Source of the DNA: Clostridia bacterium
GTDB taxonomy: Bacteria > Bacillota > Clostridia > Oscillospirales > Acutalibacteraceae
Assembly: GCA_017435665.1 (NCBI GenBank)
Contig: JAFSEP010000009.1
Coordinates: forward strand, 1-42,161
Length of the DNA: 42,161 bases
Reading direction: 5' to 3'
This document shows positions 1 through 42,161 of the stretch, piece by piece (within the stretch, counting starts at the first letter, position 1; every line of letters starts with the position of its first letter). The notes below the pieces were generated by a model. That model ran no database searches. It had not been told where the DNA came from and saw only the letters and a list, made by a program, of their open reading frames with translations. The position numbers and the translations under genes were made by a program.

Positions 1-130
1 GGCGTTTCGGATTTGAAAGGCGATAGCCTGTCTGCATCCTCAACATCCAAAAATCCATCAAAAATTCGCACTTTTGGGTCGTAAGATTTTTTTCGGAACG
101 GATTTTTGGCAAATCAAGGCACAAAACGCA

Positions 131-150
131 GTAAATCCTGTTGGATTTAC
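131..150. repeat. Short perfect hairpin at the left edge
   Basis: Arms GTAAATCC and GGATTTAC are separated by a TGTT loop. Positions 1-130 hold no convincing gene. The hairpin lies directly before a longer structured repeat at 153-220 and may belong to the same element. It has no U-tract, so I do not call it a terminator. Confidence 0.6.
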
Positions 151-152
151 GA

Positions 153-220
153 GTATTTTAACGATGAGTTGACGGAAATCCGCCCCGTAAAAAACGGGTT
201 CGGATTACACCCGTCACCCT
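153..220 (+). repeat. Dispersed structured repeat, copy 1
   Basis: This 68-bp stretch recurs at 11894-11960 with about four substitutions and one indel. It folds as nested stems: AATCCG (177-182) pairs with CGGATT (201-206), CCCGT (184-188) with ACGGG (194-198), and GATGAGT with ACCCGTC outside them, with one mismatch that the second copy repairs. The second copy loses one base in the inner stem but keeps pairing, which favours selection on structure over coding. It lies downstream of the GT2 gene. Function unknown. Confidence 0.75.
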
Positions 221-224
221 AATT

Positions 225-1034
225 TTATTTTCTGAGTCTTGAATAAAATACCTTTGTAAGCCCTACGGGGAGAATGAACAGCAGAAGCTGAGCCAGGGAG
301 GGGATGAGGAAGTCTTTAAGTGAGCTGAAGCCCATCTTATGAATTCTCCATCTTGAGATGATAAACCACTTGGTGTTGACCCAATTCTTTCTACGCTTCA
401 TATTCTCGTCTGAGGTTCTGTATCTTACAAGCACCTGAGGGATGTTTTTACCTCTTGCTCCTGCCATAAGCAAACGTACCACGAAGTCGTAATCTTCACA
501 GCGGGTCATTTCGTTATATCCGCCGATTTTGTCAGCAAATGACTTTGAAAAAGCAATTCCGGGATTATTGAAGGGATTTCGGGTTTTTGCAAATTCTCTG
601 ATTTCTCCGTCTGTAACGGGTGTTTTCTTCACGGCTTTTGCTTCACCCGTTTCCGTGTCGAACTCTTCAATATATACACCGCAGATATCAGCTTCGTCAT
701 TTTCGAAAACCTCAAGGATTTTCTGTGTGTAATCGGGAAGAAGAAGGTCGTCCGAGTCAATCTTTGCGATAATATCCGTATCACAAAGAGAAATTGCGGT
801 ATTTGAAGCGTGCCAGTTTCCCTTGTTTTCGGTTTCTTTGAAAACAAAGATATCGGGATAGTTAAACAGATAGTGGTCAACTACCTTGTAAAGCTCTAAT
901 GTCAGGGTGCCGTCAGCCACAAGCACAACCTTATCGGGCATTCTGTTCTGACTGAATATGGCCTTCAGGCAGTAGCCGAGATTGTCGGCTTTTTCTTTAT
1001 CGTATGTGGTTGATATAATTGAAACGGTTTTCAT
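225..1034 (-). CDS. Family 2 glycosyltransferase
   Basis: A 269-residue GT-A fold glycosyltransferase that would move a sugar from a nucleotide-sugar donor onto a cell-surface glycan or lipid; the acceptor cannot be told. The N-terminus (MKTVSIISTTYDKEKADNLG) is the usual GT2 nucleotide-binding start. The metal-binding DxD-type motif appears as KIDSDDLLLPDY around residue 95, and CEDYDFVVRLL near residue 195 matches the acceptor-side ED motif. A hydrophobic stretch near the C-terminus (FLIPSLAQLLLFILPVG) could anchor it to the membrane. I chose the ATG at 1034 over the longer frame because AGGTGG lies just upstream and the promoter at 1059-1088 leaves no room for a longer protein. It stands alone and is divergent from the flavoprotein genes. 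Confidence 0.9.
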   Translation of the reverse strand: MKTVSIISTTYDKEKADNLGYCLKAIFSQNRMPDKVVLVADGTLTLELYKVVDHYLFNYPDIFVFKETENKGNWHASNTAISLCDTDIIAKIDSDDLLLPDYTQKILEVFENDEADICGVYIEEFDTETGEAKAVKKTPVTDGEIREFAKTRNPFNNPGIAFSKSFADKIGGYNEMTRCEDYDFVVRLLMAGARGKNIPQVLVRYRTSDENMKRRKNWVNTKWFIISRWRIHKMGFSSLKDFLIPSLAQLLLFILPVGLTKVFYSRLRK

Positions 1035-1058
1035 AAAACAGCCACCTTTCTGATTTGC

Positions 1059-1088
1059 ATTATAACATATACGACTTCTTGGTGTCAA
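1059..1088 (-). promoter_or_regulatory. Sigma-A promoter of the GT2 gene
   Basis: On the minus strand TTGACA (1088-1083) and TATAAT (1064-1059) are 18 bp apart, 25 bp before the ATG. Its -35 hexamer lies back to back with that of the plus-strand promoter, forming the palindrome TGTCAA-ATA-TTGACA at 1083-1097, so the two promoters probably compete for polymerase. Confidence 0.8.
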
Positions 1089-1091
1089 ATA

Positions 1092-1121
1092 TTGACAGAG
1101 TGCGGTCAATAATGATAAAAT
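1092..1121 (+). promoter_or_regulatory. Sigma-A promoter of the flavoprotein pair
   Basis: TTGACA (1092-1097) and TAAAAT (1116-1121) are 18 bp apart, with the start codon at 1156. It is face to back with the GT2 promoter, only 3 bp separating the two -35 boxes. Confidence 0.65.
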
Positions 1122-1155
1122 ATAATTTATGTAAAATGCGGAAAGAGGTGTGAAT

Positions 1156-2364
1156 ATGAGCGTTGCGATTATAGGTGCAGGAGCATCGGGTCTTGTGTGC
1201 GCCATTGAGATAAAAAGGCTTAACCGTGAAATACCCGTCACCTTGTACGAGGCAAATCCCCGAGTGGGAAAAAAGATACTTGCAACGGGTAACGGGAGAT
1301 GCAACCTGACAAATATGTCGGCTCATAAGCAGGGCTATCGCAATATGGGCTTCGCAAGGTATGCCCTTGAAGCCTTCACTCCGCAGAGCAATATTGAGTT
1401 TTTCAATTCCCTGGGACTTTTCACAAGAGAGGACGGCTGCGGAAGGGTATATCCCCTGAGCAATCAGGCGTCAGGTGTACTTGATGTGCTGAGACTTGCC
1501 GCCGAAAGGGAAGGGGTTAATATTGTTACCGACTGTCACGTTGATAATGCACAGCACGGAAAAGACGGCTTTTACGTATGCGGCAGGGTATATGATAACC
1601 TTGTTCTTGCAACGGGTGGTAAGGCTGCACCCTCACAGGGCTCAGACGGAAGCGGCTACAAGCTTCTCAAGCAGCTTGGGCATAAGGTGACTACCCTTGC
1701 ACCCAGCCTTGTTCAGCTTGAAACGGAAAACAGACAGTATCCTAAGCAGCTCAAGGGTGTCAGGTGTGAATGTGAGATGTCCCTTGTCACCGACGGAAGG
1801 CTTACGGTGCAGAAAAAGGGAGAGCTTCTCTTTGCCGATTACGGACTTTCGGGCATAGTTTCAATGGAGATGTCAGCATATATTTCTCCTCACCTTGCAA
1901 AAGGAGGAAGCAAGCCGACGGTATATATCGACTTTGTGACCTCAATGACAAGGGATGTAATGCTTGAAAATATAAAATCCCTTGACGGAAATATGAGGAT
2001 AGAGGACATTCTTTCAGGCTTTATGCCAAGAAAGATCGGACAGGTTATTATTAAGGAAGTAAAAATAAATTCTCAGGATAAATTGTCTCAGATTAAACAT
2101 AATAAGCTGAAAGAATTGGTTTCAGTCTGCAAGGGCTTCGGCTTCACCGTCACGGGAACAAAGGGCTATGACTTCGCTCAGGTAACAAGCGGGGGAGCAG
2201 ACACAAAGGAATTTGACAGAGAAACAATGCAGTCCAAAAAGGTCAGGGGACTTTACTGTATAGGTGAGCTTCTTGACGTTGACGGTGACTGCGGCGGATA
2301 TAATCTTAACTGGGCGTGGTCAAGCGGAAGACTTGCCGCAAAGAGTATAACAGAACAAAAGTAA
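1156..2364 (+). CDS. HI0933/BaiN-type FAD-dependent oxidoreductase
   Basis: A 402-residue flavoprotein of the HI0933-like family (which includes BaiN and the so-called aminoacetone oxidases). The N-terminal dinucleotide fold is plain (VAIIGAGASGLVCAIEIKRL), followed by the family motif KKILATGNGRCNLTN near residue 45 and LATGGKAAPSQGSDGSGY near residue 155. The C-terminus GELLDVDGDCGGYNLNWAWSSG is the second FAD-contact signature. The physiological substrate is unknown for most members; some act on bile-acid intermediates, which is not shown here. The ATG at 1156 is preferred over the GTG at 1150 because the Shine-Dalgarno AGAGGTG ends at 1150. The next flavoprotein begins 10 bp after the stop, so the two form an operon. 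Confidence 0.92.
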   Translation: MSVAIIGAGASGLVCAIEIKRLNREIPVTLYEANPRVGKKILATGNGRCNLTNMSAHKQGYRNMGFARYALEAFTPQSNIEFFNSLGLFTREDGCGRVYPLSNQASGVLDVLRLAAEREGVNIVTDCHVDNAQHGKDGFYVCGRVYDNLVLATGGKAAPSQGSDGSGYKLLKQLGHKVTTLAPSLVQLETENRQYPKQLKGVRCECEMSLVTDGRLTVQKKGELLFADYGLSGIVSMEMSAYISPHLAKGGSKPTVYIDFVTSMTRDVMLENIKSLDGNMRIEDILSGFMPRKIGQVIIKEVKINSQDKLSQIKHNKLKELVSVCKGFGFTVTGTKGYDFAQVTSGGADTKEFDRETMQSKKVRGLYCIGELLDVDGDCGGYNLNWAWSSGRLAAKSITEQK

Positions 2365-2374
2365 GTGGTGCGAT

Positions 2375-3970
2375 ATGTTAAGAATAAATGAAATAAAGGT
2401 GCCTCTTGAATATACAAGAGAGGATCTTATAAAAAAGTGTGCAAAGACCCTCAGGGTAAAGTCTGAGGCTATTACCTCAATGTCTGTGTATAAAAAGAGC
2501 ATAGACTCAAGGAAAAAGGACGATATAAGATTCATCTTCGCTCTTGACGTAACCGTTGACGGTAACGAGGAGGAAATTGCTTCGAAATTTGAGGATAAGA
2601 AGGTCAGCATTGCACAGCGCTATGAATATGAAATGCCCGAAAATAAGCGCAGCTCAGCCTTCAGACCCGTAGTGGTAGGCTTCGGACCTGCAGGTATTTT
2701 TGCGGCTCTCACTCTTGCAAGAGCAGGGCTTAAACCCATAGTTTTTGAGCGTGGCAGAGATGTTGACAGCCGTATAAACGACGTTAACCGATTCTGGATG
2801 ACCAGAGAGCTTGACACCTCGTCAAATGTTCAGTTCGGCGAGGGCGGAGCAGGCACCTTCTCTGACGGTAAGCTGACAACGGGCATCAAAAGTCCCTTCA
2901 TCCGTAAGGTGTTTGAGGAGTTTGTCAATTACGGCGCACCTGAGGAAATCCTCTATTCCTCCAAGCCTCATATCGGTACGGATAAGCTTGGCGGAGTGGT
3001 TAAGAATATGCGTCAGGAAATAATAAGGCTTGGCGGTGAGGTTAAATTCGGTTGCAGACTCAGCGATGTTATCATATATAACAGCTTTGTTCAGGGTGTG
3101 ACCTATGAGGAAAACGGTCAGCTTCACGATATGGAAACAGACTGCGTTGTCCTTGCAATAGGTCATTCGGCACGTGATACTGTGAGAATGCTTCACTCAA
3201 AGGGCATCAATATGCTGCAGAAGGCATTTTCTGTGGGCTGCAGAATAGAGCATCCCAGGGAATTTATAGATAAAGCCCAGTACGGTGATTTTGCAGGTCA
3301 TCCTGCTTTAGGCGCCGCCGATTACAAAATGGCTTGTCATCCTGCTCATTCAAGAGGGTTATATACCTTCTGTATGTGCCCCGGAGGAACGGTTGTTGCG
3401 GCAACGAGCGAATATCACGGCGTTGTTGTAAACGGTATGAGTGAATACGCAAGAGATGCTGAAAACTCGAATTCAGCTCTCCTTGTAGGTATAGAGCCTG
3501 AGGATTTCGGTTCTGACGATGTGCTTGCAGGCTTTGAGCTTCAGGAAAAGATAGAGCATACTGCATTTAATGTGGGTGGCGGAGATTATACAGCTCCCTG
3601 TCAGCTTGTGGGAGATTTCCTTGATAACCGCAGGTCTGCAAAGCTGGGAAGCGTCAACCCCAGCTATCCTATGGGTGTTACCCCTACGGATATCAGACAG
3701 GTGCTTCCCAAAAAGGTCACCGACACAATGGACGAGGGTCTGAGAAAAATGGGCAGAATGATTGAGGGCTTTACTATGCACGATGCTGTGCTGACAGCTC
3801 CCGAATCAAGAAGCTCCTCGCCCGTAAGAATTGTCCGTGACGAGTTTTATCAGACGAATATCAGGGGACTTTATCCCTGCGGAGAGGGCGCAGGCTATGC
3901 AGGAGGAATTGTATCTGCTGCGGTTGACGGAATAAAATGTGCCCACGCTGTTTTGAGTGATGAGGTATAG
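2375..3970 (+). CDS. FAD-dependent dehydrogenase (COG2509-like)
   Basis: A 531-residue flavoprotein. Residues 1 to about 90 form a small basic N-terminal domain (IKVPLEYTREDLIKKCAKTL), then the dinucleotide-binding fold starts at about residue 100 (PVVVGFGPAGIFAALTLARA) and continues with FEGGAG-like loops (QFGEGGAGTFSDGKLTT). The C-terminal signature GLYPCGEGAGYAGGIVSAAVDG closes the FAD site. This family is widespread in anaerobic Firmicutes and annotated only as an uncharacterised dehydrogenase; no substrate can be assigned. It is translationally close to the upstream HI0933-type gene, suggesting that two flavoenzymes are made together. Length and both FAD signatures are intact. Confidence 0.9.
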   Translation: MLRINEIKVPLEYTREDLIKKCAKTLRVKSEAITSMSVYKKSIDSRKKDDIRFIFALDVTVDGNEEEIASKFEDKKVSIAQRYEYEMPENKRSSAFRPVVVGFGPAGIFAALTLARAGLKPIVFERGRDVDSRINDVNRFWMTRELDTSSNVQFGEGGAGTFSDGKLTTGIKSPFIRKVFEEFVNYGAPEEILYSSKPHIGTDKLGGVVKNMRQEIIRLGGEVKFGCRLSDVIIYNSFVQGVTYEENGQLHDMETDCVVLAIGHSARDTVRMLHSKGINMLQKAFSVGCRIEHPREFIDKAQYGDFAGHPALGAADYKMACHPAHSRGLYTFCMCPGGTVVAATSEYHGVVVNGMSEYARDAENSNSALLVGIEPEDFGSDDVLAGFELQEKIEHTAFNVGGGDYTAPCQLVGDFLDNRRSAKLGSVNPSYPMGVTPTDIRQVLPKKVTDTMDEGLRKMGRMIEGFTMHDAVLTAPESRSSSPVRIVRDEFYQTNIRGLYPCGEGAGYAGGIVSAAVDGIKCAHAVLSDEV

Positions 3971-4095
3971 GAATTGTGGAACAATTCCAATGGAAAGTTG
4001 AAAATGTAAAGTGGAAGACCCCTCAGTCAGCTTCGCTGACAGCTCCCCTTTCAGGGAGAGCCGCTGCAGAATTGCAGGACCTGCGGTCGGCAATT
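3970..4095 (+). repeat. Composite repeat: hairpin, heptamer array, palindrome, core hairpin
   Basis: Directly after the flavoprotein stop comes a hairpin (GGAATTGT/ACAATTCC, 3970-3988). Four 7-bp units follow (TGGAAAG, TTGAAAA, TGTAAAG, TGGAAGA; 3991-4018). Next is a palindromic block (GTCAGC-TTC-GCTGAC at 4026-4040, CTCCC/GGGAG at 4043-4058). Last is a hairpin AATTGC...GACC-TGC-GGTC...GCAATT (4070-4095) that recurs at 7732, 8087 and 14537. The heptamers share the pattern YKNARAR with arrays near 7706, 8111, 10817, 14518 and 38933. Confidence 0.75.
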
Positions 4096-4142
4096 ATAAT
4101 AGATTGTATTTAACGAATCGTTTCAACGGTGAGGTGCTGTAA

Positions 4143-4571
4143 ATGCAACACATAATCTTCGGAATAAAAGAAAGCGCTCCGTACTATGACAGATACGGAG
4201 CCTATTTGATAGTAGAAAATAACGGTAAAATTGCTGTAATAGAGACAGAAAAAGGTTTATTTCTTATTGGAGGCGGAATTGAAACCGGTGAAACTGATGA
4301 AGAATGTATAGTTCGTGAGTGTCTTGAAGAAACGGGTTGCTCCGTTATAATCAGAGAGAAGATATGTTCTGCTGAAACCTATTGTAAACACAAAACTATC
4401 GGTTATTTTCATCCCATACAGACCTATTATTCGGGAGAAATTTGTGGGAAAGCCGGCAAACCTGTTGAAAACGGTCATAGGTTTAAATGGATGGACTATG
4501 AACTGTTGAAAGGTCAGCTTTATGCTGAAATGCAGAACTGGGCTTTGGAGCAGTGGAAGAAAATCCGATAA
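4143..4571 (+). CDS. Nudix hydrolase
   Basis: A 142-residue Nudix enzyme that would hydrolyse a nucleoside diphosphate linked to another group, in the cytoplasm. The full Nudix box is present at about residues 40-63: G-GIETG-E-TDEECIV-RE-CL-EE-TG, with all metal-binding glutamates. The protein is about the size of MutT-like housekeeping members, and nothing in the sequence tells the substrate. GAGGTG lies six bases before the ATG. It stands alone between the repeat block at 3970-4095 and large hairpins at 4576-4695, and converges with the minus-strand gene at 4706. Confidence 0.93.
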   Translation: MQHIIFGIKESAPYYDRYGAYLIVENNGKIAVIETEKGLFLIGGGIETGETDEECIVRECLEETGCSVIIREKICSAETYCKHKTIGYFHPIQTYYSGEICGKAGKPVENGHRFKWMDYELLKGQLYAEMQNWALEQWKKIR

Positions 4572-4575
4572 TAAC

Positions 4576-4695
4576 AGCCGCATAACGAGGGACACTTCCT
4601 ACGGAAGTGTCAGCGTTATGCGGCTTGGTTTGTGCAGAAGGTAAGTTTAAGCGGCGAGGCCGCACGGAAGCTACGCTTCCGTGTAGCCTCGCCGC
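4576..4695. repeat. Two large hairpins between convergent genes
   Basis: The first hairpin pairs AGCCGCATAACG (4576-4587) with CGTTATGCGGCT (4614-4625) around an inner stem GACACTTCC-TAC-GGAAGTGTC. The second pairs GCGGCGAGGC (4651-4660) with GCCTCGCCGC (4686-4695) around ACGGAAGC-TAC-GCTTCCGT. Both have the same build: long outer stem, inner stem, TAC loop. Neither has a clear U-tract, so they may be paired repeat units that also block read-through between the convergent genes. Confidence 0.7.
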
Positions 4696-4705
4696 CTTGC
4701 TGCAC

Positions 4706-5275
4706 CTACAATTCTTGCCCGGCAAGAATTGCCTCAATATTATCAATTATAAACTGCTGTGCCTCAAGATTGTAAACCACAACAGAATAATTACCGTTTC
4801 TACCGGTTCTGACCTCCATACTAATGCCGGCAGCAATGCCTGATTCGGTAGGAATAAAAGATGTTTTTCCGTTTGGCATGGTTCCCTCGGCAAGCATATC
4901 CAGACTGACGAGCCAATCTCTTATCTTTTTATAGTCCATCTTTTTGTAAACATTCTCATCAACCAAATCAGATAACCGTGAGGCTATTGTGCTGATAGGC
5001 ATAGGCAAAGACGAAAACTCAAACCCGCTAAGAGCTTCTTCCGAAACACAAAAGGGCAATTTTTTACTTCCCGGCGTCTTGCTTTTATAGGCAATCTGAC
5101 CATCGTTATCAATTACCTGCCTGAGAATATCCGAAACATAGAATAAACACCGGGAAATCCTGATATTGTTTATAACGTCATTTTCATCGGCTGACTCATC
5201 ATTAATGGGATTTATTCCCTGAGCCAGCTTGTCTATATACATTTTTGCTCTTTTCATTTTTTCAAGCTCTGTCAT
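4706..5275 (-). CDS. Conserved hypothetical, possible winged-helix C-terminus
   Basis: A 189-residue soluble protein without signal peptide or membrane segment. I recognise the type as a recurring uncharacterised protein of Clostridia but cannot give it a function. The N-terminal third is helical and charged (ELEKMKRAKMYIDKLAQGIN, then RISRCLFYVSDILRQVI). The C-terminal half (MDYKKIRDWLVSLDML, then SFIPTESGIAAGISMEVRTG, ending VVVYNLEAQQFIIDNI) has the helix-strand rhythm of a winged-helix or phage-antirepressor-like domain, which is only a resemblance. It ends in a palindrome (AATTCTTGCC/GGCAAGAATT) that is part of the coding sequence. The next gene upstream on the same strand stops 11 bp before this start, so it probably shares that operon. 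Confidence 0.75.
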   Translation of the reverse strand: MTELEKMKRAKMYIDKLAQGINPINDESADENDVINNIRISRCLFYVSDILRQVIDNDGQIAYKSKTPGSKKLPFCVSEEALSGFEFSSLPMPISTIASRLSDLVDENVYKKMDYKKIRDWLVSLDMLAEGTMPNGKTSFIPTESGIAAGISMEVRTGRNGNYSVVVYNLEAQQFIIDNIEAILAGQEL

Positions 5276-5286
5276 TTAGTATCACC

Positions 5287-5910
5287 TCAATCAAAAAATT
5301 TCTTCTCAATCTCACCGCATATGCAGTGATAAACAGGTTGATGCAGCTCCTGAATTTTATATGTTTCTTCTTCGGGAATGCAGATTGAAATATCGGAAAT
5401 TTCCTTGAGCCTGCCTCCGTTTTTGCCTGTCAGAGCAATAACCGTAAGACCCAGAGCTTTTGCGGTTTTTACGGCGCAGACAATGTTTTCCGAATTCCCC
5501 GAGGTGCTGATTGCCATAAGCACATCATCCTTATTTGCAAGAGCAATAATTGCCTGAGCGTAAACAAGGCGTGGATCGGCATCATTTATAAAGGCTGTGT
5601 TGAACGAGGTCAGAGAGGGGAGAGATATTGCAGGCAATCCGCCCTGCAGTCCGTCAAAAATAAAGTCGTCAAGCTCACTATAATTTTTTGCCATTTCTGT
5701 CTTCTTTTGAACAGATAACGGGCGTTTTTTCAGAAAGCCTTTCATCAGCTCTCCTGAAATATGCTCGCAGTCTGCGGCACTTCCTCCGTTTCCGCAGAGA
5801 AGGAGCTTACCTTTGTTTTCATAGCAACGGATAATTGCTTCCGTTGCCGATATAATATCCTCTCTGCAAATTTCAAGAGAGGGATATCGCTTTGCCAATT
5901 CGTTAATCAT
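5287..5910 (-). CDS. SIS-domain sugar-phosphate isomerase (GmhA-like)
   Basis: A 207-residue single-SIS-domain protein closest in pattern to phosphoheptose isomerase GmhA, which converts sedoheptulose 7-phosphate to D-glycero-D-manno-heptose 7-phosphate. The phosphate-binding motif LLCGNGGSAADCEHISGEL is at residues 37-55, with Glu54 in the place of the catalytic glutamate. AISTSGNSENIV is the second phosphate loop and LHQPVYHCICGEIE near the C-terminus supplies the histidine. I start at the ATG at 5910, which has GAGGTC upstream; the longer frame would overlap the ROK gene. The ROK kinase stops 10 bp upstream. Other heptose genes are not in the window, so the true substrate could be a different ketose phosphate. 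Confidence 0.82.
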   Translation of the reverse strand: MINELAKRYPSLEICREDIISATEAIIRCYENKGKLLLCGNGGSAADCEHISGELMKGFLKKRPLSVQKKTEMAKNYSELDDFIFDGLQGGLPAISLPSLTSFNTAFINDADPRLVYAQAIIALANKDDVLMAISTSGNSENIVCAVKTAKALGLTVIALTGKNGGRLKEISDISICIPEEETYKIQELHQPVYHCICGEIEKKFFD

Positions 5911-5920
5911 ATTTATGACC

Positions 5921-6868
5921 TCACACCAAAGCCGCACCGATAGCGGCATAATCACCTATGCTCTCACCTAATTCAGCCGCCACAATCTGACAGCAATCTG
6001 CTGAAATTTTAAGTGCTTCTTTTTCAATCTCTGCTTTCATACTTTCTCTGAGCAAATGACCGCTTCTGCCGAATATGCTTCCGATTATAATCTTTTCCGG
6101 ATTAAGAAAATCGATTATCACCGAAAGTCCCTTGCCGAGATATTCACCGCAGCTTCTGTATACCTCAAGTGCTGTTTCGTCACCCTTCTCGGCGGCTTCA
6201 GCTATTGCTTGAGCTGTTACCTGAGAAGGCTGCATACCCTTCGTATAATAGGCAGGATAAATCCCTGCTTGTGATTTTTCAAGAGCCTTCATATAACCCA
6301 GCTGAGCTAAACCGCCGCCACTGCAGAAGCCTTCAAAAGAGCCTTCTTTGCCGTAGCCTACGGGTCCCGATTCTGCAAGGCGTATGTGTCCGATTTCGCC
6401 TGCATTGCCGTTTGTGCCTGTGTAAAGAGCGCCGTTAAGTATGAGCCCTGCACCAAGACCTGTGCCGAAGGTAAGAAACACCATATTTCTGCACCCCCGA
6501 CCTGCACCGAATTTCCATTCGGCAACAGCACAGGCGTTTGCATCGTTCTGCAGACGTACCGTAACACCGTAACGTGACTGTATCTGCTTAACGATTTCCA
6601 CCTTATCCCAACCGGGAAGGTTGGGAGGACTGAGAATTATGCCCTTTTCCGCATCAAGGGGTCCGCCGCAGGAAATCCCCACAGCCTCGGGTGTACCGTC
6701 AAGGATACTGTCAGCCATCTGTATAAGTCTGTCAATCATCTGTGACGGGCTTATGCTGAAATCCGTTGAACAGCGTTCTTTTTTAATAAGACGGATGCTT
6801 TTGCCGTCATATTCAGCAGTCACGGCGGCGCACTTTGTTCCGCCTATATCAAAACCGAGTATGTACAT
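5921..6868 (-). CDS. ROK-family sugar kinase
   Basis: A 315-residue ROK protein without the DNA-binding extension of ROK repressors, so a sugar kinase is likely. The ATP phosphate loop LGFDIGGTKCA is at residues 4-14, the catalytic aspartate lies in RLQNDANACAVAEW near residue 105, and FGTGLGAGLILNG follows. The usual ROK zinc motif (CxCGxxGCxE) is replaced by GYGKEGSFEGFCSGGG, a variant I know from gut anaerobes. Hexose or N-acetylhexosamine are plausible substrates; the sequence does not decide. I chose the ATG at 6868 because the N-terminus then matches the family and a TATAAT lies at about 6903-6908 within the longer frame. It is followed by the SIS isomerase, suggesting one small sugar-phosphate pathway. 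Confidence 0.88.
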   Translation of the reverse strand: MYILGFDIGGTKCAAVTAEYDGKSIRLIKKERCSTDFSISPSQMIDRLIQMADSILDGTPEAVGISCGGPLDAEKGIILSPPNLPGWDKVEIVKQIQSRYGVTVRLQNDANACAVAEWKFGAGRGCRNMVFLTFGTGLGAGLILNGALYTGTNGNAGEIGHIRLAESGPVGYGKEGSFEGFCSGGGLAQLGYMKALEKSQAGIYPAYYTKGMQPSQVTAQAIAEAAEKGDETALEVYRSCGEYLGKGLSVIIDFLNPEKIIIGSIFGRSGHLLRESMKAEIEKEALKISADCCQIVAAELGESIGDYAAIGAALV

Positions 6869-6938
6869 AAAATCATTCCAATTAATTTCAGTTGTTTTTC
6901 TCATTATAACACTAACGGAAAATATAAGCAAATATTAT

Positions 6939-6967
6939 TTGTTAAAAGTTCGGGAATGTGATATAAT
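6939..6967 (+). promoter_or_regulatory. Sigma-A promoter of the acetyltransferase gene
   Basis: TTGTTA (6939-6944) and TATAAT (6962-6967) are 17 bp apart, 26 bp before the ATG at 6994. The intergenic region is shared with the divergent ROK gene. Confidence 0.7.
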
Positions 6968-6993
6968 GCATAAAAAAGCAAAGGGAGATAATT

Positions 6994-7599
6994 ATGACAG
7001 AAAAAGATAAAATGCACAGCGGAGAACTATATCTGCCTATGGGCGAAGAAATAATGAACGAACAGCTTCAATGTATCGAGAAGCTTTATGATTATAACCT
7101 TACACGTCCTACGGAACAAAAGAAGCGTGAGGAAATGCTTAAAGATATGTTTGCCGAAATAGGTACGGGCTGCTATGTTGAACCGCCTTTACACGCAAAT
7201 TGGGCAGGTAAGCACGTTCACTTCGGTAGGGATGTATATGCAAACTTCGGGCTTACCCTCGTTGACGATACTCACATCTATGTGGGGGATAATACCATGT
7301 TCGGCCCCAATGTCGTTGTGGCAACGGCAGGGCACCCCATTCTTCCCGAAATAAGGGAGCAGGGCTATCAGTATAATATGAGCGTAACAATCGGCAAAAA
7401 CTGCTGGCTGGGCGCAGGAGTTCTTGTTATGCCCGGTGTTACAATCGGTGATAATTCCGTCATCGGTGCAGGAAGCGTTGTAACCAAGGACATACCTGCA
7501 AACGTTGTGGCTGTGGGAAACCCCTGCAAAGTAATGCGGGAAATAGGGGAGAAGGACAGAGAGTTCTATTTCAGAGACAGAAGGATAGAGCTTGATTAA
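6994..7599 (+). CDS. Maltose/galactoside O-acetyltransferase family
   Basis: A 201-residue acetyl-CoA-dependent O-acetyltransferase of the LacA/Maa family. Residues 1-60 are the Mac domain (LYDYNLTRPTEQKKREEML). From about residue 65 the hexapeptide repeats of a left-handed beta-helix run to the C-terminus (VHFGRDVYANFG, IYVGDNTMFGPNV, VTIGKNCWLGAGV, VTIGDNSVIGAGS). The catalytic histidine is His114 in TAGHPI. Length is normal for the family. The sugar acceptor cannot be read from sequence, and many such enzymes are detoxifying or unassigned. AAGGGAG precedes the ATG. Neighbouring ROK and SIS genes are divergent, so a shared pathway is possible but not shown. Confidence 0.92.
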   Translation: MTEKDKMHSGELYLPMGEEIMNEQLQCIEKLYDYNLTRPTEQKKREEMLKDMFAEIGTGCYVEPPLHANWAGKHVHFGRDVYANFGLTLVDDTHIYVGDNTMFGPNVVVATAGHPILPEIREQGYQYNMSVTIGKNCWLGAGVLVMPGVTIGDNSVIGAGSVVTKDIPANVVAVGNPCKVMREIGEKDREFYFRDRRIELD

Positions 7600-7607
7600 G
7601 GAAGGTA

Positions 7608-7692
7608 TCCGGCTCCCTGAGGGAGTAAATTCCGCATTTTGATAGCTGTCCCCTTTAGGGGAAAGTGGCTTCGGCACAGCCGAAGACGAAAG
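7608..7692. repeat. Palindromic GC-rich dispersed repeat
   Basis: This block follows the acetyltransferase stop. It holds a palindrome CTCCCTGAGGGAG and an inverted repeat built on GTGGCTTCGGCACAGCCGAAG flanks, resembling the palindromic part of the 3970-4095 repeat and part of 10940-11000. It belongs to a class of palindromes scattered in Ruminococcus-type genomes and contains no coding frame of its own. Confidence 0.6.
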
Positions 7693-7705
7693 GGGCTTAT
7701 TTTAA

Positions 7706-8138
7706 TGCAGAGTGCAGAATGCAGAACGCAGAATTGTGGGACCTGCGGTCGGCAATTTATAGTCAATTTGGTATATGATGACAAAAGCCTGCCCCTTCGG
7801 GGTAGGGTGACCGCCTGCAAACTGCTGAGAACCTTCACCGTATTCCTGTATCCACGTATACGCAAAAAATACGGGTTATATTTTACAAGGTAACAACAAG
7901 ATTAAATACAACAACATCCCGCCAACAAGCTTGGCGGGATGAATCTTTAATTTTTAAGGGACGTCGAGGACGCCGTCCCCTACGGTGCAGATATTTCTGC
8001 CTTCTGCATTTTAAGAGCTCCTTCCTCTGCGAGTGAATTATATCGGCGGTATCTGACTTTATATCAGCACCAACCAAATCGGATAAAATTGCTGACCGCA
8101 GGTCCCACAATTCTGCCTTCTGCCTTCTGCATTCTGCA
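7706..8138. repeat. Composite element bounded by inverted heptamer arrays
   Basis: The left end (7706-7733) is four heptamers (TGCAGAG, TGCAGAA, TGCAGAA, CGCAGAA) followed by the core hairpin at 7732-7757. The right end (8111-8138) is four heptamers in the opposite orientation next to the same hairpin (8087-8112), so the unit has inverted ends of about 50 bp. The right part (7995-8138) is itself a complete copy of the ~100-bp core lying between two heptamer arrays. The middle holds two hairpins (one at 7915-7941) and a block at 7955-7985 matching, in inverse, 10993-11022. I see no gene in the 583-bp gap. Confidence 0.75.
7915..7941 (+). terminator. Strong hairpin, terminator-like
   Basis: CATCCCGCCAA (7915-7925) pairs perfectly with TTGGCGGGATG (7931-7941) around CAAGC, followed by a T-rich run (ATCTTTAATTTTT). 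It may end transcription from the acetyltransferase gene, though it lies 315 bp past the stop and inside a repeat. Confidence 0.5.
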
Positions 8139-8141
8139 TTT

Positions 8142-8171
8142 AAAAAAGCACTTCCGAAGAAGTGCTTTTTT
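8142..8171 (-). terminator. Terminator of polA
   Basis: AAAAAAGCACTTC and GAAGTGCTTTTTT close a CGAA tetraloop, 12 bp past the polA stop on the minus strand, with a T6 tract. The A-run makes it bidirectional in principle. Confidence 0.9.
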
Positions 8172-8182
8172 GTGCATTGAAC

Positions 8183-10783
8183 TTACTCTTTCGCCTCAAA
8201 CCAGGTCTTTCCGTGGTGTACATCTGCTGAGAGGGCAACCTTCATCTTAAAGGCATTCTGCATTTCTTCTCCGAGAATTGCAGATGCTTTTTCAATTTCT
8301 GCATCGGGTGCTTCAACAATAAGCTCGTCGTGAATCTGCATAATGAGCTTTGACTGCATACCCTCTGCCTTCAGGCGGTTATACACCCTGACCATAGCGA
8401 TTTTGATAATATCGGCGGCTGTGCCCTGAATGGGCATATTTCTCGCAACACGCTCGCCGAAGCCTACAAGCATCTTGTTTGAGGCGGTGATTTCGGGGAG
8501 ATATCTTCTTCTGCCGAAAAGAGTGCTGACGTATCCGTCGGTCTTTGCCCTTGCAACAACCTCTTTCATATAATTGTCAACACCGCTGAAGTTCATAAGA
8601 TATCCCTTGATGTATGCGTCGGCTTCCTTCCTTGTAACACCGATATCCTTTGCAAGAGAGAATGCACCGATACCGTAAACGATGCCGAAATTGACTGCCT
8701 TTGCCCTGCTTCTCATAAGAGGAGTAACAAGCTGAATGGGCATATCGAAAACCTGTGAAGCAGTGATTGAGTGAATGTCGTCACCGTTGTTGAAGGCGTT
8801 TATCATATTTTCATCGTTAGAAATATGGGCAAGAACACGAAGCTCAATCTGTGAATAGTCTGCATCAAGAAGCTGACAGCCTTCCTTTGCCGTGAAGAAC
8901 CGTCTCATCTCTCTGCCAAGCTCCGAACGGACGGGAATGTTCTGGAGATTGGGCTCTGCCGATGAAATTCTGCCTGTTCGTGTTTCCGTCTGATTGAGGG
9001 TTGAGCGTATGCGTCCGTCATCTGCTATAACCTTCAGCAGACCGTCGCAATATGTGCTTTTCAGCTTGGCAAGAGTTCTGTATTCAAGAATGTCCGCTAC
9101 TATGGGGTATGCGTCTGCAAGCTCTTCAAGCACGTCTGCGCTTGTGGAATATCCGCTTTTGGTCTTTTTCTTGCAGGGTATCTGCAGCTTTTCAAAGAGA
9201 GCAACGCCCAACTGCTTGGGAGAGTTAAGATTGAATTCAAAGCCTGTCTGCTCAAATATGCTTTCGGTGATACTGCTTATTCTTTCATCAAGCATTGCCG
9301 AAAAATCCTCAATTCCCTTTCGGTCAACAAGGAAGCCTTCCGTTTCCATTGAAGCGAGAACCTGAGCAAGAGGCATCTCAATTTCATAGAGAAGCGTCTG
9401 CTGAGAGTTTTCAGCAATCTTATCCGTCAGGCAGTCGCAGAGCTTTATGAGCACGTCGCATTCCCTTGCACTGTCTGCAAGAGCTTCCGTGCACTCAATT
9501 TCATTACCCGTAACAACAAAGTATTCCTGAGCAAGTCTGAGGATACCGTAATCGTTTGCAGAGGGGTTGAGAATGTAGCCTGCAAGGGAAACGTCAAGCT
9601 TTACGTTCTTCAGCTCATAGCCTTTGCGCATACAGTATTTATAGAGCTGTTTAACATCACAGGTGTATTTTTCCATCTCACTTGAGACAAAATCACGGAC
9701 AAAATCATCGAAGTCAAAGCAATCGCAGTTCACAAGCTCAAGACGGTCACACAGATTAAATATCATCCCCGAAAGCCTGTCGCCGTCAAAGATGCTGACA
9801 AAATATGCCTTGCCCTGCTTTCTGATTTCACCCATAAGCAAGGGCAGATCTCTTTGCTCTGTGAGGGTAAGAATGTTTTTCTTTTCTTCTGCTTTTTCAG
9901 GCTGTTTTATGTCGGTTTCCGTAAGACCAAGCTTACTTATCATTCCGAACATTTCAAGCCTTGCAAGAAGGTTTATGGCATTATATGTGTCGGGCTCTCT
10001 GATAAGATAGCTGTTTAAATCCGTATCAACGGGAGCCTCAAGGCAGATTGTACCCAGCTGACGGCTGAGATAGGCGTTATCCTTATCCTTGATGAGCTTT
10101 TCCCTGACGCCCTTTTTGATATCAATTTCTTCAATGTTTTCATAGATATAGTCAATATTTCCGAAGCGCTGAATAAGGTCCCCCGCAGTTTTCTGTCCGA
10201 TACCTGCAACACCGGGGATGTTGTCGGAGCTGTCACCCATAAGAGCCTTGATTTCAATCATCTGCTTGGGCGATACGCCGTAGTCCTCCATAAGCTTGTC
10301 CGTATCATAAAAAACAGTTGTTGCCTTGCCCATTTTTGTGGCGGCAAGTAAAACGGTTGTATTGTCGCTTACAAGCTGGAGGCTGTCTCTGTCTCCCGTT
10401 GCGATGAAGCATCTGTCCTCACCCTTTGCCTGAGCAGAGAGCGTGCCCAGGATATCGTCAGCCTCATAGCCTTCCTTTTCAACAATGGTGTAGCCCAGAT
10501 AGCCGAGGATTTCCTTGAGAATGGGCATCTGACTTCTCAGTTCATCAGGCATACCGTGTCTGCCTGCCTTGTATTCCTCATACATCTTATGCCTGAAGGT
10601 GGGTGCTTTAAGGTCAAAGGCAACTGCAACAGCATCGGGATTGCACTCCTCCTTCAGCTTTATGAGTATGCTCAGAAAACCGTAGACAGCATTGGTAAAC
10701 TGACCGTCCTTTGTGGTCAGCAGCTTTATTCCGTAGTATGCTCTGTTGGCAATACTGTTTCCGTCAATAACAAGAAGTCTCAT
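8183..10783 (-). CDS. polA: DNA polymerase I
   Basis: An 866-residue family A polymerase for Okazaki-fragment processing and repair. Residues 1 to about 290 are the 5'-3' nuclease (MRLLVIDGNSIANRAYYG, GYEADDILGTL, GDSSDNIPGVAGIGQKTA). Residues about 300-450 are a 3'-5' exonuclease fold that lacks the catalytic carboxylates: the exo I position reads FVSIFDGDRLSG and exo II reads TCDVKQLYKYC, so proofreading is probably lost, as in Bacillus-type enzymes. The polymerase domain carries motif A DADYSQIELR (from residue 640), motif B RSRAKAVNFGIVYGIG and motif C QIHDELIVEAP near residue 818. AGGAAG precedes the ATG. It is a single gene, flanked on both sides by heptamer-associated repeats. Confidence 0.98.
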   Translation of the reverse strand: MRLLVIDGNSIANRAYYGIKLLTTKDGQFTNAVYGFLSILIKLKEECNPDAVAVAFDLKAPTFRHKMYEEYKAGRHGMPDELRSQMPILKEILGYLGYTIVEKEGYEADDILGTLSAQAKGEDRCFIATGDRDSLQLVSDNTTVLLAATKMGKATTVFYDTDKLMEDYGVSPKQMIEIKALMGDSSDNIPGVAGIGQKTAGDLIQRFGNIDYIYENIEEIDIKKGVREKLIKDKDNAYLSRQLGTICLEAPVDTDLNSYLIREPDTYNAINLLARLEMFGMISKLGLTETDIKQPEKAEEKKNILTLTEQRDLPLLMGEIRKQGKAYFVSIFDGDRLSGMIFNLCDRLELVNCDCFDFDDFVRDFVSSEMEKYTCDVKQLYKYCMRKGYELKNVKLDVSLAGYILNPSANDYGILRLAQEYFVVTGNEIECTEALADSARECDVLIKLCDCLTDKIAENSQQTLLYEIEMPLAQVLASMETEGFLVDRKGIEDFSAMLDERISSITESIFEQTGFEFNLNSPKQLGVALFEKLQIPCKKKTKSGYSTSADVLEELADAYPIVADILEYRTLAKLKSTYCDGLLKVIADDGRIRSTLNQTETRTGRISSAEPNLQNIPVRSELGREMRRFFTAKEGCQLLDADYSQIELRVLAHISNDENMINAFNNGDDIHSITASQVFDMPIQLVTPLMRSRAKAVNFGIVYGIGAFSLAKDIGVTRKEADAYIKGYLMNFSGVDNYMKEVVARAKTDGYVSTLFGRRRYLPEITASNKMLVGFGERVARNMPIQGTAADIIKIAMVRVYNRLKAEGMQSKLIMQIHDELIVEAPDAEIEKASAILGEEMQNAFKMKVALSADVHHGKTWFEAKE

Positions 10784-10816
10784 ATTTTTTTCTTCCTTTC
10801 GGGATATATTTTTTAA

Positions 10817-11060
10817 TTAAAAATTGAAAATTGAAAATGGAAAATTGTGGAGCTGCGCCGCATTTTTATCCGGTTTGGTCAGTTCTGACCTTAAGTTTGA
10901 TACCGCCGTCAAAATACACTCATTGGGGACGACGTTCCTTAAAAGCCTTCCTCTCTGAGGAAGGTGGCAGTCGCAGACTGACGGAAGGAGTCCGTAGGGG
11001 ACGACGTCCTCGGCGTCCCTTTCAAGCCCTCTCTGAAAGGAAGGCTCTTACGGTCTGCAT
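10817..11060 (+). repeat. Divergent heptamer-plus-core repeat with direct GC-rich blocks
   Basis: Four heptamers (TTAAAAA, TTGAAAA, TTGAAAA, TGGAAAA; 10817-10844) run straight into TTGTGG, the same junction as at 14538 and 7733. The sequence to about 10925 aligns with the ~100-bp core at 14539 but is diverged; the internal hairpin is kept as GGTCAG-TT-CTGACC. Two direct blocks starting GGGGACGACGT (about 10924 and 10997) follow, each ending near a GGAAGG run. No gene is seen in the 419-bp gap except the promoter and operator for the HTH gene. Confidence 0.65.
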
Positions 11061-11126
11061 TTTATCCGACTCAGAAAAATCCTTTAAATTAATAACCCAT
11101 TAAAATCAAAAATTTTTATTTTATAT

Positions 11127-11155
11127 TTGACAAATCCGTTTTTCTCTCCTATAAT
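11127..11155 (+). promoter_or_regulatory. Consensus sigma-A promoter of the HTH gene
   Basis: A perfect TTGACA (11127-11132) and TATAAT (11150-11155) with a 17-bp spacer. A LexA-type operator begins 11 bp past the -10, so transcription would start at or just before the operator. Confidence 0.9.
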
Positions 11156-11166
11156 GGAATTATAAA

Positions 11167-11178
11167 GAACATTTGTTC
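11167..11178. promoter_or_regulatory. LexA (SOS) box
   Basis: GAACATTTGTTC is a perfect match to the Gram-positive LexA/DinR core GAAC-N4-GTTC, and a G follows as in the wider consensus CGAACN4GTTCG. It lies just downstream of the -10 box and would block initiation until RecA-driven LexA cleavage. This predicts DNA-damage induction of the HTH gene. Confidence 0.8.
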
Positions 11179-11202
11179 GAAAGTTAAGGAGGTGAAAAAA
11201 GA

Positions 11203-11556
11203 ATGTCAGTAATGCGAGTTGAAAAGGATGAAGATTACACTGTAGTGAGCAACTTTTATCTCAAGGACAAAAGACTGAGCCTCAAGGGGAAAGGCTTGTT
11301 GACCACTATGCTGTCTCTGCCTGAAAACTGGGAATATTCCATCGAAGGACTTGCTGCTCTGTCCGATGACGGAAGATGCAGTGTTGTCACCGCAATAAAG
11401 GAGCTTGAAGAATTAGGATATCTCAGACGAAGCACAGCTTATGAAAAAGACACACGAAAATTTCTAGGAAACGAATACCGTATTTATGAAATGCCCTTTG
11501 CAAAAATACACGACAAATACGGTGACTTTTCAAAATTCTATAAGGAAAACTTATAG
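11203..11556 (+). CDS. Truncated helix-turn-helix protein of mobile-element type
   Basis: 117 residues matching the N-terminal winged HTH of a protein common on mobile elements of gut Clostridia (opening MRVEKDEDYTVVSNFYLKDK, then SLKGKGLLTTMLSLPENWEY and VVTAIKELEELGYLRRS). These N-termini resemble those of phage and plasmid replication initiators. Full-length relatives continue into low-complexity repeats rich in ENP and NT; here the frame stops after KENL and only out-of-frame relics of that tail remain at 11612-11806. The start is secure: AAGGAGGTG lies 4-12 bases before the ATG. The promoter is consensus and carries a LexA box. It may be a decaying gene or a functional short form that keeps the DNA-binding part. 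Confidence 0.75.
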   Translation: MSVMRVEKDEDYTVVSNFYLKDKRLSLKGKGLLTTMLSLPENWEYSIEGLAALSDDGRCSVVTAIKELEELGYLRRSTAYEKDTRKFLGNEYRIYEMPFAKIHDKYGDFSKFYKENL

Positions 11557-11806
11557 GAAAAGTCATAGTAAAACTATGTGCAAAACTGCAATATGCCGTG
11601 CAAACCGGTAGCAGAAAAACCGCAAGCGGATTTTCCGTCAGCGGGTTTTCCGTCAGCGGAAAATCGACTACAATAAAATACTTAATAATAAAGTACTTAA
11701 TAATCAAATACTTAATAATCAATTACTTAGTTTGATATATGGGAGAAAAAAGAAAAAAACAAAAAAATTTCTGACGAAGGATGTGGATAAGTTCACAATC
11801 CTCTGA
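11557..11806 (+). pseudogene. Decayed C-terminal tail of the HTH protein
   Basis: After the stop, the same frame reads AEKPQADFPSAGFPSAENRL (11611-11673) from a 15-bp repeat (11626-11655), then a stop. The +1 frame then reads NKILNNKVLNNQILNNQLLS from 15-bp units at 11677-11730. Such ENP-type and NT-type tails belong to the intact family. Stops TAG, TAG and TAA at the front and a frame change in the middle show it can no longer be read through. Confidence 0.6.
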
Positions 11807-11831
11807 TGCGGATTTTTTCTTTGATAAGTAT

Positions 11832-11864
11832 ACCACAAATTTTCAGATTTGTGGTGCTTTTTTT
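11832..11864 (+). terminator. Terminator after the HTH gene remnant
   Basis: ACCACAAAT (11832-11840) pairs with ATTTGTGGT (11847-11855), followed by GC and T7. It is placed where the intact HTH gene would have ended, supporting the remnant reading. Confidence 0.85.
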
Positions 11865-11893
11865 CAAAGTTTATGTTAAAATAGACAAGATAT

Positions 11894-11960
11894 GTATTTT
11901 AACGATGAGTTGGCGGAAATCCGCCCGAAAAAAACGGGTTCGGATTATACTCGTCACCCT
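11894..11960 (+). repeat. Dispersed structured repeat, copy 2
   Basis: The second copy of the 153-220 repeat, ending 14 bp before the dusB start. Its outer stem GATGAGT/ACTCGTC pairs fully (one G-U), while copy 1 has a mismatch there. The inner stem is CCCG/CGGG. If transcribed it would be the 5' leader of dusB; whether it regulates dusB or is only a repeat is open. Confidence 0.75.
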
Positions 11961-11974
11961 GACGGAGTTAAGTT

Positions 11975-12943
11975 ATGAAAATAGGTAATCTTGAATTAAA
12001 TGAACGCTCTGCAATACTCGCCCCTATGGCAGGAGTTGCAGACAGAGCCTTCCGTGAGCTTTGTGTGTCCTACGGTGCAGGCTATGTTGTCAGCGAAATG
12101 GTCAGCAGTAAGGGTCTTACGATGCACGACAGAAAGAGCAAGGAGCTTCTTTTCCTCAGCGAAAAGGAGAGGCCTGCCGCCGCACAGATTTTCGGGGATA
12201 ACCCTGAAATTATGGCAAAATCGGCAGTCGCCTGTCTTGAGTTCAGACCCGAGGTCATTGATATCAATATGGGCTGTCCTGCACCAAAAATTGCCGGCAA
12301 CGGCGGAGGTGCGGCACTTATGAAGGACCCGCAGAAGGCCGAGGATATCATCAGAGCAGTTGTTGATGCGGTTGATATTCCCGTCACGGTGAAAATCAGA
12401 GCCGGCTGGGACAAGGACAGCGTAAACGCAGTTGAAATGGCTCAGAGGGCAGAAAGAGCAGGCGCAAGTGCAGTCACCGTTCACGGAAGAACAAAGATGC
12501 AGATGTATGCGCCGCCCGTTGACCTTGGTATTATTGCTCAGGTCAAGAAAAGCGTTGACATTCCCGTTATCGGAAACGGCGATATCACAGACGGTCTCAG
12601 CGCCGCAAAAATGCTTGAGGAAACGGGCTGTGATATGGTTATGGTGGGCAGAGGTGCTCTGGGCAGACCATGGGTGTTTTCTCAGATTCAGGCTTTTCTC
12701 AACCACGAGGCCATACTTCCCGAGCCGCCCGTCAGCGAAAGGATGACGGTTATGGTCAGGCACATAAGGCTCCTTTGTCAGTACAAGGGGGAAAGAGTTG
12801 GTATCAGAGAGGCGAGAAAGCACGCCGCCTGGTACATCAAGGGCATCAGGGGTGCGGCAAAATACCGTCAGCAGGTGGGCGCACTTGAAAGCATTGAACA
12901 GCTTGAAGAGCTGGCGTATACAATTTGCAGAGAAAACCTGTGA
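11975..12943 (+). CDS. dusB: tRNA-dihydrouridine synthase
   Basis: A 322-residue FMN- and NADPH-dependent enzyme that reduces uridines in the tRNA D-loop. The TIM barrel begins APMAGVADRAFRELC. The catalytic cysteine lies in INMGCPAPKI near residue 101, followed by KIRAGWDKDS, AVTVHGRTKMQMY and the FMN-phosphate site VIGNGDITDG and MVGRGALGRPW. The C-terminal helical domain (ARKHAAWYIKGIRGAAKYRQ) binds tRNA. Length is typical of DusB. Start is the ATG at 11975 with GGAG upstream. The structured repeat at 11894-11960 lies directly before it. It is followed after 82 bp by galT, which has its own promoter. Confidence 0.95.
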   Translation: MKIGNLELNERSAILAPMAGVADRAFRELCVSYGAGYVVSEMVSSKGLTMHDRKSKELLFLSEKERPAAAQIFGDNPEIMAKSAVACLEFRPEVIDINMGCPAPKIAGNGGGAALMKDPQKAEDIIRAVVDAVDIPVTVKIRAGWDKDSVNAVEMAQRAERAGASAVTVHGRTKMQMYAPPVDLGIIAQVKKSVDIPVIGNGDITDGLSAAKMLEETGCDMVMVGRGALGRPWVFSQIQAFLNHEAILPEPPVSERMTVMVRHIRLLCQYKGERVGIREARKHAAWYIKGIRGAAKYRQQVGALESIEQLEELAYTICRENL

Positions 12944-12960
12944 GACAACAGATATAAGTC

Positions 12961-12989
12961 TTGACAGAAAAAGGCTTTTGCTTTAAAAT
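12961..12989 (+). promoter_or_regulatory. Sigma-A promoter of galT
   Basis: TTGACA (12961-12966) and TAAAAT (12984-12989), 17-bp spacer, 36 bp before the ATG. It separates galT from dusB. Confidence 0.75.
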
Positions 12990-13025
12990 TTATTCAGTTA
13001 TTTTTGTATCAGGGGGATTAATAAA

Positions 13026-14516
13026 ATGAACGAAAGTGTAAAGAAACTTATTACGTATGCTCTTGACTGCGGTCTTATTCAGCAGGAGGACAAGGTTTAT
13101 ATGACCAACCGCATACTTGAAATTATCGGCGCAGACGAATACGAGGAGCCTGCAGAGAGCTATGAGAGCATCGAACTTGAGGCTGTCCTTTCCGATCTTA
13201 TGGACTATGCCCTTGAAAGCGGTGCCTTAAAGGAAAACGATATCACCCACAGAGACCTTTTTGACACAAAAATTATGGGTGCGCTTGTTCCTGCACCGAG
13301 TCAGGTTATCTCAAAGTTCCGTTCTCTTTACGCTTCTTCGCCCACAGAAGCAACCGACTGGTACTATAAATTCAGCTGTGACACAGATTACATAAGACGT
13401 TACAGAATAAAGAAGGATCTCAAGTGGGTTACTTCAACAAAATACGGCGACCTTGACATCACCGTTAATCTTTCTAAGCCCGAAAAGGATCCCAAGGCTA
13501 TTGCCGCCGCAAAGCTTATGAAGCAGTCAGGCTATCCCAAGTGTATGCTTTGCGTTGAAACCGAGGGCTATGCAGGCAGACTCAATGCTCCTGCAAGACA
13601 GAATCACAGAATTATCCCCATTACCATAGACAACAGTCCCTGGGGTTTCCAGTATTCTCCCTATGTTTACTATAACGAGCATTGCATCGTATTCAACAGC
13701 GAGCATACTCCCATGAAGATTGACAAGTCAGCCTTCAGAAAGCTCTTTGACTTTGTAAAGCTTTTCCCCCATTATTTTGTGGGCTCAAATGCCGACCTTC
13801 CCATTGTAGGCGGCTCAATTCTCTCTCACGAGCATTTTCAGGGCGGCAACTATGAATTTGCCATGGCTAAGGCTGAAAGCGAGGCATACTACACGGTAAA
13901 GGGCTTTGAGGATATTGAGTGCTCAAGAGTCAAGTGGCCTATGTCCGTCATCAGAATCAGCGGTAAGGACAGCGACAGACTCGTTGAGCTTGCTGACCTC
14001 ATCCTCACAAAGTGGAGGGCATACACAGACGAAGATTGCTTCATTTTCGCTGAAACTGACGGCGAGAAGCACAACACCATCACTCCTATCGCAAGAATGA
14101 AGGGTGACCGCTTCGAGCTTGACCTTGTGCTGAGAAACAACATCACCACAGACGAGCATCCTCTCGGCGTCTTCCACCCCCACGCAGAGCTTCACAACAT
14201 CAAGAAGGAAAACATCGGTCTTATTGAGGTTATGGGACTTGCAGTTCTTCCCTCAAGACTGAAGAATGAAATGGCTATGCTCAGGGAAGCTATCCTTCAG
14301 GGCAGAGATATCACCGCAGACGAGGTGCTCGCAAAGCACAGCGACTGGTTCAACAGCTTCAAGGACAGCTACACCTTCACAGAAGAAAACACAGAGGATA
14401 TTCTTCACGAGGAAATCGGTAAGGTATTTGAAAAGGTACTTGAGCACGCAGGTGTTTACAAGCGTGACGAAAACGGTGTCAAGGGATTTGACAGGTTTGT
14501 GGAAAGCCTTTCATAA
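13026..14516 (+). CDS. galT: UDP-glucose-hexose-1-phosphate uridylyltransferase, type 2
   Basis: A 496-residue Leloir-pathway enzyme of the Firmicute (type 2) GalT class, exchanging UMP between UDP-glucose and galactose 1-phosphate; relatives also take N-acetylhexosamine 1-phosphates. The N-terminal 90 residues are the helical type-2 extension. The core carries YPKCMLCVETEGYAGR near residue 180, NSEHTPMKI near residue 230 and the HIT-like site GSILSHEHFQGG near residue 265. GGGGG lies before the ATG. It fits functionally with the GH36/GH2/NahK operon 5 kb downstream: NahK makes the hexosamine 1-phosphate and GalT could use it. No galK or galE lies in the window. A heptamer-core repeat begins immediately after the stop. 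Confidence 0.95.
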   Translation: MNESVKKLITYALDCGLIQQEDKVYMTNRILEIIGADEYEEPAESYESIELEAVLSDLMDYALESGALKENDITHRDLFDTKIMGALVPAPSQVISKFRSLYASSPTEATDWYYKFSCDTDYIRRYRIKKDLKWVTSTKYGDLDITVNLSKPEKDPKAIAAAKLMKQSGYPKCMLCVETEGYAGRLNAPARQNHRIIPITIDNSPWGFQYSPYVYYNEHCIVFNSEHTPMKIDKSAFRKLFDFVKLFPHYFVGSNADLPIVGGSILSHEHFQGGNYEFAMAKAESEAYYTVKGFEDIECSRVKWPMSVIRISGKDSDRLVELADLILTKWRAYTDEDCFIFAETDGEKHNTITPIARMKGDRFELDLVLRNNITTDEHPLGVFHPHAELHNIKKENIGLIEVMGLAVLPSRLKNEMAMLREAILQGRDITADEVLAKHSDWFNSFKDSYTFTEENTEDILHEEIGKVFEKVLEHAGVYKRDENGVKGFDRFVESLS

Positions 14517-14517
14517 A

Positions 14518-14673
14518 TGCAGAATGCAGAGTGCAGAATTGTGGGACCTGCGGTCAGCAATTTTATCCGATTTGGTTGGTGCTGACATAAAGTCAGATAC
14601 CGCAGATATAATTCACTCGCAGAGGAAGGCTCTCAAAATGCAGAATGCAGAGTGCAGAATGCAAAGCACAGAA
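14518..14673 (+). repeat. ~100-bp structured core inside a heptamer array
   Basis: Three heptamers (TGCAGAA, TGCAGAG, TGCAGAA; 14518-14538) precede a 100-bp core (14539-14638), and exactly the same three resume at 14639-14659, followed by TGCAAAG and CACAGAA. The core forms two hairpins: AATTG...GACC-TGC-GGTC...CAATT and GGT-CTGAC-ATAAA-GTCAG-ACC. Its first 90 bases match the inverse copy at 8009-8110 with only two differences, one of which turns a C-G pair into U-G. The array starts one base after the galT stop codon. Confidence 0.85.
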
Positions 14674-14680
14674 CAAACAA

Positions 14681-14707
14681 AAAGCCGCTTGTGCAGCGGC
14701 TTTGTTT
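14681..14707. terminator. Bidirectional terminator between galT and the M20 gene
   Basis: AAAGCCGCT (14681-14689) pairs with AGCGGCTTT (14695-14703). TTTGTTTATT follows on the plus strand and TTTTTGTTTGTT on the minus strand, so it can serve both convergent genes. Confidence 0.85.
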
Positions 14708-14711
14708 ATTA

Positions 14712-16037
14712 TTAAATTCCGAGAATAAACTCCTTGTAAAACTCAATGCTCTTGAGGAATACGTTGATTTTCATTCTTTCGTTTGCATTGTGAACAGAGT
14801 CAAACTGCTCGTTGTTTATACGGAAGGCTCCGAAACGGTAAACCTCCTTGCAGATGGGAGCAAAATCCCTTGAATCCGTCATCGCATCAAGAATGAAGGG
14901 TGCAACGCCAACATCGGGGAATACCTTTTTTATTGTCTTTTCTATGTATGCGAATGAATCTGTCTTGTGACTTGAAATAGCGGGTGCAGCTACGAAATTT
15001 TCAACCGTTACCGTTGCAAGGTCACCCACAGTCTTACTTATGTGCTCGGTAATATTATTGATGTTATCGTGGGGGGCAACCCTCATTTTAAGGGTAGCCG
15101 TGGCTGTGGCAGGTACAGTACCGGGCTTTTCGCTTTCTGCTTTTATTTCCGTAACGGTGAACTTTGAGCTTATCATAGCAGCGGTGTCAGGTATGCTTTC
15201 CATAACCTTCTTAACCGCTGGCTTCAGCAGCTTTACGTTTTTTAGAGCAGCTCCGACGGGTCCCTCAACAAAGGGAGCAAGATTTTCAAGCATACCTTCA
15301 ACTGCAGAATTAAGAACAGCGGGCATAGGATTTTTGCTGATTTTTTCAACAGCCCTTGCAATCTTTACCGTGGCATTGTCCTTGTTGCTGATTCTTGCAT
15401 AGTGACCGCTTTTTCCTGTGGCAGTCAGGGTGAATGTGCCCCAACCTTTTTCGCTTACACCTATCATAGCACAGGGTGTTTTTATACCAAGAGGAAGGTC
15501 GAGCATAATCGCACCGCCCTCGTCAAGAACAAATTCAGGTGTGATGTTGTTCTGACGGAACCATTTTACAATATGCTTCATAGTGTCTCCGGCAACCTCC
15601 TCGCAGTTGCTTGAAGCGAAATAGACATCCCTTGAGGGAACAAAGCCGTCCTTGATAAGAAGCTCCATAGCTTCAAGGATAGCGGTGAAAATCTCCTTGT
15701 TATCAACAGAGCCTCTTGCCCATATGTAACCGTCGTGAATTTCTGCATCAAAGGCGGGATGAAGCCACTGCTGACCTTCATCGGATACAACATCGTGGTG
15801 TGCCATAAGCACAACGGGATTAAGGGAAGAGTCTTTACCCTTCCAATGTATAAGTATGCCGAATTCGTTGATAAGCTGACATTCAACTGCTGAGAAAACA
15901 GCGGGATAAAGCTTCTTCAGCAGGGGAAGGAAGGCTTTGAATTCTTTTTTGTAAACAGGGTCATCGCTGTTTGAAACGGTTTTCTTGCGAAGTATTGCCT
16001 GAAAGTGCTCAACAGCTTTGGTCTCAAAAGTATTCAT
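14712..16037 (-). CDS. M20-family zinc peptidase
   Basis: A 441-residue metallopeptidase of the M20 (CPS1-like) group, which cleaves amino-acid or dipeptide amides in the cytoplasm. The metal site is visible: MAHHDVVSDEGQQW near residue 85, WARGSVDNKE (bridging aspartate) near residue 112, SSNCEEVAGD (catalytic glutamate pair) near residue 148 and VLDEGGAIM near residue 177. The dimerisation or lid domain follows (about 200-330) and AMTDSRDFAPIC carries the last ligand region. No signal peptide. The ATG at 16037 is chosen because ACGGAG is 8 bases upstream; the GTG three codons earlier would overlap that site. It is a single gene that converges on galT. Confidence 0.9.
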   Translation of the reverse strand: MNTFETKAVEHFQAILRKKTVSNSDDPVYKKEFKAFLPLLKKLYPAVFSAVECQLINEFGILIHWKGKDSSLNPVVLMAHHDVVSDEGQQWLHPAFDAEIHDGYIWARGSVDNKEIFTAILEAMELLIKDGFVPSRDVYFASSNCEEVAGDTMKHIVKWFRQNNITPEFVLDEGGAIMLDLPLGIKTPCAMIGVSEKGWGTFTLTATGKSGHYARISNKDNATVKIARAVEKISKNPMPAVLNSAVEGMLENLAPFVEGPVGAALKNVKLLKPAVKKVMESIPDTAAMISSKFTVTEIKAESEKPGTVPATATATLKMRVAPHDNINNITEHISKTVGDLATVTVENFVAAPAISSHKTDSFAYIEKTIKKVFPDVGVAPFILDAMTDSRDFAPICKEVYRFGAFRINNEQFDSVHNANERMKINVFLKSIEFYKEFILGI

Positions 16038-16168
16038 AATAATCACTCCGTAAAAGTATATGAGAATAGTCTATCACCAAATGAAGCAAAACGCAATATT
16101 AAGTTTAAATATACCGGTTGCGAAATTACAGTCTCTGTTCTGTTTTCGAAGTTTTTATCCGATGTCAC

Positions 16169-16197
16169 TTGTTTGTTTTGTCAGTATGTGGTATAAT
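16169..16197 (+). promoter_or_regulatory. Promoter of the zinc-ribbon gene
   Basis: TTGTTT (16169-16174) and TATAAT (16192-16197), 17-bp spacer with TGTGG before the -10. It leaves a leader of about 60 bases. Confidence 0.65.
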
Positions 16198-16264
16198 CTG
16201 AATACAGATCTCCGATGAGGAGAATAAGAAGGAACATCACGAATTATCAGAAAGGCGGATTGCT

Positions 16265-16600
16265 ATGAACGATTTTAAGTGCCCCTTATGCGGAAATCCC
16301 GTTGAGCAGGATATAAGATATTGTCCTTCCTGCAATGCTGATTTGTATGAAATGTGGCAGAATATGTACTATCAAAATGTAGACAAAAGATATACTTACA
16401 CAGAGCCTGCGGGAAGGTCTAACACGCTGTGCAAGCTGGAGAGTTTTTCCTGTCCTCCTTACGGATTGCTCCTTTATCTGACTTTAGAGAATGAGGACAG
16501 ACCGCAGAAGGCTAAAATGGTGCTTGGTGCTACACTCAAGGGTGTGGGCTTTTATGCGGCTGTTGCTGCCGTGTGGATAACAGTAGCGCATTTTATGTAA
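16265..16600 (+). CDS. Small zinc-ribbon membrane protein
   Basis: A 111-residue protein with an N-terminal zinc ribbon (CPLCGNPVEQDIRYCPSC, residues 5-22) and one C-terminal membrane segment (GVGFYAAVAAVWITVAHFM). The middle (residues about 30-85) has no recognised domain. The ribbon would face the cytoplasm. Proteins of this build are common in Clostridia and uncharacterised. AGGCGGATTGCT precedes the ATG. The next gene starts 88 bp downstream on the same strand. Confidence 0.8.
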   Translation: MNDFKCPLCGNPVEQDIRYCPSCNADLYEMWQNMYYQNVDKRYTYTEPAGRSNTLCKLESFSCPPYGLLLYLTLENEDRPQKAKMVLGATLKGVGFYAAVAAVWITVAHFM

Positions 16601-16688
16601 ATCGCTTTTGTTTACATCTTTCTAACAAAATTTTCCGTAAATGTGTTATTATTTAGAAAACTGATATCCGACAAAAGGGGATGCTGAT

Positions 16689-18263
16689 GTGAAAAAAGTA
16701 TTAAGTATTGTTCTCGCACTTGTAATGACCTTAGGCTGTATCTGCACAGCAGTAACGGCAATGCCTGAGGCTCAGGCTGTGAGCTTTGAAACCGAAAACG
16801 GTGTAAAGGTCGAAATTGCACCCTTCCTTTACAAATCGAAGCTTCATCAGATGGAGTTTCCAAGCAAACAGTCATATGAAATCAAGGAAAAGAGCATTGA
16901 GGGGGATTATGCAATTTCCCGTGAGCTCAATGACCTTTCCTATACCTTTGTTTTCCCCGCAGGAACAACAAAGATAGGAGGTATGCTCTCTCTTGACGGT
17001 GAAACAAACTGGAGAGGCTTTTCCGTCAATGCAGAAAGTAATCCGTCTTATTGGCCCAAGGATGCAGAGGGTAACGTTGATTACAGTCAGCCCGTGACCT
17101 TCAGGCGTGACGAAGTAACTGCAGAGCGTGACGAATACGGCGTTATTTACCGAGATTATCTTATGGATAACGGCGTTGAGGGCTTCAGGGACATTGATAA
17201 AATCTATTGGAAGCTCAGTTATATCTGTGACGGAGAAACGTTTTCTGAGTATTTTGACATAAAGCTTTATGATTATGACAAGGCCGAAAAGCATACCGTA
17301 AAGGCAGTTAACTTCAATGTTGCGGGTCTTCCCTTCGCAGCTCTTAACGGCATAAACGTAGGAGCAAACGAGGAAGCGGCAGGCAAATATCTTTCTGAAA
17401 ACGGCTTTGACATTGTTGCTGTTCAGGAGGATTTCGGCTACCACGCACAGCTTGCCGGTAATATGAACGGCTTTAGCTATACCACAAACCATACGGGCGG
17501 CATACCCGGCGGCGACGGACTTAACATTTTCACAAAGGATATGCCTATTTACAACGAAACAAGAGTTCCCTGGGATGTAGCCAGCGGTATACTTTCCGAC
17601 GGCTCCGATGAGCTCACACCCAAGGGCTTCGTTTATACGGTTATTGATGTGGGTAACGGCATTTACATTGATTTCTATAACCTCCACGCTGACGCATACG
17701 GCGGAGAAGGCTCGGTTGCCGCAAGAACAAGCCAGTTTAAGCAGCTTGCAGAATTCATTGAGGCTCGCTCGGCTGAGAACGACAGACCCGTAATCATCAC
17801 AGGTGACTTCAATTATCACATACACACTCACGAGGATAACGGCTCACTTTATAATATTCTTTACAAGCAGTGCGGCTTCAAGGATGCCTGGATGGAATAT
17901 CACAACAACGGTGACTATTTTAATCTTTACAAATGGCATATTTCAGGTCTCCCTGCATGGGGTAACTGGGACTCTGTTGAAAGATTTATGTACAGACCCG
18001 GCGGCGGAGTTGACGTTGTTGTAAGTGATTTCAGATACGTTGAGGTCAAGGATGACAGGGGCGAGTTGATATCCGACCACTCCTCGGCAGAGTGCGAGCT
18101 TACCTTCATCAAGACAGAGGATTTTGCACAGAACACTCAGGAGCTTACCGTAACGGCTCCCTCAAACAATTTCTTTAACACAATCAAGTGGATTTTCAAG
18201 GCGCTGAAGCTGATTCTTTCGGACCTTGCAAACCTCCCCGAGCTGTTAAAAGAATTGCTGTAA
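16689..18263 (+). CDS. Secreted endonuclease/exonuclease/phosphatase-fold hydrolase
   Basis: A 524-residue exported enzyme. Residues 1 to about 30 are a signal peptide (MKKVLSIVLALVMTLGCICT, AQA-type cleavage). Residues about 31-200 form a beta-rich region I do not recognise. The EEP (DNase I/sphingomyelinase) fold starts near residue 207 (AVNFNVAGLPF), with the metal glutamate in VAVQEDFGYHA (about 245), VIITGDFNYHIH (about 372) and the catalytic SDHSS (about 461). It could cleave phosphodiesters or phosphomonoesters such as sphingomyelin, phospholipid or extracellular DNA; the sequence does not decide. The tail after 475 is a short amphipathic stretch. The start is GTG at 16689, with AGGGG eight bases upstream; other nearby starts fit the spacing less well. 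Confidence 0.85.
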   Translation: MKKVLSIVLALVMTLGCICTAVTAMPEAQAVSFETENGVKVEIAPFLYKSKLHQMEFPSKQSYEIKEKSIEGDYAISRELNDLSYTFVFPAGTTKIGGMLSLDGETNWRGFSVNAESNPSYWPKDAEGNVDYSQPVTFRRDEVTAERDEYGVIYRDYLMDNGVEGFRDIDKIYWKLSYICDGETFSEYFDIKLYDYDKAEKHTVKAVNFNVAGLPFAALNGINVGANEEAAGKYLSENGFDIVAVQEDFGYHAQLAGNMNGFSYTTNHTGGIPGGDGLNIFTKDMPIYNETRVPWDVASGILSDGSDELTPKGFVYTVIDVGNGIYIDFYNLHADAYGGEGSVAARTSQFKQLAEFIEARSAENDRPVIITGDFNYHIHTHEDNGSLYNILYKQCGFKDAWMEYHNNGDYFNLYKWHISGLPAWGNWDSVERFMYRPGGGVDVVVSDFRYVEVKDDRGELISDHSSAECELTFIKTEDFAQNTQELTVTAPSNNFFNTIKWIFKALKLILSDLANLPELLKELL

Positions 18264-18289
18264 CAGAACAGATATAAGATAAACAAAAA

Positions 18290-18323
18290 CGCCACCCGGG
18301 AAGCTGAGGCTTCATGGGTGGCG
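18290..18323 (-). terminator. Bipartite hairpin, terminator-like on the minus strand
   Basis: CGCCACCC (18290-18297) pairs with GGGTGGCG (18316-18323) around an inner GAAGC-TGAG-GCTTC. The U-tract (TTTTTGTTT) is only on the minus strand, whereas the plus strand, which the EEP gene would need, has none. It would stop transcription reading through from the tRNA-Pro side. Confidence 0.65.
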
Positions 18324-18434
18324 TGAGTTGTTGGGGGAAGCGCAGTATAACGGTGCGTAAAGTGGGAAAAGAAAAGCAAAAGGTGTGTAATACTGCTGTT
18401 GTTTGACTGGTTATATCCTTTTCCGTAAACAAAT

Positions 18435-18601
18435 CAAGGCAAAGCCTTGTATATCATCAATTCTGAAGGAATTGCATATCATCAACACGAAGTGTTGCAT
18501 CTCATCAAGCCGCAGTGAATACAGCCTTCGGCTGATGATATGCGCCTACGGCGATGATATACACGCTAAAGCGTGATGATATACCAAGCCTATCGGCTTG
18601 G
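18435..18601. repeat. Ladder of small hairpins joined by TATCATCA/TGATGATA arms
   Basis: Seven small hairpins follow each other: CAAGGC/GCCTTG, CAATTC/GAATTG, CAACAC/GTGTTG, AGCC/GGCT, CGCC/GGCG, CACGC/GCGTG and CCAAGCC/GGCTTGG. In the left half they are joined by TATATCATC-like spacers, in the right half by the reverse complement GATGATATA. The spacers can therefore pair across the centre, giving one large branched palindrome. No open frame is supported. Similar hairpin strings occur elsewhere in gut Clostridia. Confidence 0.8.
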
Positions 18602-18603
18602 AT

Positions 18604-18635
18604 AAAAAATCCGCCGACAAAGTCGACGGATTTTT
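18604..18635 (-). terminator. Terminator of tRNA-Pro
   Basis: On the minus strand AAATCCGTCGAC pairs with GTCGGCGGATTTTTT around TTT, with one G-U pair possible only on this strand. It begins directly after the encoded CCA. Confidence 0.9.
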
Positions 18636-18711
18636 GGTCGAGGCGACAGGACTTGAACCTGCGGCCCTCTGCTCCCAAAGCAGATGCGCTACCAAACTGC
18701 GCTACGCCTCG
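18635..18711 (-). tRNA. tRNA-Pro (anticodon UGG)
   Basis: A 77-base cloverleaf including encoded CCA. The acceptor stem CGAGGCG (18711-18705) pairs with CGCCTCG, the anticodon stem TCTGC/GCAGA closes the loop TTTGGGA (anticodon TGG), and GGTTCAAGTCC forms the T arm. It lacks a consensus promoter in the 50 bases upstream: the perfect promoter lies at 19076-19104, beyond a duplicated tRNA 5' fragment and two 110-bp repeats. Transcription must either run through these or start from a weak local site. Confidence 0.95.
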
Positions 18712-18764
18712 ATATTATTTAATTGTGTAATTTTGTGAGAAGGTGCGTTTTCCTTCTGCTTTGT

Positions 18765-18984
18765 TGCCCTCTTGCGGTGCCCAAAATTCATAACGGCTTG
18801 GAGCGCCTATGAATTTTGACCGCTGCGCCATCCTCGCCTCGCTTCATCGTCCACAGGACGCACTTCGGCGACGATGCCCTCTTGCGGTGCCCAAAATTCA
18901 TAACGGCTTGGAGCGCCTATGAATTTTGACCGCTGCGCCATCCTCGCCTCGTTTCATCGTCCACAGGACGCACTTCGGCGACGA
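18765..18984 (-). repeat. Two 110-bp tandem direct repeats upstream of tRNA-Pro
   Basis: Units 18765-18874 and 18875-18984 are nearly identical (I see one difference, C/T near 18842 versus 18952). Each contains a strong stem AAAATTCATA/TATGAATTTT with inner GGC/GCC, plus a smaller stem around TCGTCC and GGACGA. There is no reading frame, and the units are far too long and alike for a CRISPR. They separate the promoter and tRNA fragment from the intact tRNA gene. Confidence 0.85.
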
Positions 18985-18991
18985 TGCCCAA

Positions 18992-19027
18992 AACATCTGC
19001 GCTACCAAACTGCGCTACGCCTCGATA
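18992..19027 (-). pseudogene. Duplicated 5' fragment of tRNA-Pro
   Basis: The first 26 bases of the tRNA (acceptor 5' strand, D arm and start of the anticodon stem; 19022-18997) and the flank up to about 19032 repeat the sequence at 18686-18722. After GCGCA it departs from the tRNA and reads into the 110-bp repeats. The T arm and acceptor 3' strand are missing, so it is not a functional tRNA. Confidence 0.8.
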
Positions 19028-19075
19028 TTATTTAGTGATGTTTTGTGTCGGTTGAGTTTTCTCAACAGCCTGACA

Positions 19076-19104
19076 ATTATATAACAACATTCGGTTTTTG
19101 TCAA
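19076..19104 (-). promoter_or_regulatory. Perfect sigma-A promoter of the tRNA-Pro locus
   Basis: On the minus strand TTGACA (19104-19099) and TATAAT (19081-19076) are 17 bp apart. A small hairpin GTTGAG-TTTT-CTCAAC (19051-19066) follows, then the tRNA fragment. Confidence 0.9.
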
Positions 19105-19166
19105 GGGAAAATGGGGGAGTACCCATAAAAACAGATATATAGCTCTGATACGGTCTTAACTTGAGC

Positions 19167-19184
19167 ATTTATGTTGACATAAAT
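19167..19184. promoter_or_regulatory. Palindromic operator candidate over the glycan-operon -35
   Basis: ATTTATGT-TG-ACATAAAT is a perfect 18-bp palindrome whose right half overlaps the -35 hexamer. A repressor bound here would occlude RNA polymerase. The binding protein is unknown; a related ATTTATGAT occurs again near 19224. Confidence 0.6.
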
Positions 19185-19202
19185 ACCAATAAATAGTATA
19201 AT
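19174..19202 (+). promoter_or_regulatory. Perfect sigma-A promoter of the glycan operon
   Basis: TTGACA (19174-19179) and TATAAT (19197-19202), 17-bp spacer, about 50 bp before the GH36 start. With no activator needed for a consensus promoter, control by repression through the overlapping palindrome is the simplest reading. Confidence 0.9.
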
Positions 19203-19253
19203 CATTATGGATGTTTATATCATTATTTATGATTTGGCAAAGGAGAAAATATT

Positions 19254-21599
19254 ATGATTTTAAAGGCGAAAGACAACGTTTTTCATCTGCAGACAGAAAG
19301 CACAAGCTATATCATCCGTGTTTTGCCCTCAGGACACCTTGAGAGTGTTTATTACGGAAGAAGAATTGAAGCCACAGACGATTATACCTACCTCTTCCAT
19401 AAGTTAGGCTGCGGCTACGGTAACGCTACCGCATACTCACAGAAAAACAAGAAGTTTGCCCTTGACCAGACACCCCTTGAATACTCAACCTACGGCAAGG
19501 GTGAATACAGACTTCCCGCTATGCAGCTTCAGCACGAGGACGGGGACTTTACCTCAGACTTCCTCTTTGTCAAGGCTGAAGAGGTGCTCAAGCCCAAGCT
19601 CAGAAGTATGCCCTCGGCATACGGCGACAGTCAGACCTTGTGCGTAACGCTCAGAGACAGCGCCCTGAAGGCTGACCTTGAGCTTTATTACAGCGTTTTT
19701 GAAAAAGCAGACGTTATCACAAGAAGCGCAAGACTCATCAATAACAGCGATAAGAGCATCACAATCAACTCCATGCTCAGTATGCAGATTGACCTGCCCT
19801 ACGGCAACTATACAATGATGACCTTTGACGGTGCATGGATTAAGGAAAGAAGCAAATATGAGCATAAGCTCAATTCAGGCGTATGCTCAGTCGGTTCTAT
19901 AACCGGCACAAGCTCAAACAGACATAATCCCTTCTTCATTATCAGGGAGGACGATGCTACCGAGGATTTCGGTAACTGCTACGGCTTTAACCTTGTTTAC
20001 TCAGGTAACCATATTGCAAGAACTGAGGTTTCCACACACGGTCTTTTAAGAGTTCAGAACGGTATAAATCCCTTCGAATTTGAGTGGCTTCTCAAAGCAG
20101 GGGAGAGCTTTGACGCTCCCGAATCGGTGCTTACCTTCAGCCACAAGGGCCTTAACGGTATGAGCGCAAATATGCATAAGTTTGTCAAGGAGCATATCGT
20201 AAGAGGCGAATGGAAATACAGAGAAAGACCCATTCTTGTCAACAACTGGGAGGCAACGTATTTCAGTTTTGATGAAAAGAAAATTCTCTCAATCGCAAAG
20301 ACAGCCAAGGATCTCGGTGCTGAAATGTTCGTTCTTGACGACGGCTGGTTCGGCAAGAGAAACGACGATACCACCTCGTTGGGTGACTGGTATGTAAACA
20401 AGAAGAAGCTGCCCAGCGGTATTGAGGGTCTCAGCAAGAAGATCAACAAGCTTGGCATCAAGTTCGGTCTCTGGGTTGAGCCCGAAATGATTTCTCCCGA
20501 CAGTGACCTTTACAGAGCTCATCCGGACTGGGCAATCACGTCCGACCACTACGAACCCTCTCAGGGCAGAAATCAGCTTATTCTCGACCTTACAAGACGT
20601 GAGGTAAGAGACTATATTATCGAAACACTCACGGATGTTTTCAGAAGCGGAAACATTGAATATATCAAGTGGGATATGAACCGTCAGTTCACAGACGTTT
20701 TCTCACACAGAAACGGCAGAAGAACAGGCGAGATTTTCCACCGCTACGTTCTCGGCTTATATGACATCCTCGATGCACTTACGGGCAAGTTCCCGAATAT
20801 TCTCTTTGAGTCTTGTTCATCGGGCGGTAACCGCTTCGATCTGGGTATGTTCTGCTATATGCCTCAGTGCTGGACAAGCGATAACACAGATGCTCTTGAC
20901 AGAATTTATATCCAGTCAGGCACGTCCTACGGCTATCCTCAGTCTGTTATGACAATGCACGTTGCCGCTGCTACAAGCTTCCAGTGCCTCAGAACATCAT
21001 CAATTGAGCACCGCTTCAACGTCTCAGCCTTCGGTCTTCTCGGCTATGAGCTTGACGTTACAAAGATGAGTAAGTTTGATAAGGTTGCGGTAAAGAGACA
21101 GATTGAGTTCTATAAGAAGCACAGAAAGCTCCTTCAGTTCGGCACCTTCTACCGTATCGGAGATTTCTTCAAGGAGGATATTGCAAAGTGGCAGATTGTC
21201 AGCGACGATAAATCACAGGCAATTATGGGCTATTTTGTTGACAGAATCAGAGCAAACGGTCCCAATGATGTTATCAAGTTCAGAGGCCTTGACGAGACCT
21301 TCAGATACAGACTGACAAACCGTGACCAGTTTATCAATATCAAATCTCTCGGTGAGCTTATCAATGCAGGTCCCTTCACCTTTGACGTTGAGGACGGCAA
21401 GCTCTATGAATTCCTTACAAACAATATTAAAATTCATACGGAAAAGACTGATTTCATAATCGGCGGTGAAAGCCTTATGAATTCAGGCTTCAAGCCTCAG
21501 CAGCCCTTTACAGGCAGCGGATATAACAGAGAAATCAGACCCCTTCTTGATACCGACTCAAGAGTTTATATTCTGGAAAAGCAGGAGGATAAAGCATAA
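19254..21599 (+). CDS. GH36 alpha-galactosidase (or alpha-N-acetylgalactosaminidase)
   Basis: A 781-residue retaining glycosidase of family GH36. Residues about 1-320 form the N-terminal beta-sandwich. The TIM barrel then starts at RPILVNNWEATYFSFDE, with MFVLDDGWFGKRNDD and FGLWVEPEMISPDSDLY as family signatures. The nucleophile is the aspartate of IKWDMNR (about 474) and the acid/base that of WTSDNTDALDR (about 543); FESCSSGGNRFDLG lies between them. There is no signal peptide, so it acts on imported oligosaccharides. Alpha-galactosidase is the default, but GH36 also includes alpha-N-acetylgalactosaminidases, and the co-transcribed NahK makes that worth testing. AAAGGAG precedes the ATG. 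Its stop overlaps the GH2 start (TAATG). Confidence 0.93.
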   Translation: MILKAKDNVFHLQTESTSYIIRVLPSGHLESVYYGRRIEATDDYTYLFHKLGCGYGNATAYSQKNKKFALDQTPLEYSTYGKGEYRLPAMQLQHEDGDFTSDFLFVKAEEVLKPKLRSMPSAYGDSQTLCVTLRDSALKADLELYYSVFEKADVITRSARLINNSDKSITINSMLSMQIDLPYGNYTMMTFDGAWIKERSKYEHKLNSGVCSVGSITGTSSNRHNPFFIIREDDATEDFGNCYGFNLVYSGNHIARTEVSTHGLLRVQNGINPFEFEWLLKAGESFDAPESVLTFSHKGLNGMSANMHKFVKEHIVRGEWKYRERPILVNNWEATYFSFDEKKILSIAKTAKDLGAEMFVLDDGWFGKRNDDTTSLGDWYVNKKKLPSGIEGLSKKINKLGIKFGLWVEPEMISPDSDLYRAHPDWAITSDHYEPSQGRNQLILDLTRREVRDYIIETLTDVFRSGNIEYIKWDMNRQFTDVFSHRNGRRTGEIFHRYVLGLYDILDALTGKFPNILFESCSSGGNRFDLGMFCYMPQCWTSDNTDALDRIYIQSGTSYGYPQSVMTMHVAAATSFQCLRTSSIEHRFNVSAFGLLGYELDVTKMSKFDKVAVKRQIEFYKKHRKLLQFGTFYRIGDFFKEDIAKWQIVSDDKSQAIMGYFVDRIRANGPNDVIKFRGLDETFRYRLTNRDQFINIKSLGELINAGPFTFDVEDGKLYEFLTNNIKIHTEKTDFIIGGESLMNSGFKPQQPFTGSGYNREIRPLLDTDSRVYILEKQEDKA

Positions 21600-23965
21600 T
21601 GGCAAGAGTAAGCATACCCTTGAACTTTGATTGGAAATACTGCGAAAGCTATACTCAGGAGGCTATGAAGCGTGAGTTTGATGACAGCGAATTCGTCGTT
21701 GTCAACATTCCCCACGCTAACAAGGAAATTCCCTTCAATAACTTTGACGAAAAGATGTATCAGTTCGTAAGTGCATACAGAAAGCACTTTGAATTTGATA
21801 AGGCTGCAAATGAAGGCAAGAGAGTTCTTCTCCACTTTGAGGGCGTTGCAAACTATGCAGAGGTTTACCTTAACGATGTTCGCTTAGGTGAGCACAAGTG
21901 CGGCTACACAGCCTTCACCTTCGATATCACAGAGGCTCTCGTGCAGGGTGAAAACGTACTTAGCGTTATGGTTGATTCAACGGAAAGAAAGGATATTCCC
22001 CCCTTCGGTAACGTTGTTGACTATCTCTGCTACGGCGGTATCTACCGTGAGGTATGGCTTGAGGTTGTTGAGGATACCTATATTGCAGATGCCTTTATCA
22101 GAACAAAGAATATACTTCTTACCAATAAATATATCGATGTTGACGTAACTCTCAATAAGGCTGCTCAGGGTACTCTTACGGCAGAGCTTATTGACGGAGA
22201 AAAGGTGCTTAAAAAGCAGAGCTGCGCCTTTGACGGTACGGTTCTCAATTTCAAATGGAAGACCCCCGACGTTACACTCTGGACAATCGAAAACCCGAAG
22301 CTTTATACCCTCAGACTTTCCTTCGGCGAGGACGTTAAGGAATACCGCTTCGGCTTCAGAAAATGCGAATTCAGGAAGGATGGCTTCTTCCTTAACGGAA
22401 AGCACATCAAAATCAGAGGTCTCAACAGACATCAGGCATATCCCTACGTGGGCTACGCTATGCCTGCATCAGCACAGATTGCCGATGCCGATTTTCTCAA
22501 ATATGAGCTTGGCGTCAACCTTGTGAGAACCTCACACTATCCCGACAGCGTTCACTTCCTTAACCGTTGCGACGAAATCGGACTTCTCGTATTTACGGAA
22601 ATTCCCTCGTGGCAGTATACGGGTGAAGGGGAGTGGAGAGAAAACTTCCTTCAGAATGTTAAGGATATGGTGCTTCGTGACAGAAACCATCCCTCAGTTA
22701 TTCTCTGGGGTGTCCGTGTAAACGAAGGTCCCGACTGTGACGAGTTATACACTCAGTCAAACGCAATCGCCCACGCTCTTGATGACACAAGACAGACGGG
22801 CGGTGTAAGAAATATGCCCCGTTCACATCTTCTTGAGGATGTTTACACCTATAATGATTTCGTTCACTCAGGCGGAAAAACAGCATTGCTTCCTCCCTCT
22901 GCTGTGGCAGGCAATGCCCCCTACCTTGTAACAGAGCATAACGGTCATATGTATCCCACAAAGAGCTATGACAAGGAGGACGTAAGGGTTGAGCATACCT
23001 TCCGTCACGCCCGTGTTCTCAATAAGGCATACGGAAGCGACAGATACAGCGGTGCAATCGGCTGGTGTATGTCTGACTATAACACACACAAGGACTTCGG
23101 AAGCGGTGACAAAATCTGCTATCACGGTGTTTCTGATATGTTCCGTGTTCCCAAGCTGGCAGGTATGCTTTATGCTTCCCAGCAGGACGAAAAGCCTGTG
23201 CTTGAAATAACATCGTCAATGGATATCGGTGAGCATCCCGGCGGTATGCTCGGTCAGATTTACGCTCTTACCAACTGCGATTATATCAAGGTTTACAAGA
23301 ACGGTGAATATATGTCAACAATGACTCCCGAGCGTTCACCCTTTAAAAATCTTCCTCATCCGCCCATTCCTCTTGACGACTTCATCGGTGAGGCTCTTAC
23401 GGAAAAGGAAAACATAAACGAGCTTTCGGCATCCTTCCTCAAGCCTACACTTGTGGCTGCGGCAAAGGACGGCTGGTCTGTATCACCCAAGTATTTCGTG
23501 ACACTTGCCGCAGGCTTCCTTACCAGCGGTAAAACCATAAACGATATGGTTGACCTGTTTACAAAGTATATCGGCAACTGGGGTGACAGCCAGATTTCTT
23601 ACAGATTTGAAGGCTATATAAACGATGAATGTGTAAAGACGGTTACAAAGACTGCAATTACATCTCTTTCGCTTCAGGTTTCCGCAGACAGCACAGAGCT
23701 TGTTGAAAACGAAACATATGACGTTACACGAATTGTTCTCAAGGCTGTTGACCAGAACGGCAACAGAATGCCCTTTGCAAACAACGGTATCACGGTCAGA
23801 ACAACGGGCCCCATTGAGGTTATCGGCCCCGGCACCTTCAGCCTTCTCGGCGGTGACAGAGCCTTCTGGATAAAGACCACGGGCAAAAGCGGAAAGGGTA
23901 TTGTCAAGATTTCCGCAGAATCAATGGGCGAGTACTTCATTGATGTTAAGGTGAAAAAAGTATAA
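21599..23965 (+). CDS. GH2 beta-galactosidase-like glycosidase
   Basis: A 788-residue family GH2 enzyme. The jelly-roll sugar-binding domain (LLHFEGVANYAEVYLNDVRL), immunoglobulin-like domain and TIM barrel (KIRGLNRHQAYPYVGYAMPA) follow in order. The acid/base is Glu376 in VRVNEGPD and the nucleophile Glu446 in LVTEHNGH. The C-terminal 200 residues contain two further beta domains, including an Ig-like one (LVENETYDVTRIVLKAVDQN). No signal peptide, so it is cytoplasmic. Beta-galactosidase is likely, but beta-glucuronidase or beta-mannosidase cannot be excluded from motifs alone. It is translationally coupled to GH36 by a one-base overlap and followed 15 bp later by NahK. Confidence 0.92.
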   Translation: MARVSIPLNFDWKYCESYTQEAMKREFDDSEFVVVNIPHANKEIPFNNFDEKMYQFVSAYRKHFEFDKAANEGKRVLLHFEGVANYAEVYLNDVRLGEHKCGYTAFTFDITEALVQGENVLSVMVDSTERKDIPPFGNVVDYLCYGGIYREVWLEVVEDTYIADAFIRTKNILLTNKYIDVDVTLNKAAQGTLTAELIDGEKVLKKQSCAFDGTVLNFKWKTPDVTLWTIENPKLYTLRLSFGEDVKEYRFGFRKCEFRKDGFFLNGKHIKIRGLNRHQAYPYVGYAMPASAQIADADFLKYELGVNLVRTSHYPDSVHFLNRCDEIGLLVFTEIPSWQYTGEGEWRENFLQNVKDMVLRDRNHPSVILWGVRVNEGPDCDELYTQSNAIAHALDDTRQTGGVRNMPRSHLLEDVYTYNDFVHSGGKTALLPPSAVAGNAPYLVTEHNGHMYPTKSYDKEDVRVEHTFRHARVLNKAYGSDRYSGAIGWCMSDYNTHKDFGSGDKICYHGVSDMFRVPKLAGMLYASQQDEKPVLEITSSMDIGEHPGGMLGQIYALTNCDYIKVYKNGEYMSTMTPERSPFKNLPHPPIPLDDFIGEALTEKENINELSASFLKPTLVAAAKDGWSVSPKYFVTLAAGFLTSGKTINDMVDLFTKYIGNWGDSQISYRFEGYINDECVKTVTKTAITSLSLQVSADSTELVENETYDVTRIVLKAVDQNGNRMPFANNGITVRTTGPIEVIGPGTFSLLGGDRAFWIKTTGKSGKGIVKISAESMGEYFIDVKVKKV

Positions 23966-23980
23966 AGGAGTGCAAGTATT

Positions 23981-25087
23981 ATGATTAATTATCAGGTAAT
24001 AGAGGCATTCAATTCCTTTGGCAGAGACGGCGATATTATAAGCATAACTCAGGTAACAACGGGTCTTGTCAACGCAACGTACCTTGTTGTTACGGAAACG
24101 GGAAAGAAGTATATGCTTCAGAAAATCAACACATATGCTTTCAAAAATCCCGGTGAGCTTATGGAAAACATCGTTGGTGTTACAAAATATCTGCGTGAAA
24201 GAATAAAGGAAGCAGGGGGAGACTGGACAAGAGAAACCCTGACCTTCATAAGAAACAGAAACGGCGAGTATTATTATATCGATTCGGAAAACGATGCCTG
24301 GAGGCTTTATAAGTATATTGACAATTCCTTCACCTATAACAAGGCTGAGACGGGGGAAATGTTCAAGGATGCAGGTCAGGCCTTCGGTCACTTTATGAAT
24401 CAGCTTGCAGAATACCCCGCCGATACTCTCTACGAAACAATTGTTAATTTCCATAATACCCCTTCAAGGTACAACGATTTTATGAAGGCTGTTGATGAGG
24501 ACGTTAAGGGCAGGATGGTTGAGGTCCTTAAAGAAATCAAGTTTGTTATGGACAGAAAGGCAGATACAAGTAAGCTCACAGACCTTATGGAAAAGGGCAT
24601 CCTTCCCGTAAGAGTTACCCATAACGACACAAAGCTGAACAATGTTCTTTTTGATAAAACAACAAATAAGAGTCTTTGTGTAATCGACCTTGACACGGTT
24701 ATGCCCGGCTTATCTGCATACGACTTCGGTGACAGCATTCGTTCGGGCGCAAACACAGCTGACGAGGACGAAACAGACCTTTCACTTGTATCGATAGACC
24801 TGGCATATTACGAAAACTATGTTGACGGTTATCTCAGCGAGACTGCAAACGTGCTCAACGATGCAGAAATTGAAAGTCTTGCCTTCGGTGCAAAGCTGAT
24901 GACATTTGAGTGCGGTATGCGTTTCCTTACAGACTATCTCAACGGTGACAAGTATTTCAGAATAACACACCCTGAGCATAATCTTGAAAGAGCAAGAAAC
25001 CAGTTCAGGCTGGTTGAAAGCATGGAAAAGAATATGGATAAAATGCAGGCAATCGTTGCTAAGTATAAGGAAAAATACAGAGCGTGA
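23981..25087 (+). CDS. nahK: N-acetylhexosamine 1-kinase-like phosphotransferase
   Basis: A 368-residue kinase of the aminoglycoside-phosphotransferase fold that closely follows the pattern of bifidobacterial NahK, which phosphorylates GlcNAc and GalNAc at C1. The N-terminal lobe holds TGLVNATYLV and YMLQKINT (ATP contact). The catalytic loop VTHNDTKLNNVLFD is near residue 214, CVIDLDTVMPG (metal) near 236 and YDFGDSIRSGA near 248, and FECGMRFLTDYLNGD near the C-terminus matches NahK well. AAGGAG precedes the ATG. In bifidobacteria NahK works with lacto-N-biose phosphorylase and a GalT-like enzyme; here it is paired with GH36 and GH2, and a type-2 galT lies 9.5 kb upstream. The exact hexosamine is not shown. 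Confidence 0.85.
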   Translation: MINYQVIEAFNSFGRDGDIISITQVTTGLVNATYLVVTETGKKYMLQKINTYAFKNPGELMENIVGVTKYLRERIKEAGGDWTRETLTFIRNRNGEYYYIDSENDAWRLYKYIDNSFTYNKAETGEMFKDAGQAFGHFMNQLAEYPADTLYETIVNFHNTPSRYNDFMKAVDEDVKGRMVEVLKEIKFVMDRKADTSKLTDLMEKGILPVRVTHNDTKLNNVLFDKTTNKSLCVIDLDTVMPGLSAYDFGDSIRSGANTADEDETDLSLVSIDLAYYENYVDGYLSETANVLNDAEIESLAFGAKLMTFECGMRFLTDYLNGDKYFRITHPEHNLERARNQFRLVESMEKNMDKMQAIVAKYKEKYRA

Positions 25088-25109
25088 TTGCGGTAAATGA
25101 AGAATAACC

Positions 25110-25145
25110 AAAGGACAACATCCGTTTCGGATGTTGTCCTTTATC
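25110..25145 (+). terminator. Terminator of the GH36-GH2-nahK operon
   Basis: A 15-bp perfect stem (25110-25124 with 25128-25142), loop TTT, then a short T-rich tail (TTATCTTTC). It may also serve the convergent GH16 gene. Confidence 0.9.
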
Positions 25146-25169
25146 TTTCATGTGTTATTATTTTTTATC

Positions 25170-26072
25170 TTATTTATACTGATAAACCCTGACGTAGTCA
25201 ACTATGAACTCTGCTGTGTCGCCGGGCTTCATACTGATTTTACCCGTGCCGTGACGGTCAGCGTTTGCTACACCGTTTTCACCTGCAACCTCGCAGGAGA
25301 GAAGGAGATATTCGGGATTCTGACTTACACCGCCGGTTGAAAGTCTGCCCGTTTCAACGCCGTTTATGTAGAAAATATATTCGTTTTCGTTCCACTCAAG
25401 ACCGTAGGTGTTGTATTCTTCATAGGGATTGTTTGCAAACCACTTGCCGATACTGTCACCCTTGTGGTCTGCACCGTAACCGTCATAGTGGATGCCGCTG
25501 ACAACAGCATCACCTGCACCCCAGCTTACATCCTTGTAATACATTGACTCAAAGATATCAACCTCCGTGCCGTCCTTGCCCGAGCCGTCAACATTTTCTA
25601 CCTTGTCGTTCATCATCCAGAATGCCGACCACATACCCGTTGATTTGGGAAGGATTGCTCTGCATTCAAAGTATCCGTAAAGATGCTCAACTGTGTTTAT
25701 TCCCGTGATACAGCCTGTGTACCAGCCTTCCTTGTATTCGTCAAAGTCAATTCTGTCGCCCCAGATTTCATCGTAGTAGTTATCAAGGGGTTCACTCATA
25801 TATGCGGTAGTGATAACAAGATTGCCGTCCTTTACGTCAACCATATCCTCGTGCCAGTAACCGCCCTTTCTTTCTGTTTCCCACCAGGGATACTGCCATT
25901 TTGTTCTGTCAAGCTCAGTTCCGTCAAACTCATCTGACCATACAAGCTCAAACCTGCTGTCAAGATTAAGGTCCTGACCCTTGGGTATAGCAGGAAGACT
26001 GAGCTGATGGGGGAGTGAGGGAGAAAGCATCATCAGAATAGCAACAAGCGCTCTTATTATTTTTACCATCAT
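25170..26072 (-). CDS. Secreted GH16 beta-glucanase
   Basis: A 300-residue exported endoglycosidase. Residues 1 to about 23 form a signal peptide (MMVKIIRALVAILMMLSPSL). The GH16 jelly roll opens with ELVWSDEFDGTELDRTKWQY, and the active site is the family motif ExDxxE in GTEVDIFESMY (about 167-172), where the first glutamate is the nucleophile. YGLEWNENEYIFYINGVETG and VDYVRVYQYK close the fold. No carbohydrate-binding module or cell-wall anchor is present. Likely substrates are beta-1,3-1,4-glucan or laminarin; other GH16 targets are possible. GGAGGT lies eight bases before the ATG. It is monocistronic, converging on the nahK terminator. Confidence 0.93.
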   Translation of the reverse strand: MMVKIIRALVAILMMLSPSLPHQLSLPAIPKGQDLNLDSRFELVWSDEFDGTELDRTKWQYPWWETERKGGYWHEDMVDVKDGNLVITTAYMSEPLDNYYDEIWGDRIDFDEYKEGWYTGCITGINTVEHLYGYFECRAILPKSTGMWSAFWMMNDKVENVDGSGKDGTEVDIFESMYYKDVSWGAGDAVVSGIHYDGYGADHKGDSIGKWFANNPYEEYNTYGLEWNENEYIFYINGVETGRLSTGGVSQNPEYLLLSCEVAGENGVANADRHGTGKISMKPGDTAEFIVDYVRVYQYK

Positions 26073-26103
26073 TGAGTTTTACCTCCGTAGCTTTGTTTGG
26101 TTT

Positions 26104-26133
26104 ATTATAACAAATAAGCCGATATGTTGTCAA
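26104..26133 (-). promoter_or_regulatory. Sigma-A promoter of the GH16 gene
   Basis: On the minus strand TTGACA (26133-26128) and TATAAT (26109-26104), 18-bp spacer, 32 bp before the start. Confidence 0.8.
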
Positions 26134-26143
26134 TCTTAATGAA

Positions 26144-26172
26144 AAGGTCGGCAGAAAATTTCTGCCGACCTT
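26144..26172 (-). terminator. Terminator of nrdD-nrdG
   Basis: AAGGTCGGCAGAAA (26144-26157) pairs with TTTCTGCCGACCTT (26159-26172), with TTTTC following on the minus strand. It lies 9 bp past the nrdG stop. Confidence 0.85.
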
Positions 26173-26180
26173 CGTTTGAT

Positions 26181-26714
26181 TTATAGCTGTTTCTCATTCC
26201 ACAGAACGATTTTTCCCGCTTCCCTTGTTTTGTTCATATCAATAATTCTCTGATTTGACGAGCCTCTGAAGCGCAGGGAAATATCCTTGAGTGCTTCCAC
26301 GTAGCGCCCGTCAACAAGCACATCTATAAGCGAAAGCATTTCATCTGTCACGTCACAGCGTGGATATGAACCGTCCTTGAGAAGCTCTCCGTCAAGGGTA
26401 AATCCCGTAAAGCACCATACATCCTTTTCGGGATGCTCGGCTCTGACTTTTCTGAGAAGCTCAAGAAGCCTCGGCTGATTTTTCGGCTCAAAGGGTTCAC
26501 CGCCCAGAAGTGTCAGTCCGTTGACATAGTAGGGAGCAAGTGAGTCAATTATCTGTCTTTCGGTTTCTTCCGTAAACTCCTTGCCGTAAGCGAAATCCCA
26601 GGTCTCGGGCTGAAAGCAGTTTTCACAGTGATTTGTACAACCTGAGACAAAAAGTGTTGTCCTGACACCCTCGCCGTTGGCTATATCAAAATATTTTATA
26701 TTGCAGAAATTCAT
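26181..26714 (-). CDS. nrdG: Anaerobic ribonucleotide reductase activase
   Basis: A 177-residue radical-SAM enzyme that installs the glycyl radical on NrdD using S-adenosylmethionine and a 4Fe-4S cluster. The cluster cysteines are Cys26, Cys30 and Cys33 in SGCTNHCENCF, and TLLGGEPFEPKNQ is the SAM-contact GGE motif. Length is typical for NrdG. The ATG at 26714 is chosen because AGGAGC is seven bases upstream and the protein then begins MNFCNIKYFDIANGEG, as in the family; a longer frame would overlap nrdD. It lies 35 bp after nrdD in one operon. Confidence 0.95.
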   Translation of the reverse strand: MNFCNIKYFDIANGEGVRTTLFVSGCTNHCENCFQPETWDFAYGKEFTEETERQIIDSLAPYYVNGLTLLGGEPFEPKNQPRLLELLRKVRAEHPEKDVWCFTGFTLDGELLKDGSYPRCDVTDEMLSLIDVLVDGRYVEALKDISLRFRGSSNQRIIDMNKTREAGKIVLWNEKQL

Positions 26715-26749
26715 ATTGTTTGCTCCTGTTGTGAGTGGACGCAGGGTAA

Positions 26750-28924
26750 TTACAGATGTAAAACTCTTTCCTTGATTTCCTGAGTTCTGCCCTGATTCCA
26801 ATACTGAGTTCCGATATATCCGCAGGTACGTCTGGCAACGTTCATCTTGCTCTGGTCTGTGTTTCCGCACTTGGGGCACTTCCATACAAGCTTACCGTCT
26901 TCTTCGGCAATCTGTATTTCACCGTCCCAGCCGCATACCTGACAGTAGTCTGACTTGGTATTGAGCTCGGCATACATAATGTTATCATAGATAAACTTCA
27001 TAACCTGAAGAACAGCCTCAAGGTTATTCTGCATATCGGGTACCTCAACATAGCTGATAGCACCGCCGGGAGAAAGAGCCTGGAACTGAGATTCAAAAGC
27101 CAGCTTTGCGAAGGCATCGATTTCCTCGGTTACATGAATATGATAGCTGTTTGTGATATAGCCCTTATCGTTGATGCCGGGGATAACGTCGAAGCGCTTC
27201 TGTAAGCATTTTGCAAACTTATAGGTTGTGGATTCAAGGGGAGTGCCGTAGAGACTGAAATCAATTCGGTGCTCTGCCTTCCACTTCTTGCAGGCATCGT
27301 TCATATGCTGCATAACGCTCAGGGCAAAGGGCGTGGCGCTGGGGTCTGTGTGGCTCTTGCCCGTCATATACTTAACACATTCGTAAAGACCTGCATAGCC
27401 CAGAGATATTGTTGAATAGCCGCCGTAAAGGAGCTTGTCAATCTTTTCACCCTTTTCAAGTCTTGCGATTGCACCGTGCTGCCAGAGGATGGGTGCCACG
27501 TCGGAAAGCGTACCCTTGAGTCTTTCGTGACGGCACATAAGAGCCTTGTGGCAAAGCTCCAGTCTTTCATCGAAAATTTTCCAGAACTGCTCAATGTTTC
27601 CGCCTGAGGAAAGTGCAACGTCAACAAGATTGATTGTTACAACGCCCTGATTGAATCTGCCGTAGTATTTCGGCTGACCGTTTTCGTCAAGATAGGGGGT
27701 AAGGAAGCTGCGGCAGCCCATGCAGGTATAGCAATGACCTTCGCCGTTTGCATCCACCTTCAGTTCAAGCATCTTCTTCTCTGAGATGTAGTCGGGGACC
27801 ATACGCTTTGCAGTACATCTTGCAGCAAGCTTTGTAAGGTAGTAGTAAGGTGAATCCTCGTGTATATTCTGCTCCTCAAGAACATAAATAAGCTTGGGGA
27901 ATGCAGGGGTAACGTATACGCCTGCCTCATTCTTTACGCCCTCAATGCGCTGAAGGAGAGTCTCCTCAATGATAATTGCAAGGTCCTTTTTTTCCTGCTC
28001 GTTCTTAGCTTCGCCAAGATACATAAATACGGTGACGAAGGGTGCCTGACCGTTTGTTGTCAGAAGTGTGACAACCTGATACTGAATGGTCTGAACGCCC
28101 TTGTTTATTTCTTCTCTCAGACGCTTCTCAACAATCTGTGAGAACTGCTCCTCAGTAAGTCTTACGCCTGTGCTTTCAAGCTCAACAGCAAGATTTTTCT
28201 GTATGCGCTCTCTGCTGACCTGAACGAAGGGAGCAAGGTGTGTCAGCGAAATGCTCTGACCGCCGTATTGGTTACTTGCAACCTGAGCGATAATCTGCGT
28301 TGCAATGTTACATGCAGTTGAAAAGCTGTGAGGACGCTCGATCATTGTGCCTGAAATAACAGTACCGTTCTGAAGCATATCCTCAAGGTTTACAAGGTCG
28401 CAGTTGTGCATATGCTGAGCATAGTAGTCAGTGTCGTGGAAGTGGATAATGCCCTCCTCGTGAGCCTTGACAATATCCTCGGGGAGAAGAAGTCTGCTTG
28501 TAAGGTCACGGCTGACCTCACCTGCCATATAGTCTCTCTGAACACTGTTGACTGTGGGGTTCTTGTTAGCGTTTTCCTGCTTTGCTTCTTCGTTACAGCA
28601 TTCAATAAGGCTGAGAATTCTGTCATCGGTTGTGTTTGAACGGCGGACAAGAGTTCTTGTATATCTGTATGTAATATACTTCTTTGCCACCTCATAGGCT
28701 CCGTGAGCCATAATCTGCGTTTCAACAAGATCCTGAATTTCTTCAACGCTGGGGGCTCTGTTCATTCTGATGCATCTTATTTCAACGGCCTCGGCAATTC
28801 TTTTAATCTGCATCGGGGTCATTCTTGTCTCATCTTCGACATTTTCATTGGCTTTTGTGATAGCTGTGATAATTTTGGTGATATCGAATGCAACTTCACT
28901 GCCGTTTCTCTTGATTACCTTCAT
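26750..28924 (-). CDS. nrdD: Anaerobic (class III) ribonucleoside-triphosphate reductase
   Basis: A 724-residue enzyme making deoxyribonucleotides without oxygen. Residues 1 to about 90 are the ATP-cone allosteric domain (MKVIKRNGSEVAFDITKIIT). The catalytic barrel carries HFHDTDYYAQHMHNCDLVNL and CYTCMGCRSFLTPY. Near the C-terminus two cysteine pairs (CQVCG and CPKCG) bind structural zinc, and the glycyl radical is Gly702 in RTCGYIGTQYW, followed by the invariant NQGRTQEIKERV. All expected motifs are intact. AAGGATG precedes the ATG. Its promoter contains an NrdR box, so it is likely repressed when dATP is abundant. Followed by nrdG. Confidence 0.98.
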   Translation of the reverse strand: MKVIKRNGSEVAFDITKIITAITKANENVEDETRMTPMQIKRIAEAVEIRCIRMNRAPSVEEIQDLVETQIMAHGAYEVAKKYITYRYTRTLVRRSNTTDDRILSLIECCNEEAKQENANKNPTVNSVQRDYMAGEVSRDLTSRLLLPEDIVKAHEEGIIHFHDTDYYAQHMHNCDLVNLEDMLQNGTVISGTMIERPHSFSTACNIATQIIAQVASNQYGGQSISLTHLAPFVQVSRERIQKNLAVELESTGVRLTEEQFSQIVEKRLREEINKGVQTIQYQVVTLLTTNGQAPFVTVFMYLGEAKNEQEKKDLAIIIEETLLQRIEGVKNEAGVYVTPAFPKLIYVLEEQNIHEDSPYYYLTKLAARCTAKRMVPDYISEKKMLELKVDANGEGHCYTCMGCRSFLTPYLDENGQPKYYGRFNQGVVTINLVDVALSSGGNIEQFWKIFDERLELCHKALMCRHERLKGTLSDVAPILWQHGAIARLEKGEKIDKLLYGGYSTISLGYAGLYECVKYMTGKSHTDPSATPFALSVMQHMNDACKKWKAEHRIDFSLYGTPLESTTYKFAKCLQKRFDVIPGINDKGYITNSYHIHVTEEIDAFAKLAFESQFQALSPGGAISYVEVPDMQNNLEAVLQVMKFIYDNIMYAELNTKSDYCQVCGWDGEIQIAEEDGKLVWKCPKCGNTDQSKMNVARRTCGYIGTQYWNQGRTQEIKERVLHL

Positions 28925-28964
28925 AAAATCATCCTTTCTTTAACAGATTTTTCTTATTTTGACA

Positions 28965-28974
28965 TTATATATAA
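28965..28974. promoter_or_regulatory. Possible second, degenerate NrdR box
   Basis: TTATATATAA is a palindrome resembling the NrdR core CTATATATAG. It is 35 bp centre-to-centre from the good box; NrdR boxes usually sit in pairs about three helical turns apart, so the spacing is slightly off. Confidence 0.4.
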
Positions 28975-28991
28975 ACAGACATTACACAACC

Positions 28992-29020
28992 ATTATACAC
29001 TATATATAGTGCGTTGTCAA
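28992..29020 (-). promoter_or_regulatory. Consensus promoter of nrdD with NrdR box in the spacer
   Basis: On the minus strand TTGACA (29020-29015) and TATAAT (28997-28992) are 17 bp apart. ACACTATATATAGTGC (28997-29012) fits the NrdR box consensus and occupies the spacer, so NrdR binding would directly block polymerase. NrdR itself is not in the window. Confidence 0.85.
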
Positions 29021-29147
29021 TAGAGAAGCACAAAATATACTTATGTTGATTATCTGCGATATCATCAATGTTTCTGTTTAAAATGATACAGAATCAGGGA
29101 AATCTATTATCTGTTTACCGTACTGAAGGGTGAAAAAACAATAAATA

Positions 29148-29178
29148 ACAGGCACATTTCACAGAGAATTGTGCCTGT
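29148..29178 (-). terminator. Terminator of the esterase-MBL operon
   Basis: ACAGGCACA (29148-29156) pairs with TGTGCCTGT (29170-29178); the minus strand continues TTATTTATTGTTTTTTC. It lies 25 bp past the MBL gene stop. The stretch 29030-29147 has no recognised feature. Confidence 0.8.
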
Positions 29179-29202
29179 ATATTGTGTATTTACGGTTTCA
29201 GC

Positions 29203-30003
29203 TTACAATATCATATCTGTTCTGTAAATAACCTTGTTTTTACTGTTTTCATCTTCAACAGCCTTGACTTTTTTATTTGAAAAGCTATCGTTTTTCTTTG
29301 TTGAAGCGATAATTTCTTCAACAGTTTTAACAAGCCATTTTACAACATCGGGAGAAATGGGATGCTGTCCGTGACCGCCGTAAAGGGTATAGCCTTCACA
29401 GACAGGGAGAAACTCTTTTGCGCTTTTCAGCCAATGGGAAAGGGGAGCAGCAAAGGTATATCTGCAGTTAAGTATGGAAATATAGTTATCTGCCACAAGC
29501 ATAATGTTATATTTGTCAATTTTAAAGTTGACAGAGCCCCTTGAGTGACCGGGTGTGTGAACAGCCTCAACGGTTATTCCTCCAAGGTCGAATTTGTGAT
29601 TATCTCCAAAGGTGACGGGGATAAGATACGGTTTCTGGGGAGCGAATTCGTTGTAATCAAGACCGAATTTTTCCGTTGAGGGATGTCTTTTCAGATACTT
29701 CACTCTTTCTTTTGTGCTCGATTGATACCAGACAATAGGAGCATCGCCCTTGTGAATATGTATTTTTCCGAACTGCCACGCTGCACCGATATGGTCAACG
29801 TGAGCGTGGGTTGCCGCAAGGATAACGGGCTTATCCGTGAGGGTTTTCACAAACTCAGCCATATTACCTGCACCTACACCGCAGTCAACAAGAAGTGCCT
29901 TTTCCTCACCGATGATAAGAAAGCAGTTCATAATATTGAATTCATTTATCCTGTAAATCTGCTCGTTGATTTTTTCAACGGTATAATCTGTTCTGCCTGC
30001 CAT
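29203..30003 (-). CDS. MBL-fold metallo-hydrolase
   Basis: A 266-residue metallo-beta-lactamase-fold hydrolase of the glyoxalase II-like group. The binuclear metal site is complete: ATHAHVDHIGAAW (HxHxDH, near residue 67), VHTPGHSRGS (near 148), LVADNYIS (bridging aspartate) and YGGHGQHPIS. No signal peptide. Substrate unknown; hydroxyacyl-glutathione hydrolase, lactonase and other roles share this pattern. I start at the ATG at 30003 because GAGG lies seven bases upstream; the ATG at 30009 abuts the Shine-Dalgarno. It follows the esterase with only 2 bases between stop and start, so the two are translationally linked. Confidence 0.88.
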   Translation of the reverse strand: MAGRTDYTVEKINEQIYRINEFNIMNCFLIIGEEKALLVDCGVGAGNMAEFVKTLTDKPVILAATHAHVDHIGAAWQFGKIHIHKGDAPIVWYQSSTKERVKYLKRHPSTEKFGLDYNEFAPQKPYLIPVTFGDNHKFDLGGITVEAVHTPGHSRGSVNFKIDKYNIMLVADNYISILNCRYTFAAPLSHWLKSAKEFLPVCEGYTLYGGHGQHPISPDVVKWLVKTVEEIIASTKKNDSFSNKKVKAVEDENSKNKVIYRTDMIL

Positions 30004-30005
30004 TG

Positions 30006-30917
30006 TCATACCTCAGTCTTAGATTTTATATGGTCTCTGAAGAAGCGTATGCCCGCATCAATTGCGAGACAGCCTTCTTCGCTTTCGGGCTCAAGAACGG
30101 GGAATACGTGAGGAAGATCCTTGCCCTTGTATTTCTCAAAGTCCATAAGCTTCGTTTCAATTCCCTTGCTTCTGAAAAGCTCGGCAGTCTTTCTTGTCTG
30201 TTCTCTTGCAAGGAAGTCACCGCTGCTTGTTATCATAATCGTGGGAGGATACTCTGCGAAACCGATGATTTCATCAAGGTTCATATACTTATATGTGGGC
30301 TTGTTACGGTAGTTTTCGCCCCACATCAGCTTTGTGTAAAGTCCCATAACGCCATTTGTTTTCATATTCGGTACAGGTGAAGTGAGCATAAGCGCCGTAA
30401 GCTTCAGATTGCCGTAGACAACACCGAACACCTTTCTGAGCTTTTCGCTTGAAAGCAGAGCAGCTGAATATGAGCTGAGCTGACCGCCTGCCGAGTCACC
30501 CGTAAGCATAATATTATCCGTATCGCAGGGGTAGTTCTTCATATTTTCACTTATCCATTTAAGTGCATAAGCGCAATCCTGAAGCTGTTCGTTTACGGTT
30601 ACGGCAGGAGCAAGACGGTAGCTGATATTGAACACAACAAAGCCCCTTTTGGCAAGGTTGAGACAGTAAATCTTGTTAAGCTCCTTGTCGCCGTACATCC
30701 ATCCGCCGCCGTGAATGTCAATTATAACGGGAATTTTACCCTCGGTGCCTTCGGGGTAGTATACGTCAAGAAGATGATAGCTGTTTCCGTCATCTATATA
30801 TGCCAGATTGTTTATCTGAGTAACGCCCTCAGGCTCACTCTGTGTTGCAAGTCTTGCGTTATCGGATTTTTCCGTCTGTTTCCAGGAAAACTCCATCAGT
30901 TTTATTACGGGATGCAT
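30006..30917 (-). CDS. Alpha/beta hydrolase (hormone-sensitive lipase-like esterase)
   Basis: A 303-residue cytoplasmic esterase. The oxyanion-hole motif VIIDIHGGGWMYGDKEL is near residue 65 and the nucleophile elbow LTGDSAGGQLSS near residue 145, both typical of the HSL/acetyl-esterase group. The acid and histidine are likely in MITSSGDFLA and the KDLPHVFPV region. It probably removes acyl groups, such as acetyl from carbohydrates or xenobiotics; substrate not decided. The ATG at 30917 is chosen because AGGAGGAG lies six bases upstream and the earlier ATG has none. Promoter at 30949-30977. Cotranscribed with the MBL hydrolase. Confidence 0.88.
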   Translation of the reverse strand: MHPVIKLMEFSWKQTEKSDNARLATQSEPEGVTQINNLAYIDDGNSYHLLDVYYPEGTEGKIPVIIDIHGGGWMYGDKELNKIYCLNLAKRGFVVFNISYRLAPAVTVNEQLQDCAYALKWISENMKNYPCDTDNIMLTGDSAGGQLSSYSAALLSSEKLRKVFGVVYGNLKLTALMLTSPVPNMKTNGVMGLYTKLMWGENYRNKPTYKYMNLDEIIGFAEYPPTIMITSSGDFLAREQTRKTAELFRSKGIETKLMDFEKYKGKDLPHVFPVLEPESEEGCLAIDAGIRFFRDHIKSKTEV

Positions 30918-30948
30918 ATTTACTCCTCCTTTACAATTTAACAACTAT

Positions 30949-30977
30949 ATTATACTGTATCTTTTTCTTATAATCAA
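30949..30977 (-). promoter_or_regulatory. Promoter of the esterase-MBL operon
   Basis: On the minus strand TTGATT (30977-30972) and TATAAT (30954-30949), 17-bp spacer. Confidence 0.75.
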
Positions 30978-31002
30978 TAGACAATAAATTAACAGCTCGC
31001 TA

Positions 31003-31031
31003 TTGATTAGAGTGTTTTAATGTAATATAAT
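31003..31031 (+). promoter_or_regulatory. Promoter of the TagF-like gene
   Basis: TTGATT (31003-31008) and TATAAT (31026-31031), 17-bp spacer, divergent from the esterase promoter and with the same two hexamers. Confidence 0.75.
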
Positions 31032-31063
31032 AAAGAAAATCCCGTGAAATTGAGGTGAGACAG

Positions 31064-33643
31064 TTGAGTGACAAGGCATTTAAGTTTTCGGTTATTATCA
31101 AATGCGGCGGTGATGCACGGCAGACAGCCGTAACCTTTGAAAGCATAGCCGCACAGAATTGCTTTGAGGAGAGCATACAGGTTATCTTCCTCGGTGAGGA
31201 TGACGAAGCTGTAAGAAATGCTCTTATGAGCTATCCCGATAATACGTCTTCCGTTTACGGAAGCGGAAGGCTCCTTTCGGTAGCCCTCAGTGATGCAGAG
31301 GGTAAGTATTGCCTTATATGCAAAGCAGGTGAAGCTGTAAAATATAAGTCCACCTTCAAAAAGGCGGGAAGATTGTTCAGGGATAATGCAGGTGCTGATG
31401 CTGTTATACTGAAATTATATGACAGAGAGGGAAAGGGAAATTTCCTTAACTGCAAATTTCAGAATGAAGGCAGTCTTGTTGACCTTGACCGTCATCCCGA
31501 TTATATCCATACCGACCTGAGAGGTGTTTTTGTTCCGACACAGAAGCTCAAGGAAGTAATCGGTCAGGTGGGAGATAACAACGAAACTGTAATTCTCGGA
31601 GGGCTGCTTGCCGAAAAGGGCAGATACGCTCTGCTTGAAGACAGATATATCTGTGAGGATAAGCATTACGGCACCGACGACCTTTCAGCATTCTCAGACA
31701 CGGTTATGAGAGAGGGCAGAAGGCTTTGCAAATATGAATTTTTCAGAAAAGCCCTTGTATATGAGCTGTCCCGCATAATCCTACAAGACTTCCGTGGCTG
31801 TGAAAAAGAAGTATCCGATACGGTTAAGATGCTGCTTGACCTTGTTGAAAACAGGGATATTGCTTCATTCGGCAAGATTGATTATATAAAGAGACTTGCT
31901 CTGCTCAAGCTGAAAAACGGCAGCCTCTGCACAAAAAAGAAGCTCCTTTCGGGCAAGGTTGCAGATTCCTGCATTTATGCCCTTAAGGAGAAGGTGGGCA
32001 ATTCGGAGGATATCCCCGTAACTCTGTATTTTGTTTCTGCAGAAAACGGGAAGATTTCCGTGGAGTATTCTTCAGGAGCTGTCTGCGGTCTTTATAAAGC
32101 GGTAACACCCGTTGTTACCGTAAACGGCAAGGCAGTTCAGGTCAGGGAGAATACGGACGCCCTGAGATATACAACCTGCCTTGGTGAAAATATCACAGAG
32201 CACAGAATGTTCAGCTTTGAAGCTGATGCCGACCTTATCGGAAAGGGTGCCGATATAAAAATCGGGCTTGACTGCGACGGTGTTGAGGTTTATCCCAAAG
32301 GCTTTTCATTCAATCCTACCTGTCTGCTTGAGGGAAAGTATAAGCACCACTATCTTTATGATAACGGCTTTGCTTTCTTCTGCTCAGAAAATGTAATCAG
32401 GGTTGAGCCCTGCGACGAAAATAAACGTAAAGCACTTGAAGAGGCTTTTATTGAAGATATAGCAAACAGTAAGCTTCCCGATAAGGAAGAGCTGATTTCC
32501 CTCAGACGTGATTACTTTGCAAAGAAGGACAGCCTTGCAAAGCCCGTATGGCTCGTAAGTGACAGACCTTCAAGGGCAGGGGATAACGGTGAAGTCTTCT
32601 TTGAATATGTTGCTGAAAACCGTAGAGATGAGGTTGACGCATACTTCGTTATTTCCCAAGCAAGTGATGATTACGAAAGAATTTCAAAAGTCGGCAGGGT
32701 GGTTGAGCCACTTTCATATGAGCATAAGTTGCTTTTCCTTCTTGCTGAAAAGAACGTGTCTGCTCAGGCTGATATTTACGTGACAAATCCCTTCGGTAAG
32801 TCCCGCAGAGCAGTTCACGACCTGATGAAATCAGATTTCATCTTCCTTCAGCACGGTGTCATCAAGGATGACCTGTCCGATTGGCTGAGACGGTATAAGA
32901 AGAATATAAAAGGCTTCGTTACCTCGGCTTCCGCAGAGCGTGACTCTATAATCAATAATAAAAACTACGCCTACGCTGAAGATACCGTATGGCTGACGGG
33001 TCTGCCCCGATTTGATAAGCTTTGTGACAGAAGCAGAAAAATTATAACCTTTATCCCCACCTGGAGAAAATATCTGGTTTCCTCTCAGGATTCCCTGAAG
33101 GGCACAAGAAGCTTTGATATCAGCTTCACACAGAGCGATTTCTATAAGTTCTATAACGCTGTTGTCAATGATGAAAGACTTCTGCGCACGGCAGAGGAAA
33201 CAGGCTATACAATAGCAATTCTTCCTCACCCGAATATGGCACAGGCAATGCATTTCTTCAGCTTTGATGACAGGGTAACGGTGTATGATTCAACCAAAAA
33301 ATATGCAGAGGTATTCACGGAAAGCTCCCTGCTTGTAACGGACTATTCTTCTGCTGTATTCGACTTTGTATATATGAGAAAGCCCGTTGTTTACTGTCAG
33401 TTTGACAAGGAACGCTTCTTCTCAGGTGAGCATAATTATATTCAGGGCTACTTCGACTATGAGCGTGACGGCTTCGGCGAGGTTGAATACGATGCCGTTG
33501 CAACCGTTGACAGAATTATTGAATATATGAAAAACGGCTGCACAATGAAGGAAAAATACCGTTCAAGGGCAGACAGCTTCTTCGAATTCGGTGACAGAAA
33601 TAACTGCAAGAGAGTTTATGAGTATATAATCAGAAACAGATAA
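31064..33643 (+). CDS. TagF-like CDP-glycerol:polyol glycerophosphotransferase
   Basis: An 859-residue protein with three parts. Residues 1 to about 120 resemble a GT2 domain (FSVIIKCGGDARQTAVTFES) but without a DxD metal motif, so it is probably not catalytic. Residues about 130-480 hold a helical and a beta-rich section (SVEYSSGAVCGLYKAVTPVV). The C-terminal domain (about 500-850) is the glycerophosphotransferase fold: FLQHGVIKDDLSDWL, VWLTGLPRFDKL, ITFIPTWRKYL, VTDYSSAVFDFVYMRKPVVY. It would extend poly(glycerol-phosphate) wall polymer or a phosphate-linked capsule at the inner membrane face. The start is TTG at 31064, since GAGGTG lies seven bases before it; the GTG at 31055 is inside that site. 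No other wall-polymer gene is adjacent. Confidence 0.88.
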   Translation: MSDKAFKFSVIIKCGGDARQTAVTFESIAAQNCFEESIQVIFLGEDDEAVRNALMSYPDNTSSVYGSGRLLSVALSDAEGKYCLICKAGEAVKYKSTFKKAGRLFRDNAGADAVILKLYDREGKGNFLNCKFQNEGSLVDLDRHPDYIHTDLRGVFVPTQKLKEVIGQVGDNNETVILGGLLAEKGRYALLEDRYICEDKHYGTDDLSAFSDTVMREGRRLCKYEFFRKALVYELSRIILQDFRGCEKEVSDTVKMLLDLVENRDIASFGKIDYIKRLALLKLKNGSLCTKKKLLSGKVADSCIYALKEKVGNSEDIPVTLYFVSAENGKISVEYSSGAVCGLYKAVTPVVTVNGKAVQVRENTDALRYTTCLGENITEHRMFSFEADADLIGKGADIKIGLDCDGVEVYPKGFSFNPTCLLEGKYKHHYLYDNGFAFFCSENVIRVEPCDENKRKALEEAFIEDIANSKLPDKEELISLRRDYFAKKDSLAKPVWLVSDRPSRAGDNGEVFFEYVAENRRDEVDAYFVISQASDDYERISKVGRVVEPLSYEHKLLFLLAEKNVSAQADIYVTNPFGKSRRAVHDLMKSDFIFLQHGVIKDDLSDWLRRYKKNIKGFVTSASAERDSIINNKNYAYAEDTVWLTGLPRFDKLCDRSRKIITFIPTWRKYLVSSQDSLKGTRSFDISFTQSDFYKFYNAVVNDERLLRTAEETGYTIAILPHPNMAQAMHFFSFDDRVTVYDSTKKYAEVFTESSLLVTDYSSAVFDFVYMRKPVVYCQFDKERFFSGEHNYIQGYFDYERDGFGEVEYDAVATVDRIIEYMKNGCTMKEKYRSRADSFFEFGDRNNCKRVYEYIIRNR

Positions 33644-33648
33644 AAGGA

Positions 33649-33681
33649 AAGAGGTACAGTTCTTCGGGAACCGTACCTCTT
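33649..33681. terminator. Bidirectional terminator, TagF-like gene and TatD gene
   Basis: AAGAGGTAC...GTACCTCTT with inner GTTC-TTCG-GGAAC lies between convergent stops. T-rich GCTTTAT follows on the plus strand and TTTCCTTTTA on the minus strand. Confidence 0.85.
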
Positions 33682-33684
33682 GCT

Positions 33685-34446
33685 TTATATTCCGAAAAGT
33701 CTTTTTCCGTTTTCCGTTGCCGTATCAATAATAAACTGAGCACTTTCTCCTCTTACTTCGGCAATTTTCTCCGCAGTATAAGGAATAAGAGACGAATCAT
33801 TACGCTTGCCCCTGAAGGGAACGGGCGACATATAGGGCGCATCGGTTTCAAGAAGCAGTCTGTCAAGAGGTATGCTCTGTGCAACCTCAAGAGGCTTTCT
33901 TGCATTCTTGAAGGTAACTGCACCGCCGAGACCTATATACATTCCCAGCTTCACGATTTCCTGAGCCATTTGAGCACTTCCCGAGAAGCAGTGAACAACG
34001 CCTTTCGGTCTGTACTTTGTCAGCAGGTCAAGAGTATCCTGATGGGATTCTCTGTCGTGAACTATAACGGGAAGGTCAAGCTCGTTTGCGAGAATAAGCT
34101 GCTTTTCAAAGATATCCTTCTGAATTTCTCTGGGTGAGAAATCGTAGTGATAATCAAGGCCGATTTCACCGATGGCAACTGCCTTCTTATGCTTAGCAAG
34201 CTCTCTTATCAGCTCTATGGCGTTTTCGGGAGCATCCTCTGCTTCGTGAGGATGAATACCCACAGCACCGTAAACAAAGCTGAATTTATCGCAAAGCTCA
34301 AGAGTGCTTTTGCAGGAGGAGATGTCACATCCGCAGTTTATTATGAGACTTACACCCGACTGATGAACGGCTGTGAGGGTTTCCTCAAGGTCATCCCTGA
34401 ACCGTTCGTCATCGTAGTGAGCGTGTGTATCAAAAATGTTTTTCAT
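33685..34446 (-). CDS. TatD-family metal-dependent DNase
   Basis: A 253-residue amidohydrolase-fold nuclease. The metal ligands are visible in FDTHAHYDDERF (His8, His10), AIGEIGLDYHYDF (glutamate near 95), VIVHDRESHQDTL, GVVHCFSGS and LLETDAPYMSP. Family members have 3'-5' exonuclease activity and roles in DNA turnover or quality control. Length is typical. Its ATG overlaps the metG stop by one base (TAATG), the usual metG-tatD arrangement in Firmicutes, and it is translationally coupled. Confidence 0.94.
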   Translation of the reverse strand: MKNIFDTHAHYDDERFRDDLEETLTAVHQSGVSLIINCGCDISSCKSTLELCDKFSFVYGAVGIHPHEAEDAPENAIELIRELAKHKKAVAIGEIGLDYHYDFSPREIQKDIFEKQLILANELDLPVIVHDRESHQDTLDLLTKYRPKGVVHCFSGSAQMAQEIVKLGMYIGLGGAVTFKNARKPLEVAQSIPLDRLLLETDAPYMSPVPFRGKRNDSSLIPYTAEKIAEVRGESAQFIIDTATENGKRLFGI

Positions 34447-36380
34447 TATCTTATCTTTGCACCGTTGGGAAGATTGTCAACGAAAACAACCTTAACATCG
34501 TTTTCACCGCAGTCACCTGCAAGAATCATTCCGCAGCTTTCAACACCGCAGAGAACGGCAGGCTTGAGGTTAGCAACCACAACAACCTTGTGACCGATAA
34601 GCTCTTCGGGCTTGTAGTACTGAGCAATACCTGAAGCAACTGTTCTGGGCTTGCCTGAGCCGTCATCAAGTGTGAGCTGAAGAAGCTTCTTTGCTCTCTT
34701 GACGGGAACGCAGTCCTTGACCTGAGCAACACGAAGCTCAACCTTAGCGAAATCGTCAATACCGATCTGTGCTACGCCTTCAAGCTCCTGAGCAAGCTTA
34801 GCCTTTGCCATTTCCTTTTCAATCTTTGCATTGACTTCGGCAAGCATCTTTTCAGCATCAATTCTTGAGAAGAGGGGAGTAGCCTCGCCAACCTTGTTGC
34901 CGCTTACAAGTGCGCCGAAGGATGAAAGACTGTCATAATCTGTTATGTCTGTGCCAAGCTGAGCGAAGATAGCCTTTGCTGTATCGGGAAGGAATGCAGT
35001 AAGAAGAACAGCAATCTGACGGATAGCTTCAAGGAGGTTGTAAAGAACGGTACCGAGACGGTCATATTCCTCATTCTTTGCAAGTGTCCAGGGAGTTGTT
35101 TCGTCAATATACTTGTTGCAACGCTTTGCAAGATTCATAACAGCGTCAACCGCATCAGCCATATGGTAAGAATTGATGTTATCGTCAACCTTCTTAACCG
35201 TCATTGCGGCAAATTCCTTGAGCTCTCTGTCAAGCTCTGTTTCTTCACCCGGTACCTTGATTTCACCGCCGAAATACTTGTTGTTCATGGCGATAGTTCT
35301 GTTTACAAGGTTGCCGAGAGTGTTTGCAAGGTCAGAATTGTATCTCTCAATGATTGTTTCATAGGAGATAGAGCCGTCGTTTGCGTGGGGCATCTCTGAA
35401 AGAAGATAGTATCTTGTTGCATCAACGCCGAGAAGGCTTACAAGGTCATCTGCATAGATAACGTTACCCCTTGACTTGCTCATCTTGTCGGTTCCGAAAA
35501 GGAGCCAGGGATGACCGTATACCTGCTTGGGTAATTCCTCACCCAGAGCCATAAGCATAATGGGCCAGTAAATTGTGTGGAATCTTACAATATCCTTACC
35601 GATGATGTGAACATCGGCAGGCCAGTATTTCTTATAAAGGTCAGCGCTTCCGTCAGGGTCGTAGCCGAGAGCTGTTATATAGTTTGAAAGAGCATCAATC
35701 CATACATAGATAACGTGCTTATCGTCAAATGAAACGGGAACGCCCCATTTGAATGATGTTCTTGAAACGCAGAGGTCCTGAAGACCGGGCTTTATGAAGT
35801 TATTGAGCATTTCTTTCTTTCTGCTTTCGGGATAGATGAAGTTATCGTTCTGCTCAATATAATCCTCAAGCTGCTTCTGATACTTTGAAAGCTTCAGGAA
35901 ATAAGCTTCTTCCTTTGCCTTTGTAACGTCTCTGCCGCAGTCGGGGCACTTGCCGTCAACAAGCTGAGACTCTGTCCAGAAGGACTCGCAGGGAGTGCAG
36001 TAAAGACCCTCGTATTCACTCTTGTAAATATCTCCCTGGTCATAGAGCTTTTTGAAAATCTTCTGAACTGTCTTTTCGTGATAGTCATCGGTTGTTCTGA
36101 TAAACTTATCGTATGTTGTGTTGAGAAGGTCGCAGATATCCTTGATTTCACCGGCTACCTTGTCTACGTATTCCTTGGGTGAAACACCTGCAGTTTTTGC
36201 ATACTCCTCGATTTTCTGACCGTGCTCGTCCGTGCCTGTCAGGAAAAATACGTCATAGCCCTGAAGTCTCTTGTAACGTGCAATAGCATCGGTTAAAACG
36301 ATTTCATAGCTGTTACCGATATGAGGCTTACGTGAAGTATAAGCAATAGCGGTGGTGATATAAAACTTACCCTTATCCAT
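34446..36380 (-). CDS. metG: Methionyl-tRNA synthetase
   Basis: A 644-residue class I synthetase that charges tRNA-Met. The HIGH signature appears as KPHIGNSYEIVLTDA (residues 18-32) and the KMSKS loop as DKMSKSRGNVIYADD near residue 298. The connective domain binds one zinc through CTPCESFW and CPDCGRD. From about residue 540 an EMAP-like tRNA-binding domain (VELRVAQVKDCVPVKRAKKL) forms the C-terminus, as in dimeric bacterial enzymes. No T-box leader is visible in the roughly 190-bp upstream region; a TGGTATAAT -10 lies at about 36424-36432. AAAGGAT precedes the ATG. Followed by tatD. Confidence 0.97.
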   Translation of the reverse strand: MDKGKFYITTAIAYTSRKPHIGNSYEIVLTDAIARYKRLQGYDVFFLTGTDEHGQKIEEYAKTAGVSPKEYVDKVAGEIKDICDLLNTTYDKFIRTTDDYHEKTVQKIFKKLYDQGDIYKSEYEGLYCTPCESFWTESQLVDGKCPDCGRDVTKAKEEAYFLKLSKYQKQLEDYIEQNDNFIYPESRKKEMLNNFIKPGLQDLCVSRTSFKWGVPVSFDDKHVIYVWIDALSNYITALGYDPDGSADLYKKYWPADVHIIGKDIVRFHTIYWPIMLMALGEELPKQVYGHPWLLFGTDKMSKSRGNVIYADDLVSLLGVDATRYYLLSEMPHANDGSISYETIIERYNSDLANTLGNLVNRTIAMNNKYFGGEIKVPGEETELDRELKEFAAMTVKKVDDNINSYHMADAVDAVMNLAKRCNKYIDETTPWTLAKNEEYDRLGTVLYNLLEAIRQIAVLLTAFLPDTAKAIFAQLGTDITDYDSLSSFGALVSGNKVGEATPLFSRIDAEKMLAEVNAKIEKEMAKAKLAQELEGVAQIGIDDFAKVELRVAQVKDCVPVKRAKKLLQLTLDDGSGKPRTVASGIAQYYKPEELIGHKVVVVANLKPAVLCGVESCGMILAGDCGENDVKVVFVDNLPNGAKIR

Positions 36381-36573
36381 TTATATCATATCCTTTCGTT
36401 TGTTATTTTACATAATTACCGTAATTATACCACAATAAAACTGAAAATGGAATATAAAAACAGCAAATTTTTCCTGAGACACCGTATCTATTTTTTTCGG
36501 GGTTTTATTTTCCTGATTTGTGTGATAAAATATAATCCGTTATTAAGGTTCAAATAAAACAGAAGGTGCATAA

Positions 36574-37341
36574 ATGATTACAAATTACCATACACACACT
36601 CAAAGATGCTATCACGCCAAAGGTGAAGACGAGGAATTCGTCATAGCTGCCATTGAAAGAGGACTGAAGGTGCTGGGCTTTGCCGACCACGGCCCCTGGC
36701 CTTACGAAAATTATGTTTCGGGTATGCGTATGCCCTTATCCGAGGCTGAGGATTATATCAGAAGTATAAATGAGCTGAAGAAAAAATACGCAGATAAAAT
36801 TGAAATAAAGCTGGGCTTTGAATATGAGTATTTCCCGGAGTATACTGATTGGTTACGTGAATTTATCAGAGAAAACGGGATCGATTATATTATCCTCGGC
36901 CACCACTTTGTACCCCGTGAAATCGGCGGTGCATACGCAGGAAGACTGATGCCTGTCAACGTGCTTTATGATTACTGCGATCAGGTTTGCGAAGGTATAA
37001 AAACGGGATTGTTTGCCTATGTTGCCCACCCCGATTTATATATGAGGGAATATCCCTCCTTTGATGAACACGCACGGGCTGTGGCAAATAAAATCTGTGA
37101 TACGGCAAAAGAGTGTGATATACCGCTTGAGTATAATATACTCGGACTGAGAAAGGCCGAAAACGAGGGAAAAGAGGGCTATCCTTATCACAGCTTCTGG
37201 GAAATTGCCGCAGAAAAGTCAAACAGAGTCATATTGGGAATTGATGCCCACACACCTCAGGAGATAACAGACAGCAAGTATATTAATATTGCTGAAAAAG
37301 CAGTAGCGGAGCTTGGCTTGGAGGTTTGTCGGTATATATAA
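36574..37341 (+). CDS. PHP-domain phosphatase (histidinol-phosphatase-like)
   Basis: A 255-residue PHP-superfamily hydrolase of the HisJ type, which removes phosphate from histidinol phosphate. The trinuclear metal site is in NYHTHTQRCYHAKG (residues 3-16), GFADHGPWPYENYV, KLGFEYEYFPEY, LGHHFVP, VAHPDLYM and GIDAHTP. No other histidine gene is near, so it could act on a different phosphoester. AGAAGGTG precedes the ATG. It stands alone between metG (divergent) and the DUF1846 gene. Confidence 0.87.
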   Translation: MITNYHTHTQRCYHAKGEDEEFVIAAIERGLKVLGFADHGPWPYENYVSGMRMPLSEAEDYIRSINELKKKYADKIEIKLGFEYEYFPEYTDWLREFIRENGIDYIILGHHFVPREIGGAYAGRLMPVNVLYDYCDQVCEGIKTGLFAYVAHPDLYMREYPSFDEHARAVANKICDTAKECDIPLEYNILGLRKAENEGKEGYPYHSFWEIAAEKSNRVILGIDAHTPQEITDSKYINIAEKAVAELGLEVCRYI

Positions 37342-37442
37342 TATTTTGAATAAAAAACGGGAATATTTTTTCAGGTGAGATTGAAAAAATCAAAAGTATG
37401 TGATAAAATAAATTGTTTTATGTTTTCATAGGGGATGATTAT

Positions 37443-38927
37443 ATGAAAAAGATAGGTTTTGACAATGAGAAATATCTTATAATGCAATCTGAAAAGATTA
37501 TGAACAGAAGAAAGCAGTTCGGAGGTAAGCTCTACCTTGAATTCGGCGGAAAGCTGTTCGATGATTTTCACGCATCAAGAGTTCTGCCCGGCTTTGAGCC
37601 TGACAGTAAGATGAGAATGCTTACTCAGCTGAAGGATCAGGCTGAGATAGTCTTTGCCATAAACGCAGGCGACATCGAAAAGAACAAGGTCAGAGCCGAT
37701 ACGGGTATTACCTATGACCTTGAAATTCTCAGACTCATTGACGTTTTCAGAAGCTACGGCTTCTGTGTGGGTAGCGTGGTGCTGACTCAGTTTGCGGGAC
37801 AGCCTTCTGCAGTGGGCTTCAGCAAGAAGCTCGATTCAATGGGTATCAAGAATTACAAGCACTATAAAATCGACGGCTATCCCTCAAAGGTTTCGTATAT
37901 CGTCAGTGACGAGGGCTTCGGAAAGAATGATTACGTTGAAACCGAAAGACCCATTGTTGTTGTAACGGCACCGGGTCCCGGTAGCGGAAAGATGGCAGTC
38001 TGCCTTTCTCAGCTTTATCACGAGCATAAGAGAGGTATATCTGCAGGCTATGCAAAATACGAAACCTTCCCCATCTGGAATTTGCCTCTTAATCATCCCG
38101 TAAACCTTGCATACGAGGCAGCAACGGCTGACCTTAACGATATAAATATGATTGACCCCTATCACTTTGAAGCATACAACGTGCAGACGGTCAACTATAA
38201 CAGAGATGTTGAAATTTTCCCTGTGCTCAAGGCGATATTTACTCAGATTCTCGGTGAGTCTCCCTATAAGTCACCTACGGATATGGGTGTTAATATGCTC
38301 GGCTACTGCATAACCGATGAGGAATCAGTCAGGGAAAGCGCAAAGAACGAAATCATCCGCCGTTACTATGCCGCTATGTGCAAAAAGCGCAAGGGCAGAA
38401 GCAACGACGATGAAATATCAAAGATTGAAGTTCTTATGGAAAAGGCTGAGATTGCACCTGAGGACAGAAAGGTTGTTGTGGCGGCAAAGGAAAAGTGCGA
38501 GGTATCGGGTGTAACTGCCTGTGCAATAGAAATCGGTGAAAACGCAATTATCACCGGTAAGAATTCGTCACTTCTCGGTGCTGCATCGGCAATGCTTCTT
38601 AATGCAATGAAGTATCTTGCAGGTATTCAGGACGACATTCTCCTTATTTCGCCCGTTATCATTGAGCCTATCCAGAAGCTCAAGACGGAGCATTTCGGAA
38701 GCGATAATCCCAGACTTTCCGTTTCGGAGGTGCTTATGGCACTTTCAATCTGTGCCGCAACAAATCCCATGGCACAGCACGCTCTCAATCAGATTTCAAA
38801 GCTGAAGGGCTGCGAAATGCACTCAACGGCAATTCTCTCAAGTGACGATGAAAGCACAATAAAGAAGCTTGGAATAAATCTTACAACGGAAGCAGAGTAT
38901 GAAAGTGCAAAACTATTCCACACTTGA
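37443..38927 (+). CDS. DUF1846 protein
   Basis: A 494-residue cytoplasmic protein of the DUF1846 family, conserved in anaerobic Firmicutes and some streptococci, with no settled function. Recognisable blocks are KIGFDNEKYLIMQSEKIMNR at the N-terminus, LYLEFGGKLFDDFHASRVLP, VVVTAPGPGSGKMAVCLSQL (a glycine-rich phosphate-loop-like stretch near residue 180) and the cysteine-containing MLGYCITDEE. The ATG at 37443 is chosen for its GGGGAT and conserved start; the frame extends 10 codons upstream without a ribosome site. It ends six bases before the heptamer array of the four-helix-bundle element. Confidence 0.92.
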   Translation: MKKIGFDNEKYLIMQSEKIMNRRKQFGGKLYLEFGGKLFDDFHASRVLPGFEPDSKMRMLTQLKDQAEIVFAINAGDIEKNKVRADTGITYDLEILRLIDVFRSYGFCVGSVVLTQFAGQPSAVGFSKKLDSMGIKNYKHYKIDGYPSKVSYIVSDEGFGKNDYVETERPIVVVTAPGPGSGKMAVCLSQLYHEHKRGISAGYAKYETFPIWNLPLNHPVNLAYEAATADLNDINMIDPYHFEAYNVQTVNYNRDVEIFPVLKAIFTQILGESPYKSPTDMGVNMLGYCITDEESVRESAKNEIIRRYYAAMCKKRKGRSNDDEISKIEVLMEKAEIAPEDRKVVVAAKEKCEVSGVTACAIEIGENAIITGKNSSLLGAASAMLLNAMKYLAGIQDDILLISPVIIEPIQKLKTEHFGSDNPRLSVSEVLMALSICAATNPMAQHALNQISKLKGCEMHSTAILSSDDESTIKKLGINLTTEAEYESAKLFHT

Positions 38928-38932
38928 TTAAG

Positions 38933-39491
38933 TGCAAAACGCAAAGCGCAAAGTGCAAAACGAGGTGCGACCATGGATAGTATTATTGAAAAGAAAAGTT
39001 TTGATTTTGCGGTGAGGATAGTAAATCTTTACAGGCATCTGACGGCTGACAAAAAAGAGTTCGTTCTGTCAAAGCAACTTCTGAGAAGCGGAACGAGCAT
39101 AGGTGCAAATGTTGCTGAAGGTGAGAGAGGTCAGTCTAAGCCGGATTTCAATTCAAAAATGAATAAAGCACTGAAAGAAGCAAATGAAACATATTATTGG
39201 TTAAGACTTTTGCATAAAACCGATTTCTTAACCGAAAAAGAATTCAAAAGCATAGAATCTGACATAAAAGAAATTATTGCAATTTTAATTTCTATATGCA
39301 AAAAGACAAACACAAAGTAAGTGCAAAGCGCAAAACGGTTTTGCGGTAAAGCGGCACTTGAAAACAAAACTAGTAAATTTTTGTAAAGTTAAAGAAACAG
39401 AACAAAAAGCAATGCAGAGTGTAAGCATTAAGGCAAGTCGCTAACGGTTGATTCCGTTTTGCGTTTTGCGTTTTGCACTTTGCGTTCTGCA
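38933..39491. mobile_element. Heptamer-bounded element carrying a four-helix-bundle gene
   Basis: The left end has four heptamers in tandem (TGCAAAA, CGCAAAG, CGCAAAG, TGCAAAA; 38933-38960). The right end has five in inverse orientation (39457-39491; on the minus strand TGCAGAA, CGCAAAG, TGCAAAA, CGCAAAA, CGCAAAA). Two more direct units (39322-39335) follow the gene and form a hairpin CGCAAAACGGTTTTGCG. The single gene inside is the S23/Avd-like protein at 38973. The element fills the DUF1846-queT gap. No target-site duplication or transposase is seen; calling it mobile is an inference from this layout and the related arrays elsewhere in the window. Confidence 0.55.
38973..39320 (+). CDS. Four-helix-bundle protein (S23/23S-rRNA-IVP family)
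   Basis: A 115-residue, all-helical basic protein of the family first known from ORFs inside 23S rRNA intervening sequences and related in fold to the Avd accessory protein of diversity-generating retroelements. The family signature is plain: FAVRIVNLYRHL, SKQLLRSGTSIGANVAEGER, SKPDFNSKMNKALKEANETY, YWLRLLHKTDFL. It likely pentamerises and binds nucleic acid, but no function is proven outside retroelements. GAGGTG lies five bases before the ATG, immediately after the left heptamer array. No rRNA, reverse transcriptase or variable repeat is in the window. Length is complete. Confidence 0.92.
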   Translation: MDSIIEKKSFDFAVRIVNLYRHLTADKKEFVLSKQLLRSGTSIGANVAEGERGQSKPDFNSKMNKALKEANETYYWLRLLHKTDFLTEKEFKSIESDIKEIIAILISICKKTNTK

Positions 39492-39529
39492 TTTAACTTG
39501 ATGTATAACACACAATCCCCAACGCAATA

Positions 39530-39573
39530 AAGTCAGTTCGAAACCATCCTGACTCTAAATAAAACTACGGAGG
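39530..39573 (+). promoter_or_regulatory. Probable preQ1-I riboswitch before queT
   Basis: A 5-bp stem GTCAG (39532-39536) / CTGAC (39549-39553) holds a 12-base loop starting TTC, followed by an A-rich tail (TCTAAATAAAACTACGGAGG) that ends in the Shine-Dalgarno. This is the layout of preQ1-I (stem, UUC loop, A-rich tail running into the ribosome site), and the gene downstream is QueT. The loop lacks an obvious UAG-type partner for the ACUA of the tail, so the pseudoknot is uncertain. Confidence 0.6.
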
Positions 39574-39581
39574 ACAAAAAA

Positions 39582-40115
39582 TTGAATAAGCAAAGAAAAA
39601 CCACCTTTTATCTCACTCAGGCGGCAATTATTGCTGCCCTATATGCAGCTTTGGTGTATCTGCAGAATATGCTTGTGCCCAACTCGGCAACACTGGCAGT
39701 TCAGGTGAGGGTAGCCGAAGCACTGACAATGCTCAGCGTTATCACCCCTGCGGCAATACCGGGACTTACACTGGGCTGTCTGCTTGCGAACTTTACGTCA
39801 ATTCAGGTTATGCCCCTTGACGTGATTTTCGGCACACTTGCAACCTTCCTTGCATCGGTCTGTATGTACAGACTCAGAAGTGTGAGATACAGAAACATAT
39901 CACTTCTGTCGGCGCTGATGCCCGCTGTATTCAACGGGGTAATAATCGGTCTTGAGCTGACATTCTTCATCCCCGACCACAGCGGCTCAATACTTACCGT
40001 GTTCCTGACTCAGGGGGGACTTGTGGCTCTCGGTGAAGTAATATCGGTTATGCTTCTTGGCATACCTTTTATAAGAACGGTTGAAAAAAGAGAATTATTT
40101 AAAAAGTTTAACTGA
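39582..40115 (+). CDS. queT: QueT family queuosine-precursor transporter
   Basis: A 177-residue, membrane-spanning substrate-binding (S) component of an ECF transporter, thought to import the queuosine precursor preQ1 or preQ0 or queuine. Five to six hydrophobic segments fill the protein, beginning TQAAIIAALYAALVYLQNML, with the conserved VQVRVAEALTMLSVITPAAI and GLTLGCLLANF of the family. No queuosine-synthesis gene is in the window, fitting a salvage role. The start is TTG at 39582 with GGAGG eight bases upstream in the tail of the probable preQ1 leader. It is followed 22 bp later by a sugar symporter, likely in the same transcript. Confidence 0.93.
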   Translation: MNKQRKTTFYLTQAAIIAALYAALVYLQNMLVPNSATLAVQVRVAEALTMLSVITPAAIPGLTLGCLLANFTSIQVMPLDVIFGTLATFLASVCMYRLRSVRYRNISLLSALMPAVFNGVIIGLELTFFIPDHSGSILTVFLTQGGLVALGEVISVMLLGIPFIRTVEKRELFKKFN

Positions 40116-40137
40116 AAAGTGAAACGGAGGAAATTAA

Positions 40138-41556
40138 ATGAACTCACTCAAGTATATCAAAAGTAAGCTTGGCTACGGTGTCGGTGCAATAGGTCTCGAC
40201 CTGAGTTACGGAATGTTTTACAGCTTCCTTGCCAAATATCTTACCGACGTTTTAGGCATGAAGGCTTCATTCCTTCTCATTCTCACGCCGATTGCACGTC
40301 TCTGGGACGGTATAAACGATCCTATGATGGGCACTATCGTTGATAACACTCACACAAAGATGGGTAAGTACCGTCCGTGGATTCTCCGAGGCTCCATACT
40401 TAATGCTATTGTTCTTGTTTTCCTTTTCAGCAACCCGTTCAATCTTTCAGGCGTTGCACTTATGGCTTATGTTGCTGTTATGTATGTGGCATGGGGTATG
40501 TCAAATACACTTGCTGATATTCCTTATTGGTCAATGGTTCCCTCATTCACAAGAGATCCTGAGGAAAGAAGTCTTGTTTCAACTGTTGCCAGAGTTTTCT
40601 CAGGTCTCGGTCAGGGTATCGTATCAATTCTTGCTCCCATTGTTATGACAGCAGTAAGTGTTACAACTGTTATGGGTGAAAACGGAGAAGCGGTAAAGGT
40701 TCACGATGCACGAAGCTACGTTATCTGCGCTGCTATCTGCGCAATTGCACTTGTGTTCTTCTCAAGCGTCAGTGTTGCTACCACAAAGGAAACAGTAACA
40801 ACTGAGGCAGGAGAAAAGTTCTCATTCAAGCGTACCTTTGAGATTATCAAGGCAAACGACCAGCTTCTTGTATTTATGCTCTTTGCTATGATTTCAAATG
40901 CAGGCTGGTATCTTACATCAGGTGTTGCAACATATTACTTTGACGTTGTTGTTGGTGATCCGAATAAGCAGGCAACCTTCTCAACAAGTCAGGCAGTCGG
41001 TTCTGTTGTAGGTCTTCTTATGCTCCCTGTGCTCACAAAGATTATGTCAAAGCGTAAGGCTTATCAGACTTCTCTTGTACTTTGTGCAGTAGGCTATACG
41101 GGTATGGCAATAGGTGCGTTTACACAGACGTTTATTCTTATGAATATCTGTTACTGCATCGGTGCAATCGGTATGTCATCAATGTTTATTGCACAGACCA
41201 TTTTCCTTGCTGACGTCGTTGACTACGGTGAGGTAAAGATGGGCTTCAGAGCCGAATCAATCACATTCTCAATGAAGGGCTTCCTTCAGAAAATGGCATA
41301 CACCATCCAGACAATTATCCTCTTTGTTTCTCTTGGTGTTTCCAAATATGACGGTTCACTCCACAACGCAAACCCCGAAAGTGCAAAGCTCGCAATCACA
41401 GTTATGCTTACGGTTATTCCGCCCGTTCTCTTTGTGATTTCGCTTATTATCTTCTCAACCAAGTTCAAGCTTCACGGTGAATATATGGAAAGCATCACAG
41501 CTCAGGTTACTGCAAACGCTCTTGAAAGAGAAAAGGCAGCAAACGGGGAAGAATAA
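40138..41556 (+). CDS. GPH-family sugar:cation symporter
   Basis: A 472-residue, 12-segment membrane transporter of the glycoside-pentoside-hexuronide family (MelB-like), which brings in a sugar with sodium or protons. The N-terminus LGYGVGAIGLDLSYGMFYSF and the cation-site region RLWDGINDPMMGTIVD are typical, as is GKYRPWILRGS in the first cytoplasmic loop. The sugar is not evident; galactosides fit the glycan genes in the window but this is a guess. ACGGAGG precedes the ATG. It follows queT closely; shared transcription with a queuosine transporter would be unusual, so an internal promoter is possible. A strong terminator follows. Confidence 0.9.
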   Translation: MNSLKYIKSKLGYGVGAIGLDLSYGMFYSFLAKYLTDVLGMKASFLLILTPIARLWDGINDPMMGTIVDNTHTKMGKYRPWILRGSILNAIVLVFLFSNPFNLSGVALMAYVAVMYVAWGMSNTLADIPYWSMVPSFTRDPEERSLVSTVARVFSGLGQGIVSILAPIVMTAVSVTTVMGENGEAVKVHDARSYVICAAICAIALVFFSSVSVATTKETVTTEAGEKFSFKRTFEIIKANDQLLVFMLFAMISNAGWYLTSGVATYYFDVVVGDPNKQATFSTSQAVGSVVGLLMLPVLTKIMSKRKAYQTSLVLCAVGYTGMAIGAFTQTFILMNICYCIGAIGMSSMFIAQTIFLADVVDYGEVKMGFRAESITFSMKGFLQKMAYTIQTIILFVSLGVSKYDGSLHNANPESAKLAITVMLTVIPPVLFVISLIIFSTKFKLHGEYMESITAQVTANALEREKAANGEE

Positions 41557-41573
41557 AACATATAACTTATAAT

Positions 41574-41611
41574 AAATGCGATGTGCATACGAGTATGCAC
41601 ATCGCATTTTT
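41574..41611 (+). terminator. Terminator after the GPH symporter
   Basis: ATGCGATGTGCATAC pairs with GTATGCACATCGCAT around GA, followed by T5. Confidence 0.92.
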
Positions 41612-41645
41612 AATTTGTGATAACTGAAAAAACCTCGTGTTTGTA

Positions 41646-41674
41646 TTGACAAATTAAATTTCCAATGATACAAT
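41646..41674 (+). promoter_or_regulatory. Promoter of the TetR-family gene
   Basis: TTGACA (41646-41651) and TACAAT (41669-41674), 17-bp spacer, 55 bp before the start. Confidence 0.75.
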
Positions 41675-41728
41675 TGATTTGAATTGAACCACGGTTGATT
41701 TAAAACTGATTTAAAAAGGAGAAATGAC

Positions 41729-42161
41729 TTGTCTAATATAAGAAGTGAAGCAGAAACCAAAGAATTACACAGAAAAATCCTGACTGCTGCAACAGCTCAC
41801 TTTATGCAAAAGGGCTTTGAACGCACTACTGTAATGGATATCTCAAAGCTCTCGGGCATACCTAAAAGCAAAATTCTTTATGAGTTCAGCAGCAAAGAGG
41901 AAATTCTCGGATTGCTTGTTACCCGGTTTCTTGATGGGGTTACAGCGGCATCGGATGCAGTTTCCAAAAAGCTGACCGATGATCAGGTGCTTATCTTCAT
42001 AGCAAATGAGGTTTTGCAGATTTATATGGCAGAAATGAATGAGGATATGCGTAACCTTTACCTTTCAGGCTATTCAATGCCTAAAACAAGCGAAGAGGTA
42101 CTCAAGCGAAGAACAAATATGATGTATGAGGCCTTCAAAGAAATCTTTCAGGATTTTGCAA
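41729..42161 (+). CDS. TetR/AcrR-family regulator (cut by window end)
   Basis: The first 144 residues of a TetR-type repressor. The N-terminal helix-turn-helix is clear: KILTAATAHFMQKGFERTTV, MDISKLSGIPKSKILYEF, SSKEEILGLLVTRFL, with the usual tyrosine-phenylalanine pair near residue 50. The ligand-binding helical domain begins near residue 65 and runs off the window. The start is TTG at 41729 with AAGGAG seven bases upstream; no ATG fits. It has its own promoter behind the symporter terminator. Its target is probably a following gene or itself, not visible here. Confidence 0.88.
   Translation, partial: MSNIRSEAETKELHRKILTAATAHFMQKGFERTTVMDISKLSGIPKSKILYEFSSKEEILGLLVTRFLDGVTAASDAVSKKLTDDQVLIFIANEVLQIYMAEMNEDMRNLYLSGYSMPKTSEEVLKRRTNMMYEAFKEIFQDFA

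Follow-up and report, generated by a model that had tools for sequence, protein, structure and literature searches.

MITEs and their parent insertion sequences have inverted ends and short target duplications, with gene-less copies lying alongside a coding member, and REP/RAYT systems consist of many short palindromic intergenic units that are tied to one small protein family. Avd of diversity-generating retroelements is a small four-helix-bundle protein. For the S23 family, we know of no nuclease or catalytic activity and of no HUH motif. An S23 open reading frame is present in the 428-nt intervening sequence of the 23S rRNA of Coxiella, and, as far as the available part of that article goes, the mobility of intervening sequences has been suggested (PMC4990558). 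Heptamer repeats are over-represented in bacterial genomes, an excess for which slippage has been suggested as the cause, and patterns of the heptamer GGGAATC number 186 and 183 in two Xanthomonas genomes, some of them as inverted pairs (PMC4692102, available sections). These sections make no tie between heptamers and S23, and the words "four helix" occur 0 times in that text. Finally, Gut-1 RNA (RF01706) is a noncoding RNA that, according to the available part of its description, is known only from environmental sequences (PMC2864571).

The elements described here resemble the Coxiella intervening sequence in that S23 lies between inverted repeats, in having heptamers by the start codon and in size (about 420–570 bases versus 428 nt; PMC4990558, available part). 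They differ from rRNA intervening sequences in that their settings are operons of protein-coding genes, plasmids and positions behind tRNA genes rather than 23S rRNA, in that they bear no sign of RNA-strand constraint, and in that empty sites, target duplications and gene-less relatives are seen. They share with MITEs inverted ends, short target duplications and gene-less copies in addition to a coding member, but their ends are locus-specific heptamer arrays rather than a conserved family sequence, and no known transposase lies inside. As with REP/RAYT, many short intergenic units are tied to one small protein family; here, however, the units are heptamers and the protein is a four-helix bundle. 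The arrays are like the heptameric repeats of Xanthomonas, Nostoc and other bacteria in being tandem, intergenic and sometimes in inverted pairs (PMC4692102, in the portion available), and an S23 protein named XCC0516 (PDB 2gsc) is a relative of the protein studied here. Beyond the Coxiella paper (PMC4990558, seen in part), no account linking S23, heptamers and mobility was found among the titles and abstracts listed in a literature search, with subscription papers and preprints mostly outside it. Heptamer repeats were already known, but as that link was not found we regard S23 and its arrays as a new kind of system, to which rRNA intervening sequences come closest among known forms. We propose, with a probability of roughly two in three, that S23 is the single gene of tiny mobile DNA elements whose ends are heptamer arrays, and that it serves as their specificity or mobility factor.

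The S23 locus between DUF1846 and queT

The window, by which we mean the whole 42,161-base stretch that was analysed, is contig C41 of a 2.23-Mb genome (G000). Its S23 gene is preceded by a DUF1846 gene (37443–38927) and followed by queT (39582–40115), and the following features lie between or overlap these neighbors:

38922–38928, no strand: left copy of the 7-base direct repeat ACTTGAT, a candidate target-site duplication, which holds the TGA stop codon of DUF1846
38929–39495, plus strand: proposed mobile element of 567 bases (from similarity to copies elsewhere and absence in L099 and L100)
38930–38959, plus strand: left arm, tandem heptamers of the type RRYGCAR (AGTGCAA, AACGCAA, AGCGCAA, AGTGCAA; TRF, period 7, 4.3 copies)
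38973–39320, plus strand: S23, a four-helix-bundle gene encoding 115 amino acids (PF05635, TIGR02436, match to PDB 2rld, AlphaFold model)
39320–39345, plus strand: third short array, after the S23 stop codon, ending in the hairpin CGCAAAAC-G-GTTTTGCG (sequence reading)
39455–39494, minus strand: right arm, inverted heptamers (TRF, period 7, 5.7 copies)
39496–39502, no strand: right copy of ACTTGAT (sequence reading)

The heptamer array on the left, the inverted array on the right and the extra units with a hairpin after the stop codon had all been picked out in a sequence-only reading of this DNA, and TRF and inspection of the sequence bear them out. The hairpin occupies 39329–39345, directly 3′ of the stop codon, and the post-stop array together with its hairpin recurs at four other S23 loci (L157, L158, L159 and L168). 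The element itself is better drawn as the 567-base unit listed above, with the ACTTGAT direct repeats as its flanks. By one scoring rule the window contains six arrays with a lag of 7 and none with lags of 5, 6, 8, 9 or 10, and each of 60 dinucleotide shuffles of the window contained no lag-7 array. Six such arrays in 42 kb, compared with none at other lags and none in shuffled sequence, are therefore not the product of chance. Rfam searches revealed no rRNA match in the window; the element is not inside 23S rRNA but between two protein-coding genes. A stretch before queT that looked by eye like a preQ1 riboswitch had no Rfam match at the gathering score and is not claimed as one.

In profile searches the 115-residue product matched PF05635 with 103.8 bits (cut-off 33.8) and TIGR02436 with 113.5 bits (cut-off 24), and these searches recognized no nuclease domain in it. 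An AlphaFold2 model (mean pLDDT 94.3) has four helices, at residues 4–25, 31–51, 56–82 and 88–113, and a set of 12 diverse S23 sequences shows no variation at K8, L19, Q35, R38, S42, N46, E49, A66, E72, L79 and E100. The protein had earlier been called Avd-like, a label that its sequence does not sustain: a profile search of the PDB returned only 2rld and 2gsc, each of them one entry with five chains, and no Avd chain up to an E value of 5. A separate comparison with the PDB matched 2rld at an E value of 7e-38. S23 is like Avd in being a small four-helix bundle, but it differs in its setting, as a profile search of the genome for RVT_1, the reverse transcriptase expected of a diversity-generating retroelement, gave no match.

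Filled sites, empty sites and copies elsewhere

The DUF1846 gene is present in 33 of 34 genomes of the genus, and we read 30 DUF1846 loci, one of which was that of the window. In the two best relatives (L099 and L100, with 70% and 61% protein identity) DUF1846 and queT are adjacent with no element between them, an arrangement that the sequence-only reading had named as a test. At the other 27 of the 29 relatives' loci queT was not found; there is another neighbor, or the locus ends too early. Copies of the window element were found in new places. In two named metagenome-assembled genomes (L157 and L158) it lies between other genes, at 87% and 85% DNA identity, and the similarity in L157 begins at 38930 and spans 38930–39381 and 39440–39491. 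A further locus, L168, has the site of L157 and L158, with the heptamer changed from the GCAAAAC to the GCAGAAC type in all three of its arrays (left, middle and right). At L159 the first thing present is the 3′ end of a second S23 gene, which is what one would expect after tandem duplication between direct arrays. At L078 S23 has an identical pair of inverted heptamer arrays on either side, an arrangement like that of a composite transposon or a tandem duplication.

The pgk–tpi–gpmI operon, read in 30 genomes of the genus, has S23 elements at five places in four genomes (L171, twice, L174, L178 and L179) and gene-less inverted arrays at six places (L178, L180, L185, L195, L197 and L198), and many of its junctions are short (24–60 bases). 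Gene-less copies, L338 among them, share their ends with a coding member, as is the case for MITEs.

The sites were resolved most finely in conjugative plasmids of Nostocales, in which an S23 element is present in three records (Trichormus variabilis ATCC 29413 and 0441, and Scytonema NIES-4073) and absent from six whose flanks are 97.3%–97.6% identical. The Trichormus element is 423 bases long, S23 is its only gene (366 of these bases), and it is accompanied by a 5-base duplication, GTAAT, the junctions having been read in four of the six empty sites. If autonomous, it would be smaller than any autonomous bacterial insertion sequence known to us. The Scytonema copy has the same GTAAT duplication but is 14 bases (two heptamers) shorter. 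The same plasmid site holds a decayed copy of S23 in Nostoc C052 and, in Brasilonema, a gene-less heptamer element of 76–78 bases with TAATTAA on both sides. Thus, as judged by comparison of sequences, the elements are mobile, with precise filled and empty sites of the kind expected of transposable elements; in the cyanobacterial plasmids these sites are exact to the base.

Candidate target duplications are GTAAT, which is clear at the Trichormus site, TAATTAA, ACTTGAT and TTCTA, which is found on both sides of L241. Each of GTAAT, TAATTAA and TTCTA either overlaps the upstream gene's stop codon or lies directly against it, and the same is true of ACTTGAT in the window. A duplication test on 56 loci gave no significant result (4.02 versus 3.87, standard deviation 0.11), and a refined test, in which L168 was counted twice because of its two ORF rows, gave a weak one (strict, 1.23 versus 0.93, standard deviation 0.20; loose, 2.79 versus 2.17, standard deviation 0.20). 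ACTTGAT was the top-scoring case in the strict test of the 56 loci, for which null pairings had a mean of 0.30 loci with at least 6 bases. Meanwhile, comparison of four plasmid elements with homologous empty sites (L234 with L339, L246 with L340 and L343, L240 with L341, and L239 with L342) revealed no clean duplication. Given these results we do not hold target duplication to be a general rule.

Heptamer arrays and S23 clades

Homologs of S23 had been expected to carry heptamer arrays at their flanks. Among 98 S23 ORFs in 97 loci of the genus, arrays with a lag-7 score of at least 14 were found upstream of 48 and downstream of 36, compared with 19 of 525 control segments, and of the periods from 4 to 20 only 7 and its double were enriched to that level at S23 genes. 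A broader set of 156 S23 loci was composed of those of the genus, 29 class loci (the best 29 of the class matches), 14 named loci and 15 of 16 fetched plasmid loci (L238 was left out for want of annotation, and L327 and later plasmid loci lie outside the set); three of 144 S23 ORFs were dropped as exact repeats. Tandem arrays were seen at 92 of the 156 loci (class A), hairpin-spaced heptamers at 33 (class B) and neither at 31. Class B, defined as one 7-mer present at least four times upstream and spaced by mini-hairpins, was recognized at 33 of the 60 loci without tandem arrays, compared with 8 of 279 control segments. The taxa with class A arrays include Cyanobacteriota, Bacteroidota (L244) and Bacillota, and an alphaproteobacterial locus (L243) scored 10.5 on both sides, under the cut of 13. 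S23 was matched by 2 of 50,697 phage records and at four loci in viral contigs, one of them good.

The arms of a locus are inverted copies of one another. Where both arms scored at least 10, the left heptamer was exactly the reverse complement of the right one at 36 of 61 loci and within one base of it at 57 of the 61, whereas arms from different loci matched within one base in 10.8% of 3,660 pairs. The 92 tandem loci have 55 distinct heptamers, of which 37 contain AAT or AGT in some rotation (18.8, with a maximum of 29, in 1000 letter shuffles). Heptamer distance tracks protein distance, with a Mantel r of 0.52 and at most 0.18 in 2000 permutations, and with orthologous loci contributing to, and inflating, both the counts and the Mantel value. 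On an S23 tree with many unresolved forks (150 rows and 123 columns, 6 of the 156 proteins having been left out as shorter than 85 residues), a single change suffices for the difference between classes A and B (200 shuffles needed 28.5 on average and never fewer than 23), and three changes suffice for the RRYGCAR type (20.5 on average and never fewer than 13).

The elements mostly lie in the direction of transcription. Among 81 class A loci, crude ORF calling put the upstream gene on the same strand in 53 cases and on the opposite one in 14 (not called in 14), and the downstream gene on the same strand in 65 cases and on the opposite one in 13 (not called in 3). The end of a same-strand ORF lies within 80 nt of the left arm at 44 of 68 loci and within 12 nt at 31 of 68, the latter being a count with no matched control. 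A terminator precedes the left arm at 9 of 68 loci, compared with 5 of 615 random points; insertion behind terminators is thus enriched yet not the rule, stop codons being commoner. Of the class B loci, 15 of 33 follow a same-strand tRNA gene, and S23 follows a tRNA gene at 16 of 60 non-tandem loci versus 5 of 81 tandem ones.

The sequence-only reading had also held that the heptamer pattern recurs elsewhere in the window around cores without genes. The arrays in question are as follows:

7704–7734, plus strand: left heptamer arm (AATGCAG type) of a gene-less element (TRF)
8110–8140, minus strand: inverted right arm of a gene-less element (TRF)
10815–10847, plus strand: array of another heptamer, AATTGAA (TRF)
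14516–14539, plus strand: gene-less heptamer array with the core AATTGTGGGACCTGCGGTC in common with the 8110–8140 arm (TRF)
14637–14663, plus strand: second heptamer array, in the same orientation as 14516–14539 (TRF)

Gene-less arrays do exist, and those at 7704–7734 and 8110–8140 form an inverted pair, but the arrays at 14516–14539 and 14637–14663 share one orientation, and that at 10815–10847 is made of a different heptamer. In the genome as a whole, three RRYGCAR units were matched 74 times (41 times on one strand and 33 on the other, with no match in the reversed control), but of its eight S23 genes only one is of the RRYGCAR type. Near-identical AATGCAG arrays lie 250–400 bases from the starts of contigs C31, C46, C63 and C64 of the same genome, as if the assembly had broken at a multicopy repeat.

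At least 17 RRYGCAR array matches were found in 13 of the 34 genomes of the genus, and 12 of these 13 have an S23 gene with the matching heptamer; the exception, G014, has 29 array matches and no S23 that we could find, and its genome is 82% complete. The remaining 21 genomes have 0 to 5 matches, and no S23 of that type was seen in them. As a test of the prediction, we compared genomes with and without S23: 20 S23-free genomes of the class, sampled in 20-kb stretches (685 kb), had no heptamer arrays, whereas S23-bearing genomes had nine in 604 kb (three in 20 genomes of the class, 321 kb, and six in 20 genomes of the genus, 283 kb). On a triosephosphate-isomerase tree of 29 genomes, from which G009 was left out, S23 type and array abundance are both clustered, so that few of the changes are independent; two independent pairs, on starred branches, go in the expected direction.

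How the elements might move

In the mechanism that we propose, a free-standing S23 gene would be all that a tiny mobile DNA element encodes, and each element would be bounded by inverted arrays of its own heptamer. Insertion would be at the level of DNA, in most cases directly after a stop codon or a terminator and along the direction of transcription, with a target duplication of 5–7 bases where this can be read; of this, the sequences show precise empty and filled sites, copies in new places and arms that are inverted copies. S23, probably a pentamer, would bind the heptamer arms as a specificity or mobility factor, and S23 and its own heptamer would change together. The DNA might be cut by S23 itself or by a host recombinase, and gene-less arrays of the same heptamer would be products of internal deletion or decay that depend on S23. 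The uniformity of the arms may come from slippage and template switching across the palindrome, with recognition by S23 selecting the heptamers that fit. No gene other than S23 was seen in the elements, which makes S23 the leading candidate for a mobility or end-recognition protein; its binding to the arms and any catalysis by it we infer. The idea that the window holds an autonomous element was right as to a mobile unit, its heptamer flanks and its empty sites, and the further idea that S23 moves or maintains the gene-less relatives is a proposal to which its place as the only gene, the match of heptamer to clade and the co-occurrence of the two point.

It is unlikely, in our judgment, that S23 is a passenger or regulator and that mobility is supplied to the elements from another part of the genome, by a transposase, an integrase or a replication process. 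The lack of a recognized nuclease domain in S23 would fit such a role, as would the gene-less arrays, whose existence means that the S23 gene is not needed in cis. But with 55 heptamers in 92 loci the ends vary from locus to locus, whereas a single transposase would be expected to recognize conserved ones, the heptamers follow the S23 clade, and the sampled S23-free genomes have no arrays.

Less likely again is an RNA-level element like an rRNA intervening sequence, in which the arms would pair in the transcript, RNase III would cut and copies would arise via RNA and a reverse transcriptase. S23 is indeed the protein of rRNA intervening sequences, and the Coxiella intervening sequence ends in inverted repeats that form a stem of 28 bp and carries three heptamers in tandem ahead of its ORF, as described in the part of PMC4990558 available. 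Insertion is mostly along the direction of transcription, and six elements fold better than their shuffles (z −3.8 to −8.1). A stem maintained as RNA, however, would tolerate G-U pairs, and mismatches between the arms show no such excess (43 G-T versus 42 A-C in 1,460 pairs from 49 loci). Moreover, RVT_1 was found in 6 of the 34 draft genomes of the genus, and in neither the genome of the window nor 27 others. The equal numbers of the two mismatches, the absence of RVT_1 from most genomes and the target duplications, as at the best-resolved site, together favor insertion at the level of DNA. A −10-like box follows the array at 11 of 33 hairpin-spaced loci (control, 56 of 625), so that the S23 mRNA of those loci may be without the array. 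In view of the wobble test and the search for reverse transcriptases, an RNA stem is not our reading of first choice.

Very improbably, the arrays are simple-sequence repeats formed by polymerase slippage and template switching, with S23 nearby by chance or through a common intergenic preference. In the literature the heptamer excess has been tentatively put down to slippage (PMC4692102, available sections), and two near-identical elements, L327 and L337, differ by two heptamer units. Slippage may be a route to uniformity of the units, but it does not account for enrichment of period 7 (and 14) only, for arms that are inverted copies, for whole elements present or absent as units, or for the absence of arrays from the sampled S23-free genomes. 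That the element is an old, vertically inherited regulatory unit of a DUF1846–queT operon, as its sense orientation and intergenic place might suggest, is scarcely credible given the empty sites of L099 and L100 and the near copies elsewhere in L157 and L158.

If S23 is the factor that we propose, a function would be assigned to a widespread orphan protein family, and there would be an explanation for the excess, in bacterial genomes, of repeats with just this unit length of seven. The old question of the mobility of rRNA intervening sequences would become directly testable, and a transposon family would have a new route to diversification, in which the recognition of the ends shifts along with the protein from one locus to the next. 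A more sweeping version is possible, though we lean against it: S23 proteins would form a novel class of proteins for transposition that lack any known recombinase fold. Every member would recognize its own heptamer, in autonomous DNA transposons of about 420–570 bases with gene ends as their insertion sites, and the heptamer excess, Gut-1 RNA and rRNA intervening sequences would all be its traces.

The proposal would also suggest the nature of Gut-1 RNA. Rfam covariance searches of 18 hairpin-spaced S23 loci gave eight matches to Gut-1 (RF01706) in six of them:

L006: 1961–2035
L073: 1953–2025
L075, both strands: 1290–1360 and 1408–1476
L082: 1963–2038 and 268–342
L088: 1929–2002
L092: 1294–1369

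All of these lie within hairpin-spaced heptamer arrays next to an S23 gene, except the match at 268–342 of L082, which lies apart; neither the window nor L001 has a match at the gathering score. What is described as Gut-1 may thus be an array of DNA palindromes and not a separate RNA.

Finally, we note some minor features. In cyanobacterial plasmids S23 is found inside CRISPR–Cas operons at three loci (L232, L233 and L236), twice between cas6 and cas4 and once, in L236, between cas10/cmr2 and cmr3, where the array is imperfect; such genes could be mistaken for Cas accessory genes. The window also contains two 15-base tandem arrays (11625–11729; TRF) at the end of a region of replication- or phage-like reading frames, and a 110-base unit in two tandem copies that match at 99% (18765–18989), not far from a tRNA gene (18638–18711).
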